Assembly (NCBI RefSeq): GCF_023168145.1
Contig: NZ_BQYK01000001.1
Span: 533,343 to 597,342 of the forward strand
Origin: Sporosarcina sp. NCCP-2222
GTDB taxonomy: Bacteria > Bacillota > Bacilli > Bacillales_A > Planococcaceae
DNA: 64,000 nucleotides
Reading direction: 5' to 3'
The position numbers were made by a program, and so were the translations under genes. Under the pieces are notes generated by a model. That model searched no databases, had not been told where the DNA came from, and saw only the letters and a program-made list of their open reading frames with translations. Position 1 is the first letter of the stretch. Each line of letters opens with the position of its first letter. Below are positions 1 to 64,000 of the stretch, one piece after another.

Positions 1-1410
1 AAACAACTTAGTCAAATTGTCTTTGTCGACTAGCTCTTGCAATTTATCACGAAGCTGAGAGTTTGAAATGGCTAAAGAGGAGTGTCCGATCAAGGACCTC
101 ATTAATTTAAAGCTATCAAAAGAAAAGAAGTATTCATCTTTATGCAGCAATAGGACAAAACCTGTCATTTCCTTCTGATGGGTGATTGGGATCGAAACGA
201 GTGATTTGAAAGGAAAGCGAACCGGTTCCTTTACAGCCAGATGAATATTTGCCTCGAATATAGATTCGGCTCCGCCTTGCAAGCGGGTCGAGGCAAACTC
301 TAAATAATCGGCTCCTCCCAGTTCAAAAAAGAAATTGGAACTGACAGAGGAAATTTCATACTCTCCATTCTCTTTATAAAACACAAAAGCGATTTCCATC
401 GGCTGGAACGCTTTGATCAGCTGCTGTTTAAGGAAACGAAGCATATCGTTCATTTCAAGGTTACTGTTAAGATTTCGCGATACTTCATTGACTAGCTGCA
501 AATCTTCCACGAGCCGATGGGATTGGTCATACAAAGAAGCATTTTCCAGCCCGTTTCCAGCCGCATTCGATATCATGCGTACAAAGCTTCGCTGCATCGC
601 AGAGAAATCTGTACCTTCGGGTGCAATGATCTGCAGAACGCCATAGATGCCTTGCCGCCCTTTAATTGGAACATTCAATATGCTTCTGGCCAGGTCTGAT
701 GCGTGTTCAATTGTCAATTCTCCCGATAAGAAAGCATCTACCGCGGAAGCTCGCTCATTCAAATAGTCAAACAATCGATAGGAGAAGGATTTCCCTTTCT
801 GTTCATGAGATAGAAGCAAGTCCACTTGGAAGGAAGGGAAGGTTTGAATGACCGCTTTTACAACGCCATCCAAGATAACCGCACTGTCCATTGTTGCATT
901 GAACAGCTCTGTCACTTCAAATAGCTTTCTATAATTCTTCTCCTTCTCCCTGAGAGAATGCTGGCTCACCACTTGGTCGATAAATATACTGACTGCCTTT
1001 TTCAATTCATGCAGTAAAGGAGTCGAGGCAAAGGAGTGCCATAGATCTGTCGACCGGAACAGCATTGCACCAAGCGGATCCAGCTCCTTATTTCGGAAGA
1101 TAAGATAATCGTCCGCAAATCCATAACCTCGTTCTGTAATCTGGACAATGAATTCTTTATCGTTAAAAAGTTCCCGACTGTCAATGTAGTTGGACAACAG
1201 TACCTCTGTCGACTCTTTCCCATGCTTGCAGACCGGCAGGAACCGGTTGCTTTCATACAAGAGGAAATCAGCTTGGTCGATACCGAAATGGGATGAGAAC
1301 AGACGCTGCAACGCCTCAAATGTCTGTTCCAATGGAAGCCCTTCCATTGAATTGGCACCCAAATCAAAAAGTCCACATTTCATTTCATATAAAATCGTTT
1401 GATGATTCAT
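1..1410 (-). CDS. dgcP: GAF/GGDEF diguanylate cyclase DgcP (YtrP), C-terminus beyond window
   Basis: Reading down from an ATG at 1410 (MNHQTILYEMKCGLFDLG) the minus strand stays open to base 1, giving 470 codons. A good ribosome site (AGGGGTGA) sits about 7 bases upstream. The visible part looks like two or three consecutive GAF-type sensor domains (roughly residues 25-150, 170-300 and 320-455). It then reaches LVDKDNLTKLF, the usual entry into a GGDEF domain, so the catalytic domain lies outside the window. In B. subtilis the cytosolic diguanylate cyclase DgcP (YtrP) makes cyclic di-GMP and sits beside rpsD, as here. Because the GGDEF signature itself is not visible, activity cannot be judged. 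It is divergent from rpsD across a 340-base gap. Confidence 0.85.
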   Translation of the reverse strand, partial: MNHQTILYEMKCGLFDLGANSMEGLPLEQTFEALQRLFSSHFGIDQADFLLYESNRFLPVCKHGKESTEVLLSNYIDSRELFNDKEFIVQITERGYGFADDYLIFRNKELDPLGAMLFRSTDLWHSFASTPLLHELKKAVSIFIDQVVSQHSLREKEKNYRKLFEVTELFNATMDSAVILDGVVKAVIQTFPSFQVDLLLSHEQKGKSFSYRLFDYLNERASAVDAFLSGELTIEHASDLARSILNVPIKGRQGIYGVLQIIAPEGTDFSAMQRSFVRMISNAAGNGLENASLYDQSHRLVEDLQLVNEVSRNLNSNLEMNDMLRFLKQQLIKAFQPMEIAFVFYKENGEYEISSVSSNFFFELGGADYLEFASTRLQGGAESIFEANIHLAVKEPVRFPFKSLVSIPITHQKEMTGFVLLLHKDEYFFSFDSFKLMRSLIGHSSLAISNSQLRDKLQELVDKDNLTKLF

Positions 1411-1533
1411 ACCGATGTCACCCCTGCTACAATCGTAAACGTACCTTTATTACCTTTCTTCCATAGTAATGCATTACACCTATAATTGCCATTAATAAAT
1501 TGCGACAATCTTCGTGTTGTCATGATAATTTCC

Positions 1534-1562
1534 TTGACTGTTGGTTGCCAGAACGGTATGAT
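1534..1562 (+). promoter_or_regulatory. sigma-A promoter of rpsD
   Basis: TTGACT at 1534-1539 and TATGAT at 1557-1562 are separated by exactly 17 bases, close to the vegetative consensus. The start point would fall near 1569, leaving an untranslated leader of about 180 nt before rpsD. Confidence 0.8.
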
Positions 1563-1568
1563 GGAACT

Positions 1569-1750
1569 TGTGTAAAATAGTTGCAGCAGTAGTGTGTTCC
1601 GGATTGTCCAGTCTATTCCTTTTCGAAGGTGCATCATGTAACCTCATGGCTGCTGAGGCGAGGATGCAAGATAATAGAATGGCGTGCGGCATGAACACTT
1701 CTGGTTCTTATTTTACAACAAAATAAAACCAATTAGAGGAGGAGTCTCTC
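1569..1750 (+). promoter_or_regulatory. rpsD 5' leader, probable S4 autoregulatory element
   Basis: About 180 nt separate the predicted start point from the rpsD ATG, long for an ordinary mRNA. In B. subtilis, rpsD is expressed alone and ribosomal protein S4 represses it by binding a structured leader of similar length. I did not fold this leader, so the assignment rests on its position and length. Together with the promoter and the dgcP upstream region it accounts for the 1411-1750 gap. I see no credible reading frame there. Confidence 0.55.
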
Positions 1751-2353
1751 ATGGCTCGTTATACAGGTCCATCTTGGAAACTGTCCCGTCGTCTTGGCAT
1801 TTCGCTAAGCGGTACTGGGAAAGAAATCGAAAAACGCCCTTATGCACCAGGACAACACGGTCCTAACCAACGTAAGAAACTTTCCGAATACGGAATGCAA
1901 TTACAAGAAAAGCAAAAACTTCGTTTCATGTACGGCGTAAACGAGCGCCAATTCAAAACGATCTTTAACAAAGCTGGTAAAATGCAAGGTAAACACGGTG
2001 AAAACTTCATGATCCTTCTTGAAACTCGCCTTGACAACCTAGTATACCGCTTCGGTCTTGCACGCACTCGCCGTGCAGCACGCCAACTTGTCAACCACGG
2101 ACACATCCTAGTTGACGGCAAACGCGTTGACATCCCGTCTTACAGCGTAAAACCAGGCCAAGAGATCTCTCTTCGTGAAAAATCTCAAAACCTTACAGCT
2201 GTAAACGAAGCGCTTGAAGTGAACAGCTATGTTCCTGACTACGTTTCTTTCGATGCTGATAAAAAAGTTGGACAATTTGTCCGCATGCCTGAACGCAGCG
2301 AACTTGCTGCTGAAATCAACGAAGCACTTATCGTTGAATTCTACAGCCGTTAA
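1751..2353 (+). CDS. rpsD: 30S ribosomal protein S4
   Basis: The 200-residue protein begins [19 protein letters not shown] and matches bacterial S4 of the Bacillus type, which lacks N-terminal zinc cysteines. The S4 RNA-binding domain lies around residues 90-150 ([20 protein letters not shown]). S4 is a primary 16S rRNA binder that nucleates assembly of the 30S body, and it also takes part in translational fidelity. The AGAGGAGG ribosome site gives the ATG at 1751. The gene stands alone between its own promoter and a strong terminator, as in B. subtilis, which fits autogenous control. Codon use is that of a highly expressed gene. Confidence 0.98.
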
Positions 2354-2367
2354 TAACTAGCATTACT

Positions 2368-2418
2368 AAAAACCCTCGAAATCCGCTTAACAGCGTTGTT
2401 TGCGAGGGTTTTTGTTTT
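2368..2418 (+). terminator. rpsD intrinsic terminator
   Basis: The arms AAAAACCCTCG (2368-2378) and CGAGGGTTTTT (2403-2413) flank a 24-base loop, and the second arm runs into a T-rich tail. It lies 14 bases after the rpsD stop. Confidence 0.9.
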
Positions 2419-2560
2419 ATCCGCTTTTTATTCCTCCCCGGAATAAAGCATTAATCTGGAGGTAATATTGGGAGAATTATTTTTCCATTAATATAACTGG
2501 AGAGATGCAATACAAGTAATTAATCTCATCGGTATCTGAATTCGTTCTTTAGAAAAACCT

Positions 2561-3322
2561 TTATATTTTTGTAGCAGTACAAAACATTTCTGCAAAATCA
2601 TTTACAATAGTTTTTTCGGGATTAGCTTTTAAATCGAATTTCATCCGTTCTAATCCTTCCTCATAATCTTTATCATCAATTAAAGTAAGTACAGAAATAT
2701 CCCTGTTTTCAGCGTAGTTTATGTAATCTTTTACCATTATATTTTCCATCTTGTAATCGATCTTTAACTTAACTTCTAAACCTCTAGAAGAAAGCTCGTA
2801 AAAAATAACGTCTTTATTCCAATATCTTTTAATATCTTCGTTAAAAGCTGTTGGAAAGTAATGATAAATCCACCACTTAGGCATATCGTGTATTGCTATA
2901 TTATGTAATTTATATATTCCACCTTTTGTTAATACCCGATAAATCTCATTAATAGCCTGTTCCTTATCAATGTAATGGTGAAAAGCATAGTTGTTAGAAA
3001 TAAAATCAAATGTTTCTGATTCATACGGCATATTTTCTACATTAGCCACTACGAAATCGACATTTTCCAGCTTCTCTTTTGCTTTGTCCAACATTTGTTC
3101 TGATAAATCCAACCCCTTCCATTTTATATTAAACTCTTTAAAATTTTTTTGTTGTTGTTCTAGATAAAGACCTGTTCCGCAAGATAAATCCAATACCTGA
3201 TATTCAGCTTTACTATTGGTTTCAATATATTGTTTTAAATCATAATCAAATTTAATCTCATTAGCTCTATATTGATTTACATCATATCTTGCTGCAATTT
3301 TTGAGTAATTTGTTATTTTCAT
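2561..3322 (-). CDS. class I SAM-dependent methyltransferase
   Basis: A 253-residue protein with a Rossmann-type methyltransferase fold. Motif I is DLSCGTGLYLEQQ (about residues 47-59), a following acidic strand reads KGLDLSEQMLDKAKEKL, and motif III/IV reads FDFISNNYAFHHYID. This is the UbiE/Methyltransf_11 group, which acts on small molecules, lipids or antibiotics; the substrate cannot be inferred. A GGGGGAGAG ribosome site precedes the ATG at 3322. The gene is visibly more AT-rich than its neighbours, with many AAA, AAT, ATA and TTA codons, and it stands alone between rpsD and an unknown gene. Recent horizontal acquisition is likely. Confidence 0.8.
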   Translation of the reverse strand: MKITNYSKIAARYDVNQYRANEIKFDYDLKQYIETNSKAEYQVLDLSCGTGLYLEQQQKNFKEFNIKWKGLDLSEQMLDKAKEKLENVDFVVANVENMPYESETFDFISNNYAFHHYIDKEQAINEIYRVLTKGGIYKLHNIAIHDMPKWWIYHYFPTAFNEDIKRYWNKDVIFYELSSRGLEVKLKIDYKMENIMVKDYINYAENRDISVLTLIDDKDYEEGLERMKFDLKANPEKTIVNDFAEMFCTATKI

Positions 3323-3484
3323 ACTCTCTCCCCCTTATTATCTTCATGTAATAAGTATATAGAATCTATCAATATTTCACTAATTTTAGTACATTCTATT
3401 TTTACTATATTTTGGAAATATACTACTTTAAGAGGGTTCAAAGGCATTTATTACAGTAGTGAGAAATGGCAGTAAAAGCAACAG

Positions 3485-3512
3485 GAGAGAAGCTCTGGGC
3501 TTCTCTTCTTTG
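3485..3512. terminator. hairpin after the 3518-4123 gene
   Basis: An inverted repeat AGAGAAG…CTTCTCT follows the stop of the minus-strand gene. The T-rich side is on the plus strand, so whether it terminates the minus-strand transcript is uncertain. Confidence 0.35.
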
Positions 3513-3517
3513 CCTTT

Positions 3518-4123
3518 CTATCGAGGAATAAACCTATAAGGGAACTGCTTAAATATGCCCTCCGATATCATATCCGCCATCATTAATGCTTCCGCTTCAA
3601 TCTGGTCGAATACTTGCACTTCCAGCTCAAAATTCTTTTGAATCATACACACTGCTTCCAGCTTCGTCAATGCCAGATGAGAATACAGCATCTTACGGAA
3701 AGCCTCTTTGTCGATGTATGGATTGATTTGATTTAGGAATTCAGCGATTTTGTCTGCGTTCCGGTACCATTCCTTTTCTTTCTGTGCCGCCTTTTCCGTT
3801 TCCCCATTGACAGCTGCCGTTACTAAATCCGCGGCGATCATCAAATGTTCTGAGATAAGATTACTATATATATTTCCTATTTGTTCTCCATAATAAGGTT
3901 TCAGAGAGTCGCCCATGTCGGTTGCATTGCGCAATAGGCGTGCGAGTACGTATTTCAAATCAGGCACTTTGAAAACAATAGCTGTGATCGCCATCCGCGT
4001 CCATGTGACATGCTGCTGCCAGAGCAGCCGATTTTTATTCCATAATTCAACTTGCGCCTTGCTATAACAATTCACGGGCTGCATTGCGTTTATCGGCATT
4101 CGATTCCCATAATATTGATTCAT
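3518..4123 (-). CDS. uncharacterised helical protein
   Basis: I do not recognise this 201-residue protein. It starts at ATG 4123 behind CTGGAGTGG. It has no signal peptide or convincing membrane segment. After a Tyr/Asn/Gln/Pro-rich start (MNQYYGNRMPINAMQPVNCY) it looks almost all alpha-helical, with two similar long-helix segments around residues 35-110 and 110-190. These carry repeated Asp/Glu and His residues (SEHLMIAADL, LYSHLALTKLEAVC, QIEAEALMMADM). That pattern recalls four-helix, ferritin-like or coat-F-like bundles, but no metal-binding signature is clear. The gene is monocistronic and its function is unknown. Confidence 0.7.
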   Translation of the reverse strand: MNQYYGNRMPINAMQPVNCYSKAQVELWNKNRLLWQQHVTWTRMAITAIVFKVPDLKYVLARLLRNATDMGDSLKPYYGEQIGNIYSNLISEHLMIAADLVTAAVNGETEKAAQKEKEWYRNADKIAEFLNQINPYIDKEAFRKMLYSHLALTKLEAVCMIQKNFELEVQVFDQIEAEALMMADMISEGIFKQFPYRFIPR

Positions 4124-4316
4124 TGTACCACTCCAGCTTTCATACTTTGGTCAGTACATATTATTCAAACGGGATATCTTCGGTGCCTCCCCGCTTCTTA
4201 CTTTCCAACTGTAACAATCCTTAAAATTTCTGCTTTATAATCATTTAACTATTTAGAGGAACAAAAGAAGATGTGTCGAATAATAAAAGAATCCTACGAA
4301 AGGCGGTATCTGCCCC

Positions 4317-4700
4317 ATGACAGTACAAGCTTCACCCATTGCGTGCAAAGTCAATAATGTGTTTATCCATGTCAGTGATTTGAAGAGGTCGGTCAAGTGG
4401 TATGCTAATCTTCTCGGTCTATCCATTGATGAAGCAACCATTGAATCACCGGTCCATAATATTCCCGTTACTGGAGAAACAGGTCTGACACTGGATGACC
4501 ATACATTCGATCCTGGTTTTACACTCGCTCCTTCTTCCCATGTACTATTCAATTTATTCGTTGAGGATATTGATGCTGCCTATCAATTCATTCAGGACAA
4601 TCAAATTACGGTTACTCGGGAAATCGAGAGGATTGGCGATTTTGCGTATTTTAATTTCCAAGACCCGGACGGCAATGTCTTAATGATCTGTAACTGTTAA
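4317..4700 (+). CDS. VOC-family (glyoxalase/dioxygenase-like) protein
   Basis: The 127-residue protein has a single vicinal-oxygen-chelate module pair. The first half reads NNVFIHVSDLKRSVKWYANLLG and the second LFVEDIDAAYQFIQDN, ending in FQDPDGNVLMIC, the typical end of the glyoxalase/bleomycin-resistance fold. The candidate metal ligands are His22 in FIHVSD and a C-terminal acidic residue. Substrates of this superfamily vary widely (methylglyoxal adducts, fosfomycin, aromatic diols), so none is assigned. The start at 4317 follows AAAGGCGG at a rather long spacing. It converges on ligD and shares a terminator with it. Confidence 0.8.
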   Translation: MTVQASPIACKVNNVFIHVSDLKRSVKWYANLLGLSIDEATIESPVHNIPVTGETGLTLDDHTFDPGFTLAPSSHVLFNLFVEDIDAAYQFIQDNQITVTREIERIGDFAYFNFQDPDGNVLMICNC

Positions 4701-4726
4701 GTTAAAAAAATGCACCAACACGAAAA

Positions 4727-4770
4727 GAAGGCAGCCCATCGTTTTCGATGTTCAGCTGCCTTCTGTCTTT
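4727..4770. terminator. bidirectional terminator between VOC gene and ligD
   Basis: Perfect 9-bp arms GAAGGCAGC (4727-4735) and GCTGCCTTC (4755-4763) stand between convergent genes. A-rich sequence precedes them and T-rich sequence follows. Confidence 0.8.
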
Positions 4771-4773
4771 CTT

Positions 4774-6603
4774 TCATAACTCGGTCAACTGCTTCAATAC
4801 TTCCTCAAACGGCTGATTGGCTCCAACTTCCTTGAAGTTTCGAAATGGATTTCCGATTTGTTTTATTCGATCCAATACAGTCGGGATGGTGAACATTTCC
4901 GGTCGCAATTGACTGGATACTTCCTGCCATTCCAGAGGTGTTGCGACAGTGGCCAGTTCGCCGCCCCGCGTTGAATAGGGGGCGACAATCGTTTTGCCTT
5001 CTTGATGCTGGACATAATCGATGTACAGCCGGTTTCCCCTGTTTTTTTTCAATCGCTCCGTCGTGAACCATTGTGGTTCCTGCTCACATAAAAATTCTGC
5101 TACAAATTCGGTGAAAACACGGGTGTCCTCATAAGTGAATGTATCAAATGGAAGAGGAATATATACTTGCAGCCCTTTCCCGCCCGATGTTTTAACGAAG
5201 GTTTCCAATTTAAATTGGTCACAAATTACCTTCAGCCGCAAAGCCGCTTCTACAGCTAGTGAAAATTCCTGGACAGAAGGAGGATCTAAATCAAAGACAA
5301 TTTCTGTCGGGCAAGCCGTGTCAATCGTTTGGAAGGGAATATGATATTCAAGCGCCAATTGATTTCCGAGCCAGAGCAAAGTCTGGATGTCATTACAAAG
5401 GAGATAATCAATGCCTTCCTCTCGCTTTGTGACAACAAAATCAGGCTTGTAATCCGGCGCGTTTTTTTGATAAAACCGTTCGCCGACAACCCCATGAGGA
5501 TAGCGAATGACAGTTAGCAGCCTGTTGTGCAGAAATGGTCCTATATAAGGAAAGACAACTTGAAGATAGTATAAGAAATCATCCTTTTCAACACCCATCT
5601 TCGGCCAGACCGGTTTGTCCGGATGCGTGATTGGCACAGTCTCAGCTATCGGATTGACCTCCCGGAGCATTTGCCTCCAAGTACACTGTTCTGCATTCCA
5701 TTCAAAGCTGAAACTGTGAAACCTCGGTTCGCGCAAATGTTTCCCATCAAAATCAATGCAATTGATCTGCACACATATCGAAGGATCTACCCGCCATGTT
5801 TCGGCTTCGATTTTCGTTCCATTCGAAGTGAATAAACTCGCAAGTGCTTGAAATTCATCGTCAGATAAACCATGCCGGAATGTCACGATGTCGAGGAGCT
5901 GCTGGTCTTTGAACAAGCTGCCTGTGAAGAAGCCGTTAGCCGCTTCGTATTTGGTGACAATGACATGGACCGTTTTCCAGTTTTTCACCTTCACCCAATG
6001 TGGTGTCCGTTTTTCACTGGACCAGTCACTTGTTTTTTTCTTGGCTACAAGCCCTTCGCCATTATGTATGTGAATGGCCTCCCACATCATAGAGGCGTTT
6101 TCGGTAGCCTCGATGAGCTGCAAGGGCTCTTTGCTGGCATAGTTAACCGAGCACGGCAATTTTAATTTGGCGAAAAGGGATTGTAGCTGCTTCTTCCTTT
6201 TCATTAGCGTTTCACCAGTAATATCTTTCCCCTTCCATTTCAGTAAATCAAACGCAACATAATGACACGGGAAGCGCCTGGAATGATTGCGTATGGCATC
6301 CGCTTTCCGCATTCTCCCTCTCGTCTGGACAACAACAAATTCGCTTTTAAAATTATTTTGCAGATGAACAAGTTCTCCATCGAGGTGAATCGGTAATAAA
6401 GACTTTATCTTATCTTGAATTTCATGGCAAAATTGAATAATTTCAGGGAACATCTCATTTAACCTGTTTCCATTCCGGCTTGTCAGCGTGATGGACGTTT
6501 CTGACCAATCCAACAGGCAGCGGAAGCCATCGTATTTGGTTTCATATATCCAATCTTGGCCTTCCGGGATGTTGTCTGCGTCGGTCAGCAGCATTGGTTT
6601 CAT
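4774..6603 (-). CDS. ligD: ATP-dependent DNA ligase LigD (ligase + polymerase)
   Basis: A 609-residue NHEJ ligase. The N-terminal adenylation domain carries the nucleophile Lys23 in ETKYDGFR, with GELVHLQ and GEGLVAKKK as later nucleotidyltransferase motifs. The C-terminal half is an archaeo-eukaryotic primase-like polymerase domain, with metal-binding VFDLDPP and a downstream SGGKGLQVYIP. The order ligase-polymerase and the absence of a 3'-phosphoesterase domain match B. subtilis LigD. I chose the ATG at 6603 because GTGAGGTGA lies just upstream and the family begins there; an ATG at 6639 would add 12 unsupported residues. LigD seals double-strand breaks bridged by Ku, whose gene is divergent 100 bases away. 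Confidence 0.93.
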   Translation of the reverse strand: MKPMLLTDADNIPEGQDWIYETKYDGFRCLLDWSETSITLTSRNGNRLNEMFPEIIQFCHEIQDKIKSLLPIHLDGELVHLQNNFKSEFVVVQTRGRMRKADAIRNHSRRFPCHYVAFDLLKWKGKDITGETLMKRKKQLQSLFAKLKLPCSVNYASKEPLQLIEATENASMMWEAIHIHNGEGLVAKKKTSDWSSEKRTPHWVKVKNWKTVHVIVTKYEAANGFFTGSLFKDQQLLDIVTFRHGLSDDEFQALASLFTSNGTKIEAETWRVDPSICVQINCIDFDGKHLREPRFHSFSFEWNAEQCTWRQMLREVNPIAETVPITHPDKPVWPKMGVEKDDFLYYLQVVFPYIGPFLHNRLLTVIRYPHGVVGERFYQKNAPDYKPDFVVTKREEGIDYLLCNDIQTLLWLGNQLALEYHIPFQTIDTACPTEIVFDLDPPSVQEFSLAVEAALRLKVICDQFKLETFVKTSGGKGLQVYIPLPFDTFTYEDTRVFTEFVAEFLCEQEPQWFTTERLKKNRGNRLYIDYVQHQEGKTIVAPYSTRGGELATVATPLEWQEVSSQLRPEMFTIPTVLDRIKQIGNPFRNFKEVGANQPFEEVLKQLTEL

Positions 6604-6653
6604 GCATTTCACCTCACTGTTTACGTTATTGTTTGGCATAAATCATTTCATAT

Positions 6654-6682
6654 ACATAGGATTCCAAACACTTTCCATACTA
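6654..6682 (+). promoter_or_regulatory. candidate sigma-G promoter of ku
   Basis: CATACTA at 6676-6682 fits the forespore sigma-G -10 consensus (CATnnTA). ACATA at 6654-6658, 17 bases upstream, matches four of five -35 positions. In B. subtilis the ku and ligD genes are expressed in the forespore. The sequence match is suggestive only. Confidence 0.4.
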
Positions 6683-6702
6683 ATGAAAAAGCGGGTGACA
6701 GT

Positions 6703-7530
6703 ATGCATACCATTTGGAAAGGAAGCATTAGCTTCGGTCTTGTTAATATTCCGATCAAACTCCATGCCGCCACGGAAAACAACGATGTGAAATTACGCCA
6801 GCTTCATAAAGAATGCCATTCGCCGATCAGTTATCAAAAAGTATGCCCAGTTTGTGCAAAGGAAGTCCAAAACGAAGAAATTGTGAAAGCGTATGAATAT
6901 ACGAAGAACAAGTTTGTCGTACTCGACGATGAAGAACTGGAGAAGCTGAAAAAGGAGAATGAAGACAAAGCCGTAGAGATTATCGACTTCGTCAAATTGG
7001 AGGAAATAGATCCGATTTATTTCGAGCGGAGCTATTTTATGGCCCCTGATGCGAGTGGCGGAAAAGCGTATGCCTTATTGCGCAAAGCCCTTCAGGATTC
7101 AGGCAAAATCGGGGTCGCAAAAATTATTATCCGTTCAAAAGAACAGCTTGCCGTAGTCCGTGTCTATAAAGATGCGCTTTTAATGGAAACCATCCATTTT
7201 CCAGATGAGGTGCGGAATGTGCAGGATGTACCGAATATTCCAAGTGCCGACTCTGTTGTTCAAAAAGAATTGGATACCGCCCTGTTATTGGTTGACCAAT
7301 TAACGACTGCATTTGATCCAACAAAATATACGGATGAATACCGGTCCGCGTTAATGGATTTAATTGAAGAGAAAAAATCCGGAAACCGCACAGTGGCAGC
7401 AAGCGAGAAGCAGCCAGCAGCTCCAGCTAATATGAATGATCTAATGGCAGCCCTACAAGCTTCTCTAGATCAGACGAAAAAGAAAAAGCCGGCACCGCGG
7501 AAAAAAGCGGCTGCAAAGAAGAATGCGTAG
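6703..7530 (+). CDS. ku: DNA end-binding protein Ku
   Basis: The 275-residue protein starts MHTIWKGSISFGLVNIPIKL, the invariant opening of bacterial Ku. Cysteines of the CHSP…CPVCAKE region lie at about residues 35-55, and the core beta-barrel/bridge continues to about residue 230. The tail is basic (TKKKKPAPRKKAAAKK), as in other Ku proteins where it modulates DNA binding and sliding. Ku homodimers encircle double-strand ends and recruit LigD. GGGTGA precedes the ATG at 6703; longer upstream starts in the same frame lack family similarity. It is divergent from ligD, whereas B. subtilis has both in one operon. Confidence 0.95.
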   Translation: MHTIWKGSISFGLVNIPIKLHAATENNDVKLRQLHKECHSPISYQKVCPVCAKEVQNEEIVKAYEYTKNKFVVLDDEELEKLKKENEDKAVEIIDFVKLEEIDPIYFERSYFMAPDASGGKAYALLRKALQDSGKIGVAKIIIRSKEQLAVVRVYKDALLMETIHFPDEVRNVQDVPNIPSADSVVQKELDTALLLVDQLTTAFDPTKYTDEYRSALMDLIEEKKSGNRTVAASEKQPAAPANMNDLMAALQASLDQTKKKKPAPRKKAAAKKNA

Positions 7531-7534
7531 TAAA

Positions 7535-7574
7535 AAGAAAAGCTGTCCGTCACTGACGAACAGCTTTTTTTCTT
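7535..7574. terminator. bidirectional terminator between ku and tyrS
   Basis: AAAGCTGT (7539-7546) pairs with ACAGCTTT (7560-7567), with an inner CGTCA/TGACG pair. A-rich flanks on one side and T-rich on the other serve both convergent genes. Confidence 0.85.
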
Positions 7575-7575
7575 A

Positions 7576-9108
<1,533 letters not shown>

Positions 9109-9114
9109 TCCCTT

Positions 9115-9142
9115 ATTGTAGTACAAAATAGTTACTTGTCAA
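9115..9142 (-). promoter_or_regulatory. sigma-A promoter of the tyrS T-box transcript
   Basis: On the minus strand TTGACA (9142-9137) and TACAAT (9120-9115) are 16 bases apart, placing the start near 9108. Confidence 0.75.
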
Positions 9143-9169
9143 ACATAATCTTCGGTCCTGCGAAAAATG

Positions 9170-9178
9170 TGCTATAAT
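9170..9178 (+). promoter_or_regulatory. extended -10 element before the PBP gene
   Basis: TGCTATAAT reads as an extended -10 (TGn plus TATAAT at 9173-9178) 28 bases before the TTG start. No good -35 is visible, so the assignment is tentative. Confidence 0.35.
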
Positions 9179-9205
9179 AGGAAAGATTTTAGGGGGGAGA
9201 ACGAC

Positions 9206-12200
9206 TTGAGCGAAAGACGAAAAAATCGGATCGATCTGATAGAAGAAAAGTTTGAAGATATGAAGAAAAAGAAATGGGCCAAAGGCTTACGCATCACGAC
9301 AGGCGTAGTGTGGAACCTATTTCTTCTTTTCCTGATTTTCGGTTTGACGCTGAGTGTCTTTGCCGCTTCTGTCGGTGCAGGTTATTTCGCATCTTTGGTT
9401 GCAAAAGAACCGCTCCGGACGAAGCAGGAAATGCGCAGTGAGATTTTTAATTATGAAGAAACCTCCGAGATTTTCTTTGCAGATAACAAATACTTGGGCA
9501 AAGTAAGCTCGGATATCGAAAGACGGGAAACGAAGCTGAAAGATGTTTCGCCTTATTTAATTGACGCCGTCTTTGCTACAGAAGACGAATACTTCATGAC
9601 ACATAACGGCATTGTGCCTAAAGCGATTTTCCGCGGATTGTTGCAGGATGTCACGAATTCCGACAGCCAAACAGGCGGATCTACATTGACACAGCAATTG
9701 ATTAAAAATCAAATCTTAACGAACGAAGTGTCCTATGAACGGAAAGCGAAAGAGATCCTTCTTGCGATGAGACTCGAACACTTCATGAACAAAGATGAAA
9801 TTTTGGAAGCTTATCTGAACATCATTCCTTACGGAAGAAATGTGCATGGTGACAATATCGCCGGCGTAGAAACCGCAGCGGAAGGTATTTTTGGCATTAA
9901 CGCTAAAGATTTGAACTTGGCACAGGCTGCCTATATCGCTGGGATTCCGCAGGCACCATTTGCTTATACTCCTTTTAAAAGCGGGAGATATGGCGGTGGC
10001 GTGAAATCGGATGAAGCATTGAAGCCAGGTATTGACCGTATGAAAACAGTATTGTTCCGCATGAAGGAAACCGGTTATATTACGAAGCAGGAATATGACA
10101 AGGCAATCGCTTATGACATTACAAAGGATTTACGTACTGATATAGACCGCCCTACTAGCAGGTATCCGTACCTCACCCAGGAAATTCAGAAACGGACGAC
10201 CGATATTTTAATGGAAGTTCTCGCTAAACGGGATGATATCGAATTGGAACGGTTGGAACAGAATCATAAACTTCAAGAGAAATATCGAATTCTTGCAGAA
10301 CGTGAAATGAAAACAGGCGGATATCGCATTTATTCCACTATCGATCAAACACTGTATGACAAGATGAATGATGTTGCGAAAAACTTTGAGCATTATGGAT
10401 TCACCTACACAAGAGAAGAAAAGGACTCGGAAACAGGCGAAACGGTGTTAGTTGACGACCCTGTCCAAGTCGGATCCATCTTAATTGAAAACAAAACGGG
10501 ACGCATTTTGTCCTTTATCGGCGGATTGGATGATAAGCCTAGTTACAACTATGCTACTCAAGCCCATCGCCAAAATGGCTCTTCAATTAAACCGCTTCTC
10601 GTCTATGCGCCAGCTATTGAATATGGAGTTATTGGAGCAGGCAGTCCAGTTGTCGACTTAAAAATCGATACTCCAAACTGGAAAGTTAGCAACTACTTTG
10701 CGGAACAAGAAGACGGCATCTTGCCTGCCCGGGAGGCACTCGCCCGTTCGTTGAACTTGCCGACTGCCCGTCTTTACGAAGAAATTCGTGACCGCCGGCC
10801 AATGGAATTCTTGGAGAAAATGAATTTCAAGAAACTTACAGAGGCAGATTACGTGAATCAGTCTGCTTCCCTAGGAGCGCTTACTGTTGGTGCGAGCGTT
10901 GAAGAAAACACGAATGCATTTGCAACTTTTGCCAATGAGGGTCAATTTATTCAATCATATATGATTGAGAAAATAGAAGATGCAAAAGGGAATGTCATTT
11001 TTGAGCATAAGAGTGAACCGGTAGAGGTATTCAGTCCGGAGACGGCTTATATCATTACCGATATGCTCCGAGATGTCGTCAAACCGCCTGGCACAGGCCA
11101 ACAAGTTCCAAAGAACTTGAATTTCTCTCTTGACCTTGCTGCCAAAACAGGAACGACGCAAGGATATGGCGACGCTTGGCTCGTTGGCTATAATCCAAAT
11201 GTATCGCTTGGCATTTGGCTCGGCTATAAAGACCAGACGCGCAAACTGTACTCTCGCGGCTCATCTCAACTGCATCCGACAACGAGAACGAGTATTCTTT
11301 TTGGCAGGCTGATGAATACCGCGAACGCCGCTCGTCCAGACATCGTGGGAGCAGGCTCAAGGTTCAAACAGCCGGCAGGCGTTGTAACACGCAGTTTCTG
11401 CGGTATTTCAGGTCTAGCACCATCTAACGCTTGTTCTGCGGCTGGCATTGTACGTTCGGACTTATTCAACTCGAAGGTCATGGTGCCGACGAAGCCGGAT
11501 GACAGCATTATTAGCGCGTCTTATGTATCGGTAAAAGGTGTTAAATATTTGGCACTTCCTTCTACGCCTAGTGAGTTCATTGTGTCCGGAGGCACTGGTG
11601 TGAACGAAGAATTCATCAAGCGGATGCTTGGACCTTTCGGCGGAGATGGTTCAAAACTATTCTCCGGCAAATCCATTTTCTCCTCCAATGTCGTTTCAGG
11701 CTCGGTCTTTAATGCCGACGGAGCGAACCCGGCTGGAGTCCAGGCAAGCGCCAATGGCTCAACTATTACGTGGACTGAATCGGCATCCAATGATGTAATC
11801 GGATATTATGTCTATCGGGATAATGAAAGAGTATCGACAATCCGTGATTCGTCATCCAATTCATATTCTGCTGGTCCTGGTTCCTATTATGTCCGTGCAG
11901 TTGATATTACTGGATTATTATCTCCAGGCTCGAACATAGTAACCATCGGAAGTCCGGAACCTCCGGCCGATACAGGTGAACATGACGACGAGGGAGATCA
12001 TGAGAACCCGAATCCGACACCTCCATCTGAAAATGGAAATCCTGGCTCTGAACAAAATAACGGAAATTCAGGAGATCCGAATGATAATAAAGGCAACAAC
12101 GGCAACAATAATGGCAGCGGGAATGGAAATGGCAACAACGGTTCTGGCAATGGTTCCAGTAATGGAAGCGGCCATGGGAATAACGGGAAAAATCCTCCTC

Positions 12201-12226
12201 CAAAAGATGAGGAAGATGACAGATAA
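9206..12226 (+). CDS. class A penicillin-binding protein with FN3 domain and Gly/Asn tail
   Basis: This bifunctional peptidoglycan synthase has 1006 residues. A short cytosolic basic segment and one membrane anchor (about residues 28-62) lead to a GT51 glycosyltransferase with EDEYFMTHNG (catalytic Glu near 127) and GGSTLTQQL (157-165). The transpeptidase follows, with the catalytic serine in SSIK (459-462), SLN (515-517) and KTGT (647-650). A fibronectin-III-like domain (about 850-930) and a low-complexity Gly/Asn/Ser tail ending in Asp/Glu are appended. I chose TTG at 9206 because TTTAGGGGGGAG lies 6 bases upstream; ATG at 9167 lacks a ribosome site. It polymerises and cross-links glycan outside the membrane. 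It is longer than B. subtilis PBP4 or PBP2c. Confidence 0.93.
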   Translation: MSERRKNRIDLIEEKFEDMKKKKWAKGLRITTGVVWNLFLLFLIFGLTLSVFAASVGAGYFASLVAKEPLRTKQEMRSEIFNYEETSEIFFADNKYLGKVSSDIERRETKLKDVSPYLIDAVFATEDEYFMTHNGIVPKAIFRGLLQDVTNSDSQTGGSTLTQQLIKNQILTNEVSYERKAKEILLAMRLEHFMNKDEILEAYLNIIPYGRNVHGDNIAGVETAAEGIFGINAKDLNLAQAAYIAGIPQAPFAYTPFKSGRYGGGVKSDEALKPGIDRMKTVLFRMKETGYITKQEYDKAIAYDITKDLRTDIDRPTSRYPYLTQEIQKRTTDILMEVLAKRDDIELERLEQNHKLQEKYRILAEREMKTGGYRIYSTIDQTLYDKMNDVAKNFEHYGFTYTREEKDSETGETVLVDDPVQVGSILIENKTGRILSFIGGLDDKPSYNYATQAHRQNGSSIKPLLVYAPAIEYGVIGAGSPVVDLKIDTPNWKVSNYFAEQEDGILPAREALARSLNLPTARLYEEIRDRRPMEFLEKMNFKKLTEADYVNQSASLGALTVGASVEENTNAFATFANEGQFIQSYMIEKIEDAKGNVIFEHKSEPVEVFSPETAYIITDMLRDVVKPPGTGQQVPKNLNFSLDLAAKTGTTQGYGDAWLVGYNPNVSLGIWLGYKDQTRKLYSRGSSQLHPTTRTSILFGRLMNTANAARPDIVGAGSRFKQPAGVVTRSFCGISGLAPSNACSAAGIVRSDLFNSKVMVPTKPDDSIISASYVSVKGVKYLALPSTPSEFIVSGGTGVNEEFIKRMLGPFGGDGSKLFSGKSIFSSNVVSGSVFNADGANPAGVQASANGSTITWTESASNDVIGYYVYRDNERVSTIRDSSSNSYSAGPGSYYVRAVDITGLLSPGSNIVTIGSPEPPADTGEHDDEGDHENPNPTPPSENGNPGSEQNNGNSGDPNDNKGNNGNNNGSGNGNGNNGSGNGSSNGSGHGNNGKNPPPKDEEDDR

Positions 12227-12262
12227 AAAAACTGGATCGCTCTTGAGCGATCCAGTTTTTTC
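12227..12262. terminator. bidirectional terminator between PBP gene and acsA
   Basis: ACTGGATCGCTC (12231-12242) and GAGCGATCCAGT (12245-12256) form a 12-bp perfect stem, flanked by A-rich sequence before and T-rich after. It serves both convergent genes. Confidence 0.92.
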
Positions 12263-12264
12263 TA

Positions 12265-13983
12265 TTAGTCTTCCATTGTCGATAGATCACCTGTCGGCAA
12301 ATTCAGTTCCCACGCCTTCAGTACACGTCGCATAATTTTTCCGCTTCGGGTCTTCGGCAGTTTATCCTTGAACTCAATCTCCCGCGGAGCTGCATGGGCA
12401 GCTAATTCGCGTTTAACGAATTGCCGGATATCCTCTTTTAACTCATCCGACGGCTCATACCCTGCTTGCAGAGCGACAAAGGCCTTGATAATTTCCCCAC
12501 GTACCGGATCCGGCTTGCCGATTACACCTGCTTCAATGATAGCCGGGTGCTCAAGAAGTTTGCTTTCTACTTCAAACGGACCTACCCTTTCTCCGCTCGT
12601 CATGATGACGTCATCCACACGTCCCTGGAAGAAGAAGTAGCCATCCTCATCCATATATGCAGAATCGCCCGATACATACCACTCATCATTTAAGAAATAG
12701 GATGCATATTTCTCGGGATTATTCCAGATTTGACGCATCATCGCCGGCCAGCCTTTGCGGATTGCCAAGTTCCCCATCCGATTCGGCGGGAGGACATTCC
12801 CTTGGTCATCTACGATTGCCGCTTCAATGCCAGGCACCGGTTTCCCCATACTTCCCGGTTTGATCGGAATTGCTGGGAAATTGCAGATCGTCTGCGCACC
12901 TGTCTCGGTCATCCACCATGTATCATGGATTCTGAGGTTGAACACTTCCATGCCCCAACGGATGACTTCCGGATTCAATGGCTCCCCGACCGATAAAATA
13001 TGGCGCAATGAGGAGAGATCATACTTTTCAATCGGCCCGGCCCCAGCTCCCATCAGCATACGGAAAGCAGTCGGGGCACTGTACCATACAGAAACGCTGT
13101 AATCCTGAATCGCTTCATACCAAACATCCGGCGAGAAGCGCCCGCCCACGATCAAAGATGTGGCTCCCGCAAGCATTGGTCCGAAAATACCATAGGCCGT
13201 TCCTGTCACCCATCCCGGGTCTGCCGTACACCAGAAGACATCCTCTTCTTTCAAGTCGAGGACCCACTTGGCTGTTTGGAGCTGCTGGACCATCGCTGCC
13301 TCAACGTGCAAGACCCCTTTCGGTTTGCCTGTCGAGCCGGAAGTATAGTGCAGCAAGGTAGGAGACTCTTTCTCCATCCACTCCACTTGGAAATAGGGAG
13401 ATGCTTCCTTCAGATGCTTGTTAAAATCAATAAAGCGTTCATTTTCTTCGATTCCCTCTCCAACTAAGAAGATATGCTTTAAATGCGGCAAACGATCCAC
13501 CGGCACTCGTTCCACCAGCTCCGGTGTTGTAATGATCACCTTTGCCTCACTGTCTGCCAAACGGTCGTAGACAGCACCTTCCATAAACGCTTCAAATAGC
13601 GGCCCGACAATCGCGCCATTCTTCAAAGCTCCTAAAATAGCAAAGTATAATTCAGGAGAGCGAGGCATGAATACAAAAATACGGTCCTCTCTTTCCAACG
13701 ATGAAAAGTCCCGAAGCACATTGGCAGCCTTGTTGGACATCTTTTTCATCTCATTAAACGTATACGCTTCTTTCCGGTTCGCATCTTTGTAATAGAGCGC
13801 CACTTTGTTTTTCCGAAAAGAATCTGCATGACGGTCCACCGCTTCATGTGCGATGTTAACCAGTCCTGTTTCGTGCCAGCTGAACTGTTTTTCAGCTTCC
13901 TCCCATGAAAACTCTTTAACTGTCGTTTCATAATCCCCCAGGTTATATTCTCCTTGAACGACAGGTAAAATTTTGGTTACCAT
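12265..13983 (-). CDS. acsA: acetyl-CoA synthetase
   Basis: A 572-residue AMP-forming ligase (acetate + ATP + CoA to acetyl-CoA) of the ANL superfamily. It has the P-loop YTSGSTGKPKG, the adenylate-binding WWMTETG, and the C-terminal LPKTRSGKIMRR. The lysine in the last motif is the one acetylated by AcuA in B. subtilis. The start at 13983 (second ATG) is preferred because AAAGGGTGA is then 7 bases upstream and the length equals the B. subtilis protein. It is divergent from acuABC, the same arrangement as in B. subtilis, where CcpA represses both sides. I see no good cre in the 180-base gap. Confidence 0.96.
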   Translation of the reverse strand: MVTKILPVVQGEYNLGDYETTVKEFSWEEAEKQFSWHETGLVNIAHEAVDRHADSFRKNKVALYYKDANRKEAYTFNEMKKMSNKAANVLRDFSSLEREDRIFVFMPRSPELYFAILGALKNGAIVGPLFEAFMEGAVYDRLADSEAKVIITTPELVERVPVDRLPHLKHIFLVGEGIEENERFIDFNKHLKEASPYFQVEWMEKESPTLLHYTSGSTGKPKGVLHVEAAMVQQLQTAKWVLDLKEEDVFWCTADPGWVTGTAYGIFGPMLAGATSLIVGGRFSPDVWYEAIQDYSVSVWYSAPTAFRMLMGAGAGPIEKYDLSSLRHILSVGEPLNPEVIRWGMEVFNLRIHDTWWMTETGAQTICNFPAIPIKPGSMGKPVPGIEAAIVDDQGNVLPPNRMGNLAIRKGWPAMMRQIWNNPEKYASYFLNDEWYVSGDSAYMDEDGYFFFQGRVDDVIMTSGERVGPFEVESKLLEHPAIIEAGVIGKPDPVRGEIIKAFVALQAGYEPSDELKEDIRQFVKRELAAHAAPREIEFKDKLPKTRSGKIMRRVLKAWELNLPTGDLSTMED

Positions 13984-14162
13984 ATACATATCACCCTTTC
14001 TAGAAACTATAACATTCTTTATTCTACAATATTCTCATTATATTGGCTAATAAATTAATATTTTTCGTATTATTATTTAATTTGTAATAATAGTGGGCGG
14101 CAACAGAAGATTTTTAATGTATACTGAAAAGAGAGGTAATTTATTCAGGGACGGTGAGTTTG
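13984..14162. other. acsA-acuA divergent intergenic region
   Basis: This is an AT-rich stretch of 179 bases with several TATAAT-like boxes on both strands, including TATACT at 14120-14125 toward acuA, but no convincing -35 partner. No cre with the central CG and correct flanks was found, though regulation by CcpA would be expected from the B. subtilis locus. Confidence 0.5.
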
Positions 14163-14795
14163 TTGGAACATAAGAAAACGTATAATGCGATGGAAATCAA
14201 GCACCGGAACGGCAATGTCATCATTGAAGGACCGATCCCCTCTTCCAAATTGGCAACCTTTGATTTTCATGAGCATTTAGTGGCTTTCAGGCCGCCTGAG
14301 CAGCAGCATAAAGCACTCATTGAAATCGCAGATCTTCCGGAAGGCCGCATCATCATTGCACGTGAAATGAATGAGATCGTCGGGTATGTCACGTATCTTT
14401 ATCCGGATCCGCTTGAAAGATGGTCCCAAGGCAAGATGGAAAATTTAATTGAACTTGGCGCGATCGAAGTGATTCCTAAATTTCGTGGCGGCGGCATTGG
14501 AAAAGCATTGCTGGAAGTATCGATGATGGACGACGCTATGGAAGATTATATTACGATTACGACTGAATATTACTGGCATTGGGATTTGAAAGGCACGAAG
14601 CTGAATGTTTGGGAATACCGAAAAGTAATGGAGAAAATGATGAATGCGGGCGGTTTGGAATATTATGCAACGGACGATCCCGAAATCAGCTCCCATCCCG
14701 CAAATTGCCTGATGGCCCGAATCGGCAAACGGATCGATCCAGAGTCAATCCGCCAGTTCGACAGCCTGCGGTTCATGAACCGATTTATGTACTGA
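14163..14795 (+). CDS. acuA: AcsA lysine acetyltransferase AcuA
   Basis: A 210-residue GNAT-fold protein that acetylates the active-site lysine of AcsA and switches it off. The acetyl-CoA-binding segment reads EVIPKFRGGGIGKALL (about residues 102-117). YPDPLERW and TEYYWHWDLKG are family-specific. TTG at 14163 is chosen because GGTGA is 5 bases upstream and the protein then opens LEHKKTYNA, as B. subtilis AcuA does; GTG at 14154 would overlap the ribosome site. It is first in the acuABC operon. The last codons and stop lie in a 12-bp tandem duplication (gatttatgtact twice). Confidence 0.93.
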   Translation: MEHKKTYNAMEIKHRNGNVIIEGPIPSSKLATFDFHEHLVAFRPPEQQHKALIEIADLPEGRIIIAREMNEIVGYVTYLYPDPLERWSQGKMENLIELGAIEVIPKFRGGGIGKALLEVSMMDDAMEDYITITTEYYWHWDLKGTKLNVWEYRKVMEKMMNAGGLEYYATDDPEISSHPANCLMARIGKRIDPESIRQFDSLRFMNRFMY

Positions 14796-14823
14796 TTTAT
14801 GTACTGAAAGCGAGGTTTTACCT

Positions 14824-15465
14824 ATGCTAGTTGAAGAGATAATGAAAAAAGAGGTCGTCACACTGACAACCGCACACACGGTACGGGATGCCTTGCAGAT
14901 CATGCGGGACCATAAAATCCGCCATCTGCCCATTCTGGACGAAGAACAACTGGTAGGTGTGGTTTCTGACCGGGACTTGAAGGAGGCAGCCCCTACACTG
15001 CTTGCTGAAATTGAACAGCATCCTCTCGATCTGCCACTGACGAATATTATGACCTCTAATCCGATCACAGGTCACCCGATGGATTTTGTAGAGGAGTCAG
15101 CAGTGCTGTTCTATGAAAATCAAATTGGTTGTCTCCCTATCGTTTCGGGCGGAAAATTGGTTGGCATCATTACCGAGACAGATCTTTTATACAATTATAT
15201 TGAATTGACTGGCGCACACCAGCCGGGTTCACAAATTGAAGTTCGGGTTCCGAACGTGCCTGGCATCCTATTTGAAGTATCCAAGGTATTTCATGAACAA
15301 CATACGAATGTATTAAGTGTTCTCGTCTACCCTGACAAGGAAAACGAGAATCATAAAATATTGGTCATCCGCATCAAAACGATGAATCCCTTGCAAACCA
15401 TACAAGGTTTAAAAGAAAGCGGTTTCGAAGTCTTATGGCCAAATTTCCCAGGCGCACAGCAATGA
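14824..15465 (+). CDS. acuB: AcuB, CBS-pair/ACT-domain protein
   Basis: The 213-residue protein has two CBS motifs in the N-terminal two thirds. One is MLVEEIMKKEVVTL…HLPILDEEQLVGVVSDRDL and the second is TNIMTSNPITGHP…GCLPIVSGGKLVGIITETDL. An ACT-like domain follows (about residues 140-213, QIEVRVPNVPGILFEVSKVF). CBS pairs usually sense adenine nucleotides, and AcuB has been linked to acetoin and acetate use in B. subtilis, but its exact role is unsettled. It lies 28 bases after acuA and overlaps acuC by ATGA, so the three are co-translated. Confidence 0.9.
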   Translation: MLVEEIMKKEVVTLTTAHTVRDALQIMRDHKIRHLPILDEEQLVGVVSDRDLKEAAPTLLAEIEQHPLDLPLTNIMTSNPITGHPMDFVEESAVLFYENQIGCLPIVSGGKLVGIITETDLLYNYIELTGAHQPGSQIEVRVPNVPGILFEVSKVFHEQHTNVLSVLVYPDKENENHKILVIRIKTMNPLQTIQGLKESGFEVLWPNFPGAQQ

Positions 15466-16619
15466 AGAAGGATGCGCTTTTCGTATTTTCAGAAGATCAA
15501 CTTGGATACTCATTTTCAGATACCCATCCGTTCAATCAAAAAAGAATCGTTATGACACTAGATTTATTGCGCAAAATCAATGCGATCAATGATGAAGACA
15601 TTGTCGCGCCAAGAATTGCATCAGACAACGAACTGCTTCTTGCCCATGATGAAAAGTTTATTGACATCGTCAAAAGAGCGGGACGGGGAGAGGTCGGCGC
15701 GGAAGTGTCTGACTTGTATGGCATTGGAACGGAAGACACCCCCATTTTCCAGGGCATGCATGAAGCAAGTGCAACACTAGTCGGCGGGACGCTGACCGCA
15801 GTGGATCAGGTGATGGAAGGCCATTCACGCTATGCCGTCAATTTGGGGGGCGGTCTGCATCATGGCTTTCAGGGGAAAGCATCAGGATTCTGCGTTTATA
15901 ATGACAGTTCGGTCGCCATTAAATATCTTCAGCAAAAATACAATGCCCGTGTCCTCTATGTCGATACGGATGCACACCATGGGGATGGTGTGCAATGGAC
16001 ATTTTACGATGATCCCTCGGTCTGCACGCTTTCTATTCATGAAACCGGCCGTTATCTATTTCCCGGCACGGGCAATGTGACGGAACGTGGAAATGGGGCT
16101 GGCTATGGAACGAGCTTCAATTTTCCAATTGATGCGTTTACAGAGGACGAATCGTTTTTGGATATTTACCGGACCTCCCTGCGGGAAGTAGCCGAATTCT
16201 TTAAACCGGACGTTCTGCTCACCCAAAACGGCGCGGACGCCCATTTCTTTGATCCGCTGACGCATTTATACGGAACGATGGAAATCTATAAACAAATTCC
16301 TCGTCTCGCGAGGGAAATAGCGGAGGAATTTTGTGATGGCCGGTGGATTGCTGTCGGAGGAGGCGGATATGACATTTGGCGAGTTGTGCCGAGAGCCTGG
16401 TCTCAAATATGGCTTTCAATGAAACAGCTGCCTTCGCCAAGCGGCGCTCTGCCTGCGGACTGGCTTGATGAATGGCAGCCACAATCGCCCGTCCCGTTAA
16501 TTGGGACATGGGATGATCCGAATCCATTATATGAGCCCATCCCAAGAAAAGGTGAAATTACGGAGAAAAATGCACAGATGGCCAACCGTGCATTACATAT
16601 CATTCGGAATGAGAAATAA
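15462..16619 (+). CDS. acuC: protein lysine deacetylase AcuC
   Basis: A 385-residue member of the zinc-dependent class I/II histone-deacetylase-like family. The catalytic histidine pair is in DTDAHHGDGVQW, a metal ligand is in NGADAH, and the substrate-binding loop is GGGGYDIWRV. In B. subtilis AcuC removes acetyl from AcsA and reactivates it, opposing AcuA. The ATG at 15462 overlaps the acuB stop (ATGA); upstream in-frame codons belong to acuB. A strong hairpin follows, shared with ccpA on the other strand. Confidence 0.95.
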   Translation: MKKDALFVFSEDQLGYSFSDTHPFNQKRIVMTLDLLRKINAINDEDIVAPRIASDNELLLAHDEKFIDIVKRAGRGEVGAEVSDLYGIGTEDTPIFQGMHEASATLVGGTLTAVDQVMEGHSRYAVNLGGGLHHGFQGKASGFCVYNDSSVAIKYLQQKYNARVLYVDTDAHHGDGVQWTFYDDPSVCTLSIHETGRYLFPGTGNVTERGNGAGYGTSFNFPIDAFTEDESFLDIYRTSLREVAEFFKPDVLLTQNGADAHFFDPLTHLYGTMEIYKQIPRLAREIAEEFCDGRWIAVGGGGYDIWRVVPRAWSQIWLSMKQLPSPSGALPADWLDEWQPQSPVPLIGTWDDPNPLYEPIPRKGEITEKNAQMANRALHIIRNEK

Positions 16620-16721
16620 AGGGTTTATCAATTACCTTATGCCTCAGGAAGTAACGCAATGATTGCCTGCTCCATTTGTCCCGAAGAAACAAAAAAAAGT
16701 GGCACATATGGGCTTTCAATG

Positions 16722-16764
16722 AAAAAGGACATCCTGTCGAATGATCGAGAGGATGTCCTTTTTC
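16722..16764. terminator. bidirectional terminator between acuC and ccpA
   Basis: AAAAAGGACATCCT (about 16722-16735) pairs with AGGATGTCCTTTTT (about 16749-16762) around a 13-base loop. The flanks suit both convergent genes. Confidence 0.88.
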
Positions 16765-16765
16765 G

Positions 16766-17764
16766 TTATTTTGTTGATTCACGTTCTTCCATCCGGTATG
16801 GCAAAATGACGTCCGGATCGTCCACTTCTTCTCCGTTCATTAACTTCGTCAGTAAACGCATGGACACCGCACCAAGATCGTATAACGGAACGACTATCGT
16901 CGTTAGTTGCGGACGGACGGCTCTTGAAAGCAAAGTATGTTCGAAGCAGATGAGTTCGAAGTCTTCCGGGACAGACAGCCCTTCATCCCGAATGCCATTC
17001 AATACGCCGACCGCTATTTCATCATTGCCGGCAAAAATGGCTGTCGGTTTTTCAGACAAATCCCGTACAAGCTTCCATTTATCATACGCATCGTCGTATG
17101 TATTGTCCGTTTCGATAATATATTCTTCCGAAACCGGCAATCCTGCTTCACGCAAAGCCCGCTCATATCCAACTCTCTTGCAGAGCCGATTAATATCTCT
17201 TGAGAATGGACCGGATACATGAACTATCCTCGTATGTCCATTATCGATCAGTTTTTTGGTCGCATCATAAGCAGCCTGTTCATGGTCAATATTAACCGTA
17301 GGCATATCCGTATCCGATTCCAGCGTGCCTGCCAATACGATCGGAATATGAGCTGTGACCATCTCTTTTCTCATCTCATCGGAAATGGAATCACTCATAA
17401 AAATAAGTCCATCCACTTGTTTTCCGAGATGGTCTTCAAAAAGCTCCATTTCCCTCGTCGCCCGTTTATCGGAATTCGAAAGAATAATATTATATTCATA
17501 CATCGTGGCAATGTCCGCAATCCCTCTCGAAAGCTCTGCATAGTAGCTTTTCGAAATATCGGGCACGATGACTCCGATTGTTGTTGTTCTCTTGCTTGCC
17601 AGCCCTCTCGCTACCGCATTTGGCCGATAGCCCAACCGCTCGATGCAATCCAACACCTTTTTACGGGTTGCCGGCTTCACATTAGGATTGCCATTGACGA
17701 CCCTCGAAACCGTAGCCATCGAGACATTCGCTTCTCGTGCCACATCATATATTGTCACCGCCAT
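16766..17764 (-). CDS. ccpA: catabolite control protein A
   Basis: A 332-residue LacI-family regulator. The helix-turn-helix and hinge are at residues 1-60 ([20 protein letters not shown], then [14 protein letters not shown]), followed by a periplasmic-binding-protein-like core. With HPr-Ser-P as co-repressor, CcpA binds cre sites to repress secondary carbon genes and activate overflow pathways. The ATG at 17764 begins MAVTIYDV, as in the family; the 26 upstream residues are untranslated leader. Its position next to acu genes and aroA is conserved in Bacillales. A TATAAT -10 lies on the minus strand at 17806-17801. Confidence 0.96.
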
Positions 17765-17800
17765 TGACCTTTCCCCTTCCTGCAAATATGTCCTATCTTC

Positions 17801-17806
17801 ATTATA
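17801..17806 (-). promoter_or_regulatory. -10 element of ccpA
   Basis: TATAAT on the minus strand lies 37 bases before the ccpA start. No close TTGACA-like hexamer is seen at 17±1 bases, so strength is uncertain. Confidence 0.4.
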
Positions 17807-17861
17807 AACAAAACGCCGGATCCGTAAAAGGTCCGACGCCAAATATGTGACGAAACGCAGC

Positions 17862-17896
17862 CCGGCTTGGTGGGAATGCTCCCAATCCCTCGCCGG
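17862..17896. terminator. nested inverted repeat after aroA
   Basis: The outer arms CCGGC/GCCGG (17862-17866, 17892-17896) enclose TGGGAATGCTCCCA, itself a palindrome. It lies 13 bases after the aroA stop. It lacks a clear T-run, so it could be a weak aroA terminator or an mRNA-stabilising structure ahead of ccpA. Confidence 0.4.
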
Positions 17897-17908
17897 ACTA
17901 CTACAACA

Positions 17909-18994
17909 TTATACTGTTTGATACGTATTCATGAATTTCTGGATTTCTTTGTAGAATTCATCGAATTGCTGGATGTCCATCTGTTGTGCCGCATCCGACA
18001 ACGCCACAGCCGGATCTGGATGGACTTCTGCCATTACTCCATCAGCGCCAACCGCAATAGCAGCCTTAGCCGTTGGAAGCAATAAATCCTTTCTTCCAGT
18101 TGAGTGAGTGACATCCACGAACACAGGCAAATGCGTTTCTTGCTTTAAGATCGGCACTGCTGAAATGTCCAGCGTATTGCGCGTCGCCCGCTCGTATGTA
18201 CGGATTCCGCGTTCGCAAAGCATAATATTGCTATTCCCTTTTGAAATGATATATTCAGCTGCATTGATAAATTCATCGATTGTAGCGGCAAGACCGCGTT
18301 TCAAAAGAACCGGTTTATTGAGCATGCCGACTTCTTTCAAAAGTTCAAAGTTCTGCATGTTACGTGCGCCAATTTGAATGACATCAATGTAATCAACTGC
18401 TTCTTCCAAGTGGGATGGTGTAATGATTTCGGTAACGATGGATAGTCCAGTCTCCTCCGAAACCCGCTTCAATATTTTAAGCCCTTCCAAGCCAAGGCCT
18501 TGGAAATCATATGGAGATGTACGTGGCTTGTATGCTCCGCCTCGCATCATCGTCAAGCCTTTCGCCTTGATTGAGTCTGCAACAGCCTTCACTTGCTCAT
18601 AAGATTCCACTGCACACGGGCCAAAAACGAAAGTAGGCGTTCCATCGCCGACCTTCTCGCCATTTATATCAACAACTGTATCTTCCGGCTTGCGCTTCCT
18701 AGAAACGAGCAATGCATTGCGCTGCTCATCCTCTTGGATTTCAAGTGCCGATAAGAAAATGCCTTTGAAAATCTGCTCCAAGACACCGTTTGGAAGCGGG
18801 CCTTTATTTGTTTCTTTCAAGAAATTAAGCATTTCCCTCTCGCGGATCGGATCATATCTATTCACACCTTGCTTCTCTTTTACTTTACCGATCTCCTGCA
18901 CGACAGCGGTTCTCTCGTTGATTAAATCTAAAATCTTGATGTTCAATTCATCCACACGTCCGCGCAACTCATCTAAATCATTTTGCCTCATCAT
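17909..18994 (-). CDS. aroA: bifunctional chorismate mutase / DAHP synthase
   Basis: A 361-residue fusion. The first 90 residues are an AroQ chorismate mutase ([20 protein letters not shown]…[10 protein letters not shown]). The rest is a type I-beta 3-deoxy-D-arabino-heptulosonate-7-phosphate synthase, with [25 protein letters not shown] and [10 protein letters not shown]. It commits erythrose-4-phosphate and PEP to aromatic amino acid synthesis; in Bacillus the mutase domain acts as the feedback sensor for chorismate and prephenate. The ATG at 18994 follows GGGGAGGAG by 5 bases; a GTG at 19012 overlaps that site. The gene is monocistronic before ccpA. Confidence 0.96.
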
Positions 18995-19067
18995 TATGAC
19001 TCCTCCCCGCACATAGCAGCACTTCCCGAAGGGGTGATTCTATGTTACATTTTTATATAATAGACCT

Positions 19068-19096
19068 AGTATAAAGAAAAGCGATTGGAAAGTCAC
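19068..19096 (-). promoter_or_regulatory. promoter of aroA
   Basis: On the minus strand GTGACT (19096-19091) and TATACT (19073-19068) are separated by 17 bases, giving a ~65-nt leader. Confidence 0.5.
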
Positions 19097-19103
19097 GCGA
19101 TTT

Positions 19104-19127
19104 CTGCGAATTGTCTAAAATTCGCAG
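19104..19127. repeat. 9-bp perfect inverted repeat between aroA and the FtsA-like gene
   Basis: CTGCGAATT (19104-19112) and AATTCGCAG (19119-19127) enclose a 6-base loop and are followed on the plus strand by TTTTCG. Lying upstream of both divergent genes, it could be an operator or a weak plus-strand terminator. Confidence 0.5.
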
Positions 19128-19149
19128 TTTTCGTCTAAAGAAAGGATGA

Positions 19150-21306
19150 ATGACCGTGGCCACCACCCTATTTGCCTTGGACATCGGAACTCGCTCTGTC
19201 GTCGGCCTGATTTTACAAGAAGAAGATGGCATCTACCATGTTGCCGACCTCATCTCCGTGGAACATAAAGAACGGTCCATGATTGATGGACAAATACATA
19301 ATATTTTAAGCGTCGCTAAAGTGATTTCAGAAATCAAAACCGAGCTTGAAATGCGTCACGGTCCTTTGAAACGCGTCAGTGTTGCTGCAGCAGGACGTGC
19401 CTTGAAGACTGCTGAAGGCTCAATGGAAATCAATACTTCCGACCAGGCACTTATGTCGATGGAAGACGTCAACCGCCTGGAGCTCGGAGCCGTCCAGCAA
19501 GCTCAGCAAAAACTGTTACTGTCCGACTCCGTACCAATGGATGACTACTATTATTGTGTTGGGTATTCCGTACTTCGATACAAGCTGGACGGTGAGGAAA
19601 TCGGCAGCTTGATCGATCAGGCTGGCCAGACTGCCAGTGTCGAAGTCATTGCTACATTTTTGCCTCGCGTCGTCGTCGAATCCCTTCTTTCTGCCTTGAA
19701 AAGGGCTGATCTAGAAATGGAAGCACTCACATTAGAACCAATTGCAGCAATTAATGTACTGATTCCTCCTTCCATGAGGCGATTGAATGTGGCGCTTGTC
19801 GATATTGGTGCGGGCACTTCAGACATCGCGATTACGAATGAAAATACCGTGACAGCCTATGGCATGGTGCCAATCGCAGGGGATGAAATTACCGAAGCAC
19901 TCAGCAATCATTACTTGCTGGACTTCCCTGTCGCCGAGCTGACGAAAAGGGAGCTTGCTGGAGAGGACGTTACCATTACGGATATCCTCGGATTTGAACA
20001 GCAAGTGCCTTCTTCAGAAGTCATTTCTATTTTACAGCCGGCTACAGAACGGCTCGCACAAAGCATCTCGGAAGAAATTAAGCGACTGAATAACGGCAAA
20101 TCTCCACAAGCCGTCATGGTAGTCGGTGGCGGCAGCTTGACGCCTCGTCTGACCGATGAGCTGAGCCGCTGCCTGGAATTGCCGTTGAACAGGATCGGCA
20201 TAAGAGGGATTGATGCCCTATCAGGTGTTACATATGCTGAGGAGATCGAATCCTCCCCTGCCCTGGTGACGCCGATCGGCATTGCCATCGCGGCACGGAG
20301 AGCGCCTATCCACTACATGTCTGTCACCGTGAACGACAAGACAATCCGCTTATTCGAATTGAAAGAGATGTCTGTCGGCGATGCCCTGCTTGCTGCAAAA
20401 ATCAGACCAGGTGAATTATACGGCAAGCCCGGCCTTGGGATGTCCATTACAGTGAACGGCCAAACGGTTTTCATTCCCGGAGAACACGGAACGCCTTCCA
20501 CATTGCTCGTGAACGGGCAATCTGCCAGCACAAAGGATCTTTTAACAAACGGAGATCAAATTCAATTGACACGAGGAGAAAATGGAAGAGATGCTTCTGC
20601 CACTGTCAGGGATTTAGTAGGTGATATCCCAACGAAAAGAGTAACGTTCAATGGCAAGGAAAAAGACGTTGCACCGGTCATCTTGCTAAATGGGAATGAC
20701 ATACGGTTAGACACTGCACTCCAGGACCGGGATGAGATCACAGTGATTCAAAAGGAGTCCATCAAAGATCTGGCTGCTGAGTGGAATAAAACAATTTCTG
20801 CTGGTCAGAAGCCGCTTCAATTGTTCGTCAACCAAAAAAGCGTGCAAACGAAATTTTCAATGAAAACAACATATCTCGTTGGCGGAAGATCTGTTTCCGA
20901 GTCGTACGTCGTTTCCAATGGAGATGACATTAAAATGGAACACCCAAAGATGCCGACGATCGGCCAGCTTGCACAAGAAGCCGGATTGGTTCTCCACGAC
21001 AAAGCTACTGTAGAATTCAACGGAATACAAGTGGACATACAGAAAAAACGTTATAGCATCCGAGTGAATGGCGAGGCAGTCGATGAATCAGCAGTCCTTT
21101 CCTCCGGTGACAGGATTGACTTGGATTCAGCGGATTTTGCTCCAATTGTATTCAGCGATGTGTTCGCATTTGTGGACTACGAACTGCCAATGAATGGCCC
21201 GATCCATTACCAATTGGTTCGAAACGGCGAGACGATCGGGTTCCATGACCCGATCTTCAGCGGTGATAAATTGGAGATACGATTCTCGGACAAGTTGAAC
21301 ATGTAA
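19150..21306 (+). CDS. FtsA-like actin-fold ATPase with C-terminal repeat modules
   Basis: The 718-residue protein has an FtsA/PilM-type actin fold in residues 1-390. Phosphate 1 is FALDIGTRSVVGL (8-20). Phosphate 2 is LVDIGAGTSDIA (216-227). The adenosine motif is VMVVGGGSLTPRL (322-334), and residues ~90-165 look like an SHS2/1C-type insertion. No C-terminal amphipathic membrane-targeting helix like that of FtsA is seen. Residues ~392-712 instead contain about five modules of ~60 residues, each with VNG- or FNG-type turns and ending in GDQIQL, RDEITV, GDDIKM, GDRIDL or GDKLEI. The start is ATG 19150 (AAAGGA upstream); GTG 19156 is also possible. A cytoskeletal or division-related scaffold is plausible; the function is unknown. 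Confidence 0.8.
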   Translation: MTVATTLFALDIGTRSVVGLILQEEDGIYHVADLISVEHKERSMIDGQIHNILSVAKVISEIKTELEMRHGPLKRVSVAAAGRALKTAEGSMEINTSDQALMSMEDVNRLELGAVQQAQQKLLLSDSVPMDDYYYCVGYSVLRYKLDGEEIGSLIDQAGQTASVEVIATFLPRVVVESLLSALKRADLEMEALTLEPIAAINVLIPPSMRRLNVALVDIGAGTSDIAITNENTVTAYGMVPIAGDEITEALSNHYLLDFPVAELTKRELAGEDVTITDILGFEQQVPSSEVISILQPATERLAQSISEEIKRLNNGKSPQAVMVVGGGSLTPRLTDELSRCLELPLNRIGIRGIDALSGVTYAEEIESSPALVTPIGIAIAARRAPIHYMSVTVNDKTIRLFELKEMSVGDALLAAKIRPGELYGKPGLGMSITVNGQTVFIPGEHGTPSTLLVNGQSASTKDLLTNGDQIQLTRGENGRDASATVRDLVGDIPTKRVTFNGKEKDVAPVILLNGNDIRLDTALQDRDEITVIQKESIKDLAAEWNKTISAGQKPLQLFVNQKSVQTKFSMKTTYLVGGRSVSESYVVSNGDDIKMEHPKMPTIGQLAQEAGLVLHDKATVEFNGIQVDIQKKRYSIRVNGEAVDESAVLSSGDRIDLDSADFAPIVFSDVFAFVDYELPMNGPIHYQLVRNGETIGFHDPIFSGDKLEIRFSDKLNM

Positions 21307-21318
21307 ATAATAGTACTA

Positions 21319-21362
21319 AAAAGCCGGTCAACCCAAAATGTTTGGTTGACCGGCCATTTTTA
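21319..21362. terminator. bidirectional terminator between FtsA-like gene and ytxH
   Basis: GCCGGTCAACC (21323-21333) pairs perfectly with GGTTGACCGGC (21344-21354), with A-rich and T-rich flanks suiting both convergent genes. Confidence 0.92.
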
Positions 21363-22010
21363 TTACTTATCCTTTTCGACGGAGATATGATTTTGGTTTG
21401 TCACCTTATCTTCTCCGAAATTTTCACTATTGTCGTAGACGACATCGCTATTTCCTGTTGTGTTGCTTTCTGCAGCTTCTTTGTTTTCTTCTACCTTGTT
21501 TTCCACATAATCCATTGCTTCTTCCCCTTCGGAAGACGCTGTGCCATCATCCATTGGAATGGTTGTCTTATTTGCCATCGACTTCACTTTGTCGACCAAT
21601 TGTCCGGATTGCTCTTGGATCGTTTTCGTCAAACCATCCGTTTTATCCTTCGCAACTGCAGTCAGTTCAGTCGCTTTGTCTTTCGCTACTGAAGTGAGTT
21701 CAATGCTCTTGTTTTTCAGCTGTGACGCCTGTTCAGAGAAGTCCTCGCGCATTTCTTGCCCAGTTTTAGGGGCTAGGAATAGGGCGGCCGCAGCACCAAT
21801 GACGCCGCCGACTAATGCGCCGAGAAGAAAACTGCCGGCACTGGAACTTTCTTCTTCATTATAAAAATCATCCGTATTTGTGTAATGTGAATAGTTCACC
21901 GGCAAATTGGACGGTTCTCCGAAAGTGTTCTTGTATTGTTTATCGCCATAATACTGATGTTGGAATGCAGAATCACCATAGTTCGGTTTTGAGTTGTTGT
22001 AATCCGTCAA
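21363..22010 (-). CDS. ytxH: YtxH-like general stress membrane protein
   Basis: A 215-residue protein with a polar Tyr/Asn-rich start, then one Gly/Ala-rich hydrophobic segment (GSFLLGALVGGVIGAAAALFL, about residues 59-79). A YtxH signature follows (APKTGQEMREDFSEQASQLK), then a long heptad-like Ala/Lys/Thr region with short repeats (TSVAKDKATELTAVAKDK). It ends in a charged tail. YtxH proteins are sigma-B stress proteins of unknown mechanism, and this one is longer than usual. The start is TTG at 22010 behind AGGAGG. It follows ytxG by 28 bases in one operon; the third B. subtilis gene, ytxJ, is absent. Confidence 0.85.
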   Translation of the reverse strand: MTDYNNSKPNYGDSAFQHQYYGDKQYKNTFGEPSNLPVNYSHYTNTDDFYNEEESSSAGSFLLGALVGGVIGAAAALFLAPKTGQEMREDFSEQASQLKNKSIELTSVAKDKATELTAVAKDKTDGLTKTIQEQSGQLVDKVKSMANKTTIPMDDGTASSEGEEAMDYVENKVEENKEAAESNTTGNSDVVYDNSENFGEDKVTNQNHISVEKDK

Positions 22011-22038
22011 TTTAATTCCTCCTCTAATATTTTTTGTT

Positions 22039-22530
22039 TCATCGGAAGCGGTCTGATGGGCTTGGCAGCTTCTTCTGTCCTGTATCTGCCTTATACACTG
22101 TCCAACCCTTTGAAGTATTGGCTTTCATGTCCTTCACCTTGTCATAAATACCTAAGACGACATGGCTCCACTGAACGACTTGCGCCACTTTATCGCTATT
22201 GCGTTCTGCTTCGACGGTAATGGATTCTGTTACCCTCCGCACCGAGCTGTTTAACCCGCTGACGGACTCGCCAACACCTTTTACAGCATCAACTACGGAA
22301 TTCAACTTCAACGACTTTTCCTGAATGTCTTCCGCGAGGGCATTCGTCTTATGCAATAGCTCCGTCGTTTCAGTCGTCACACCTTCCAGCTGAGTCGTCA
22401 GCCCGTCCAATGTCTCCGAAACACTTCGCAAAGTGGTTTTCAATGATCCCAGCGTCATTGCAAGGCTCACACATAATATTAAAAACGCCACAGCAGCAAT
22501 AATCGCTGCCAGGTACAACAAAATCACCAA
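22039..22530 (-). CDS. ytxG: YtxG, DUF948 membrane protein
   Basis: The 163-residue protein starts with a single membrane helix (VILLYLAAIIAAVAFLILCV). It continues as a coiled-coil-like DUF948 region (TLGSLKTTLRSVSETLDGL, TTETTELLHKTNALAEDIQE), close to B. subtilis YtxG. I chose TTG at 22530 because AAGGAGG lies 7 bases upstream and the protein then opens LVILLYL, like its homologue; the ATG at 22554 overlaps the ribosome site. It is the first gene of the ytxGH stress operon, behind a candidate sigma-B promoter. Confidence 0.88.
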   Translation of the reverse strand: MVILLYLAAIIAAVAFLILCVSLAMTLGSLKTTLRSVSETLDGLTTQLEGVTTETTELLHKTNALAEDIQEKSLKLNSVVDAVKGVGESVSGLNSSVRRVTESITVEAERNSDKVAQVVQWSHVVLGIYDKVKDMKANTSKGWTVYKADTGQKKLPSPSDRFR

Positions 22531-22563
22531 AACGCTTCCTCCTTCTACATACATAAGTAATTT

Positions 22564-22589
22564 CTACCCTTATCTGAAATAAAGTAAAC
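22564..22589 (-). promoter_or_regulatory. candidate sigma-B promoter of ytxGH
   Basis: On the minus strand GTTTAC (22589-22584) and GGGTAG (22569-22564) are 14 bases apart, one mismatch each from the general-stress consensus GTTTAA/GGGTAT. A second box, ATTTAG-N15-GGGTAT (22627-22601), lies just upstream. The B. subtilis ytxGHJ operon is sigma-B dependent. Confidence 0.5.
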
Positions 22590-22866
22590 GCCAAGCCTAC
22601 ATACCCTTTTCGACATTCTTCCTAAATTCCCTTTAAAAAAGTAGATTATAATTTATTATTTCCAATAAACCCGAATTAGACAAGAAAAATGTCTTATGAT
22701 GAAAAGTATTCGAAATATCAAACAACAGATGCCTGTCTGCAAGGGTTTTCCTGTCCATTGCTCGGCCCAATTGCCGCATCGTTTTTTCTGGTTGCCGCCG
22801 CACTCACTTCTTTTCTTCCTGGCTGCTCTTGAATAACTGGCAAATTCAACAGACATTTCTTTAAAA
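22590..22866. other. gap between ytxG and murC
   Basis: About 280 bases without a credible gene. It holds a TATAAT box on the minus strand near 22646 and the second sigma-B-like element. Short frames here lack ribosome sites and family similarity. In B. subtilis, ytxJ lies in this neighbourhood; I find no trace of its thioredoxin-like sequence. Confidence 0.6.
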
Positions 22867-22906
22867 GAAAAAGGGCTGAAATCGAGTCGATTTCCAGCCC
22901 TTTTTA
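22867..22906 (-). terminator. murC terminator
   Basis: On the minus strand AAAAAGGGCTGGAAATCGA pairs with TCGATTTCAGCCCTTTTT, with one bulge, followed by a T-rich stretch. It lies 30 bases after the murC stop. Confidence 0.88.
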
Positions 22907-22935
22907 CTATTACGGGAAGCTTAAACCGGTAAGGT

Positions 22936-24252
22936 TCAAGCTGTTTCTCCTTGCTCAATCAAACGTTTAAATGCATTCATATAATCTTGGATATCGTCCC
23001 CTGCTCCCATGAACAGATAAACTGCATTTCCATGTTCTTCAAGCTCGGCAATTTGTTCGATTTTAAGATGCTTAGCTCCCGGTACCCGTTTAACCAAGTC
23101 ATCAATCGTTAATGTCCCGCTCTTTTCCCTCGCAGATCCAAAGATGTCACATAAGTAGACAGAATCCGCATGAGAAAGGCTGGCAGCAAATGAATCAAGC
23201 AAAGCGGCTGTCCTTGTAAAAGTATGCGGCTGGAAAATCGCGACGATTTCCCGATCCGGATACTTCTGTTTCGCCGATTGCAAGGTTGCCTCAATTTCAG
23301 TCGGATGGTGGGCATAATCGTCCACAATCGTTTTGTCATCATATTCCGTGATAGTAAAGCGTCTCTTTACACCGCCGAATGTAGATAGCCGATCTTTGAT
23401 TATGTCGACTGGCACACCTTCATAATGGGACAGAGCAATCACACCTAAAGCATTCAATATCGCATGGTCGCCAGCCGAAGGAATAGCGAACGAATTGAAA
23501 TACTCATTTCTGACGTATACATCGAACGATGATCCATCTGAAGTCTTCACAACATTTTTCGCAAAGAAATCATTGGCTTCATCGAAACCATAAAATACTA
23601 CAGGAACATTTGCTTTGATCTGCTGCAGATGATGATCATCACCGCATGCCACAATCGCTTTTTTCACTTGCATCGCCATTTGATTAAAAGCATCCATCAC
23701 ATCGTCGAGATCCTTAAAATAATCTGGATGATCAAAATCAATATTGGTCATAATTGCATAGTCCGGTTTATAAGCCAGGAAATGTCTCCGGTATTCACAC
23801 GCTTCTAAAACAAAGAACCTGCTGTCCTTTACGCCTTTGCCTGTTCCATCTCCAATTAGATAAGAAGTCGGCGTAAAGCCCGATAACACATACGAAAGCA
23901 AACCGGTTGTCGACGTTTTGCCATGCGAACCAGTCACCGCAATCGATGTGAATTGATCCATGTAATGTCCGAGGAAATCGTGGTACCGGATAACTTCCAG
24001 TCCAAGTTCTTTCGCCCGCACCAATTCCGGATGTGTATCCGGAAATGCATTGCCGGCAATAACCGTCAATCCTGGCACAATATTATCCGCATCAAACGGC
24101 AAGATCTTTATTTTTCTTTCCACTAAAGGCTCTTCTGTAAAGATATATTTCTCCACATCAGATCCTTGAACTTCATTCATAGAATCATGGAGGATTTGGG
24201 CTAACGAACTCATCCCTGATCCTTTAATTCCGGTAAAATGAAACACTGTCAT
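22936..24252 (-). CDS. murC: UDP-N-acetylmuramate--L-alanine ligase
   Basis: A 438-residue Mur ligase that adds the first amino acid of the peptidoglycan stem peptide. The N-terminal UDP-binding motif is [14 protein letters not shown]. The ATP P-loop is [13 protein letters not shown] (about residues 107-119), and [11 protein letters not shown] is the conserved C-terminal-domain motif. The Lys in FTGIKGSGM, where many MurC have IGG, is the Bacillus-type variant. The start at 24252 follows GGGAGGT. It lies between ytxG and sftA, as in B. subtilis, and acts in the cytosol. Confidence 0.95.
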
Positions 24253-24376
24253 ATTGCAACCTCCCGGGATCATCACTGCTCCCACATTCATCTTCTTGAA
24301 AATCATTCGATTTCCCTTTGCTTCTCATTCCCCATTATACCACGAATGAATCCGCATTTATTTACTAGCTACGTGA

Positions 24377-27300
24377 TTAGTTTTGTTCAAACCGATTTAC
24401 ATACTGTTCGAATTCCTGCTGAGTCAAATAGACATCCCGCGGTTTGCTTCCTTTTTGTTCAGAAATAAACGAGAGTTTCTCCATTTTATCCATCAGCTTT
24501 GCAGCACGATTGTAGCCAATACCGAAATTGCGCTGCAGCAGGGATGTTGAGGCGCTTCCATGTTCAATTATGAACTTGCAAGCCTCTTCAAAAAGGGGAT
24601 CGGTTTCCTCCTCTTCGATGGAATTGGCCAATAAATCCTCCTGGCCAAACAAATAATCCGGTTTTGCTTCATTTTGAACGTGTTCTATTATACGTTCAAT
24701 TTCTTCATCCGTGACAAATGTCCCTTGCAATCGAACAGAAGAAGATTGGCCATTACCCAGATACAGCATATCCCCTTTTCCGAGGAGACGTTCTGCACCA
24801 GGGGTATCGATAATGGTTCTGGAATCCACTTGGGACGATACCGAAAATGCGATACGTGTCGGTACATTCGCTTTAATTGTGCCTGTAATGACATCGACGG
24901 ATGGTCGCTGCGTGGCAATGATCAAATGAATACCGCAAGCCCTTGCCTTCTGCGTAATGCGGCTGATGGAAACTTCCACATCCGCTGGTGCCGTCATCAT
25001 GAGGTCTGCCAGTTCATCAATGACGATGAGCAAATAAGGCATCTTCAAGGAGAACTGACGGCTGCCAGTGACCATTTCATTGTAGCGCTCAATATTTCTC
25101 GCACCCGCATGGGCAAAGAGTTCATAACGCCTTTCCATTTCATCTACAGCCCATTTCAGCGCAGCCGTTGCCGCTTTTACATCTGTAATGACCGGACTGA
25201 GTAAATGCGGAACACCATTATACGGAGCCAATTCGACCATCTTAGGATCGATTAATAGCAGTTTCACGTCTGTCGGGGAGGCCTTATACATCAAACTCGT
25301 CAAGATGGAGTTGATGCAGACCGATTTTCCTGAGCCCGTCGCACCTGCTATCATTCCGTGCGGCATTTTACGCAAATCCAGTGTGACCGGTTCACCCGTC
25401 AAACTTAATCCGAGCACCGCCTCAAGAGGAGACGTCGATTGCCGGAATCGTTCTGTCTGAATGACTTCAGAAATCCGGACAGCGCGTGTCCGCCGATTCG
25501 GAATTTCAATGCCGATGGAGCTTGTTCCCGGGATTGGCGCTTGAATGCGAATATCTTCCGCTGCCAAAGCGAGTTTCAAATCGTCCGTCAAATTCCGTAT
25601 TTTACTCACTTTCGTTCCGTGGCCGACTGTCAATTCAAAGCGTGTAACAGTCGGTCCTTGCACTGCTTCCATCACATTAGCCTGGATGGAGAAATACGAT
25701 AGGGCTTCCTCCAGTTTAACCGATTGGGATTCCAGCCATTCAACATCTTCAATATGCTCCTCAGGTTGAATCAAAAGATCCAATGACGGAAAAGCATAAT
25801 AAGGCTCCTCTTCTTCCTCTATCGGCTCGATGGGTTCTTCGACTGTTTTCTTCTCAGCTTGAGCGGGCTCTGCAACTTGCTCTACCTGCTCTACTGTCTT
25901 GTCAATTTTCATTTTGTCCGATTTTAGCATAAGTACATTGAATGGGACGACCTTCTCCCGCTCTACCGGCTGTTCAATGGAGCTTTCCCCAGCAGTATCG
26001 AGTACTGGCTCCACATCCAATTGGCCGGATATGGCAGGATCTTCATTCACTTCACTGAAAGCTTCGTTATTTTCCGCCACAGTTTCTGAATCTTCATCGG
26101 CAGAGTCCTGATCCAACTCAACACTCGAATCATTGATGGCAGCATGAATTACCGCCTCATTATTTGCCTCACCGATGGCAGTGAAATCTTTCGTCTCTTC
26201 AATTAATTTACCACTATCTTCCATCTCATCATTCGAGCTACTGATAGCAACCTGTTCTTCCGGCACGTTTTTCGCTTCACCGATGCCGACCATACCTTCT
26301 AGCTCAACATCCGTTACACTGGCAGCCTGATATTCATCCATCGGACCATTCATCTCACTGCTGCCAGAATGACTTTCTATGAAATCTACCATTTCTCCAG
26401 AAACTTCATGCTCTTGCACTTCATCATTTGTATGCGTGATGGCAATATGGACATCTGCTTCACCTGTAATGACATGATTCTCTGTTTCTTCAAACAGCTC
26501 AGTAGCGAAGTCATTTACTTTCGCCTCTGTCTCATAGGTGGGAGCTTCCACTTCAATTGCTTCAGCGCACTCCGCCTCTTCTTCCAAAGAATGGTCAAAA
26601 GGTTCTTCATTTCGCGGTGACTGTTCTTCCTCGAAGCCACTTGCTTCTATTGCTTTCAAATCTTCCTGGCTATGCATCTGTTCTTTTGCCTGCCCATCAG
26701 CCAAAGATGAAGGACTCGCAACATTCCTATAGGTGGTTGAATCTTCCCTCTCCTGAACTGGCAGGTTCTTTTCATCATTCTGCAAAGCATTGGGGTCAGC
26801 CCAATCATTATGTACGCCCGTCTTCTCGGCATGACTTCGCGGAATTGGCAGTTGCTCCTCTGCTAAGACGGTTCTTTTTGGTGTTCGGAACCCGTAAACG
26901 GGAGATGGAACCTGTGTAGGCGTAAATGGTCGGTTCCGTACCGGTTTCACCTTCTCCTTTTTCTCTTGCTTTGGTTCCGAAGCTGCTTCAATCGTTGCTC
27001 CCGTCATTCGGAGAGCACTTTTATCCAAACGCCGCTCGGTTTCTGTCCGATGGATGGTCACACGTTCATTTTTGCCTGGCCAACGCTCATTTTGATAAAG
27101 CGGTACAGGTTCAAAACCGTCTTCCTCCAGCATTTCCTGAGGTGGGGCAGATGGTTTCAGGCGATCCACAGGTTCCTCATCATCCCAGCCGTAAATTTCG
27201 GCGTCCGTGATGATAGGGAAACGGAAGGACGGCGGGTGTTTTCGCTCGCTATCGCTTTCCCTCTCCTGCTGTTGTTCATTTGTCACTAGTTCATGTTCGT

Positions 27301-27397
27301 ATTCATACTCGTATTCATATTCGTTTTCCGTGTCAGTTTCATAATCCTTATCCGACTTTACAATTCGATTCAATACTCTTTTAAACCAAGTCAACAT
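24377..27397 (-). CDS. sftA: DNA translocase SftA (soluble FtsK/SpoIIIE family)
   Basis: The 1006-residue protein has no membrane helices. Residues ~1-510 are a charged, Glu-rich linker; ~540-960 form the FtsK motor, with Walker A GATGSGKSV and Walker B LLIVIDELADLMM. The C-terminal gamma winged helix (about 935-1000, GSASTSLLQRNFGIGYNRAA) would read KOPS/SRS-like DNA. In B. subtilis SftA moves trapped chromosome out of the closing septum before SpoIIIE acts. The linker has a run of alternating Glu/Tyr (ENEYEYEYEYEHE) and three loose repeats of an IGEA…AI…NDE unit. ATG at 27397 (MLTWFKRVLNRI) is preferred although its ribosome site (AAAGAGTG) is modest. Confidence 0.92.
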   Translation of the reverse strand: MLTWFKRVLNRIVKSDKDYETDTENEYEYEYEYEHELVTNEQQQERESDSERKHPPSFRFPIITDAEIYGWDDEEPVDRLKPSAPPQEMLEEDGFEPVPLYQNERWPGKNERVTIHRTETERRLDKSALRMTGATIEAASEPKQEKKEKVKPVRNRPFTPTQVPSPVYGFRTPKRTVLAEEQLPIPRSHAEKTGVHNDWADPNALQNDEKNLPVQEREDSTTYRNVASPSSLADGQAKEQMHSQEDLKAIEASGFEEEQSPRNEEPFDHSLEEEAECAEAIEVEAPTYETEAKVNDFATELFEETENHVITGEADVHIAITHTNDEVQEHEVSGEMVDFIESHSGSSEMNGPMDEYQAASVTDVELEGMVGIGEAKNVPEEQVAISSSNDEMEDSGKLIEETKDFTAIGEANNEAVIHAAINDSSVELDQDSADEDSETVAENNEAFSEVNEDPAISGQLDVEPVLDTAGESSIEQPVEREKVVPFNVLMLKSDKMKIDKTVEQVEQVAEPAQAEKKTVEEPIEPIEEEEEPYYAFPSLDLLIQPEEHIEDVEWLESQSVKLEEALSYFSIQANVMEAVQGPTVTRFELTVGHGTKVSKIRNLTDDLKLALAAEDIRIQAPIPGTSSIGIEIPNRRTRAVRISEVIQTERFRQSTSPLEAVLGLSLTGEPVTLDLRKMPHGMIAGATGSGKSVCINSILTSLMYKASPTDVKLLLIDPKMVELAPYNGVPHLLSPVITDVKAATAALKWAVDEMERRYELFAHAGARNIERYNEMVTGSRQFSLKMPYLLIVIDELADLMMTAPADVEVSISRITQKARACGIHLIIATQRPSVDVITGTIKANVPTRIAFSVSSQVDSRTIIDTPGAERLLGKGDMLYLGNGQSSSVRLQGTFVTDEEIERIIEHVQNEAKPDYLFGQEDLLANSIEEEETDPLFEEACKFIIEHGSASTSLLQRNFGIGYNRAAKLMDKMEKLSFISEQKGSKPRDVYLTQQEFEQYVNRFEQN

Positions 27398-27469
27398 TAT
27401 CACTCTTTCCATGTCGATCATTCTATTTTAACAGGTTCAACATGGCGAAATCAAACCTATCCCTAAAAT

Positions 27470-27502
27470 GATAAAAACGTACTGCCTATAACAGTACGTT
27501 TC
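27470..27502 (-). terminator. ytpR terminator
   Basis: AACGTACTG (27476-27484) and CAGTACGTT (27492-27500) form a perfect 9-bp stem, with a T-run on the minus-strand side (27477-27473). It ends the ytpQ-ytpR transcript, so sftA probably has its own promoter. Confidence 0.85.
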
Positions 27503-27623
27503 ATATGAGATAGATGATACAAAGGAGATGCCATGCGACTTGTCTCCATAAGCAGGATTGTCTACATGTAAGCCTCTCCAAGGCGGGGGCCGTCTGTCAT
27601 AATTGGCATGTCCCCTAACAGAT

Positions 27624-28232
27624 TCACATATTTGTGAAAGGCTCTCCCGGTATCGCTGTTTCAGACAGAACAAGGATCCCTTTTACTTCCGGTGCATTGG
27701 GCAATCCTAATTCTTTCGCGGAACAAATCATCCCAGAGGAGGCAACGCCACGTAATTCAGCATCCCGAATCACCATGCCAGATGGCATAACTGCGCCCAC
27801 TTTTGCAACGACGACCTTCTGGCCAGCTTCCACATTCGGTGCTCCACATACGATTTGCAATGTGTCGTCTCCCACATCTACAGTACATACGCTCAACTTA
27901 TCAGCATTCGGATGCTTGTCCTTCGTTACAATATGGCCGATGACAAATTTTGGTGAAAAATCCACTGTAAACTCAACTGCTACATCGTTCTTTTTTAAAG
28001 CTTCCCTAATCTCAGCAACCAATTTCTCAGTCACTTCAATTTGACCATTGCCTGCCACATCGACATATTCAGTTGCATTGAATAGATTCAAGCCGGCCAG
28101 TTCCCCCGTCTCTTCATCCTTCAAAAGAGTGACATCATTCAACGATTTTACTTCTACGTTTTTCGGCTTCGTTGCAAGAAATTGTATGAGTAGTACGTTG
28201 CCTACGCCTTCGGGATTGTAAAATGCATTCAT
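27624..28232 (-). CDS. ytpR: YtpR, tRNA-binding-domain protein
   Basis: The 202-residue protein has a novel N-terminal half (DUF4479-like, residues 1-85). A C-terminal EMAP/PheT-type OB fold (about 92-200) reads VIGHIVTKDKHPNADKLSVC, QIVCGAPNVEAGQKVVVA and SSGMICSAKELGLP. Such domains bind the outside of tRNA, but the role of free-standing YtpR is not established. Its ATG overlaps the ytpQ stop by 4 bases, so the two are translationally coupled. Length and order match B. subtilis. Confidence 0.93.
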   Translation of the reverse strand: MNAFYNPEGVGNVLLIQFLATKPKNVEVKSLNDVTLLKDEETGELAGLNLFNATEYVDVAGNGQIEVTEKLVAEIREALKKNDVAVEFTVDFSPKFVIGHIVTKDKHPNADKLSVCTVDVGDDTLQIVCGAPNVEAGQKVVVAKVGAVMPSGMVIRDAELRGVASSGMICSAKELGLPNAPEVKGILVLSETAIPGEPFTNM

Positions 28233-29047
28233 TTCTTTTTTCCATCCTTTCTAGCTATCCGGTTTTTTGCCATGATGAAGATCGGCTCCAGCTTTCCTTG
28301 CTCGTAAATGAATGACAAGGAAGTAATCGGCACTTTTCCGACAGTGAAAAATTGCATCGTCATCTGTGCGAGAACATCATAGCCAGTATCATTTCGCAAG
28401 TCACCGATTATTAGTACATCTTGGTGAGGCACGGAAACTGTCATGTGGCCTTCCACTTTGCTTTCCATTTCCTTCAAAAATGCACTGTTTAAAATTCTGC
28501 TGGCATCATAGCCATCATTGTTGTTGACAAAGTAAAACAGGTTTCCCGCCACTTCATCCTTCTTGTAATCCGTTTTCAAGGAGCGGAGTTTAAATAAAGC
28601 CGCTTCTGCAATCTCATTTTCCGTCAATCCGATCGACTCCAACATACTGGCGTCAATAAGCCGATAGGTCGTCCCTAAATCAATTGCATAATAGATCCGT
28701 GTTTCCGCTGTATGATCTTTTGTGATGAACTGATGCCCTGCTGTAGATTCAGTCGGAAAAGAGGTAGAACGAATGACAGGGTAGATCGGCAGATCCTTAT
28801 GGAATCCCTCATTCATTTCCTTCTCCATCGCATTAAAGGTTTCACGGATCGTATAAACGATTTCATCCAGTGCCAGTTCTTTTTTATCCTCATACTTTGC
28901 TAAGATTTCTGGCAAGGAAATATCCATACCTTTTCCCAAGCCGCTGTGTTCCAAACGGACTTTATCGGTCTTCCGGTCGAAACGCCATTGAAAACTTTCG
29001 GAAGGGAGCCGCTCTTTCAACACTTCTACCAGCTCTTCAGATTTCAA
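28229..29047 (-). CDS. ytpQ: YtpQ, DUF1444 protein
   Basis: A 272-residue cytosolic protein of the DUF1444 family. It includes YYAIDLGTTYRLIDASMLE and the Asn/Asp-rich FVNNNDGYDASRILN, both characteristic of YtpQ. The function is unknown. The start is TTG at 29047 with AAAGGACG upstream, about 10 bases away. It overlaps ytpR by ATGA. In B. subtilis the thioredoxin-like ytpP comes before ytpQ; here a lipoprotein gene occupies that place 40 bases upstream. Confidence 0.88.
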   Translation of the reverse strand: MKSEELVEVLKERLPSESFQWRFDRKTDKVRLEHSGLGKGMDISLPEILAKYEDKKELALDEIVYTIRETFNAMEKEMNEGFHKDLPIYPVIRSTSFPTESTAGHQFITKDHTAETRIYYAIDLGTTYRLIDASMLESIGLTENEIAEAALFKLRSLKTDYKKDEVAGNLFYFVNNNDGYDASRILNSAFLKEMESKVEGHMTVSVPHQDVLIIGDLRNDTGYDVLAQMTMQFFTVGKVPITSLSFIYEQGKLEPIFIMAKNRIARKDGKKK

Positions 29048-29087
29048 TCCGTTCCACGTCCTTTCAATCGCTGAGCATGTATGGTTG

Positions 29088-29606
29088 TCAATCCGGCTGC
29101 TTTACAGATCGGACGATTTCCATCATGCTCGCCATGTAATTTTCTATATTTTTCTCTTTTGTGATGGTAGTCATCTTCACACCGCCGACACTTGTGACAA
29201 GTTCCACCTTGCCGTCACCCGATTTTAATACCGATGCAAACCCAAAATACCCTTTATCCGAAAATGTTTCCTCTTTAATGACTTCGATCTTTTCCTGCGA
29301 TTTCAATAAATCATGGAATAGATGGCTATCCTTTTCTTCATTTGGATTAATGAACAGAATAAATGTCTCATCCTTATTCGAAAAGATAATATTTTGCGGG
29401 TCAGATGCATCTTCAATTGTGAAACCAACTGGCTTGTACAATGCAACACCCTCGATTTCCTCAGTTGCATTCTTCCCATCCTGTTCAAAAATATCACGCG
29501 CTGCCGCAATCCCATCTTCCGCCTTTTGGTCAATGGATTTGCCGCACCCGCCAAGCACAAAAATAGCGCTCACGAGCAGGAACAAGAACTTCCACGAGCG
29601 GAACAT
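29088..29606 (-). CDS. putative lipoprotein
   Basis: The 172-residue protein starts with a lipoprotein signal (FLFLLVSAIFVLGGC, lipobox LGGC), so Cys21 should be lipidated and the protein anchored outside the membrane. The mature part is small and Glu/Lys-rich, with alternating strands (VALYKPVGFTIED, IIFSNKDETFILFINP, GKVELVTSVGGVKMTTI) that recall a compact beta-sheet domain. I do not recognise a family. GGGGGAAA precedes the ATG at 29606. It lies 40 bases upstream of ytpQ and may be co-transcribed with ytpQR. Confidence 0.75.
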   Translation of the reverse strand: MFRSWKFLFLLVSAIFVLGGCGKSIDQKAEDGIAAARDIFEQDGKNATEEIEGVALYKPVGFTIEDASDPQNIIFSNKDETFILFINPNEEKDSHLFHDLLKSQEKIEVIKEETFSDKGYFGFASVLKSGDGKVELVTSVGGVKMTTITKEKNIENYMASMMEIVRSVKQPD

Positions 29607-29731
29607 TCAATTTCCCCCAATCAATTTACATATAGTTATCATCAATCCAGTGCATCATGTCAGTAGTTAGTTAATTATAGAAGAGCATATTCATTTTAAA
29701 GTTGTTTCTTATGTTATGCAAGCAAGCGGAA

Positions 29732-30250
29732 TCATTTTTGTCTCTCATAATTCATCTGGCCAATCAGCAATAGCATGACATGTTCAAACAATGCATCCCG
29801 ATTGACTGCATGAGCTGTAAACATCCCCATTGCCCCACCGCTATGCTTTATGCCACGTGCATTGAAATAGGTATCGACTGCTTCGCTCAATTCTTGGCCT
29901 TTATGTAGTTCTTCTGCAATTTCATCCGGAAGAGGGATCTGTGCTCCGCCTGCAGTAAAGACTGTTTGATCCGGCAGTACAAGCGCTCCCCAGTTACATA
30001 CAAACAATTGCCCATCCAGCATGCGAACACCGCCTTCCAGTCCGATGCCAATCGCACCATCAACCGTTACTGCAGCATTCTTCGCACGATTGATCGCTCC
30101 CTGTCTTGTTTCCTCATCTCCAAACGGCTGGTCTTTTACACCGGATGGCACCTTCGCTTCGTGAAGGTGGAACTCTGGTTGATGGAGTTCCAACACCTTG
30201 CGAACCGCACTTACTTTTGCATGATTTTTTGATCCGATAACGAAATCCAT
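29732..30250 (-). CDS. DUF84 inosine/xanthosine triphosphatase
   Basis: The 172-residue protein resembles the YjjX/DUF84 family: IGSKNHAKVSAVRKVL at the start, then AINRAKNA and GIGLEGGVRM. Family members hydrolyse non-canonical purine triphosphates (ITP, XTP) and so clean the nucleotide pool. ATG at 30250 follows TGGAG; the 13 residues upstream in frame are not family-like. It lies between the lipoprotein gene and ytoP, a place not occupied by this gene in B. subtilis. Confidence 0.85.
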   Translation of the reverse strand: MDFVIGSKNHAKVSAVRKVLELHQPEFHLHEAKVPSGVKDQPFGDEETRQGAINRAKNAAVTVDGAIGIGLEGGVRMLDGQLFVCNWGALVLPDQTVFTAGGAQIPLPDEIAEELHKGQELSEAVDTYFNARGIKHSGGAMGMFTAHAVNRDALFEHVMLLLIGQMNYERQK

Positions 30251-30272
30251 TTGATCAACTCCATTCGCGGCA

Positions 30273-30304
30273 AGACCGTCCTTCATCAACTGAAAGGACG
30301 GTCT
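30273..30304. terminator. 11-bp perfect hairpin between ytoP and the DUF84 gene
   Basis: AGACCGTCCTT (30273-30283) and AAGGACGGTCT (30294-30304) form a perfect stem with a 10-base loop. The T-run (CGTTTTT) lies on the plus-strand side although both flanking genes are on the minus strand. Read on the minus strand it is a hairpin without U-tract 23 bases before the DUF84 start. It may be a weak terminator of ytoP or a block to antisense reading. Confidence 0.6.
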
Positions 30305-30336
30305 CGTTTTTAACTTGCTTCTATCACATCAAACAA

Positions 30337-31410
30337 TCAGACATTCGCTTTGATCGTCTCCACCGTTGTCTTATCACAAGCTTTCACCAGTTTGACGAGC
30401 AATTCTTTTGCAGCAGCATAATCATCCGTATGAATAATCGATGCTGATGTATGGATATAACGAGAACAGATACCAATAACCGCACTTGGAACGCCTTCAT
30501 TGGAAACATGTACTTGCCCGGCATCCGTGCCTCCTTGGGAGATGAAGTATTGGTACGGAATATTATTTGACTCCGCCGTGTCTAAAATGAACTCGCGCAT
30601 GCCGCGATGAGTGACCATAGTACGGTCAAAAATACGGAGCAGCGTACCTTTTCCTAGCTGGCCAAATTCGTTTTTATTGCCAGAAGCATCATTTGCAGGA
30701 CTTGCATCGAGCGCGAAGAATAGATCAGGATTAATCATCCGTGCCGCTGCTTGGGCACCACGCAAACCGACCTCTTCCATTACGTTCGCACCGGAGTATA
30801 GCGTATTTGGCAATTCTTCCCCATGCACTTCTTTTAGAAGTTCAATGGATAGTCCACAACCATAGCGATTATCCCATGCTTTGGCCAAAATCTTCTTATC
30901 GTTAGCCATCGGAGTGAATGGGCATACGGGAACGATTTGTTGGCCCGGGCGGATCCCAAGGCGCTTTGCATCTTCCTTATCATCCGCACCGATATCAATC
31001 AGCATATTTTTAATATCCATCGGTTTATTTCTAACCTCATCACTTAATAAATGCGGAGGAATGGAACCGATAACACCGATGATCGGCCCTTCATCTGTAA
31101 TAATCTGCACCCGCTGTGCGAGGAGCACTTGATTCCACCAGCCGCCTAATGGCTGAAAACGAAGCATGCCGTTATCCGTAATAGCAGTGACCATAAAACC
31201 GACTTCATCCATATGGCCGGCTACCATAATCCGCGGACCGTCTTCAGGTCCCTTGCGCAAACCGAAAATGCCCCCTAAATTATCTTGCACGATTTCGTCT
31301 GAGTATTTTTCTAACTCACTTCTCATATAGCTGCGAACCATATGTTCATTGCCAGGCGCCCCCGGCAGCTCTGTCAACGTCTTGAACATTGTTAGTGTCT
31401 CTTTTTGCAT
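30337..31410 (-). CDS. ytoP: M42-family glutamyl aminopeptidase YtoP
   Basis: A 357-residue metallo-aminopeptidase. Metal ligands and catalytic residues are recognisable in [32 protein letters not shown] and ALDASPAND, and the C-terminal [13 protein letters not shown]42 enzymes form tetrahedral dodecamers with two Zn or Co ions per subunit and trim N-terminal residues from short peptides. The ATG at 31410 has GGGGAGGA 8 bases upstream; the in-frame ATG at 31428 overlaps it. Position matches B. subtilis ytoP. Confidence 0.92.
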
Positions 31411-31535
31411 GAAACGTGTCCTCCCCAATCTAGTATGTATTCCTCATTTCATTGTAGACCATCTTGCATGAACTTTCCAACAGAATAATTAGGAACCCGA
31501 ATTAATTTACAGACTGCGTTTTAGCCATTCAAATA

Positions 31536-31567
31536 CATAAAAACGAAGGGGATTTTCGTCCCCTTCG
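31536..31567 (-). terminator. actP terminator
   Basis: CGAAGGGGA (31544-31552) and TCCCCTTCG (31559-31567) pair perfectly around a 6-base loop, with a T-run on the minus strand, 14 bases after the actP stop. Confidence 0.9.
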
Positions 31568-31580
31568 CTCATGTAAAAGC

Positions 31581-33113
31581 TTATTCCCGAAAGCCTGTAT
31601 TGGCACGGACACTTACTTCTGCATATTTCCGATAATCGGCTTTTTCCTTGGAAAGGATCGTTCCGAGATAACCGCCTAAAAATCCTAGCGGCACTGAAAT
31701 AATGGCCGGATTCGTGAGCGGGAACAAAGCAGTACCGACAAATATGGCTTGTCCCGGTTCCGGAGCAAAAACGTTCGGACTGATTACAACGAGAACGAGG
31801 GCAGAGAAAAGGCCTGCCGCCATCCCGGTAATTGCTCCGGTCGTGTTGAATTTTTTCCAGTAGATTGTATATAAGATGACTGGCAAATTCGCACTGGCAG
31901 CAATACAGAAAGCCAAGGAGACGAGGAATGCTACATTCATCGACTGTGCGAACAAGGCAAGTAAAATGGAGAAAACCGAAACACTTAATGATGCGTATCG
32001 TGCCGCCAGCATTTGCTCCCGATCGCTCGCCTTTCCTTTTTTAATAATCTGGCCGTAAATATCATGGGCAAACGCGGATGCCCCTGTCAAGACGAGCCCG
32101 GCAACAACTGCCAAGATTGTAGCAAAAGCAACTGCAGATACGAAGGACATTAAAATATCTCCTCCGAGCACACCGGCTAGCAGCGGTGCAGCCATATTCC
32201 CTGCAGCATTCGCTTTCGTAATGGCATCATAGCCGACAAATGCCGCTGCGCCAAAGCCGAGGAACACAGTCAGAACATAGAAAATCCCGACAATCCATGT
32301 CGCGATAACAACTGAGCTTCTCGCTGTCTTCGCATCTTTTACGGTAAAGAAGCGCATCAGAATATGCGGCAACCCCGCGGTTCCTAACACAAGCGCCAGC
32401 ATTAGCGACAATGTATCGAGCGGAACTTTATACTTCAGTCCCGGCTTCAGATAGTCTGCCCCATGCACAGTAGCCGTTTTGACTTCAGCAAACATCTTAA
32501 CTAGGTTGAAATCAAATTTTGCAAATACGAGAACTGCGATAATTATTGTCCCAAGCATTAGCAGAACAGCTTTGACAATCTGCACCCAGCTCGTTGCTGT
32601 CATGCCGCCGAACAATACGTATACTGTCATCATTACGCCGACAATGAGGACAGCGATCCAATATTTAATGCCAAACAGCAATTGAATGAGCGCACCGGCC
32701 CCCACCAGCTGCGCAATCATATAGAAAATGACGATCGTGATAGTACTGAATGCGGCCATGCCACGAACTTTTTTGGCATCAAAGCGGGCATTAATCATAT
32801 CTGCCAGCGTATATTTCCCCAAATTTCGAAGAGGTTCTGCAACTAGGAACATGACAACCAAGTACGCGATCAGGAAACCGATACTATAAAAGAATCCATC
32901 AAAACCAAAAAGTGCAATCGCGCCAGCAATCCCAAGAAACGAGGCTGCCGATAAGTAGTCCCCTGCAATAGCCAGTCCATTCTGCCAGCCTGTCAGACCA
33001 CCGCCTGCTGTATAAAAATCGCCGGTAGTTTGTGTCCGCTTCGCTGCATAATACGTTATGAACAAAGTAGCGATGACAATCGCCAGAAATAATATTACAA
33101 CCGTTGCATTCAT
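31581..33113 (-). CDS. actP: cation/acetate symporter
   Basis: A 510-residue sodium:solute symporter with about 13 membrane helices. The family region reads YYAAKRTQTTGDFYTAGGGL and AIAGDYLSAASFLGIAG near the start, and GTAGLPHILMRFFTVKDAKTA in the middle. ActP/YwcA members import acetate and sometimes pyruvate or tellurite with a cation. It is preceded by a DUF485 gene, the usual partner, and the two overlap at TAATG (33115-33111). A near-perfect cre in the first codons of the DUF485 gene implies CcpA control. It would supply acetate to AcsA, encoded 18 kb away. Confidence 0.93.
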   Translation of the reverse strand: MNATVVILFLAIVIATLFITYYAAKRTQTTGDFYTAGGGLTGWQNGLAIAGDYLSAASFLGIAGAIALFGFDGFFYSIGFLIAYLVVMFLVAEPLRNLGKYTLADMINARFDAKKVRGMAAFSTITIVIFYMIAQLVGAGALIQLLFGIKYWIAVLIVGVMMTVYVLFGGMTATSWVQIVKAVLLMLGTIIIAVLVFAKFDFNLVKMFAEVKTATVHGADYLKPGLKYKVPLDTLSLMLALVLGTAGLPHILMRFFTVKDAKTARSSVVIATWIVGIFYVLTVFLGFGAAAFVGYDAITKANAAGNMAAPLLAGVLGGDILMSFVSAVAFATILAVVAGLVLTGASAFAHDIYGQIIKKGKASDREQMLAARYASLSVSVFSILLALFAQSMNVAFLVSLAFCIAASANLPVILYTIYWKKFNTTGAITGMAAGLFSALVLVVISPNVFAPEPGQAIFVGTALFPLTNPAIISVPLGFLGGYLGTILSKEKADYRKYAEVSVRANTGFRE

Positions 33114-33496
33114 TAAGCCGAGCCCCCATCCCGTTCAATCATTTTAATAATTTCATCTGAATCTTTATCAAATGAATTTGATTTTTTTACGTACATGACA
33201 CACAAAACCCACGTGACGATGAACTGAGCAGTAGCAAACACCCAAGCCCAAGTGATATCGCCAAACACAGGCGTATTCAGTACTGTTGAATACGATGTCA
33301 TGATCGGCAGCATAAAGTAAAATGCGAGGAAAAAAATAGTCATCGGGACGATGAAACGTTTTTTCCGACGCAGCATTTCTTTATACTCCGGGCTTGATAC
33401 TATCTTTTCGTAATCAATTGCTCCCTGGCCCGCTAAAGGTCCGGCGCCCCCCTTTTTTTTCTTGGTTTTCTCTTTGTATGCGCTTTCAACCTTCAT
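33113..33496 (-). CDS. DUF485 inner-membrane partner of ActP
   Basis: The 127-residue protein has a basic N-terminus rich in Lys (KEKTKKKKGGAGPLAGQG). A SPEYKEMLRRKKRFIVPMTIFF segment leads into two membrane helices (about residues 45-70 and 85-108), the DUF485 pattern. DUF485 genes are nearly always next to actP-type symporters, and an accessory role is assumed, not shown. It overlaps actP, so co-translation is likely. The ATG at 33496 follows AAAGGGGG. Confidence 0.88.
   Translation of the reverse strand: MKVESAYKEKTKKKKGGAGPLAGQGAIDYEKIVSSPEYKEMLRRKKRFIVPMTIFFLAFYFMLPIMTSYSTVLNTPVFGDITWAWVFATAQFIVTWVLCVMYVKKSNSFDKDSDEIIKMIERDGGSA
33475..33488 (-). promoter_or_regulatory. cre site (CcpA operator) in the DUF485-actP operon
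   Basis: On the minus strand TGAAAGCGCATACA fits the core TGNAARCGNWWWCA at every position, and AA follows. It covers codons 3-8 of the DUF485 gene. A cre just inside a coding start is typical of CcpA road-block repression. Confidence 0.65.
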
Positions 33497-33692
33497 TGGA
33501 CATACCCCCTTTAATCATAAGTTTTTTGATTATGGAGAAAATACTACACTATCTGGCGAAATATTCAAATACTTATTTATCAAATTATGAGAAATGATAG
33601 TTAAGTCCCCCTTCTCGAAATAGTTTACTTTACAAGTGTCGTTTCCCTTCTTGAGAACGTTTTTCTGTGAGCTGTCCTCTAGTTCGAATTAA

Positions 33693-33721
33693 TTCACGAG
33701 CCTTACGGAATCTGCTATAAT
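33693..33721 (+). promoter_or_regulatory. promoter of the ytzB-like gene
   Basis: TTCACG (33693-33698) and TATAAT (33716-33721) are 17 bases apart, 54 bases before the start codon. Confidence 0.5.
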
Positions 33722-33774
33722 CAACAGAATTATGGTACACTTGGAAAGAAACTGATGGAGGGGGTTACGTACCG

Positions 33775-34089
33775 ATGAAATTAAAAGATTTCCTTGCGGG
33801 AGTGTTAACTGGGGTAGCAGCCGGACTCATCGTCAATCAAGCAATTGGAAGAATAGAAATGAATACACCAGCCGAGGATGTGCTGCGTTCTGTCAAAGAG
33901 GCATTTAAAAAAGAGGGACCGATTGATGGTTCCTGGATTGTTATGAAACCTGAACCGTTCCATAATGGCGTCATTACAATGGATGTATACCGTGGCGGCA
34001 TTTCACGCATTCAAAACGGCTCCCTGGAGCAATTTGAGTTTGCGGCAGATTCAAAAACTGGAACCGTCGTTGAATTGATTAAAAAATAA
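33775..34089 (+). CDS. YtzB-like small PepSY-type exported protein
   Basis: The 104-residue protein has an N-terminal membrane or signal segment (FLAGVLTGVAAGLIVNQAIG, residues 6-25). A compact domain follows with alternating strands: SWIVMKPEPFHNGVITMDVY, then GGISR, then FAADSKTGTVVELI. The C-terminal DSKTGTVVEL pattern is typical of PepSY domains. Its place before ytnP matches B. subtilis ytzB. GGAGGGGG is about 10 bases before the ATG. PepSY domains are thought to inhibit or assist secreted enzymes; no partner is obvious. Confidence 0.65.
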   Translation: MKLKDFLAGVLTGVAAGLIVNQAIGRIEMNTPAEDVLRSVKEAFKKEGPIDGSWIVMKPEPFHNGVITMDVYRGGISRIQNGSLEQFEFAADSKTGTVVELIKK

Positions 34090-34092
34090 TAA

Positions 34093-34135
34093 AAAAGTCG
34101 CAGAGTCTGGGATTTACCCGCTCCTGCGACTTTTA
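34093..34135. terminator. bidirectional terminator between ytzB-like gene and ytnP
   Basis: AAAAGTCGCAG (34093-34103) pairs with CTGCGACTTTT (34124-34134), with T-rich ends in both directions. Confidence 0.85.
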
Positions 34136-34981
34136 TTATGCATGACAGTCTATGGTTTCAATCAGTTCTTTTCCAGATTCATCCCACTTGACCAACCGGT
34201 ACACCGCATCGTGGTAAAATATAAAACGGTAGCCGTTCGCCAATGCTTCTTTCATTAATCGTTCCTTAGCGAAAATGGATGTCATCGGGTAGTCGTCATA
34301 CGCCAGCACCCATAGCGGATTGCTATGAGCGTGCGTCGGCATAATATCTCCCATATGAAGAATCGTTTCGCCTTCTTGCTCAAGCTTTACAATGCTATGG
34401 CCGTCACTATGGCCACCCGTATGAATCATAGAGATGCCCGGCAAGATCGTGATTTCGTCAGTGAACGTCTTCACTTGCTGCTGGATTGGCTCCCAGTTTT
34501 CTTTCCAATATGTGTTCCTCGATCGGATATTTGGATTGCGCATTTCATCCCATTCGACTTGTGACACGATGATTTCGGCATTCGGAAACATCGAAACCAG
34601 CTCGCCATCCTGCAATCCCGTCAACCCTGCGGCATGGTCATTGTGCAGATGTGTCATTAGAATGAGATCAATATCGGCAGGTGTCAATCCTAATTCATCT
34701 AAACTTTCTTTGACTTTCGATTCTGCCCGGACACCCAGATTCCGTTTCATTTTTTCGTTCAGTTTTCCGTTCCCCATCCCAGAATCGATCAACATATTTT
34801 TGCCTTCGTATTGAACGAGAATCGGATCCGTCCGCAGTTCAATCAAATTATCCTCATCACAGGCATAACGCTTTGCCCACAATGCTTTCGGAACGACACC
34901 AAACATCGTCCCGCCATCCAAAAAGTTGACGCCCCCGTCTAACCATGTCAATTTCATATTGTGAAACGTATATGTATCCAC
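34136..34981 (-). CDS. ytnP: metallo-beta-lactamase-fold lactonase YtnP
   Basis: A 281-residue metallo-hydrolase with the dinuclear-zinc motif [12 protein letters not shown], a later [10 protein letters not shown] and [12 protein letters not shown]. The N-terminal segment [20 protein letters not shown] is diagnostic for the YtnP group. B. subtilis YtnP degrades N-acyl homoserine lactones and a Streptomyces signal, i.e. quorum quenching. The start is GTG at 34981 with GGGGGATGG upstream. It lies 29 bases after trmB in the same direction. Confidence 0.92.
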
Positions 34982-35010
34982 AATTCCATCCCCCTTTACT
35001 TATTCGTGCA

Positions 35011-35655
35011 TTATTCGCAGAACTGTGCTTCCAGGCGGTAGATCGGCATGCCTTTTGCCGAAAACTTTTCTTCGTACTCCGTCATAATATTATCTTCCGG
35101 CATATCCGCATGAAGGTCCAACGAAACGAATTGAAGTTTCATTTTGTAAGCAGACATGGACGTAAGCGAATACTCAAACAACTTCCGGTTATCTGTCTTA
35201 AAATGAATCTCCCCATTCTTTCTCAAAACTGTTTCATAGCGCTGTAAAAACGACTCATGCGTCAAACGTCTTTTCGCATGTCTCGTTTTAGGCCAAGGAT
35301 CCGAAAAATTCAAGTAAACCCGATCCACTTGTCCTTCCTGAAACAGCTCTGTCAAATTAGCGCCATTCGCGCGCAATAAGCGTAAATTCTTCGGCTTGTC
35401 CATTTCAATTACCTTTTCCAGCGCCGAAACGATGACATTGTCAAAAAGCTCAATACCGATATAGTTGATTTCTGGGTTGGCAAGAGCCATTCCGATAATA
35501 AATTGACCTTTGCCAGTACCCACTTCAATATGAATTGGATGTTCGTTACCGAATTCCTGCTGCCAATCTACTTTTGGCCGTTCTTCGTCCAGAATTAACA
35601 CATCTGGATGCTGGGCCATAAAATCCTTCGCCCATGGTTTGTTGCGTAACCGCAT
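35011..35655 (-). CDS. trmB: tRNA (guanine-N7-)-methyltransferase
   Basis: The 214-residue protein methylates G46 of tRNA. The SAM-binding motif is IHIEVGTGKGQFI (about residues 41-53), and the TrmB signature is LNFSDPWPKTRHAKRRL, followed by HFKTDNRKLFEYSL. ATG at 35655 (MRLRNKPWAKDF) matches the family start, although the ribosome site is weak. Reading upstream in frame gives 20 extra residues from a start that overlaps the NERD gene, which I rejected. It lies between the NERD gene and ytnP and is probably co-transcribed. Confidence 0.95.
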   Translation of the reverse strand: MRLRNKPWAKDFMAQHPDVLILDEERPKVDWQQEFGNEHPIHIEVGTGKGQFIIGMALANPEINYIGIELFDNVIVSALEKVIEMDKPKNLRLLRANGANLTELFQEGQVDRVYLNFSDPWPKTRHAKRRLTHESFLQRYETVLRKNGEIHFKTDNRKLFEYSLTSMSAYKMKLQFVSLDLHADMPEDNIMTEYEEKFSAKGMPIYRLEAQFCE

Positions 35656-35680
35656 ATCTCTACACTCATTTCTATAATCT

Positions 35681-36655
35681 TTATTCTTCCTCGTCCTGTT
35701 CCTCTGGCTGTTCAAATGATTCCAAAAGCCGGCTCATTGCAGTCGTCTGGCCGATATCCAAAATGGCTTGCGCCGCCTTGAATTGATTGAATTTCATCGG
35801 TGTCGTCGATTGCGCCAAACCATTGAACCAATCTGGGAACGAACGCCGGTCAATAGCCCGGATATCATAAGGCGATCCGGGATAATCAATATAGCCATTA
35901 CGGGAAACGATATATTTGCGTACCGGGAACTCAATCCCTTCCCGTGCGAATAACCCTGTGATGATCTTTTCCATCCGATTCAAGCCAATGGTCGGATTTA
36001 GCAATTTTGCTTCCTGGTCCCCGAACTTTTTTAACCAAAACCGATCGCTCTCCCCAATGAAAACCGCTGCATCTTCCTTTTCAACGACTGTCAGGCACAT
36101 GCATTCGATGGGGGTAAGTAAAATGATGTCCAGTTCAACAGGCGCTTTCTTCACTTTTACAATCGGGTAATAAAACAATAAATAACTGTCTGGTAATTGT
36201 AATGTTAATTCCCGCAGAAACATGTCACGAAAAAAACGAGCGTCCACTCTGGACTTATCCAATAAGGTAGAACTGGCCCATTTGATTTGAAAATGAAACA
36301 GCTGGTCCAAGTAGAGCTTGCGCATATGTGCAATGTCATTTGGGCGCTGAACAAGGTTCGGCTGAAAATCGAATTCCTCCTCGGCATCCGCTTCCTGCTC
36401 CTCGATCTGCTCATCCTCTGGTTCCTGTTTCCGGTTGAATAGCCGGAGAATCGGGTTAAACCATTTCCGATCCTCCGGGTTACCTCCGGATCCTTCATCT
36501 TCTGTTTCTAACACAGATAGATCCGTTCCATTTTCCCATTGAAACCTCATCCGTTCCCACTGTGATTTTTTCAGCCTGATAAACTGTGTCGGATATCGTG
36601 ACAAATCATTTTCATATCGGGAAATATAATCTAGCAACTTCACTAGCTGCGCCAT
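35681..36655 (-). CDS. NERD-like domain protein
   Basis: A 324-residue cytosolic protein. After a linker rich in Glu/Asp (residues ~70-95), the middle part reads DSYLLFYYPIVKVKKAPVEL, then DIILLTPIECMCLTVVE. This resembles the core of nuclease-related (NERD) domains, whose fold is that of restriction-like endonucleases; a clear catalytic D-ExK set is only partly visible (ELDIILL…VVEKED). The C-terminal third is basic, then acidic (SFEQPEEQDEEE). GGAGTGA precedes the ATG at 36655. It sits in the dat-NERD-trmB-ytnP line-up, and the function is unknown. Confidence 0.65.
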   Translation of the reverse strand: MAQLVKLLDYISRYENDLSRYPTQFIRLKKSQWERMRFQWENGTDLSVLETEDEGSGGNPEDRKWFNPILRLFNRKQEPEDEQIEEQEADAEEEFDFQPNLVQRPNDIAHMRKLYLDQLFHFQIKWASSTLLDKSRVDARFFRDMFLRELTLQLPDSYLLFYYPIVKVKKAPVELDIILLTPIECMCLTVVEKEDAAVFIGESDRFWLKKFGDQEAKLLNPTIGLNRMEKIITGLFAREGIEFPVRKYIVSRNGYIDYPGSPYDIRAIDRRSFPDWFNGLAQSTTPMKFNQFKAAQAILDIGQTTAMSRLLESFEQPEEQDEEE

Positions 36656-36670
36656 GGCATTTCACTCCGT

Positions 36671-37525
36671 TCAGTTTGCTTTGACCGGTACTGGTATTTG
36701 GCGGGCAAAAGCCTCCTGCAACTGTTTCGTCACAGTACCCGGCTGTCCATTTCCGATCGGATGGCCATCAATTGAAACGATCGGGGTAATTTCCGCGGTT
36801 GTGGAAGTAAGGAAAAATTCATCCATGCTTAATGCTTCGATTGGTGTGAACTCTTTCTCCACAAACGGAATTGCGAGTTCTTCGCAAAGCTTCATTACAA
36901 CGCGGCGAGTAATCCCATTTAAGATAAGATTTGTGGCAGGGTGTGTATAGACTGTGCCATTTTTAATGCCGAAAACATTTGAGGATGAGCCTTCCATCAC
37001 GATGCCATCCCGTACAAATAACGCTTCCGCACAACCTGCTTCAAAAGCTTCTTGTTTAGCCAATACATTGCCTAATAAATTCAAGCTTTTAATATCACAC
37101 CGAAGCCATCTCACATCGTCAACGATTTTTACTCGGACGCCTTCTTCAATATTTTTCAAAGGTCTAGGATTATTGATGGCATACGCAGTCACGACAGGAG
37201 TGACTGGAATTTCGGGAAACTGATGCGTTCTTGGGGAAACCCCTCTTGTTGCTTGGATATAAATATGGCCCGTTTCAATTTGATTTGCCTTGACTAGTTC
37301 GCTGGCGATACCGATCAATTCCTCTTTCGAGTAAGGCAGCACCATCTTCACTTTTTCCGCACTTTCCACAAGCCGGTTGAAATGTTCCTCTGCAGTATAA
37401 AGTTCTCCATTATATACCTTTACAACCTCATATACCCCATCTCCAAAATAATAGCCACGATCATCGATGGAGATTGTACATCCCTCTTGGTCCGTAAATT
37501 GACCATTCATAAAATATATCATCAT
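36671..37525 (-). CDS. dat: D-alanine aminotransferase
   Basis: A 284-residue fold-type IV PLP enzyme that exchanges amino groups between D-alanine and 2-oxoglutarate, supplying D-glutamate for peptidoglycan. Landmarks are IDDRGYYFGDGVYEVVKVYN, RGVSPRTHQFP, the PLP lysine in RCDIKSLNLLGN, and EGSSSNVF. The start overlaps the pepV stop (ATGA at 37525-37522); a second ATG three bases on is equally possible. PepV dipeptidase and Dat next to each other suggest handling of D-amino-acid-containing peptides. Confidence 0.94.
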   Translation of the reverse strand: MMIYFMNGQFTDQEGCTISIDDRGYYFGDGVYEVVKVYNGELYTAEEHFNRLVESAEKVKMVLPYSKEELIGIASELVKANQIETGHIYIQATRGVSPRTHQFPEIPVTPVVTAYAINNPRPLKNIEEGVRVKIVDDVRWLRCDIKSLNLLGNVLAKQEAFEAGCAEALFVRDGIVMEGSSSNVFGIKNGTVYTHPATNLILNGITRRVVMKLCEELAIPFVEKEFTPIEALSMDEFFLTSTTAEITPIVSIDGHPIGNGQPGTVTKQLQEAFARQIPVPVKAN

Positions 37526-38925
37526 TGTTCCCCTTTCTTTTCTCCAGCCAGTCGGCTGATGGCATCTGCATAAATAGCTGTCGCTTTCATCAAGTCTTCT
37601 ATATATACATATTCATCCGCTTGGTGTGCGACATCCTCCCTGCCAGGGAAAAGCATGCCGAAAGCGACGCCTTTTTCCAACACTCTCGCATACGTACCGC
37701 CTCCAATAGCCAATAGTTCGGCCTCATCACCGGTGTGGTCTGTGTAGACGGCTTGAAGCGTTTTGATGAACGGATCTTCCGCATCCACATGATGCGGTTT
37801 GGAGTTAGATGAAACAGCCAGCTGAAATGCCGTCTGTTCAAGTCTTTCTTTGCAAGTCTCGATTTTATCATCAAACGGATACGTAACGGAATAGCGCATA
37901 CTAACTTTTATGATTCCTCCAGCAGATTCAGTAAATTCTACAATGCCTGCATTCAACGTCGTATCGCCGGACACTTCATCGTTAAATGCTAAACCAAGAA
38001 AATTCCCTCTCGTTTCTGTCCCAAATGCATCAAGCATGAACTGAGTGAAATCTTTGGATGAGCCTTCCTTGAAGACACGGTTCAGGAAGGAAGCAAGAAG
38101 AACGGCCGCATTGATCCCTTGATCGGGCTCCATGGCATGTGCGGATTTCCCTTCTACCGTAATAATCGTTTGTCCGTTTTCTTTAGTAATAGACCCTTTT
38201 GCTGAGTTGATATTTAAGTAACTCTCAAACTGCTCCGATATGTCAGAAGCATTTAGCGATGTTACCGCCTCAGCATGATCTGGAACCATATTCGTCCGAT
38301 TTCCAGATTGGAACTTGAGCAGCTGGCCGTCTGGTTTGAATGAATGTTGACTGAAATGAAGTGACGCAATGCCTTTCTCCGCATGGATAATTGGAAAATC
38401 GGCATCCGGGGCAAAGCCGAGCGTTGGCATTTCTTCCGTTTCGAAATAACGGTCCATACATCGGAAGCCGCTTTCTTCGTCAGCACCGACAATGAGCCGC
38501 ACTCTTTTTGTCAAAGGAATGCCTGCTTCCTTCACCATTTTCATGGCATGCCAAGCCGCGATTGTCGGGCCTTTATCATCAATCGCACCACGGCCAAACA
38601 ATTTCCCTTCTTTCACAGCCCCTTCAAAAGGACCGTATGTCCAATTGCTTCCTGCAGGAACCACGTCTACATGACAAAGAATGCCGAGCAATTCATCGCC
38701 TTCTCCCATCTCAATATGACCTGCCATATGATCGATGTCCTTCACTGTAAAACCCGCTTGGCGTCCCTCCTCCAGCATCCATCCCAAAGCCTCGGCTGGA
38801 CCCGGCCCAAAGGGAGCTTCCTTGGAAGCAGAGCTTTCATCGAGTACGGAAGGGATGGAAACCAATTGCTGCAAATCTGTGATGATCTGCTCTTGCCGTC
38901 GTAACGCCTCTTCTTTCCAATCCAT
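37522..38925 (-). CDS. pepV: dipeptidase PepV
   Basis: A 467-residue M20A metallopeptidase with di-zinc ligands in CHVDVVP, GAIDDKGP, ADEESGF and PDADFP. It is a monomeric broad-specificity dipeptidase in the cytosol. ATG at 38925 has AGAGGTG about 9 bases upstream. It overlaps dat by four bases and is the promoter-proximal gene of the dat line-up. No hairpin separates the two genes. Confidence 0.93.
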   Translation of the reverse strand: MDWKEEALRRQEQIITDLQQLVSIPSVLDESSASKEAPFGPGPAEALGWMLEEGRQAGFTVKDIDHMAGHIEMGEGDELLGILCHVDVVPAGSNWTYGPFEGAVKEGKLFGRGAIDDKGPTIAAWHAMKMVKEAGIPLTKRVRLIVGADEESGFRCMDRYFETEEMPTLGFAPDADFPIIHAEKGIASLHFSQHSFKPDGQLLKFQSGNRTNMVPDHAEAVTSLNASDISEQFESYLNINSAKGSITKENGQTIITVEGKSAHAMEPDQGINAAVLLASFLNRVFKEGSSKDFTQFMLDAFGTETRGNFLGLAFNDEVSGDTTLNAGIVEFTESAGGIIKVSMRYSVTYPFDDKIETCKERLEQTAFQLAVSSNSKPHHVDAEDPFIKTLQAVYTDHTGDEAELLAIGGGTYARVLEKGVAFGMLFPGREDVAHQADEYVYIEDLMKATAIYADAISRLAGEKKGEQ

Positions 38926-39293
38926 CAATTCAAGCACCTCTTTTCATTAATACTCTCTATTTTCACACGTTGGGCGAATAAAATAAAGAACAATCCTTCG
39001 TATCCAAGTATTTCATTTTCAACAGTTTCTGTTAGATTTTCCGCCTCTCTAAAATCGAAAATTATCTCGTGTTATTGTCTCTTCTTCATAGGTTGTACCA
39101 AAAGACAAAGTTAACAATAAATTCATGCATTTTTAATAGTAATGCGCTATAATTGTATTGTCAGAACAATTCACTGACATTCCTAGATGTGAAAGGAGTG
39201 CAATATCAGGAGCAATTTCACGAGCAAAGGTAACATTCAGACGTCTCATGCCCATCGATTTTGGAAAATGAAGATGAAGGAGTGGTCTCCAAG
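38926..39293. other. divergent region between pepV and the ytzE-like gene
   Basis: AT-rich and without a credible gene. It holds a TATAAT at 39148-39153 directed at ytzE and, immediately downstream, an inverted repeat TGTCAG-N9-CTGACA (39159-39179). A strong AAAGGAG at about 39192-39198 is followed by no usable long frame. Confidence 0.6.
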
Positions 39294-39515
39294 TTGAATC
39301 CTGCTACTGATCGTATGCTTACCCGAATCAAAGACGTTTATCTATACATCCTTGACAGAGGTACAGTCACAACAGAAAACGTGGTCGAGGAATTCGGAAT
39401 AACAAACCGCACAGCACAAAGGGATTTAAATGTTCTTGAATACAACGAGCTCATTATAAGCCCGGCGCGCGGAAAATGGACGACAACTAAGAAAAAAGTG
39501 AAATTGCCTTCCTAA
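39294..39515 (+). CDS. small DeoR-type helix-turn-helix regulator (YtzE-like)
   Basis: A 73-residue protein that is a single winged helix: DRMLTRIKDVYLYILDRGTV, then VVEEFGITNRTAQRDLNVLE (turn and recognition helix), then SPARGKWTTTKKKVK. It resembles B. subtilis YtzE and the N-terminal domain of DeoR regulators, but it lacks any effector domain. TTG at 39294 is chosen because GAAGGAG lies about 11 bases upstream and the result matches the homologue; GTG at 39282 or TTG at 39261 would add residues. The inverted repeat at 39159-39179 could be its own operator. Confidence 0.75.
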   Translation: MNPATDRMLTRIKDVYLYILDRGTVTTENVVEEFGITNRTAQRDLNVLEYNELIISPARGKWTTTKKKVKLPS

Positions 39516-39532
39516 TATTGCTTTCCTTAACG

Positions 39533-39585
39533 GAAAGGAGGCTGTCCGGCAGTCGATATGACATGCCGAACAGCCTCCTTTTTTG
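39533..39585. terminator. bidirectional terminator between ytzE-like gene and rsuA
   Basis: AAAGGAGGCTGT and ACAGCCTCCTTT (about 39535-39546 and 39569-39580) form a 12-bp stem enclosing a second CGGCA/TGCCG pair, followed by T's. Confidence 0.9.
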
Positions 39586-39590
39586 CAGCT

Positions 39591-40301
39591 TCATGGGGTG
39601 AGGATTGAAGACAATTCCTCATCGGTCAATTCACGGTACTCCCCCAAGTTTAATTCGTCATCAAGCTCCAATGCTCCCATCGACAAACGCTTTAAATAGA
39701 TGACACGCTTCCCGACCGCCTCGAACATCCTCTTCACTTGATGAAACTTCCCTTCTGTAATTGTCAACTCGATTTCAGAAATTGCATTGGAATCAAGTAT
39801 CCGCAAAATGCCTGGCTTCGTTTCAAAACCATCTTCCAGCGTCAGTCCTTGTGCAAAAAGCAAAATATCCTCTTCCGTAACAACGCCCTCAATGCGGGCA
39901 AAATACGTCTTCGGCACTTCCTTTTTCGGCGAAAGGAGATTGTGTGTCAGCTTCCCATCATTCGTCAATAACAGAAGACCTTCCGTATCCTTATCAAGCC
40001 TTCCGACAGGAAACGGATCAAAATGGCGATCTTCTGGTTCCAGCAGATCAACAACCGTCCGATCCCGGTAATCCTCTGTGGCTGATACAACACCAGGCGG
40101 CTTATTCATCATAAGATAAATGAATTCCTTATAAACCACCTGCTCTCCTAGAATTGAAACCACATCCTTATGCGGTTCCACATGAGAGGCTGCATCTTTT
40201 ACAGGCACATCATTCACTTTGACTGCGCCTTTTTTCAATAGCTGTTTCACTTCTTTTCGAGATCCATAGCCCATATTGGCAAGCAATTTATCAAGTCTCA
40301 T
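39591..40301 (-). CDS. rsuA: RsuA-type 16S rRNA pseudouridine synthase
   Basis: A 236-residue enzyme with an N-terminal S4 domain (MRLDKLLANMGYGSRKEVKQ) and the catalytic core PFPVGRLDKDTEGLLLLTNDG, whose Asp attacks the base. A later motif is EGKFHQVKRMFEAVG. RsuA/YtzG enzymes make pseudouridine at position 516 of 16S rRNA. The start follows GGAAGGTGA at 40301. It is 4 bases after murJ in the same direction. RluB or RluE activity cannot be excluded. Confidence 0.9.
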   Translation of the reverse strand: MRLDKLLANMGYGSRKEVKQLLKKGAVKVNDVPVKDAASHVEPHKDVVSILGEQVVYKEFIYLMMNKPPGVVSATEDYRDRTVVDLLEPEDRHFDPFPVGRLDKDTEGLLLLTNDGKLTHNLLSPKKEVPKTYFARIEGVVTEEDILLFAQGLTLEDGFETKPGILRILDSNAISEIELTITEGKFHQVKRMFEAVGKRVIYLKRLSMGALELDDELNLGEYRELTDEELSSILTP

Positions 40302-40305
40302 ACCG

Positions 40306-41922
40306 TCACCTTCCAAAACCGAATTTCTTCGTAAATCTTGTCAGCCGTTCTCCGAACAACTTTTGTGCCAATCCTGTTTTTAATGACAGGAAACCATAAA
40401 TAGCAGCACCGACAGCCGCACAGATGGCGATATAAAGCAAGGCTTGGAATTTGCCTCCTACAGGACTGATGGCAAGCAATCCTTTTAACGTTAAGTGGAC
40501 AGCGATCAGCATGATCAAATTGAAAATGCTGATTAAGATCAGTCGTCGGTACACCATTTTCGAACGGTAATTCAATTCCTTGGCGATAACAACGATATTA
40601 ATTCCAACAGCGATGATATATCCAATCGCCGTAGCCGCAATGGCGCCATCCGTTTCAAACATTTTAATGAGCGGGATGTTCAGCATTAATTTAAATAGCA
40701 AGCCAAGCAAGGACGTGAAAACAATCCATTTATGCTTATCGATTCCTTGTAAGATAGCGGCTGTCACTGTGAAGAGTCCAAACAGAATGGCAACCGGAGC
40801 ATAACTGAATAGAACGTCAGCCCCTACAGTGTCTTTTTCATAAAGAAATTGATAAGTTTCATTAGAAAGAACCATTAAGCCAATGACCATCGGGATTGTG
40901 AGGTACAGCATAATTTGGAACGTTTGATCCAAAGAACGATTAATCCCCTTCTGATCCTTTTTCGTGTAATAGTTTGTGACGACCGGGATAAGCGCCATAG
41001 AAAATCCAGTTGCAACCATAACCGGAATCATCACAATCTTATGCGTTAAGAAGTTCAGCATCGACAAATATTCATCCGATACTTTAGCTAGACCGATCGA
41101 TCCCATTGCTTCATTAAATGTGATCATATCAACGAACTGATATAACGGATTAATGACTCCCACTAAAACGAAAGGTATCGTATAACCGATTACTTCTTTG
41201 TACATATCGACAAACGTAATCTCGCTTGCCGGCGGACTTGCATCATACAGCTGCTGAATTTCCGGCTTGTATTTCATCCAGTAGCGATACAAGACGACAA
41301 GTCCAGCGAGTGCACCGATAAATGCGGCAAAAACAGCAAAATTAACAGCAGTCCGCGGGGAGAGTTTGAGGACATCTACAACGACATAAGCGCCGATCAG
41401 AACGACTCCGATTCGGATAATCTGTTCAACGAGCTGCGAAACGGATGTCGGTTCGAATTTCTGAAAACCTTGGAAATAGCCCCGGACAATACTCATGAGA
41501 GGAACTGCAAGCAACGCGTAGCTGACCCAGCGGATAACAGTTGCAATTTCCTCAATGCTAAAGCTTTGGTCTTCTGATTTATGTACCAGTCCAGCAATCG
41601 GCTCAGCAAGGAAGTAGAGTATTAAAAACGAAAGAAAACCGGTGACTGACATGACAAGCATTCCGGATTTCATCAATTTCTTTCCCGTTGCGTAATCACC
41701 TAGCGCATTATATTTGGAGACATATTTGGAGATAGCGAGAGGTGCTCCAGAGATTGCGATGGAAAGCGCCAGATTATAAGGTATGTATGCGTATTGGTAC
41801 AATCCGACATTTTCTTTCCCGATGATGCTATAAAACGGTATGACATACAAAAGACCAAGAGCTTTCGACAAAAACAGCCCAATGGTTAATATGGCCGTGC
41901 CTTTTACTAAATTTGATGACAT
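40306..41922 (-). CDS. murJ: MurJ-type lipid II flippase (YtgP)
   Basis: A 538-residue polytopic protein of the MOP/MATE-like flippase group with about 14 helices. It opens MSSNLVKGTAILTIGLFLSK, like B. subtilis YtgP, which flips lipid II across the membrane, redundantly with Amj. Features include ARG-type residues in SIVRGYFQGFQKFEPTSVSQ and helix 7-8 residues LIPVVTNYYTKKDQ. The start at 41922 follows GGATGGA; an in-frame ATG at 41937 is poorer. It is next to rsuA, and divergent from ytfP across about 120 bases. Confidence 0.92.
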   Translation of the reverse strand: MSSNLVKGTAILTIGLFLSKALGLLYVIPFYSIIGKENVGLYQYAYIPYNLALSIAISGAPLAISKYVSKYNALGDYATGKKLMKSGMLVMSVTGFLSFLILYFLAEPIAGLVHKSEDQSFSIEEIATVIRWVSYALLAVPLMSIVRGYFQGFQKFEPTSVSQLVEQIIRIGVVLIGAYVVVDVLKLSPRTAVNFAVFAAFIGALAGLVVLYRYWMKYKPEIQQLYDASPPASEITFVDMYKEVIGYTIPFVLVGVINPLYQFVDMITFNEAMGSIGLAKVSDEYLSMLNFLTHKIVMIPVMVATGFSMALIPVVTNYYTKKDQKGINRSLDQTFQIMLYLTIPMVIGLMVLSNETYQFLYEKDTVGADVLFSYAPVAILFGLFTVTAAILQGIDKHKWIVFTSLLGLLFKLMLNIPLIKMFETDGAIAATAIGYIIAVGINIVVIAKELNYRSKMVYRRLILISIFNLIMLIAVHLTLKGLLAISPVGGKFQALLYIAICAAVGAAIYGFLSLKTGLAQKLFGERLTRFTKKFGFGR

Positions 41923-42041
41923 AAATGATCCATCCATTCTTTAGAGCTATGTTATAGTTTACCCCCGACCGTCAAATTTCACAATGGGTATCAATGTTAT
42001 TGTGTATAATAAAGAAAAACAGAAAGTGTGGGGTACCTACT

Positions 42042-43307
42042 ATGTATGACGTTATTATAGTCGGCGGGGGTCCTTCCGGCTTGATGGCTTCGATTGCGGC
42101 AGCTGAAAACGGAAAAAAGGTCCTCCTGCTCGATAAAGGAAAAAAGCTTGGACACAAGTTATCCATTTCAGGGGGCGGGCGCTGCAACGTGACGAATCGC
42201 CTTCCCATCGAAGAGATCATTAAGCATATACCCGGAAATGGTCGTTTTCTATACGGTCCTTTTTCGGTTTTCAATAATGAAGACATCATCCGCTTTTTTG
42301 AAGGACTAGGTGTGCCGTTAAAAGAAGAAGATCACGGTAGAATGTTCCCAGTATCAAACAAAGCAAAGGATGTCGTCAACGCTCTCCTGTCCGAAATGGA
42401 CCGTCTTAATGTCCACGTAAAGCTCGAGACACGAGTAAAAAAACTGTTGATGGACGATACACAAGTGATAGGGGTCCGGCTTGAATCCGGCGAGGAAATT
42501 CGGTCCCGGGCCATCGTAGTCGCAGTAGGCGGGAAAGCAGTTCCGCAAACCGGTTCAACAGGCGACGGTTACCCGTGGGCAGAAAAGGCCGGACATACCG
42601 TGACCGAACTCTACCCGACAGAAGTGCCTTTACTATCGAATGAGCCATTTATCAACTCGGCAGAATTGCAAGGGCTCGCATTGAGAGATGTAGCTGTGTC
42701 TGTTTTGAATGCAAAAGGAAAAGCACTCGTTACGCACCAAATGGACATGCTCTTCACCCATTTTGGATTAAGCGGACCGGCGATTCTCCGATGCAGCCAG
42801 TATGTCGTAAAGGAAAGAAAAAAGAATGGCAATCAGCCTGTCGATATCCGGATCGACTCATTCCCAGACAAAAACGAAGAGAATGTATTCCAACTATTAT
42901 CTACCCACATCAAGGAAGATCCAAAAAAGGCTGTAAAAAATGTCTGGAAAGGCCTCGTGCCAGAACGCTGGCTATTATTTCTACTCGACCGCGCCGGCAT
43001 CGACCCTAGCGAAATCGGTGCCACGCTCGCAACCGATAAACTAAGAAGGCTCTCCACTTCCTTAAAAGCGTTCACGATGACAGTGAATGGCACCCAGCCT
43101 ATCGAGAAAGCGTTCGTTACAGGCGGTGGTGTGTCGGTCAAAGAAATTGAGCCGAAAACGATGGCCTCCCGCAAAAAAGAAGGACTTTATTTCTGTGGCG
43201 AAATCCTCGACATCCACGGATACACTGGCGGCTATAATATTACCTCCGCCCTCGTCACCGGCCGCATAGCAGGCATGAGTGCCGGGCAGTATGCTTCGGA
43301 GGGATGA
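42042..43307 (+). CDS. ytfP: HI0933/BaiN-type flavoprotein (YtfP)
   Basis: A 421-residue FAD protein. The dinucleotide-binding motif is [14 protein letters not shown] (residues 4-17), followed by [20 protein letters not shown], the HI0933 family hallmark. At the end [18 protein letters not shown] and [16 protein letters not shown] complete the FAD site. Members act as flavin-dependent reductases of unknown physiological substrate. ATG 42042 follows GTGGGGT; ATG at 41994 has no support. A TATAAT at 42005-42010 lies 32 bases upstream of the start, but a -35 is poor. It ends at a strong terminator. Confidence 0.9.
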
Positions 43308-43373
43308 AAAAATTGAAAGTGGAGGCTGTCCTGTTTTGGGCAGCCTTCATGATAAATGAATGGTCAACGGCTG

Positions 43374-43413
43374 AATGGCTTTAGCTCGGAATTCGAGGCT
43401 AAAGCCATTTTTC
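43374..43413 (+). terminator. ytfP terminator
   Basis: AATGGCTTTAGC (43374-43385) pairs with GCTAAAGCCATT (43398-43409) and runs into TTTTC. A shorter hairpin AGGCTGTCC/GGGCAGCCT precedes it at about 43323-43345. Confidence 0.9.
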
Positions 43414-43489
43414 TCGTTAAGAGATAAAATGTTTGCCGTTGTCTTTAATTAGTATCGATTGGTATGGATTCGTTGATCGTTATAGATCG

Positions 43490-44085
43490 CTTTTATATTG
43501 GCGTTCATTTCGGGTTATTGGCGTTCAACTCGAGTTTTTGGCAACCTGAGTTTTTGGCTTTCAGCCCGAGTTTTTGGCGTTCACCCGGAGTTTTTGGCGT
43601 TCACCCAGAGTTATTGGCTTTCACCCGGAGTTTTTGGCGTTCACCCGGAGTTTTTGGCGTTCAGCCCGAGTTTTTGGCGTTCACCCGGGGTTATTGGCGT
43701 TCGGCTTGATTTTCTGGCGTTCAGCTCATTTATCTGGCGTTCGGCTTGATTTTCTGGCGTTCAGCTCATTTATCTGGCGTTCGGCTTGATATTCTGGCGT
43801 TCAGCTCATTTATCTGGCGTTCGGCTTGATATTCTGGCGTTCAGTCTATTTATCTGGCGTTCGGCTTGATATTCTGGCGTTCAGTCTATTTATCTGGCGT
43901 TCGGCTTGATTTTCTGGCGTTCAGCTCATTTATCTGGCGTTCGGCTTGATTTTCTGGCGTTCAGTCTATTTATCTGGCGTTCGGCTTGATTTTCTGGCGT
44001 TCAGTCTATTTATCTGGCGTTCGGCTTGATATTCTGGCGTTCACCCGGTTTTATTGGCGCCCACTCATATATCCAGCGCTCTTTA
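43490..44085. repeat. 20-bp tandem array, ~29 copies, with 40-bp higher-order period
   Basis: A core TGGCGTTC recurs every 20 bases from 43499 to 44060. I count 29 copies, with a single 16-base step at the third copy (43540 to 43556). Units before 43700 are variants of TTTTTGGCGTTCACCCGGAG. From 43700 to 44030 two types alternate, GGCTTGAT(T/A)T and CAG(CTC/TCT)ATTTA after the core, giving a 40-bp dimer. The array lies between the ytfP terminator and the leuS terminator. Open frames run across it, but the 20-base period shifts the frame each unit and no ribosome site is present, so it is probably non-coding. It accounts for most of the 43414-44160 gap. Confidence 0.95.
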
Positions 44086-44159
44086 CCAATGGTATCGGTC
44101 ACTTCGAACACTTCCGTTTCGCCTACTACCTAGCATCCATACCCATGTATCCAAAACAA

Positions 44160-44202
44160 AAAACAGATGGAGAAAAACAATCGTTTTTCTCCATCTGTTA
44201 TA
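44160..44202 (-). terminator. leuS terminator
   Basis: AACAGATGGAGAAAAA and TTTTTCTCCATCTGTT flank a six-base loop, and the minus strand ends in T's. It lies just after the leuS stop. Confidence 0.9.
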
Positions 44203-44206
44203 AATG

Positions 44207-46624
44207 TCACTCTGCAGCGACGATATTGACAAGCCGGCCTGGAATGGCAATTACTTTTTTCAGTTCTTTGCCGTCAATCCATTGCTTTACTTGCTCGTTT
44301 TCAAGTGCTGCTTTTTCCAAGTCCTCTTTGGAGATATCTTTGGATACTTCCAATTTCGCTCTCACTTTGCCGTTGATTTGGACAGCGATCTCGATTGTGT
44401 CGTCTTGCAACTTGGATTCGTCATAGGACGGCCATGCTGTGTACGTAATCGATTCGGAGTGGCCCAATTTTTCCCATAGTTCTTCTGCAAGATGTGGAGT
44501 AATTGGCGAAATCATTGTGACGAATCCTTCCACGTATTCTTTTGGAATGGTGTCCGCTTTGTATGCTTCGTTTATGAACACCATCATTTGTGAGATGGCC
44601 GTATTGTTGTGCATCGCTTCGAAGTCTTCGGTTACTTTCTTCACCGTTTGATGGTATACCTTCTCTAGCGGTCCGCCTGTCACTTCTTTGATTTTCTCGC
44701 TAAGCGTTCCATCCTCATTGACGAATAGACGCCAAATCCGATCTAAGAAACGGCGAGATCCGTCAAGTCCGTTGGTAGACCAAGCTTTCGATGCATCAAG
44801 AGGTCCCATGAACATCTCATAAAGACGCAATGAATCCGCACCGTGCGAATGGACGATATCATCCGGGTTCACGACATTCCCTTTGGATTTAGACATTTTT
44901 TCATTGCCTTCTCCTAGGATCATGCCTTGGTTGAACAATTTCTGGAATGGCTCTTTCGTTTTAACGACGCCTACGTCATACAATACTTTGTGCCAGAAAC
45001 GCGCATACAGTAAGTGCAAGACAGCATGCTCTGCTCCGCCGACATAAATGTCGACTGGAAGCCAGCGCTCAGCCAATTCCGGATCAATGATCATGTCATC
45101 ATTGTCTGGATCGATATAACGAAGATAATACCAACAGCTTCCTGCCCATTGCGGCATTGTGTTCGTCTCGCGACGTCCTTTCATACCTGTAGCCGGATCG
45201 ACGACATTCACCCATTCGTCAATGTTAGCAAGCGGTGATTCACCCGTTCCGCTCGGTTTAATGTTTGTTGTTTTCGGAAGTGTCAAAGGCAGTTCTGACT
45301 CATCAACTGTCGTCATGGAACCATCTTCCCAATGGATGATTGGGATCGGTTCACCCCAATAACGCTGTCTGGAGAACAACCAGTCGCGAAGGCGGTACGT
45401 AATTTTCTTCTCGCCTTTGCCATTTTCAACGAACCAGGCAATTGCCTTGTCGATCGCTTCCTCTTTGCCAAGCCCGTTCAGGAATTCGGAATTGATATGC
45501 TCCCCGTCACCTGTAAACGGTTCATTCGAAACATCGCCCCCAGCTACTACTTCGACAATTGGAAGATCAAATGTCTTAGCGAATTCGTAGTCGCGTTCAT
45601 CATGTGCAGGCACCGCCATAATGGCACCTGTGCCGTAGGAAGCCAATACATAATCCGCGATCCAGATCGGCATTTTCTCGCCACTTGCCGGGTTGATTGC
45701 ATAAGCACCCGTAAATACGCCTGTCTTTTCTTTTGCTAGATCCGTACGCTCCAAATCGCTTTTCACTTTTACTTTATCCAAGTAATCGTTGACCGCCTGG
45801 CGCTGTTCATCTGTCGTAATTTGCTCCACCAATTTATGCTCTGGCGCCAAGACTGCATACGTCGCGCCGAAAATAGTATCCGGACGCGTCGTGAATGCTT
45901 CGAATGACAAGTCTGTACCGTCAATTTCAAATGTCAATTGCGCGCCTTCTGAACGGCCGATCCAGTTTCTCTGCATATCCTTCAAGCTGTCTGGCCAATC
46001 AAGCTCATCCAAATCTTCAAGCAAGCGGTCCGCGTATTCCGTAATGCGAAGCACCCATTGTCTCATCGGACGGCGTTCAACCGGGTGGCCGCCACGCTCT
46101 GATTTCCCATCGATGACTTCTTCGTTCGCAAGAACTGTGCCAAGTGCCGGACACCAGTTGACAGGAACTTCATCGATATAGGCTAATCCCTTATTAAACA
46201 ATTGAATGAAGATCCACTGCGTCCATTTATAATACTTCGGATCTGTTGTATTAATCTCACGGTCCCAGTCATATGAAAATCCTAAATCGTTCATTTGGCG
46301 TTTGAACGTCGCAATATTTTTCGCCGTAAATTCAGCCGGATCGTTGCCTGTATCGATCGCGTATTGTTCAGCCGGTAATCCGAATGCATCCCAGCCCATC
46401 GGATGAAGGACATTGTAGCCTTGTTTCCGTTTGAATTGGCTTAGGATATCGGTTGCGATGTAGCCGAGCGGATGCCCGACGTGAAGACCTGCACCCGACG
46501 GATACGGGAACATATCAAGTGCGTAGAACTTTGGTTTTGAAGGATCGTCAATCGTCTTGAATGTCTTTTGATCCTTCCAGTATTGTTGCCATTTCTTTTC
46601 AATCTGCAAATGGTTGTAACTCAT
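44207..46624 (-). CDS. leuS: leucyl-tRNA synthetase
   Basis: The 805-residue class I synthetase charges tRNA-Leu. The HIGH-equivalent is [13 protein letters not shown] (about residues 42-54). The editing domain (CP1) holds [20 protein letters not shown] and [13 protein letters not shown] is KMSKSKGN near residue 578, and the C-terminal anticodon-binding region ends [22 protein letters not shown] at 46624 has AAGGA upstream, 8 bases away; in-frame codons further up lie in the T-box leader. Length equals the B. subtilis enzyme. It is regulated by a leucine T-box. Confidence 0.97.
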
Positions 46625-46669
46625 GAAATCATTCCTTCCTGCTCTCCAAATCATGTCCTTGCGAGTATG

Positions 46670-46925
46670 GGGGAAAATAAAAAAATACCCCCGTCCCTTA
46701 TGAAAAGGGACGAGAGTATTTTCTCCCGCGGTGCCACCCAAATTAGCAGATTACTCTGCTCAGCTTGATCCGTAACGAGGAAAACGGCACCGGCTAGTTT
46801 ACATTCACCGATACGGGCTCTAAGGCGAGTTCATCCTTGCGTCGTACAGGCTTGCACCAACCGCCTGCTCTCTAAAACGACCTTCCAGATTACTACTCCT
46901 TGTCATAGCCGACACTATTTAGAGT
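46670..46925 (-). promoter_or_regulatory. leucine T-box leader of leuS
   Basis: On the minus strand: AGAGAGCAGGCGGTTGGTG landmark near 46875-46857, and a specifier GAACTCGCC with the Leu codon CTC at 46829-46827. The antiterminator box TGGCACCGCG is at 46736-46727. The terminator GTCCCTT/AAGGGAC (46711-46705, 46699-46693) is followed by a T-run. A -10 TACAAT lies at 46937-46932; its -35 is poor. Uncharged tRNA-Leu with a GAG anticodon should turn leuS on. This fills most of the 46625-46988 gap. Confidence 0.92.
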
Positions 46926-46988
46926 TAGTTTATTGTAGTGTACCCTACTATGTTACAAAATACAACAACTGAATTCAGCCTGGGGGTT

Positions 46989-47639
46989 TTACCGCAATCC
47001 ATCCGCCACACGCAAATCCGCTTCCGTCGAGCCGATCACTTCATCAACCGTGAAACCTTCAAATACTTCTTGTAACACAAGCCCTTCTGGTGTCACTTCA
47101 ATTAGGGCACGTTCCGTAATGATTTTATGGACTACACCTTTTCCTGTAAGAGGCAGCGTACATTCCTTTTTTATTTTCGCAGATCCATCCTTCGCCACAT
47201 GATCCATGATGACGATGATCTTTTTGGCGCCATGGACGAGATCCATCGCTCCGCCCATCCCTTTGATCATCTTGCCCGGTATCATCCAATTGGCGAGGTC
47301 CCCTGTTTCTGAAACTTCCATGCCACCGAGGATCGCTACATCCACATGTCCTCCGCGAATCATCGCAAACGATTCGGCGCTATTAAAGAATGCTGAACCA
47401 GGTATGGTCGTTACTGTTTCCTTCCCAGCATTGATCAAATCCGGATCCACTTCATCTTCAGTCGGATAGGGCCCGATGCCCAACAGTCCATTTTCCGACT
47501 GCAGCACAACGGTTTTATCCGGCGAAATATAATTTGCTACTAGCGTCGGCATGCCAATGCCTAAATTGACGTAATCTCCATCGTTAATTTCTTTCTCAGC
47601 CCGTCTTGCGATACGCTCCCTGAAATTGACTTTAGTCAT
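46989..47639 (-). CDS. scoB: succinyl-CoA:3-oxoacid CoA-transferase subunit B
   Basis: A 216-residue beta subunit with the catalytic glutamate in [10 protein letters not shown] and the glycine-rich [12 protein letters not shown]. It transfers CoA from succinyl-CoA to acetoacetate, letting the cell use ketone bodies or PHB breakdown products; butyrate- or acetate-type partners (AtoA) cannot be excluded. It follows scoA by 19 bases with GGGGGA before ATG 47639. Length is typical of the separate bacterial subunit. Confidence 0.93.
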
Positions 47640-47658
47640 AACCGCCAGTCCCCCTTTT

Positions 47659-48345
47659 TCATCGAGTCGTCAAACGCTCAATCCGTTTTTCCTGCTTCGC
47701 CTGGAGCAGCCCCTGCACATAGATGCTCGGTGTATGAATTGCTGCAGGATCCAGCTCTCCAGCTTCCACGATCTCTTCCACTTCAGCAATCGTGAATGTA
47801 CCGGCAGCCGCCATCATCGGATTAAAGTTCTGGGCTGTCTTGTTGTAAATTAAATTTCCGAACGTGTCGGCTTTTGCAGCTCTTACCAATGAAAAGTCTG
47901 CCATGAGCGCTTCTTCCAACACATATTCCTTACCGTCGAAAAGACGTACTTCCTTTCCTTCGGCAACAATAGTTCCAACGCCTGCCGGAGTGTAAAATGC
48001 CGGAATTCCGGCACCGCCAGCCCGTATCTTTTCTGCCAAAGTCCCTTGCGGCGTCAATTCTACTTCAATTTCACCAGAGAGGACCTGGCGTTCAAATTCT
48101 TTATTTTCTCCCACGTAGGATCCAATCATTTTCCGGATCTGCCTTTCCTTCAGGAGCAGTCCAAGTCCCCAGTCGTCCACTCCGCAGTTATTAGAAATGA
48201 TGGTCAGATCCTTTACTCCCTTTTCTACCAGTGCTAAAATGAGCTGCTCCGGAATTCCTACAAGACCGAACCCGCCAACCATCAATGTGGAGCCGTCCTC
48301 AATACGAGAAACCGCTTCCATAGCAGTCGTGTAAATTGGTTTCAT
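47659..48345 (-). CDS. scoA: succinyl-CoA:3-oxoacid CoA-transferase subunit A
   Basis: A 228-residue alpha subunit with the CoA-binding [13 protein letters not shown] (residues 24-36), [12 protein letters not shown] and [16 protein letters not shown]. It forms the heterodimer or heterotetramer with ScoB. ATG 48345 has AAAGGGGG upstream. About 20 bases before the start is TGAAAACGATAATT, a near match to cre (12 of 14), which would put the operon under CcpA, but the final CA is missing. Confidence 0.93.
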
Positions 48346-48363
48346 TCAACATCCCCCTTTGTT

Positions 48364-48377
48364 TGAAAACGATAATT
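48364..48377. promoter_or_regulatory. degenerate cre-like sequence before scoA
   Basis: TGAAAACGATAATT on the plus strand matches TGNAARCGNWWWCA except for the last two bases. It lies 19-32 bases before the scoA start. This is weak evidence. Confidence 0.25.
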
Positions 48378-48449
48378 TACAATACCTCTCATAATCTATT
48401 AAAACAAACTATTTTATCTGTTGCAATTTATGTGGAAATGAAAGCATAA

Positions 48450-48487
48450 AGAAAAACCGGCAACCTTTACGGTTGTTCCGGTTTTGT
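48450..48487 (-). terminator. yttB terminator, overlapping the coding end
   Basis: On the minus strand AACCGG-AA-CAACC pairs with GGTTGCCGGTT around the loop GTAAA, followed by T's. The 5' arm encodes the last residues and the stop codon TAA (48469-48467) falls in the loop. Confidence 0.8.
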
Positions 48488-49651
48488 CTGTTGACCTTTA
48501 AGGGGTTTATCGTAAAGTAGTGTCGTCACAATGGATATGCTCATAAACGCAGTTAAGATGAGCAACATCGCTTTCATTCCATACAGTCCAACGAGGACAC
48601 CGCCGGCAAACGGGCCGATCATCCGTCCTATCGTAGCTGTTGAGTTGACGATTCCTTGGTAAAAACCATCCTTCCCTTTCGGCGCCAATTGACTCGCAAG
48701 CGTAGGAATAGCCGGCCAGACAATCATTTCTCCAAACGTTAGGATGACCATGGACGCGATGAACATTTGGAAGGAGCCCGCAAAACTAACCATAATGAAC
48801 GACCCGATAAATATGAGTGTTCCGATGATCATCTGTGCTTTCAGCTGATGCTCCAACCGCTTGATCAATGGCCGGATGAGCGGTTGGCCTAAGACAATCA
48901 AAAGACCGTTAACCGTCCAAATTAAACTGTACTCCCTAAGCGTGACACCGAGGGACAACGCATGAGTTGAAATCGTAGTCGACCATTGGGAGTAAACAAG
49001 CCATGTCAGCAAATAACCAGTCGTCAAGATGAGCAGCGCGTAGAATGGGGCTTTCTTCTTGATTGGTGAAGTTTCCCTAAATACATCGGTGTGTCGGTCC
49101 GGTGCGATTCTGAAGTTCTTATAACCGAAATAGGCAATGAACAGGAATAGAATGTAAAAAATCAAATTTGCACCAAAAATATAGTCGATATGGAAAGACG
49201 CAACGAGACCGGCTAACGCTGGGCCAATTGCAACACCGACATTTTGTGCAAGATATATAGAGTTAAATGCCTTTCTCCCGCCTTCTGGCCAAACCGTGCC
49301 GACCATTGCATACATACTTGGGAAGATGATCCCGCCGCTAAAACCGAGTACAGTCAATAGAATGACATACGGATACCAGTCGTGCCGGAACACGAGCCCG
49401 ACCAGTGCAAGGACTGAAATCAGTATCCCGCCCATGATCGATTTATATCCGCCGATCCTATCGAATAAATAACCTCCAAGCAAGTTGCCGATTACCCCGG
49501 CTCCGGAATTGGCCATGAGCACCAGGCCAGCAACAGCCAGCGACTTCCCTAAGTATTCATGCATATATATCGTATTCAACGGCCACAAAAAGGAGTTGCC
49601 GATTACGTTGACAAACATGCCGATAACGAGCAGCCAAACTTTTTTAGGCAT
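48467..49651 (-). CDS. yttB: MFS transporter YttB
   Basis: A 394-residue, 12-helix major facilitator protein. The conserved loop 2-3 motif is GGYLFDRIGGYK and the mid-loop is IAPDRHTDVFRETSPIKKKA. It is closest in pattern to YttB/MdtG-type drug or metabolite exporters; the substrate is unknown. Its position before ytqA-ytqB and near leuS matches B. subtilis. ATG 49651 follows CGGAGG. Confidence 0.8.
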   Translation of the reverse strand: MPKKVWLLVIGMFVNVIGNSFLWPLNTIYMHEYLGKSLAVAGLVLMANSGAGVIGNLLGGYLFDRIGGYKSIMGGILISVLALVGLVFRHDWYPYVILLTVLGFSGGIIFPSMYAMVGTVWPEGGRKAFNSIYLAQNVGVAIGPALAGLVASFHIDYIFGANLIFYILFLFIAYFGYKNFRIAPDRHTDVFRETSPIKKKAPFYALLILTTGYLLTWLVYSQWSTTISTHALSLGVTLREYSLIWTVNGLLIVLGQPLIRPLIKRLEHQLKAQMIIGTLIFIGSFIMVSFAGSFQMFIASMVILTFGEMIVWPAIPTLASQLAPKGKDGFYQGIVNSTATIGRMIGPFAGGVLVGLYGMKAMLLILTAFMSISIVTTLLYDKPLKGQQTKPEQP

Positions 49652-49854
49652 ATTTCTGCCTCCGTTCTGCCAAAAATATAATTAGAGTTTATTCTTTTTT
49701 TAGTAACCAAACAAGCACATCAGTATATGTTCCATAATTCAGATCATAAGGGATGCTTTACTCACACGTTATATCCTATACTCCGGGTTTACCCGATTCA
49801 CCGAATTCAAGTCCCCATTTATGATACAATTTATCCGTAAGGAGATGAAATGAC

Positions 49855-50814
49855 GTGGATTTGCAAACATTGCCGTTCCCTTCGGAAGGGAAACGTTATC
49901 ATACATGGTCCAAACATTTAAAGGACAAATTCGGATTTAAAGTATTTAAGATTTCATTGGACGCAGGCTTTGATTGCCCAAATCGGGATGGCACGGTCGC
50001 TTTTGGCGGCTGTACATTTTGCAGTGTGGCCGGATCTGGCGATTTTGCAGGCGACCGGGCAGAACCGATCGATGTCCAGTTTGCAAAGATACGGGATAAA
50101 ATGCATCAGAAATGGAAGAACGGGAATTACATGGCGTATTTCCAAGCGTATACGAATACGCACGCCCCGCTTCCTGTTCTAAAGGAAAAGTTCGAAGCCG
50201 CTCTTGCGCAAGACGATGTGGTTGCACTTTCTATCGCAACCCGTCCGGATTGTTTGCCTGACGACGTAGTTGATTATTTAGCGGAGTTGAATAAAAGAAC
50301 GTATTTATGGGTGGAATTAGGACTTCAAACAGTCCATGAGAAAACTGCCAGGATTGTAAACCGGGCTCATGACTATCAGACGTACGTGGAAGGTGTAGAA
50401 AAGCTAAGAAAGCACGGCATCCAAGTATGCTCTCATATTATCAACGGTCTACCATTAGAAGACTACGATATGATGATGGAGACTGCAAAAGAGGTTGCTA
50501 AGCTTGACGTGCAAGGGATTAAAATTCATTTGCTCCATCTGTTAAAAGGCACGCCAATGGTCAAACAGTATGAAAAAGGATTGTTGACATTCCTTGAAAA
50601 AGACGACTATATCCAACTCGTGGTTGACCAGCTTGAAATCCTTCCACCCGAAATGATCATCCACCGAATTACAGGCGACGGACCGATCGATTTGATGATT
50701 GGCCCAATGTGGAGCGCAACGAAATGGGACGTGCTCAACGGGATCGATAAAGAGCTTGAGAGGCGGAACAGCTGGCAAGGAAAATTTTATTCTAAGGTGG
50801 TAGAGACGTTGTGA
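49855..50814 (+). CDS. ytqA: TIGR01212-family radical SAM protein YtqA
   Basis: A 319-residue radical SAM enzyme. The Fe-S cysteines are in FDCPNRDGTVAFGGCTFCSV, an extended CxxxxxxxxxCxxC spacing of this family, and the barrel includes LSIATRPDCLPDDVVDYL and WVELGLQTVHEKTA. Function is not established. The in-frame start is GTG at 49855 with AAGGAG 10 bases upstream; an ATG at 49850 lies closer but out of frame. It overlaps ytqB by GTGA. TGATACAAT (extended -10) is at 49822-49830. Confidence 0.9.
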   Translation: MDLQTLPFPSEGKRYHTWSKHLKDKFGFKVFKISLDAGFDCPNRDGTVAFGGCTFCSVAGSGDFAGDRAEPIDVQFAKIRDKMHQKWKNGNYMAYFQAYTNTHAPLPVLKEKFEAALAQDDVVALSIATRPDCLPDDVVDYLAELNKRTYLWVELGLQTVHEKTARIVNRAHDYQTYVEGVEKLRKHGIQVCSHIINGLPLEDYDMMMETAKEVAKLDVQGIKIHLLHLLKGTPMVKQYEKGLLTFLEKDDYIQLVVDQLEILPPEMIIHRITGDGPIDLMIGPMWSATKWDVLNGIDKELERRNSWQGKFYSKVVETL

Positions 50815-51416
50815 GCAGTTCGATTTTATTGCATCGTGTTCTTCCGTTTTCAAAGCGGTTGATTGAAAAAACAGTGGAGCCAGGCGAAACAGTCGTCGAT
50901 GCCACAGCGGGGAATGGCAATGACACGCTCTTTCTAGCCGAACTAGTCGGTCAAGAGGGGCATGTGTATGCTTTCGATATCCAGCAAGCCGCACTTGATG
51001 CGACAAAGAACCGGCTAGGAGAGCTACATAACCGGGTTACATTGCTTTTGGACAGCCATGCGAATGTCGACCAACATGTTAACCAACCGATTGGCGGCGC
51101 AATGTTCAACTTAGGTTACTTGCCCTATAGTGAGGACTTGTCTATCATTACAAAAGCCGAGTCTACGATTGAAGCAGTCCGCAAACTGCTAGGGTTGTTG
51201 AAAGTAGGCGGGATCATTACCATTTCGGTATATGATGGGCATACAGGCGGCAAGGAGGAGCGGGATGCCCTGCTCACCTTTGTAAAAAAAATACACCAGG
51301 CCGATGTCCATGTCATTCGGTACGAGCTGATAAACCAACGAAAAAATCCTCCATTTTTAATTGCACTTGAAAAAGTGAAAGACTTTCAAACCGTCCGTCT
51401 CATTGAAGAAGCATGA
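50811..51416 (+). CDS. ytqB: class I SAM methyltransferase YtqB
   Basis: A 201-residue methyltransferase with motif I TVVDATAGNGNDTLFLAEL (residues 24-42) and a family motif MFNLGYLPYSEDLSI followed by TIEAVRKLLGLLKVGG. This is the Methyltransf_YtqB (rRNA methylase-like) group; B. subtilis YtqB is SAM-dependent, but the target RNA or protein is not settled. The GTG start at 50811 overlaps the ytqA stop, so the two are coupled. Confidence 0.9.
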   Translation: MSSSILLHRVLPFSKRLIEKTVEPGETVVDATAGNGNDTLFLAELVGQEGHVYAFDIQQAALDATKNRLGELHNRVTLLLDSHANVDQHVNQPIGGAMFNLGYLPYSEDLSIITKAESTIEAVRKLLGLLKVGGIITISVYDGHTGGKEERDALLTFVKKIHQADVHVIRYELINQRKNPPFLIALEKVKDFQTVRLIEEA

Positions 51417-51456
51417 AAAAAGCGCCATCTGAGAAATACTCAGACTGGCGCTTTCC
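51415..51456. terminator. bidirectional terminator between ytqB and SDR gene
   Basis: AAAGCGCCA-TCTGAG pairs with CTCAGAC-TGGCGCTTT around a short loop, between convergent genes. Confidence 0.87.
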
Positions 51457-51458
51457 CT

Positions 51459-52181
51459 TTACAATTGTCGCAAATCCAAAATCGGCCCGCCCGCTTCCTT
51501 GAAATTAGTCTCCATGAAAGCGATCAATTTCTGCGCTGTCTCTTCCGCACTGCTCAATTTTCCTTCTTCTTTGTAGTTGATGAACCGATCCAGCAACGGG
51601 AAGTCAGCCGCCTCACTTGAGCGAATCGTCTCCTGCATACCCGTATCAATAATTCCCGGTGCAATGGAAGCGATTTGAACGGGGTTTTCGACAGACTGCT
51701 GCTCAAGCTCCACAACACGAGAGAAGTGGTCAAGTCCCGCTTTTGTCGTGCAATAGACCCCCCAGCCTTCATAAGGATTTCTGCCAGCTCCGGAAGAGAT
51801 GTTTACAATCTTTTTCGCACCTTTGAAATTAGCCAGTCGGGAAATGAACGTATTCGCAAGAATCATTGGCGCTGTCAAATTGACAGTGATTGCCTTACTG
51901 ATCATCTCCGGCTCGATTTTCCCCGCCAATCCGATTGGATCGACTATGCCTGCATTGTTCACAAGTGTGAAAGATGTTGCGGTTTCCAAGTACTGCTCAA
52001 TGATTTCGTTCATCACATTAGGCAATAAAGTCGTTTCTGCCAAATCGACTTCTACAAAATTATCTTTTAAGCCTGGATTTGTTCTGGCCAATCCAATCAC
52101 TTGTTTCCCTTGCCGCTCCAACTGGGCAGCCAGCTCCCCTCCGATTCCTTTTGATGCTCCGGTAATAATGACGATGTCCAT
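51459..52181 (-). CDS. short-chain dehydrogenase, YueD/benzil-reductase type
   Basis: A 240-residue SDR with the cofactor loop ITGASKGIGGELA (6-18), the structural VNNAG, and the catalytic Ser in NISSGAGRNPY plus the YxxxK pair YCTTK. The NPYEGWGVYCTTKAG segment and LIAFMETNFKEAG end are like B. subtilis YueD, an NADPH-dependent (S)-benzoin-forming benzil reductase; natural substrates are unknown. CAGGAGGGG lies before ATG 52181. It is one base after the DUF4825 gene, so they form an operon. Confidence 0.85.
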   Translation of the reverse strand: MDIVIITGASKGIGGELAAQLERQGKQVIGLARTNPGLKDNFVEVDLAETTLLPNVMNEIIEQYLETATSFTLVNNAGIVDPIGLAGKIEPEMISKAITVNLTAPMILANTFISRLANFKGAKKIVNISSGAGRNPYEGWGVYCTTKAGLDHFSRVVELEQQSVENPVQIASIAPGIIDTGMQETIRSSEAADFPLLDRFINYKEEGKLSSAEETAQKLIAFMETNFKEAGGPILDLRQL

Positions 52182-52182
52182 A

Positions 52183-52734
52183 TTACGACTTCCCCTCCTG
52201 ATAGGAATGCAGCCAATCCTCCTGCTCTCCGTTTTTCAGCTTTTGTTGGACTTGCTTCTTAAATTCCTCCGGATCCTTTAAATGTTCCCACTCGGAACCG
52301 AACCAATTTTCAACGCGATTCCTCGTCGTTATAAATGAAGTATCCAAAAATTTCATCTCAATTTGATCTAAGTTGTGAATGAGCAAAAAAGCAGCCGTCG
52401 AATTATACAGAAACGCATCTTCTGCTTTGCCCTCAAGTTCCCCTGCATTTACATCATAATTCATGACAAGTGAAAGTCGATCAGAATCCATCTCGAATGT
52501 TCCTTTGTAATCATTCAAGGGCAGAGATTGAAATAATTTCCCTACATTCGAGGCGTTCCACATGTAAGGATTGTCATATTGCAGCACTTGGGAAAAATCA
52601 TGCTGAAGCGGATCCTGCTGCAGTTTCTCTTCGCCAACTTTCGATTTAGCAGGTATTTCCACATAGGCAATCCAAATGTACAGCGGAATCGCAAGAAGCA
52701 CAATCAACCCAATCAGCATTCTCCTTTTGTCCAT
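52183..52734 (-). CDS. DUF4825-like membrane-anchored protein
   Basis: The 183-residue protein has one N-terminal membrane helix (RMLIGLIVLLAIPLYIWIAY, residues 5-24) and an extracellular part. That part includes YDNPYMWNASNVGKLFQSLP and TFEMDSDRLSLVMNYDV, then a Trp/Glu-rich amphipathic tail. The NNPYMWNASNV pattern is that of DUF4825. The function is unknown. GGGGGAGAA precedes ATG 52734. It is translated with the downstream SDR gene. Confidence 0.7.
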   Translation of the reverse strand: MDKRRMLIGLIVLLAIPLYIWIAYVEIPAKSKVGEEKLQQDPLQHDFSQVLQYDNPYMWNASNVGKLFQSLPLNDYKGTFEMDSDRLSLVMNYDVNAGELEGKAEDAFLYNSTAAFLLIHNLDQIEMKFLDTSFITTRNRVENWFGSEWEHLKDPEEFKKQVQQKLKNGEQEDWLHSYQEGKS

Positions 52735-52881
52735 CTAACCACTTCTCCCCCATTTGTTTTCTTCAGTCTATCATTCTGGACATAAAAAAGCATTCTACTT
52801 TGACAGTATCTAATCTTGAAGAAAACAGCTTACTGAGACGATGCTGCCAAAGAAGAGGAACAATGTACCTCCTCGATCAAA

Positions 52882-52927
52882 CGAAAAAACTGCCTAGAAA
52901 GTCAGTTCCGCTGACATTCTGGACAGT
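52882..52927 (-). terminator. terminator of the LysM-3D gene
   Basis: On the minus strand AACTG-TCCAGAA pairs with TTCTAGG-CAGTT, enclosing an inner GTCAG/CTGAC stem, and is followed by TTTTTTCG. Confidence 0.75.
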
Positions 52928-52934
52928 TCCATTT

Positions 52935-53528
52935 TTACTCAAGTATTTTGATTTTGACGTTCTTTCTTCCCCAATCATATGCCTCACTCTTGGAAGAAAA
53001 GAACACATCGATTTTATTTCCTTTAATTGCACTTCCTGTGTCCCCGGCAATTGCATATCCATACCCTTCCACATGCACTTTTGTGCCTAGAGGGATTACT
53101 TTTGGATCGACTGCGATCACTTTGACATCGGGATTTTTCTTCAAATTAATGCCCGTGGAAGTGATTCCGCTGCAGCCATTGCAATTCGCAGTGTATGCAC
53201 TGGCAGAGACGGTGAATTCTTTGACGACATTGTCTGTATTAGATCGTGATGGTGTTTTCTTGGAAGATGCTACGTCCTTTTTAGTAGTTTGGTTGGCGGC
53301 AACCTTCTTCGGATTCACTACGTGTAATTTTTGCTTTGGGTGAATGGTATTGGATTTTAACCCGTTCCACGATTTTAATTCTTTAACTGAAACGTGGTGG
53401 GTTTTCGCTATTTTAAAAAGCGAATCTCCTTGTTTGACCGTATACTTTGAAGAAGCTGCAAAACTTTCAGACGTTCCGCCAATCAAAAGTGTTACTGCAA
53501 AAATAAGCGTCACAATTCGTTTTATCAA
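52935..53528 (-). CDS. secreted LysM + 3D-domain cell-wall protein
   Basis: The 197-residue protein has a signal peptide (IVTLIFAVTLLIGGTSESFAA, cleavage after AASS). One LysM repeat follows (YTVKQGDSLFKIAKTHHVSV, residues 29-72), then a Lys/Thr-rich linker. The C-terminal 3D domain has the conserved aspartates in AVDPKVIPLGTKVHVEGYG, AGDTGSAIKGNKIDVFF. The group resembles B. subtilis YocH/YorM muralytic transglycosylases. It should bind peptidoglycan and cleave glycan strands outside the cell. The start is TTG at 53528 behind AAGGAG. Confidence 0.9.
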   Translation of the reverse strand: MIKRIVTLIFAVTLLIGGTSESFAASSKYTVKQGDSLFKIAKTHHVSVKELKSWNGLKSNTIHPKQKLHVVNPKKVAANQTTKKDVASSKKTPSRSNTDNVVKEFTVSASAYTANCNGCSGITSTGINLKKNPDVKVIAVDPKVIPLGTKVHVEGYGYAIAGDTGSAIKGNKIDVFFSSKSEAYDWGRKNVKIKILE

Positions 53529-53653
53529 GTTTTCTACTCCTTGCGTTTTAGTCTACAATTAGATTAACAGGCTCATATTACAGCCACGTTACAAAATGGC
53601 GCAATTATTATTACATTTCTAATCAGAATATTACAAACGAGAGGACGCTTGTC

Positions 53654-54160
53654 ATGTTGATCAGAAAAGCAGAACTGAGAGATACAGAAGAAATCGCCTC
53701 CTTGCTAGTCAAAGCGCAATGGTTTACTTATAAAGAACTCTATAGTGAACCATATATACAGCAGCTAATCGACAAATATTACAACATAAATCGAATTCGT
53801 GAGGAAATTTTAGAAGTCAGCGATTCTTGGCATGGTTACTACGTCGCTGTTGAAAAGGGTAAAATTGCAGGTGTCATTGGTGGCGGTTTAGCCTCGGAAG
53901 GGGTGGGAGAAATTTATGTCTTCTACATGGAGCCTGACATGAGGGGCAACGGTATCGGCACCCGCCTCTTGGAGTTTTACTCAAAATTGCAGAAACATCG
54001 ATTTAATGTAATTGAACAACGGGTATCTGTTGCCAAGGGAAACCAGTTTGGCATTCCTTTTTATGAAGCAAGGGGTTTCATTTTCAAAGAAGAGCACATC
54101 TCCTATGGTGCTGACGAAGAAGACCAGGAACTATCTCTTCTATACTGCAGAATAATTTAG
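53654..54160 (+). CDS. GNAT-family N-acetyltransferase
   Basis: A 168-residue acetyltransferase with LIRKAELRDTEEIASLL at the start. The acetyl-CoA pyrophosphate loop is MEPDMRGNGIGTRLLEF (about residues 95-111), with GIPFYEARGFIFKEEHI at the end. The substrate is unknown. ATG 53654 has GAGAGG upstream. It stands between the LysM-3D gene and the GntR gene. Confidence 0.85.
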   Translation: MLIRKAELRDTEEIASLLVKAQWFTYKELYSEPYIQQLIDKYYNINRIREEILEVSDSWHGYYVAVEKGKIAGVIGGGLASEGVGEIYVFYMEPDMRGNGIGTRLLEFYSKLQKHRFNVIEQRVSVAKGNQFGIPFYEARGFIFKEEHISYGADEEDQELSLLYCRII

Positions 54161-54174
54161 CACAGTAATATATT

Positions 54175-54209
54175 GTATACCTTTCCGAGACACACAATTT
54201 ACGGTATAC
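54175..54209 (+). promoter_or_regulatory. paired GTATAC sites upstream of the GntR gene
   Basis: Two GTATAC palindromes (54175-54180 and 54204-54209), 29 bases apart start to start, sit just before the GntR start. GntR/FCD regulators commonly bind GT-N(1-3)-AC cores such as TTGTATACAA. The second overlaps TATACT, a possible -10. Confidence 0.45.
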
Positions 54210-54240
54210 TTATAACAAATATATGAGGATGGTGATTCAG

Positions 54241-54900
54241 TTGCCGATACCTTCAAATTACGAAAAGACTTCACGCATGACAGCAAAAGAAGCAGCCTTC
54301 ACCCAACTGCAACAATGGATCATCGACGGTACATTGCAACCTGGCGAGAAATTAAATGACGTGGAATTGGCTCAGGCCTTAGGCGTCAGCAGAACGCCGA
54401 TCCGAGAGTCATTGCAATTATTGGAAGTGCAAGGGTTCGTCAAACTATTTCCCGGAAAAGCCACGCAAGTGACAGAGGTTGAGCAGGAGGACATCGTCGA
54501 TCTGCTTCCGCCACTAGCCGCATTGCAGGCACTTGCAGCAGAACTCGCTGTGCCAAATGTGACTCCCGATGTAATAGAAGAATTGAAAAAGGTGAATGAT
54601 GATTTCGCGACGGCAGTCCGGGAAGAGGATTATTTCAATGGACTGAAAATTGACGAGACGTTTCACCAAATTATTGTGGATACGGCTGAAAACCCTTACA
54701 TCACAAACATGGCCGCTTCGTTGCAAGCGCATGTAAGAAGGCTGTTCTTTCACAATTCCATTATCCTCACAGAGCAATCCATTGAGGAACATGAACAAAT
54801 CATCAAGCTGCTGCTCGAAAAAGATGCAAAAAAAGCGTCTGAAGTCATGAAGGAAAATTGGGTCAGAGCAATTGACGAATTTAAGTCATTGCGTAAATAA
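54241..54900 (+). CDS. GntR-family (FCD) transcriptional regulator
   Basis: A 219-residue regulator with a winged helix-turn-helix (residues ~10-70: LQQWIIDGTLQPGEKLNDVE, ALGVSRTPIRESLQLLEVQG). The C-terminal all-helical FCD effector domain has metal or ligand residues in FHQIIVDTA and EEHEQIIKLL. TTG at 54241 is favoured by GGTGA 5 bases upstream. FCD regulators respond to organic acids or sugars. It converges on cstA, a possible but untested target, and probably regulates itself. Confidence 0.9.
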   Translation: MPIPSNYEKTSRMTAKEAAFTQLQQWIIDGTLQPGEKLNDVELAQALGVSRTPIRESLQLLEVQGFVKLFPGKATQVTEVEQEDIVDLLPPLAALQALAAELAVPNVTPDVIEELKKVNDDFATAVREEDYFNGLKIDETFHQIIVDTAENPYITNMAASLQAHVRRLFFHNSIILTEQSIEEHEQIIKLLLEKDAKKASEVMKENWVRAIDEFKSLRK

Positions 54901-54907
54901 TACAGGC

Positions 54908-54955
54908 CATAAAAACGGCAATGGAGAAGTAATAATCTCCCATTGCCGTTTTTCT
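54908..54955. terminator. bidirectional terminator between GntR gene and cstA
   Basis: AAAAACGGCAATGG pairs with CCATTGCCGTTTTT across an AGAAGTAATAATCTC loop. Confidence 0.9.
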
Positions 54956-54980
54956 ATTGGACCGACTGTGGTGTCTCTGT

Positions 54981-56408
54981 TTATCTCTCGAGCACTATTG
55001 GAGCTTGTTGTCGGTAATAAAGAATCTTCCGTGCATATTGGATGGCTGCAGCAAGCGTTGCGAGCAAACCGACCACAACGGAAAGCGTGTAATCGAGCGA
55101 CAGGCCTTCCGGAGCATACAGCCAATACGTGCAAACGACAGCTGTCATGAAGAGGGCTGGAATTCCTGCAATGAAATGCGCTTTCCCTTCTCGCATGAGG
55201 AATGAAGCAGCCGTCCACAACATAACAGTAGCAACGATTTGATTGGTCCCTCCTACATATCTCCATAAAAACGAATAGTCGATGGTAGAAAGGTAAAACA
55301 CAGGGGCACCTAGACTGACAGTAATAACCGCAACGACCCATTTCTTCTCTGGATTAAACCATTTGGACAATGATTCTGTTGCAATCATCCGTGCCGATCG
55401 AAGTGCCGTATCACCAGTCGTAATCGGCAAGATGATAACACCAAGTATAGCGAGGATGCCGCCGAATGTTCCGAGCAAGGAAGTGGAGATTTCATTCACA
55501 ACACCTGCTGGGCCTCCCGCAGCCAATGCCCCCTGCAATCCACCCGTCCCGCCGAAAAATGTCATGCCGGCAGCTGCCCAAATTAGCGCGATCACTCCCT
55601 CAGCAATCATGGCGCCGTAGAAAATCTTGCGTCCTTCCGTTTCCTTCTTCATCGTTCTGGAAACAATTGGACTTTGCGTACAGTGAAAACCGGAGATAGC
55701 CCCACATGAAATCGTCACCATGAGCAATGGCCATATTGGCAAGTCACTTGGATGCAAATTAGCAAACGTCAAATTTGGAATTTGTTTGGAACCAAAGACG
55801 AGAGCAGCTGCAATGGCAACGGCCATGATAATTAAAATAGCGCCGAAAATCGGGTAGATCCGTCCGATGATTTGATTGATCGGCAAGATGGCCGCCAATA
55901 AGAAATAACCAAAAATAAGAACGAGACAAAGCCCAAAAGATAGTGGACTAATAGATGAAATAAGCTGCGCCGGGCCTGCTGTAAAGGCAGCCGCCACTAA
56001 TAGCATCAATACAATGGAAACGATGTTAACCGATTTCCGGACGAATTGCCCCATATATTTTCCGACCAGCGTAGGAAATTGAGCTCCACCATGCTTTAAA
56101 GAAAGCATCCCTGAAAAGTAATCATGGACCGCACCTGCGAAAATACAACCGAACACAATCCATAAAAATGCGACAGGACCATACAAGGCACCTGCGACGG
56201 CTCCGAAGATCGGGCCAAGTCCAGCAATGTTCAATAATTGGATCAACCAGCCCTTCCACCAGCTCATCGGCACGAAATCGAGTCCGTCCTGTTTTGTATA
56301 CGCCGGTGTTTGACGGCTGTCGTTCACGACAAATACTTTTTCAATTACCTTTGAATAGACTGCATATCCTGCAAAAAGCAAAAGAAGAGAACATATAAAT
56401 GTTACCAA
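54981..56408 (-). CDS. cstA: CstA-family carbon starvation transporter
   Basis: A 475-residue polytopic protein with the CstA signature in DFVPMSWWKGWLIQLLNIAG, then GPIFGAV, GAVHDYFSGMLSLKHGG, and later SGFHCTQSPIVSRTMKKE. CstA proteins take up peptides or pyruvate when carbon runs short. This is the shorter, CstA-type form without the extra C-terminal domain. The in-frame start is TTG 56408 with AGGAGGGG 7 bases upstream; an ATG in another frame lies two bases after the ribosome site. It has a TTGTTT-N16-TATAAT promoter. Confidence 0.92.
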   Translation of the reverse strand: MVTFICSLLLLFAGYAVYSKVIEKVFVVNDSRQTPAYTKQDGLDFVPMSWWKGWLIQLLNIAGLGPIFGAVAGALYGPVAFLWIVFGCIFAGAVHDYFSGMLSLKHGGAQFPTLVGKYMGQFVRKSVNIVSIVLMLLVAAAFTAGPAQLISSISPLSFGLCLVLIFGYFLLAAILPINQIIGRIYPIFGAILIIMAVAIAAALVFGSKQIPNLTFANLHPSDLPIWPLLMVTISCGAISGFHCTQSPIVSRTMKKETEGRKIFYGAMIAEGVIALIWAAAGMTFFGGTGGLQGALAAGGPAGVVNEISTSLLGTFGGILAILGVIILPITTGDTALRSARMIATESLSKWFNPEKKWVVAVITVSLGAPVFYLSTIDYSFLWRYVGGTNQIVATVMLWTAASFLMREGKAHFIAGIPALFMTAVVCTYWLYAPEGLSLDYTLSVVVGLLATLAAAIQYARKILYYRQQAPIVLER

Positions 56409-56440
56409 ACATAACCCCTCCTGTTCTTAATATACAGACT

Positions 56441-56468
56441 ATTATATATAATCCAAACTATAAAACAA
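56441..56468 (-). promoter_or_regulatory. promoter of cstA
   Basis: On the minus strand TTGTTT (56468-56463) and TATAAT (56446-56441) are 16 bases apart, 33 bases before the TTG start. Confidence 0.6.
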
Positions 56469-56685
56469 GCATTATTCCGAAAAAAGGGTATATTGTTTTA
56501 GTCAATCAATGGAAAACGGAATGCATGAGCAAGTTCGCATGAGTATTCATCAAGCGCGGGCAATCGGACAGCTTCAGGAGATTGTCATGATCAACTAGGG
56601 GCTACTGTATGATCTTCACTTCTTTACTTGAAGTAGTCATAGGGTGTTGGTTATTTGTAAAAATTAGTTGCATGAGGTTGCCGTA

Positions 56686-56851
56686 TTTATGCGCGGCTAC
56701 CAGGGCCGTATGCGCGGGTAGCAACTGTTTATGCGCGGCTACCGGGGCCGTTTGCGCGGATAGCAACTGTTTATGCGCGGCTACAAGGGCCGTATGCGCG
56801 GGTGGCAACTGTTTATGCGCGGCTACCAGGGCCGTTTGCACAGGTACCCAG
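56686..56851. repeat. 42-bp tandem array, four units
   Basis: Units begin at 56686, 56728, 56770 and 56812. Each starts TTTATGCGCGGCTACC, continues GGGCCGTATGCGCGG and ends TAGCAACTG. The unit is made of two ~21-base halves that share TATGCGCGG. Most units carry GCTACC and GGTAGC, which can pair as a hairpin. Because 42 is a multiple of 3, long frames appear on both strands (LCAATRAVCAGSNC plus, ALVAAHKQLLPAHT minus), but without ribosome sites. It lies between brnQ and cstA, in the otherwise empty 56470-56880 stretch. Confidence 0.92.
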
Positions 56852-56877
56852 ACACTTGGCAAGATTTGTTTGATAAC

Positions 56878-56934
56878 GAAAAAAGGCTGTCACAGACAAT
56901 CAGTTTTCACTGATTTTCTGGACAGCCTATAGCT
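56878..56934 (-). terminator. brnQ terminator
   Basis: On the minus strand AGGCTGTC…AATCAGT pairs with AACTGATT…GACAGCCT, followed by TTTTTTCG. Confidence 0.85.
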
Positions 56935-56942
56935 CAATTGAG

Positions 56943-58289
56943 TTAATACGCTTTTCTGAATACCTTTACTAGTAATCCTGAAATCAGGATGACTATTACG
57001 ACAGGCAAAACCCATCCTAAACCGTGGGAGTATAGAGGCAAGGCTTTATCAAGAAATGCAGTCATTTCTTCGAGCCAAGCCGGCCGTGTTGCTTCCAGCG
57101 ACGCATAGAAGCTTGATATGCCATCCACCAGGCTAATTAAGAACGCAACCGCGGTTGCACTGACATAGACGATTCTTGAATGATCGAACAGCGGTGACAG
57201 GAATGTCAGCAACATCAGTACAACGGCCAGTGGATATAAAAACAATAAGACAGGTATGGAATAGGTTATGATGTTATCCAACCCGAAATTGGAGACGATG
57301 AAACAGAACAGTGAGAAGATGGTTACATACGCTTTATAGCTAATACGCGGGAAGAGAGAATTAAAGTACTCCCCACATGCCGTCACAAGACCGATGCTCG
57401 TTGTCAGGCAAGCCAATATGATAATGACCGCCAGCAAAACTGTTCCAAACGTACCAAAATAGTAGGAGGACGCTTGACTCAAAACCGGGCCGCCTGTTTC
57501 AAACAATCCAAACGTTCCTGTAGAGGAAGCTCCCAGGTAGGCGATCCCAATATAGATGATTGCTAAAAACCCTGCAGCAACTACACCTGTTTTGGCAGTC
57601 GCTTTCATGATTTCGACATTGTCCGTTACGCCGAGAGCCCGGATGGAATTAATGACAATGATCCCAAATACAAGTGAAGAAAGCACATCCATCGTATTAT
57701 ACCCTTCCAGGAATCCTTTGAAGAATGGGATGGTCTGATAATCGCCATGCGCCGGTTCCATAGGTCCGATTGGGTTAATAAAAGCGACAACCAATAACAC
57801 TAACAATAGAATAATGATAGCAGGTGACATGATCTTTCCAATGCGATCTACAATTTTACTTGGATTGAGCGAAAGCCAGAATGTCACCCCGAAAAAGACG
57901 AGTGTAAAAATGAACAATGCCAGTGTGCCGTAGCCAGATGGAATATACGAAGAGATGCCAATGTCATAGGCCACTGCCCCCGTCCGCGGAGCCGCGAAGA
58001 ACGGGCCAATCGTTAAATAAAGGACAGACGTAAAGACGATCCCGTAAATTGGATGCACTCTGCTCGCCAGCATTTGCAGATTTTCACTGCCTGAGAAGCC
58101 CATCGCCACAATGCCTAAAAACGGCAAACCCACTCCGGTAATGAGAAAGCCCAGAATAGCCGGCCACAAAGATTCTCCGGCATTTTGTCCTAAAGAAGCC
58201 GGGAAAATAAGATTACCTGCTCCGAAGAACAGGGCGAACAACATGACGCCGATTAACAGAAATGATGAGAATGATATTTTTTGCTGCAA
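56943..58289 (-). CDS. brnQ: branched-chain amino acid:cation symporter BrnQ
   Basis: A 448-residue carrier with about 12 helices and the LIVCS signature ALFFGAGNLIFPASLGQNAG near the start; it imports leucine, isoleucine and valine with Na+ or H+. TTG 58289 has AGGAGGG about 9 bases upstream. ATG codons up to 58379 are in frame but lie in the leader. A TTGCTT-N17-TATGAT promoter (58379-58351) lies 62 bases before the start. CodY control is common for this gene; I see no clear CodY box. Confidence 0.92.
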   Translation of the reverse strand: MQQKISFSSFLLIGVMLFALFFGAGNLIFPASLGQNAGESLWPAILGFLITGVGLPFLGIVAMGFSGSENLQMLASRVHPIYGIVFTSVLYLTIGPFFAAPRTGAVAYDIGISSYIPSGYGTLALFIFTLVFFGVTFWLSLNPSKIVDRIGKIMSPAIIILLLVLLVVAFINPIGPMEPAHGDYQTIPFFKGFLEGYNTMDVLSSLVFGIIVINSIRALGVTDNVEIMKATAKTGVVAAGFLAIIYIGIAYLGASSTGTFGLFETGGPVLSQASSYYFGTFGTVLLAVIIILACLTTSIGLVTACGEYFNSLFPRISYKAYVTIFSLFCFIVSNFGLDNIITYSIPVLLFLYPLAVVLMLLTFLSPLFDHSRIVYVSATAVAFLISLVDGISSFYASLEATRPAWLEEMTAFLDKALPLYSHGLGWVLPVVIVILISGLLVKVFRKAY

Positions 58290-58350
58290 TGAGGTGTTCC
58301 CTCCTAAATGTAAGTGTAAGCAACCGTTATGCAATATATCAATGTCCCTC

Positions 58351-58379
58351 ATCATACCGTCCGAACAGCTAAAAAGCAA
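58351..58379 (-). promoter_or_regulatory. promoter of brnQ
   Basis: On the minus strand TTGCTT (58379-58374) and TATGAT (58356-58351) are 17 bases apart. Confidence 0.65.
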
Positions 58380-58497
58380 TCATATTTATATTTTAAAATA
58401 ATATTATCATTTCATACTATTCATTATTTTTTAATTAATAGTAACGTTATTGCATTATACCACTGAAAGACCAGACTGTAGAGAATAAATTAATGAA

Positions 58498-61400
58498 TCA
58501 TTTAATAAAAAACACTGTTTTACTATATCCTTCCTTCGATTTCGTCACTTCTAATATAGCAGGGAATGCTGCTTTCAGTTCATCCACGTGGGAGATGACA
58601 CCAATCATTCTCCCTGAACGCTGAAGATCAATTAAGGCATCAATCGCCTTTTGCAGTGATTCCGAATCAAGTGTTCCAAAACCTTCATCGATAAACATCG
58701 TTTCAATCGAAACAGAACCTTGGAAGCTCTGAATGACATCGGACATACCAAGCGCGAGACAGAGCGAGGCATTAAATTTCTCGCCTCCCGAGAGTGTTTT
58801 GACATCTCTGTTTTGGCCCGTGTACGCATCATAAATATCAAGTCCAAGCCCGCTTTGCTTGCCACGGGCTTCCTGCCTGTCACTGCGGATCAATTCATAT
58901 TGTCCATTTGACATTTCACGCAGTCGGCTATTGGCTGATGCTACAATCCGTTCTAAATAATCAATTTGGATGAATCGCTCAAATGACAGTTTTAATCTAT
59001 TTTGTCCGCGCAGCAAATCATAGAGTTCACTGACTTTGCCAATCTTCTTCTCTAGTCCGACGAGGTTGTCTGAAGACTTCAACAGTTGGCCCTTGCTTTC
59101 GCTCAGCGCCTTTTCACTTGCGACGGACGCATGATAATTGCCTAATGCCATTTCATATTCCTTTTTCAATTCCTCTGTCATCGCTTCGATTGCCGTTATG
59201 TCGCTCTTCGCCTTTCCTTCAACTTGTTGTCTTAACGAAAGGATCATTTCTTTCGTGGCGTGTGCTTTTTGCTTGAATTCTTGAATGGCATTCCGAAGAT
59301 CTTTTCGTTCCTGTGCTGTCAAGACCGCTTCTTTATAATCCTCCATCGATTGGAATCCTGCTAATTGGAGTGCTCCCTTGAATTGCTTCTCAGCATTCTC
59401 TTTTCGGAAATGAAGTTGCTCTAATGCCTGCACGGAAAATTGTTCGGTGGCAGCCGCTTTGGTTAAACGCTCCTTGCTCTCTTCATATCTCTTTTGAACC
59501 GCTGAAAATAGTTCGTCAAGTTCCCTCTTGGCTTTCTCCAGTGCAGCAATCTGTTGTTCCAGAAAAGCTGCATCTCGATATTCTGGAGGAACCGATTCAA
59601 CTAGCTGTTCATACCGGGCTTGCGCTTTCCCCAGAATCGCCTGTTCATCAACCAATTTTCTCTCGGCCGCCTCCTTATCAATTTGGAGATGTTCCTGTTC
59701 ACCGGTTCCTTTTTTCCATTGTTGTTTCAATGTAGTAAGGGTGGATCTCTTTTGGCGCATTTGATGTAACCGTTCTTCCAGCCCTTTTTGTACAGCAAGA
59801 AGCTCGTCATAAGTGGCTTCAATTTTTTGCGCATCCAGCTGGCGCTTTTTCTCTTCCGCCTGCAAACCAACTGCTTCAGATGCAGCGAGTTGATTGCGAT
59901 ACGTCGTTTCGTGCTTCGATAACTTTAACCTTTCCGCTTCCACCAAATCCTTGGATAGTGACAGATTCTCTTCTTGACTGCCCATTTTCGTCGGATGGTG
60001 GGTGCTTCCACATACAGGGCAAGGTTTCCCGTCTTGTAGCGTGTGCGCTAAAAGGGAAGCCTGGTTATCGAGCCACCTTTGTTCAAGCAAAAAGAATTCG
60101 CGCTTCAATTGATTGAAATAAAGCGCCTGTTCCTCTGCTGCTTGTTTTGCTGCCTCATGCTTCTGGCGTAGCTTTTCGTAATCTGCCATCAACGCAATCT
60201 TCGTTTTCAGTTCATTCACTTCATCTACAACTTGCTCGTAATTTTCCACTTCGCGTTCTGTTTTTTCAACTTCATTCGCTAACCGACTCACTTCATTCCG
60301 CTTTTCAGTCAAACGGCCGTTAATGCTCGACATATCGGTATGAAGAATTTCCACACTTTTTTTCATGTTATGGAGATCCGCTTGCTTTTCTTTCAATGTG
60401 ATGACGACCGGTACATACTGCCGCAGTGAGGTCAGCTTCGTTTGAAGACGCTCCCTTTCGTCCTGCCGCTCTTCGATTCTTCCTTTTTCCAATTCAGCAG
60501 TTGTAAACGAATCCTTCGCCTGCTCCGCTTCCTTTTTGCTGCGTTCAACCGCTTCCTTTTGCGCAAGCCACTCTTTTTTCAATTCTGCATACTGTAGCTC
60601 AATGCCTTCGATGGAGGCCGCTTGTTCTGCCCGTTCCAAACTCCGTTCCTTTTGTTCAAGAATCGGCTGCTTCTCCGCTATCTGCCTAGCCAAGTTTTCC
60701 TTTCGTTCCAAGTCATCGAACAGCTGATTAATCATTTTGGCCGCATGGTAACTTGTTTGCACCTCGGTATGCCTCGCATAGGCCTCTTCGTATTTTTTCT
60801 GGTTTTCTTTAATTTTATTTCCATAATACACAAGCTCATTATCCAAGCCTTCAACAATTTGATAAATGTTCGGCTGGTCGTTTTCAAGCGAACGGAATAA
60901 TAAGGAGTCCCGATGCGGAACAGCCGACGGAATTCGGCGGATCAATCCATCAAACGATTGCCGCTCCCGTTCCCATTCCACCTTTAAATCATCCCTTTGC
61001 ACCTTCAGCCGATCGACAAGCTGACGATAAGGTTCTGTTTTGAAAATCTTTCGGAGAATGGCTTCTTTATTATCCGTATCTGAAGTAAGAAACTTCCGAA
61101 ATTCTCCTTGCGGCAGCATGATGATCTGACTGAATTGCGCATACGTAAAACCAATGAGACTTTCAATCTTTTGATTGATTTCTGTAACGATTTGCCTGTC
61201 GACAGCAGGAATCTCTCCATTGTTCGTTACTTCTACTAACTCACATCTGCCAGATGTTTCCGACTTATTTCCTGCTTTCGTATATGGGATTTGACGGAGA
61301 ACACGAAACTGGCGACCACGCACTTCAAAAACAAGTTCTACCCCCGTTTGGACAGAATCGTCAGCGAAATCGCTGCGCATCGCACGGCTGTCTGTCCTGT

Positions 61401-61578
61401 CTTCGCCACTCGCCAGTCCATACAAGGCATAGCATATCCCATCAAAGATCGTCGTCTTGCCCGCACCAGTCGCCCCTGATATGACAAATAGACGATGGCT
61501 GTCCAACTCCGTAAAATCGATAATTTCCGTTGCTTTATATGGACCGAAGGCGGTCATGCTCAATTTGATCGGCCTCAT
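58498..61578 (-). CDS. sbcC: exonuclease subunit SbcC
   Basis: A 1026-residue SMC/Rad50-like ATPase. Walker A is GATGAGKTT (35-43) and the Q-loop region is LPQGEFRKFL. Two long coiled coils run about 180-500 and 540-860, interrupted by the zinc hook CPVCGSTHHP (near 500). The ABC signature LSGGEKFNASLCLA and Walker B/D-loop MFIDEGFGTLDSESLQ are near the C-terminus. With SbcD it cleaves hairpins and protein-blocked DNA ends. It starts 1 base after the sbcD stop behind AAGGAGG. Length is typical. Confidence 0.95.
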   Translation of the reverse strand: MRPIKLSMTAFGPYKATEIIDFTELDSHRLFVISGATGAGKTTIFDGICYALYGLASGEDRTDSRAMRSDFADDSVQTGVELVFEVRGRQFRVLRQIPYTKAGNKSETSGRCELVEVTNNGEIPAVDRQIVTEINQKIESLIGFTYAQFSQIIMLPQGEFRKFLTSDTDNKEAILRKIFKTEPYRQLVDRLKVQRDDLKVEWERERQSFDGLIRRIPSAVPHRDSLLFRSLENDQPNIYQIVEGLDNELVYYGNKIKENQKKYEEAYARHTEVQTSYHAAKMINQLFDDLERKENLARQIAEKQPILEQKERSLERAEQAASIEGIELQYAELKKEWLAQKEAVERSKKEAEQAKDSFTTAELEKGRIEERQDERERLQTKLTSLRQYVPVVITLKEKQADLHNMKKSVEILHTDMSSINGRLTEKRNEVSRLANEVEKTEREVENYEQVVDEVNELKTKIALMADYEKLRQKHEAAKQAAEEQALYFNQLKREFFLLEQRWLDNQASLLAHTLQDGKPCPVCGSTHHPTKMGSQEENLSLSKDLVEAERLKLSKHETTYRNQLAASEAVGLQAEEKKRQLDAQKIEATYDELLAVQKGLEERLHQMRQKRSTLTTLKQQWKKGTGEQEHLQIDKEAAERKLVDEQAILGKAQARYEQLVESVPPEYRDAAFLEQQIAALEKAKRELDELFSAVQKRYEESKERLTKAAATEQFSVQALEQLHFRKENAEKQFKGALQLAGFQSMEDYKEAVLTAQERKDLRNAIQEFKQKAHATKEMILSLRQQVEGKAKSDITAIEAMTEELKKEYEMALGNYHASVASEKALSESKGQLLKSSDNLVGLEKKIGKVSELYDLLRGQNRLKLSFERFIQIDYLERIVASANSRLREMSNGQYELIRSDRQEARGKQSGLGLDIYDAYTGQNRDVKTLSGGEKFNASLCLALGMSDVIQSFQGSVSIETMFIDEGFGTLDSESLQKAIDALIDLQRSGRMIGVISHVDELKAAFPAILEVTKSKEGYSKTVFFIK

Positions 61579-61579
61579 G

Positions 61580-62725
61580 TTACGCTTCCTCCTTATTCAT
61601 CACATCATGCAATAGGTTAGACAGGATGGAGAGCGTTTCCTCATCTGCCTCTACCTCTTTCATCTCAGCATAGAACACACGGAAAAGATCCAGATCACTT
61701 GGCTTCGTATGCATTTCCGCAGATCTATTTTCTATAGTAGCTGCCAGTTTCGGCAGCGCTCTCTCTATATGCATGGCATTCGGATAGACAGAGCGGACCT
61801 TTTCCATCGGATACAAGACAGGCGTATCGTCCTGAAGCTGAATGAAGACGAAATCCTCGCTCGGTTCGTGCCGCAATATTTCATCCATCGTTCCTTTGAC
61901 TGTCCGCAAATCCTTATCGGGAATCAATTCCCTTTTTTCCACTGTCACTTGGCCCTCACCGTCCATGTCGACGATGTAAAACCCTTTTACATGATGCTCT
62001 TCTGAAATTGAATATTTCATTGGCGAACCGGCATATCTGATCTTTTCCTGCCCGACAAAATGAGCTTGATGTAAATGGCCAAGAGCCGTATAGTGAAATG
62101 GCTTAAATAGTTCTGCTGAAACATATTCAGCCCCGCCTATGGAGAGCGGCCTTTCCGAATCACTTGTATTCTCCGCTTCTTCCCCACCTGGTGTCACAAA
62201 TGCATGTCCAATTAATACATGGCGCGCATCTGGCGCAAGGTGGAGCTCTTCAATAATCCTTTTCATGGCACTATGGAAGTCCCGTATCGTATCGTCTTCA
62301 TAAAAATGTCTGCACACAGAAGGATCCACGAATGGCACAGGATGAAAATAAACCTCTCCATCAGCATCTTTCAATACAAATGGTGTCGTCTGCTTCGCAA
62401 GACGCCCAACTATGTAGAGACCATTTTTCCGCAACAGGTCGCTTCCAAAATGAAGTCGGCTTGGGCTGTCATGGTTACCCGCGACCGCAATGACTGGCGT
62501 ATGCAGCTCCATCACGATTTCCTGCAGCACTTCGTCTAATAGATTCACAGCTTCTGTCGGCGGTACAGCCCGATCATATAAATCACCCGCAATAATGACG
62601 GCATCAGGCTTTTCTTTTTTTATCGCATCTACGAATTGTCGTAATATAAAACGCTGTCCGTCTGTCATATAGACACCTTGAACAAGTTTGCCAAGATGCC
62701 AATCCGCTGTATGGAAAAACTTCAT
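61580..62725 (-). CDS. sbcD: exonuclease subunit SbcD (Mre11-like)
   Basis: A 381-residue calcineurin-like phosphoesterase. Metal-binding motifs: HTADWHLGK (residues 5-13), IIAGDLYDRAVPP (45-57), VAGNHDSPSRL (81-91), GHAFVTPGG and GHLHQAHF. It has a C-terminal capping domain that contacts SbcC. SbcCD is an ATP-dependent double-strand exonuclease and single-strand endonuclease, Mn dependent. It is the first gene of the sbcDC operon; ATG 62725 follows GGGGGAGA. Confidence 0.95.
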   Translation of the reverse strand: MKFFHTADWHLGKLVQGVYMTDGQRFILRQFVDAIKKEKPDAVIIAGDLYDRAVPPTEAVNLLDEVLQEIVMELHTPVIAVAGNHDSPSRLHFGSDLLRKNGLYIVGRLAKQTTPFVLKDADGEVYFHPVPFVDPSVCRHFYEDDTIRDFHSAMKRIIEELHLAPDARHVLIGHAFVTPGGEEAENTSDSERPLSIGGAEYVSAELFKPFHYTALGHLHQAHFVGQEKIRYAGSPMKYSISEEHHVKGFYIVDMDGEGQVTVEKRELIPDKDLRTVKGTMDEILRHEPSEDFVFIQLQDDTPVLYPMEKVRSVYPNAMHIERALPKLAATIENRSAEMHTKPSDLDLFRVFYAEMKEVEADEETLSILSNLLHDVMNKEEA

Positions 62726-62852
62726 TCTGCCTCTCCCCCGATTCTAGTTCTCCTTTTATTTTACAGTACTTTCTTGTGATAGCCATAGCAATCCAAAGTG
62801 AGGGAAATTGAAAAAGTTATGGAACTATATAAAACTGTCCAAGAAAAAAGAC

Positions 62853-62881
62853 TTTACTCTGAATCTAAGATATACTATACT
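62853..62881 (+). promoter_or_regulatory. promoter of the metal ABC operon
   Basis: TTTACT (62853-62858) and TATACT (62876-62881) are 17 bases apart, giving a start near 62888, inside the first palindrome of the operator pair. The leader is about 130 nt. Confidence 0.65.
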
Positions 62882-62886
62882 GGCAT

Positions 62887-62906
62887 AAGTTGCTCTAGGG
62901 AAACTT
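62887..62906 (+). promoter_or_regulatory. operator-like palindrome, copy 1
   Basis: AAGTTGCTCTAGGGAAACTT is a 20-bp imperfect palindrome (8 of 10 pairs) at the predicted start point. It resembles MntR/DtxR-type boxes in size and in its TTGC…AAAC outline. Metal repression is inferred from the downstream transporter. Confidence 0.5.
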
Positions 62907-62979
62907 TGATGGTAGTGTTCATTTATCACCTCTAAAAGCATATATTCAACCGCATATCGAACTACTTTTTTTAACCTGA

Positions 62980-62999
62980 AAGTTGCACAAGGGAAAGTT
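62980..62999 (+). promoter_or_regulatory. operator-like copy 2
   Basis: AAGTTGCACAAGGGAAAGTT matches copy 1 at 17 of 20 positions, 93 bases downstream and just ahead of the ribosome site of the ATPase gene. Its symmetry is weaker. Confidence 0.45.
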
Positions 63000-63020
63000 G
63001 GATTGATTGGAGTGAAAAAC

Positions 63021-63764
63021 ATGAAAGACCAATTACGCGTCCATGACGTATCCGTATCGTATTATGGAAATCCCGTGTTGGTGGATGTGTCCTTCACATT
63101 CACATCAGGGAATCTCATCGGCATATTGGGCCCAAATGGCGCCGGCAAATCAACATTGATGAAAGCAATGCTCAGTCTAATACCAAATGACAAAGGTTCA
63201 GTTGAAATCAACGGGAAACCGATTAAAGAGGTCCGTAAGCAAATCGCTTATGTTCCGCAAAGATCCAATATCGACTGGAACTTTCCGATCACTGTGAAGG
63301 ATACCGTCCTGTTAGGAACGTATCCTAAGCTCGGTCTTTTCCACAGACCGAAAAAAGAACATAAGGAATGGGCGATGCAATGTCTGGAACAGGTAGGCAT
63401 GGCGGATTTTGCGAATCAGCAAATCGGGGAACTTTCGGGAGGACAGCAACAGCGGGTATTCCTAGCACGGGCCCTTGCACAACAAGCAGACATTTTCTTC
63501 CTCGATGAACCTTTCGTCGGCATTGACGTATCAAGTGAAGAAGTAATCATCGGCATATTAAAACGGCTTCGCGATGAGGGAAAACTCGTGTTTGTCGTTC
63601 ATCACGACTTGACGAAGGTGAAACAATACTTTGACGAGCTTGTATTGATCAATAAAAACTTGATTGCTGCCGGACCGGTTCAAGAAGTTTTCACGACGGA
63701 AAATATGACGAGAGCGTATCAGCGTCCATTTTCAATGGTCGAAGGATCGGAGGTACCTTTATGA
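63021..63764 (+). CDS. mntB: Mn/Zn-type ABC transporter ATPase (MntB-like)
   Basis: A 247-residue ABC ATPase. Walker A is GPNGAGKST (about 37-45), the signature LSGGQQQRVFLARAL, Walker B ADIFFLDEPFVGID, and the switch VVHHDLTKV. The sequence YVPQRSNIDWNFPITVKDTVLLG is typical of the manganese/zinc/iron chelate (MntB, ZnuC, SitB) group. It powers uptake of divalent metal through the permease that follows. The ATG at 63021 follows GGAGTGA; the ATG at 63003 has no ribosome site. It overlaps the permease gene by ATGA. Mn rather than Zn is inference. Confidence 0.85.
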   Translation: MKDQLRVHDVSVSYYGNPVLVDVSFTFTSGNLIGILGPNGAGKSTLMKAMLSLIPNDKGSVEINGKPIKEVRKQIAYVPQRSNIDWNFPITVKDTVLLGTYPKLGLFHRPKKEHKEWAMQCLEQVGMADFANQQIGELSGGQQQRVFLARALAQQADIFFLDEPFVGIDVSSEEVIIGILKRLRDEGKLVFVVHHDLTKVKQYFDELVLINKNLIAAGPVQEVFTTENMTRAYQRPFSMVEGSEVPL

Positions 63765-64000
63765 TCGAATTCATACATGATTTGCAAACGTATGCGTTTT
63801 TACAAAAAGCTTTTACGACATCGATTATGGTTGGCGTTATCTGCGGCGTTATCGGAAGCTTCATCGTCCTGCGGGGCATGGCGTTGATGGGCGATGCGAT
63901 TTCACATGCGATCTTGCCGGGCGTGGCTATTTCCTATATGCTCGGCATCAATTATTTCTACGGCGCCGTATTGACAGGCGTGTTAACAGCGTTCGGAATC
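63761..64000 (+). CDS. mntC: metal ABC transporter permease, truncated by window end
   Basis: Eighty codons are visible from ATG 63761. The first helix reads TTSIMVGVICGVIGSFIVL, followed by RGMALMGDAISHAILPGVAI, the signature of ABC-3 family permeases for Mn and Zn, then another helix. The frame is open at the window edge. It overlaps the ATPase gene by four bases and belongs to the same operon. In B. subtilis mntABCD two permeases and a lipoprotein accompany this gene. Confidence 0.88.
   Translation, partial: MIEFIHDLQTYAFLQKAFTTSIMVGVICGVIGSFIVLRGMALMGDAISHAILPGVAISYMLGINYFYGAVLTGVLTAFGI

Follow-up and report, generated by a model that had tools for sequence, protein, structure and literature searches.

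The question raised by this locus is what role a regular array of short direct repeats could play in the gap between a ytfP-like gene and leuS of Sporosarcina sp. NCCP-2222. In the window, which is the whole 64,000-nucleotide stretch of DNA that was analysed, the array occupies positions 43490..44085 on the plus strand and consists of about 29 units of about 20 bp with degenerate edges. An earlier note, made from the sequence alone, had described it as a 20-bp tandem array of about 29 copies with one 16-base slip, and this was confirmed by direct reading and by TRF, which returned periods of 20, 40, and 60. There are 27 core-like units at 20-bp spacing between 43499 and 44054 (25 of them with an exact TGGCGTTC core), and the total of about 29 also takes in the 16-base slipped unit AGTTTTTGGCAACCTG (43533..43548, plus strand) and the degenerate right-edge units TTGGCGCCC and CCAGCGCTC. 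A comparable slip occurs at locus L022 of S. cyprini. The array is mostly monomeric from 43499 to 43688 (plus strand), with TTTTTGGCGTTCACCCGGAG-type units, and dimeric from 43689 to 44048 (plus strand), where TTTATCTGGCGTTCGGCTTG and ATTTTCTGGCGTTCAGCTCA together form a 40-bp higher-order unit. The claim that later units alternate to give a 40-bp period was thus borne out, and the idea that the array grew by expansion of dimer units is supported. The same holds for the proposed helical phasing, as 20 bp corresponds to about two turns.

The ytfP-like gene (41994..43307, plus strand) encodes an FAD-binding enzyme of the aminoacetone oxidase family (TIGR00275) and is followed by a hairpin and T-run terminator at 43373..43412 on the plus strand (z -4.2). 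On the minus strand, leuS (44207..46741) encodes leucine--tRNA ligase (TIGR00396), and a terminator, likewise a hairpin with a T-run, lies after it at 44162..44199. The array therefore sits between two terminators in a convergent gap, as the earlier note had stated. Its non-coding call is supported as well: stop codons are found in all six frames, 16 of 25 long arrays lack any open frame, and the unit length is not a multiple of three, so a coding array was rejected. Genes at this and the other loci were called as simple ORFs. The window also holds another array of this class, at 56686..56846 (plus strand). It has a 21-bp period, a 42-bp dimer, and the core TATGCGCGG, which indicates that the genome holds several core families. 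A hairpin adjoins this second array.

A genome-wide search for the core at 20-base spacing, which the earlier note had suggested, revealed 37 or more TGGCGTTC arrays, which together comprise about 580 units. Contigs of this assembly (G000) end inside or beside arrays (C6:1-197, C11:1-98, and near the ends of C14 and C15), and therefore all counts and copy numbers are lower bounds. The step is nearly invariant. Across the genome, 397 core pairs were found at 20 bp against none for a reversed control, a number well above anything due to chance, and 383 of 387 adjacent exact-core pairs (no more than 22 bp apart) are separated by 20 bp, the remaining four being at 17, 18 or 21. The family logo built from about 580 units at 37 loci reads (R)TWWWY-TGGCGTTC-RNYYCG. 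Each of the eight core positions is about 95-99% conserved across these loci, and the flanks are two-fold degenerate (W at -4 to -2, Y at -1, and R at +9). The remainder of the unit differs by locus but is homogenised inside each locus, often as AB dimers. A plain replication-slippage minisatellite, one of the explanations first put forward, is insufficient here: 37 loci combine the same core with differing spacers, and this core is more conserved than its flanks.

The TGGCGTTC core is confined to close Sporosarcina species, namely S. luteola, S. cyprini and, sparsely, G067. A collection-wide scan found only scattered and mostly single matches elsewhere. S. cyprini is the nearest to the window genome among the loci compared, and 18 arrays could be aligned with their S. 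cyprini orthologues. All 18 have the same orientation but different copy numbers. The ytfP-leuS array has 27 copies against 20 in its orthologue, and other pairs vary strongly (34 against 12, 7 against 31), so that the suggested comparison among relatives gave arrays at orthologous sites whose copy numbers differ widely. Orthologous loci were located via the core, and the comparison is accordingly silent on the rate of array loss. Identity to the S. cyprini orthologues is 96.9% in the core, 92.1% in the flank, and 84.0% in the spacer. For six S. luteola orthologues the values are 95.5, 83.9, and 73.3%, respectively; in both comparisons, whole-unit misregister in the alignments artificially lowers spacer identity. 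The earlier note had held that an array unique in its genome and absent from close relatives would be unlikely to have a general function. The opposite was found, as the array belongs to a class with many loci in several species.

Further analysis of the leuS-ytfP gap revealed that most other Sporosarcina also carry arrays there, with different cores. The scan covered periods of 15-30, and only 20 or 21 were seen at this gap in Sporosarcina. The cores include GCGCTCAAG, GCGCTCATA (which alternates with GTGATCATA), GCGTCCAAAG, CCTAAAGC, CCGCYCGTT, GTGATCGATAA, and ATCGGCC. In about 19 species the leuS-gap cores are mutually similar and are all oriented in the direction of leuS. This pattern fits the descent of a single ancient array whose word changed along the way, although a replication-strand bias common to these species could also produce it. 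Since S. luteola and G067 carry GTGATCGATAA in the leuS gap, the TGGCGTTC array of the window looks like a replacement. Pairs of GCGYYCAW, a pattern also present in part of the TGGCGTTC arrays, were found in 43 of 61 Sporosarcina genomes, with up to about 500 per genome. The reversed control pattern, when scanned class-wide, matched TACTCGCG arrays with a 21-bp step in another Planococcaceae genus. In G272, from another genus of this family, highly regular 21-bp TACTCGCGGAA arrays occur at many loci (for example C19:11131-11726), and they came to light solely through their match to the reversed control. A survey of 60 stretches of 20 kb, taken arbitrarily from 20 genomes and mostly from other Planococcaceae genera, found non-coding arrays with periods of mostly 21 bp (11) or 40-41 bp (5), those of 40-42 bp being dimers. 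The shuffled-sequence control gave one match. Several unrelated cores were found to coexist within one genome. A fixed step, often in the same gap, combined with a different word in each species suggests that these arrays are landing strips for a putative DNA-binding protein.

Repeats of this kind have been described before. In Bacillus and other bacteria, 20-21-nt repeats of constant size were reported whose sequence is species-specific and which contain short conserved sequences; their length of two helical turns was remarked on, and nucleoid proteins or small RNAs were proposed as their roles (Subirana and Messeguer, 2021; PMC8161180). The present arrays share the 20-21-nt step, the non-coding nature, the species-specific word, the conserved short sequence, and the presence of several families per genome. 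They differ in belonging to Planococcaceae and in having alternating 20/21 (41-bp) dimers. New in the present case are the Planococcaceae members themselves, the core-specific conservation, the persistence of array sites whose cores have switched, and, in one complete genome, a strand bias of GCGCTCAAG. The literature search found no direct paper on TGGCGTTC or on Sporosarcina repeats.

Other known systems resemble the arrays in part. REPs are palindromes that form hairpins and are mobilised by RAYT. The REP/BIME elements of gammaproteobacteria are likewise found at many intergenic loci, are species-specific, and often lie beside terminators, but the present arrays are direct repeats without palindromes or hairpins and show no excess structure on either strand, and this identity was rejected. 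Iterons and type II partition sites also contain direct repeats about two turns apart, and such repeats (for example the 20-bp repeats of pSK41 parC) are covered by an oligomer of DNA-binding proteins. The present arrays, in contrast, are chromosomal and found at tens of loci, with no Rep or Par gene at the borders examined. No rep or par family was found among about 42 array-flanking proteins searched, and a plasmid iteron or partition site was therefore rejected. Alpha satellite is a eukaryotic satellite with a protein box (CENP-B). It has higher-order dimers, concerted change, and a conserved box in diverged monomers in common with the present arrays, which are instead short, bacterial, and spread over dozens of intergenic sites. 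A CRISPR array was rejected on the grounds that spacers inside an array are near-identical or alternate as AB. A mobile element was rejected as well, the loci sharing only short edge matches in their flanks, and no array copies were found in viral contigs, phages or plasmids.

With about an even chance of being right, and judging from sequence patterns, the array would be a row of about 29 same-facing sites for a putative sequence-specific, oligomerising, architectural DNA-binding protein. The putative site is WWWY-TGGCGTTC-R, roughly 13 bp long. Its conserved core with two-fold degenerate flanks is as expected for a protein footprint. Adjacent sites lie two helical turns apart, so that bound subunits would align on one face of the DNA and could touch, and the protein might polymerise along it. 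The asymmetric word, the adjoining W tract, and the exact two-turn step are what a cooperatively binding row of proteins would require, and a word that persists as its spacers and copy number vary is a sign of selection on binding. Bound intergenic arrays may organise the chromosome or block polymerases. Copy-number differences and dimers suggest that unequal exchange or slippage alters the length of the arrays, and between species the core word would turn over, presumably along with its binder. Of the earlier proposal of a nucleoid or partition protein array, binding by a protein is supported as one candidate, but the analysis identified neither a nucleoid nor a partition protein. Assorted chromosomal genes border the arrays, with no common partner or recurring neighbour among the approximately 42 flanking proteins searched. 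Against the binding model, coexisting unrelated cores need several proteins or one tolerant protein.

Moreover, an enzyme that recognises the core and amplifies it would also yield shared cores with local spacers. This main rival to the binding model, which has a real but clearly smaller chance of being correct, supposes that the core, with a fixed two-turn footprint, is the target of a nickase, recombinase or replication-restart factor, which amplifies it together with whatever 12 bp are adjacent, leaving selfish or by-product satellites without benefit to the cell. Spacers that are locus-specific from birth, dimers, degenerate edges, the strong variation in copy number between orthologues (as in 34 against 12 or 7 against 31), and the lack of a recurring neighbour gene all agree with it. 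It accounts less well for a core that remains more conserved than its flanks after divergence, for flank positions that are themselves constrained, for arrays retained at orthologous sites, and for loci without common flanks that would point to a carrier element.

The remaining explanations are less supported for the TGGCGTTC family. Arrays are found in tandem, divergent, and convergent gaps, with convergent gaps enriched (13 of 31 gaps with arrays against 55 of 278 without, p = 0.01). Together with the position of the window array between two terminators, this would suit a roadblock or insulator, in which the bound array between convergent genes halts transcriptional read-through from either side. 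Such a role is unlikely, however, as over half of the arrays are found in tandem or divergent gaps, and convergent gaps are also the least constrained location. A replication-polarised element, KOPS/SRS-like or a polar fork barrier, is slightly less probable again. It draws on GCGCTCAAG arrays of G062, of which about 10 of 10 in arbitrary stretches of the minus arm lie on the minus strand, and of which the listed forward matches fall in the plus arm, between 0.47 and 1.06 Mb, although this plus-arm sample was mostly picked from forward matches. These arrays appear to keep the strand of their arm even between opposite-strand genes. The TTATCRRTCA family of the same genome, on the other hand, is found on both strands, and the TGGCGTTC family shows no significant bias in three genomes (23 against 14 in the window genome, 8 against 8 in S. 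luteola, and 24 against 12 in S. cyprini); a KOPS/SRS-like motif co-oriented with replication was rejected for it. The least probable role is that of a transcribed small RNA or repeat RNA sponge. Small RNAs are one of the two ideas of the satellite study, in which 52-nt repeats of B. coagulans were seen in RNA-seq (PMC8161180). The TGGCGTTC arrays, however, have no structure beyond shuffles (mean z -0.2 and +1.0), no Rfam match above gathering score, no promoter-like site, and no orientation relative to neighbouring genes (8 same and 8 opposite in tandem gaps), and an RNA element was rejected.

A class of bacterial repeats known for its fixed size and species-specific sequence gains an experimental handle here: a putative recognition site about 13 bp in length, 37 or more arrays in a single genome, sister species to compare, and a natural series of species with the same gap architecture and a different word. 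Should a binder exist, it would form a DNA-binding system acting on the scale of the chromosome and changing its specificity from one close species to the next. A broader and more doubtful extension is a coevolving protein-satellite system of Planococcaceae, in which sites and the two-turn step would be kept for a very long time, the word would be switched genome-wide with a fast-evolving binder, and some families would mark replication direction. Such a system would be the bacterial equivalent of the turnover of centromeric or PRDM9-like sites.

Several smaller observations accompany these results. In the complete genome of G062 (L325-L364), GCGCTCAAG arrays appear to be arm-dependent (for example C1:474616-475233, 900034-900847, and 2523265-2523858). 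Beside an array locus lie coding-type repeats whose periods are 27 and 30 bp (L133:14043-14819 and L083:5947-7199), and their extent differs between the window genome and S. cyprini. In both of these genomes, ATTTGGCG arrays with a 21-bp step adjoin TGGCGTTC arrays or related loci (L124:3722-3868, L127:3625-3766, and L039:4223-4403), and ATTTGGCG is possibly an intermediate or parent family.
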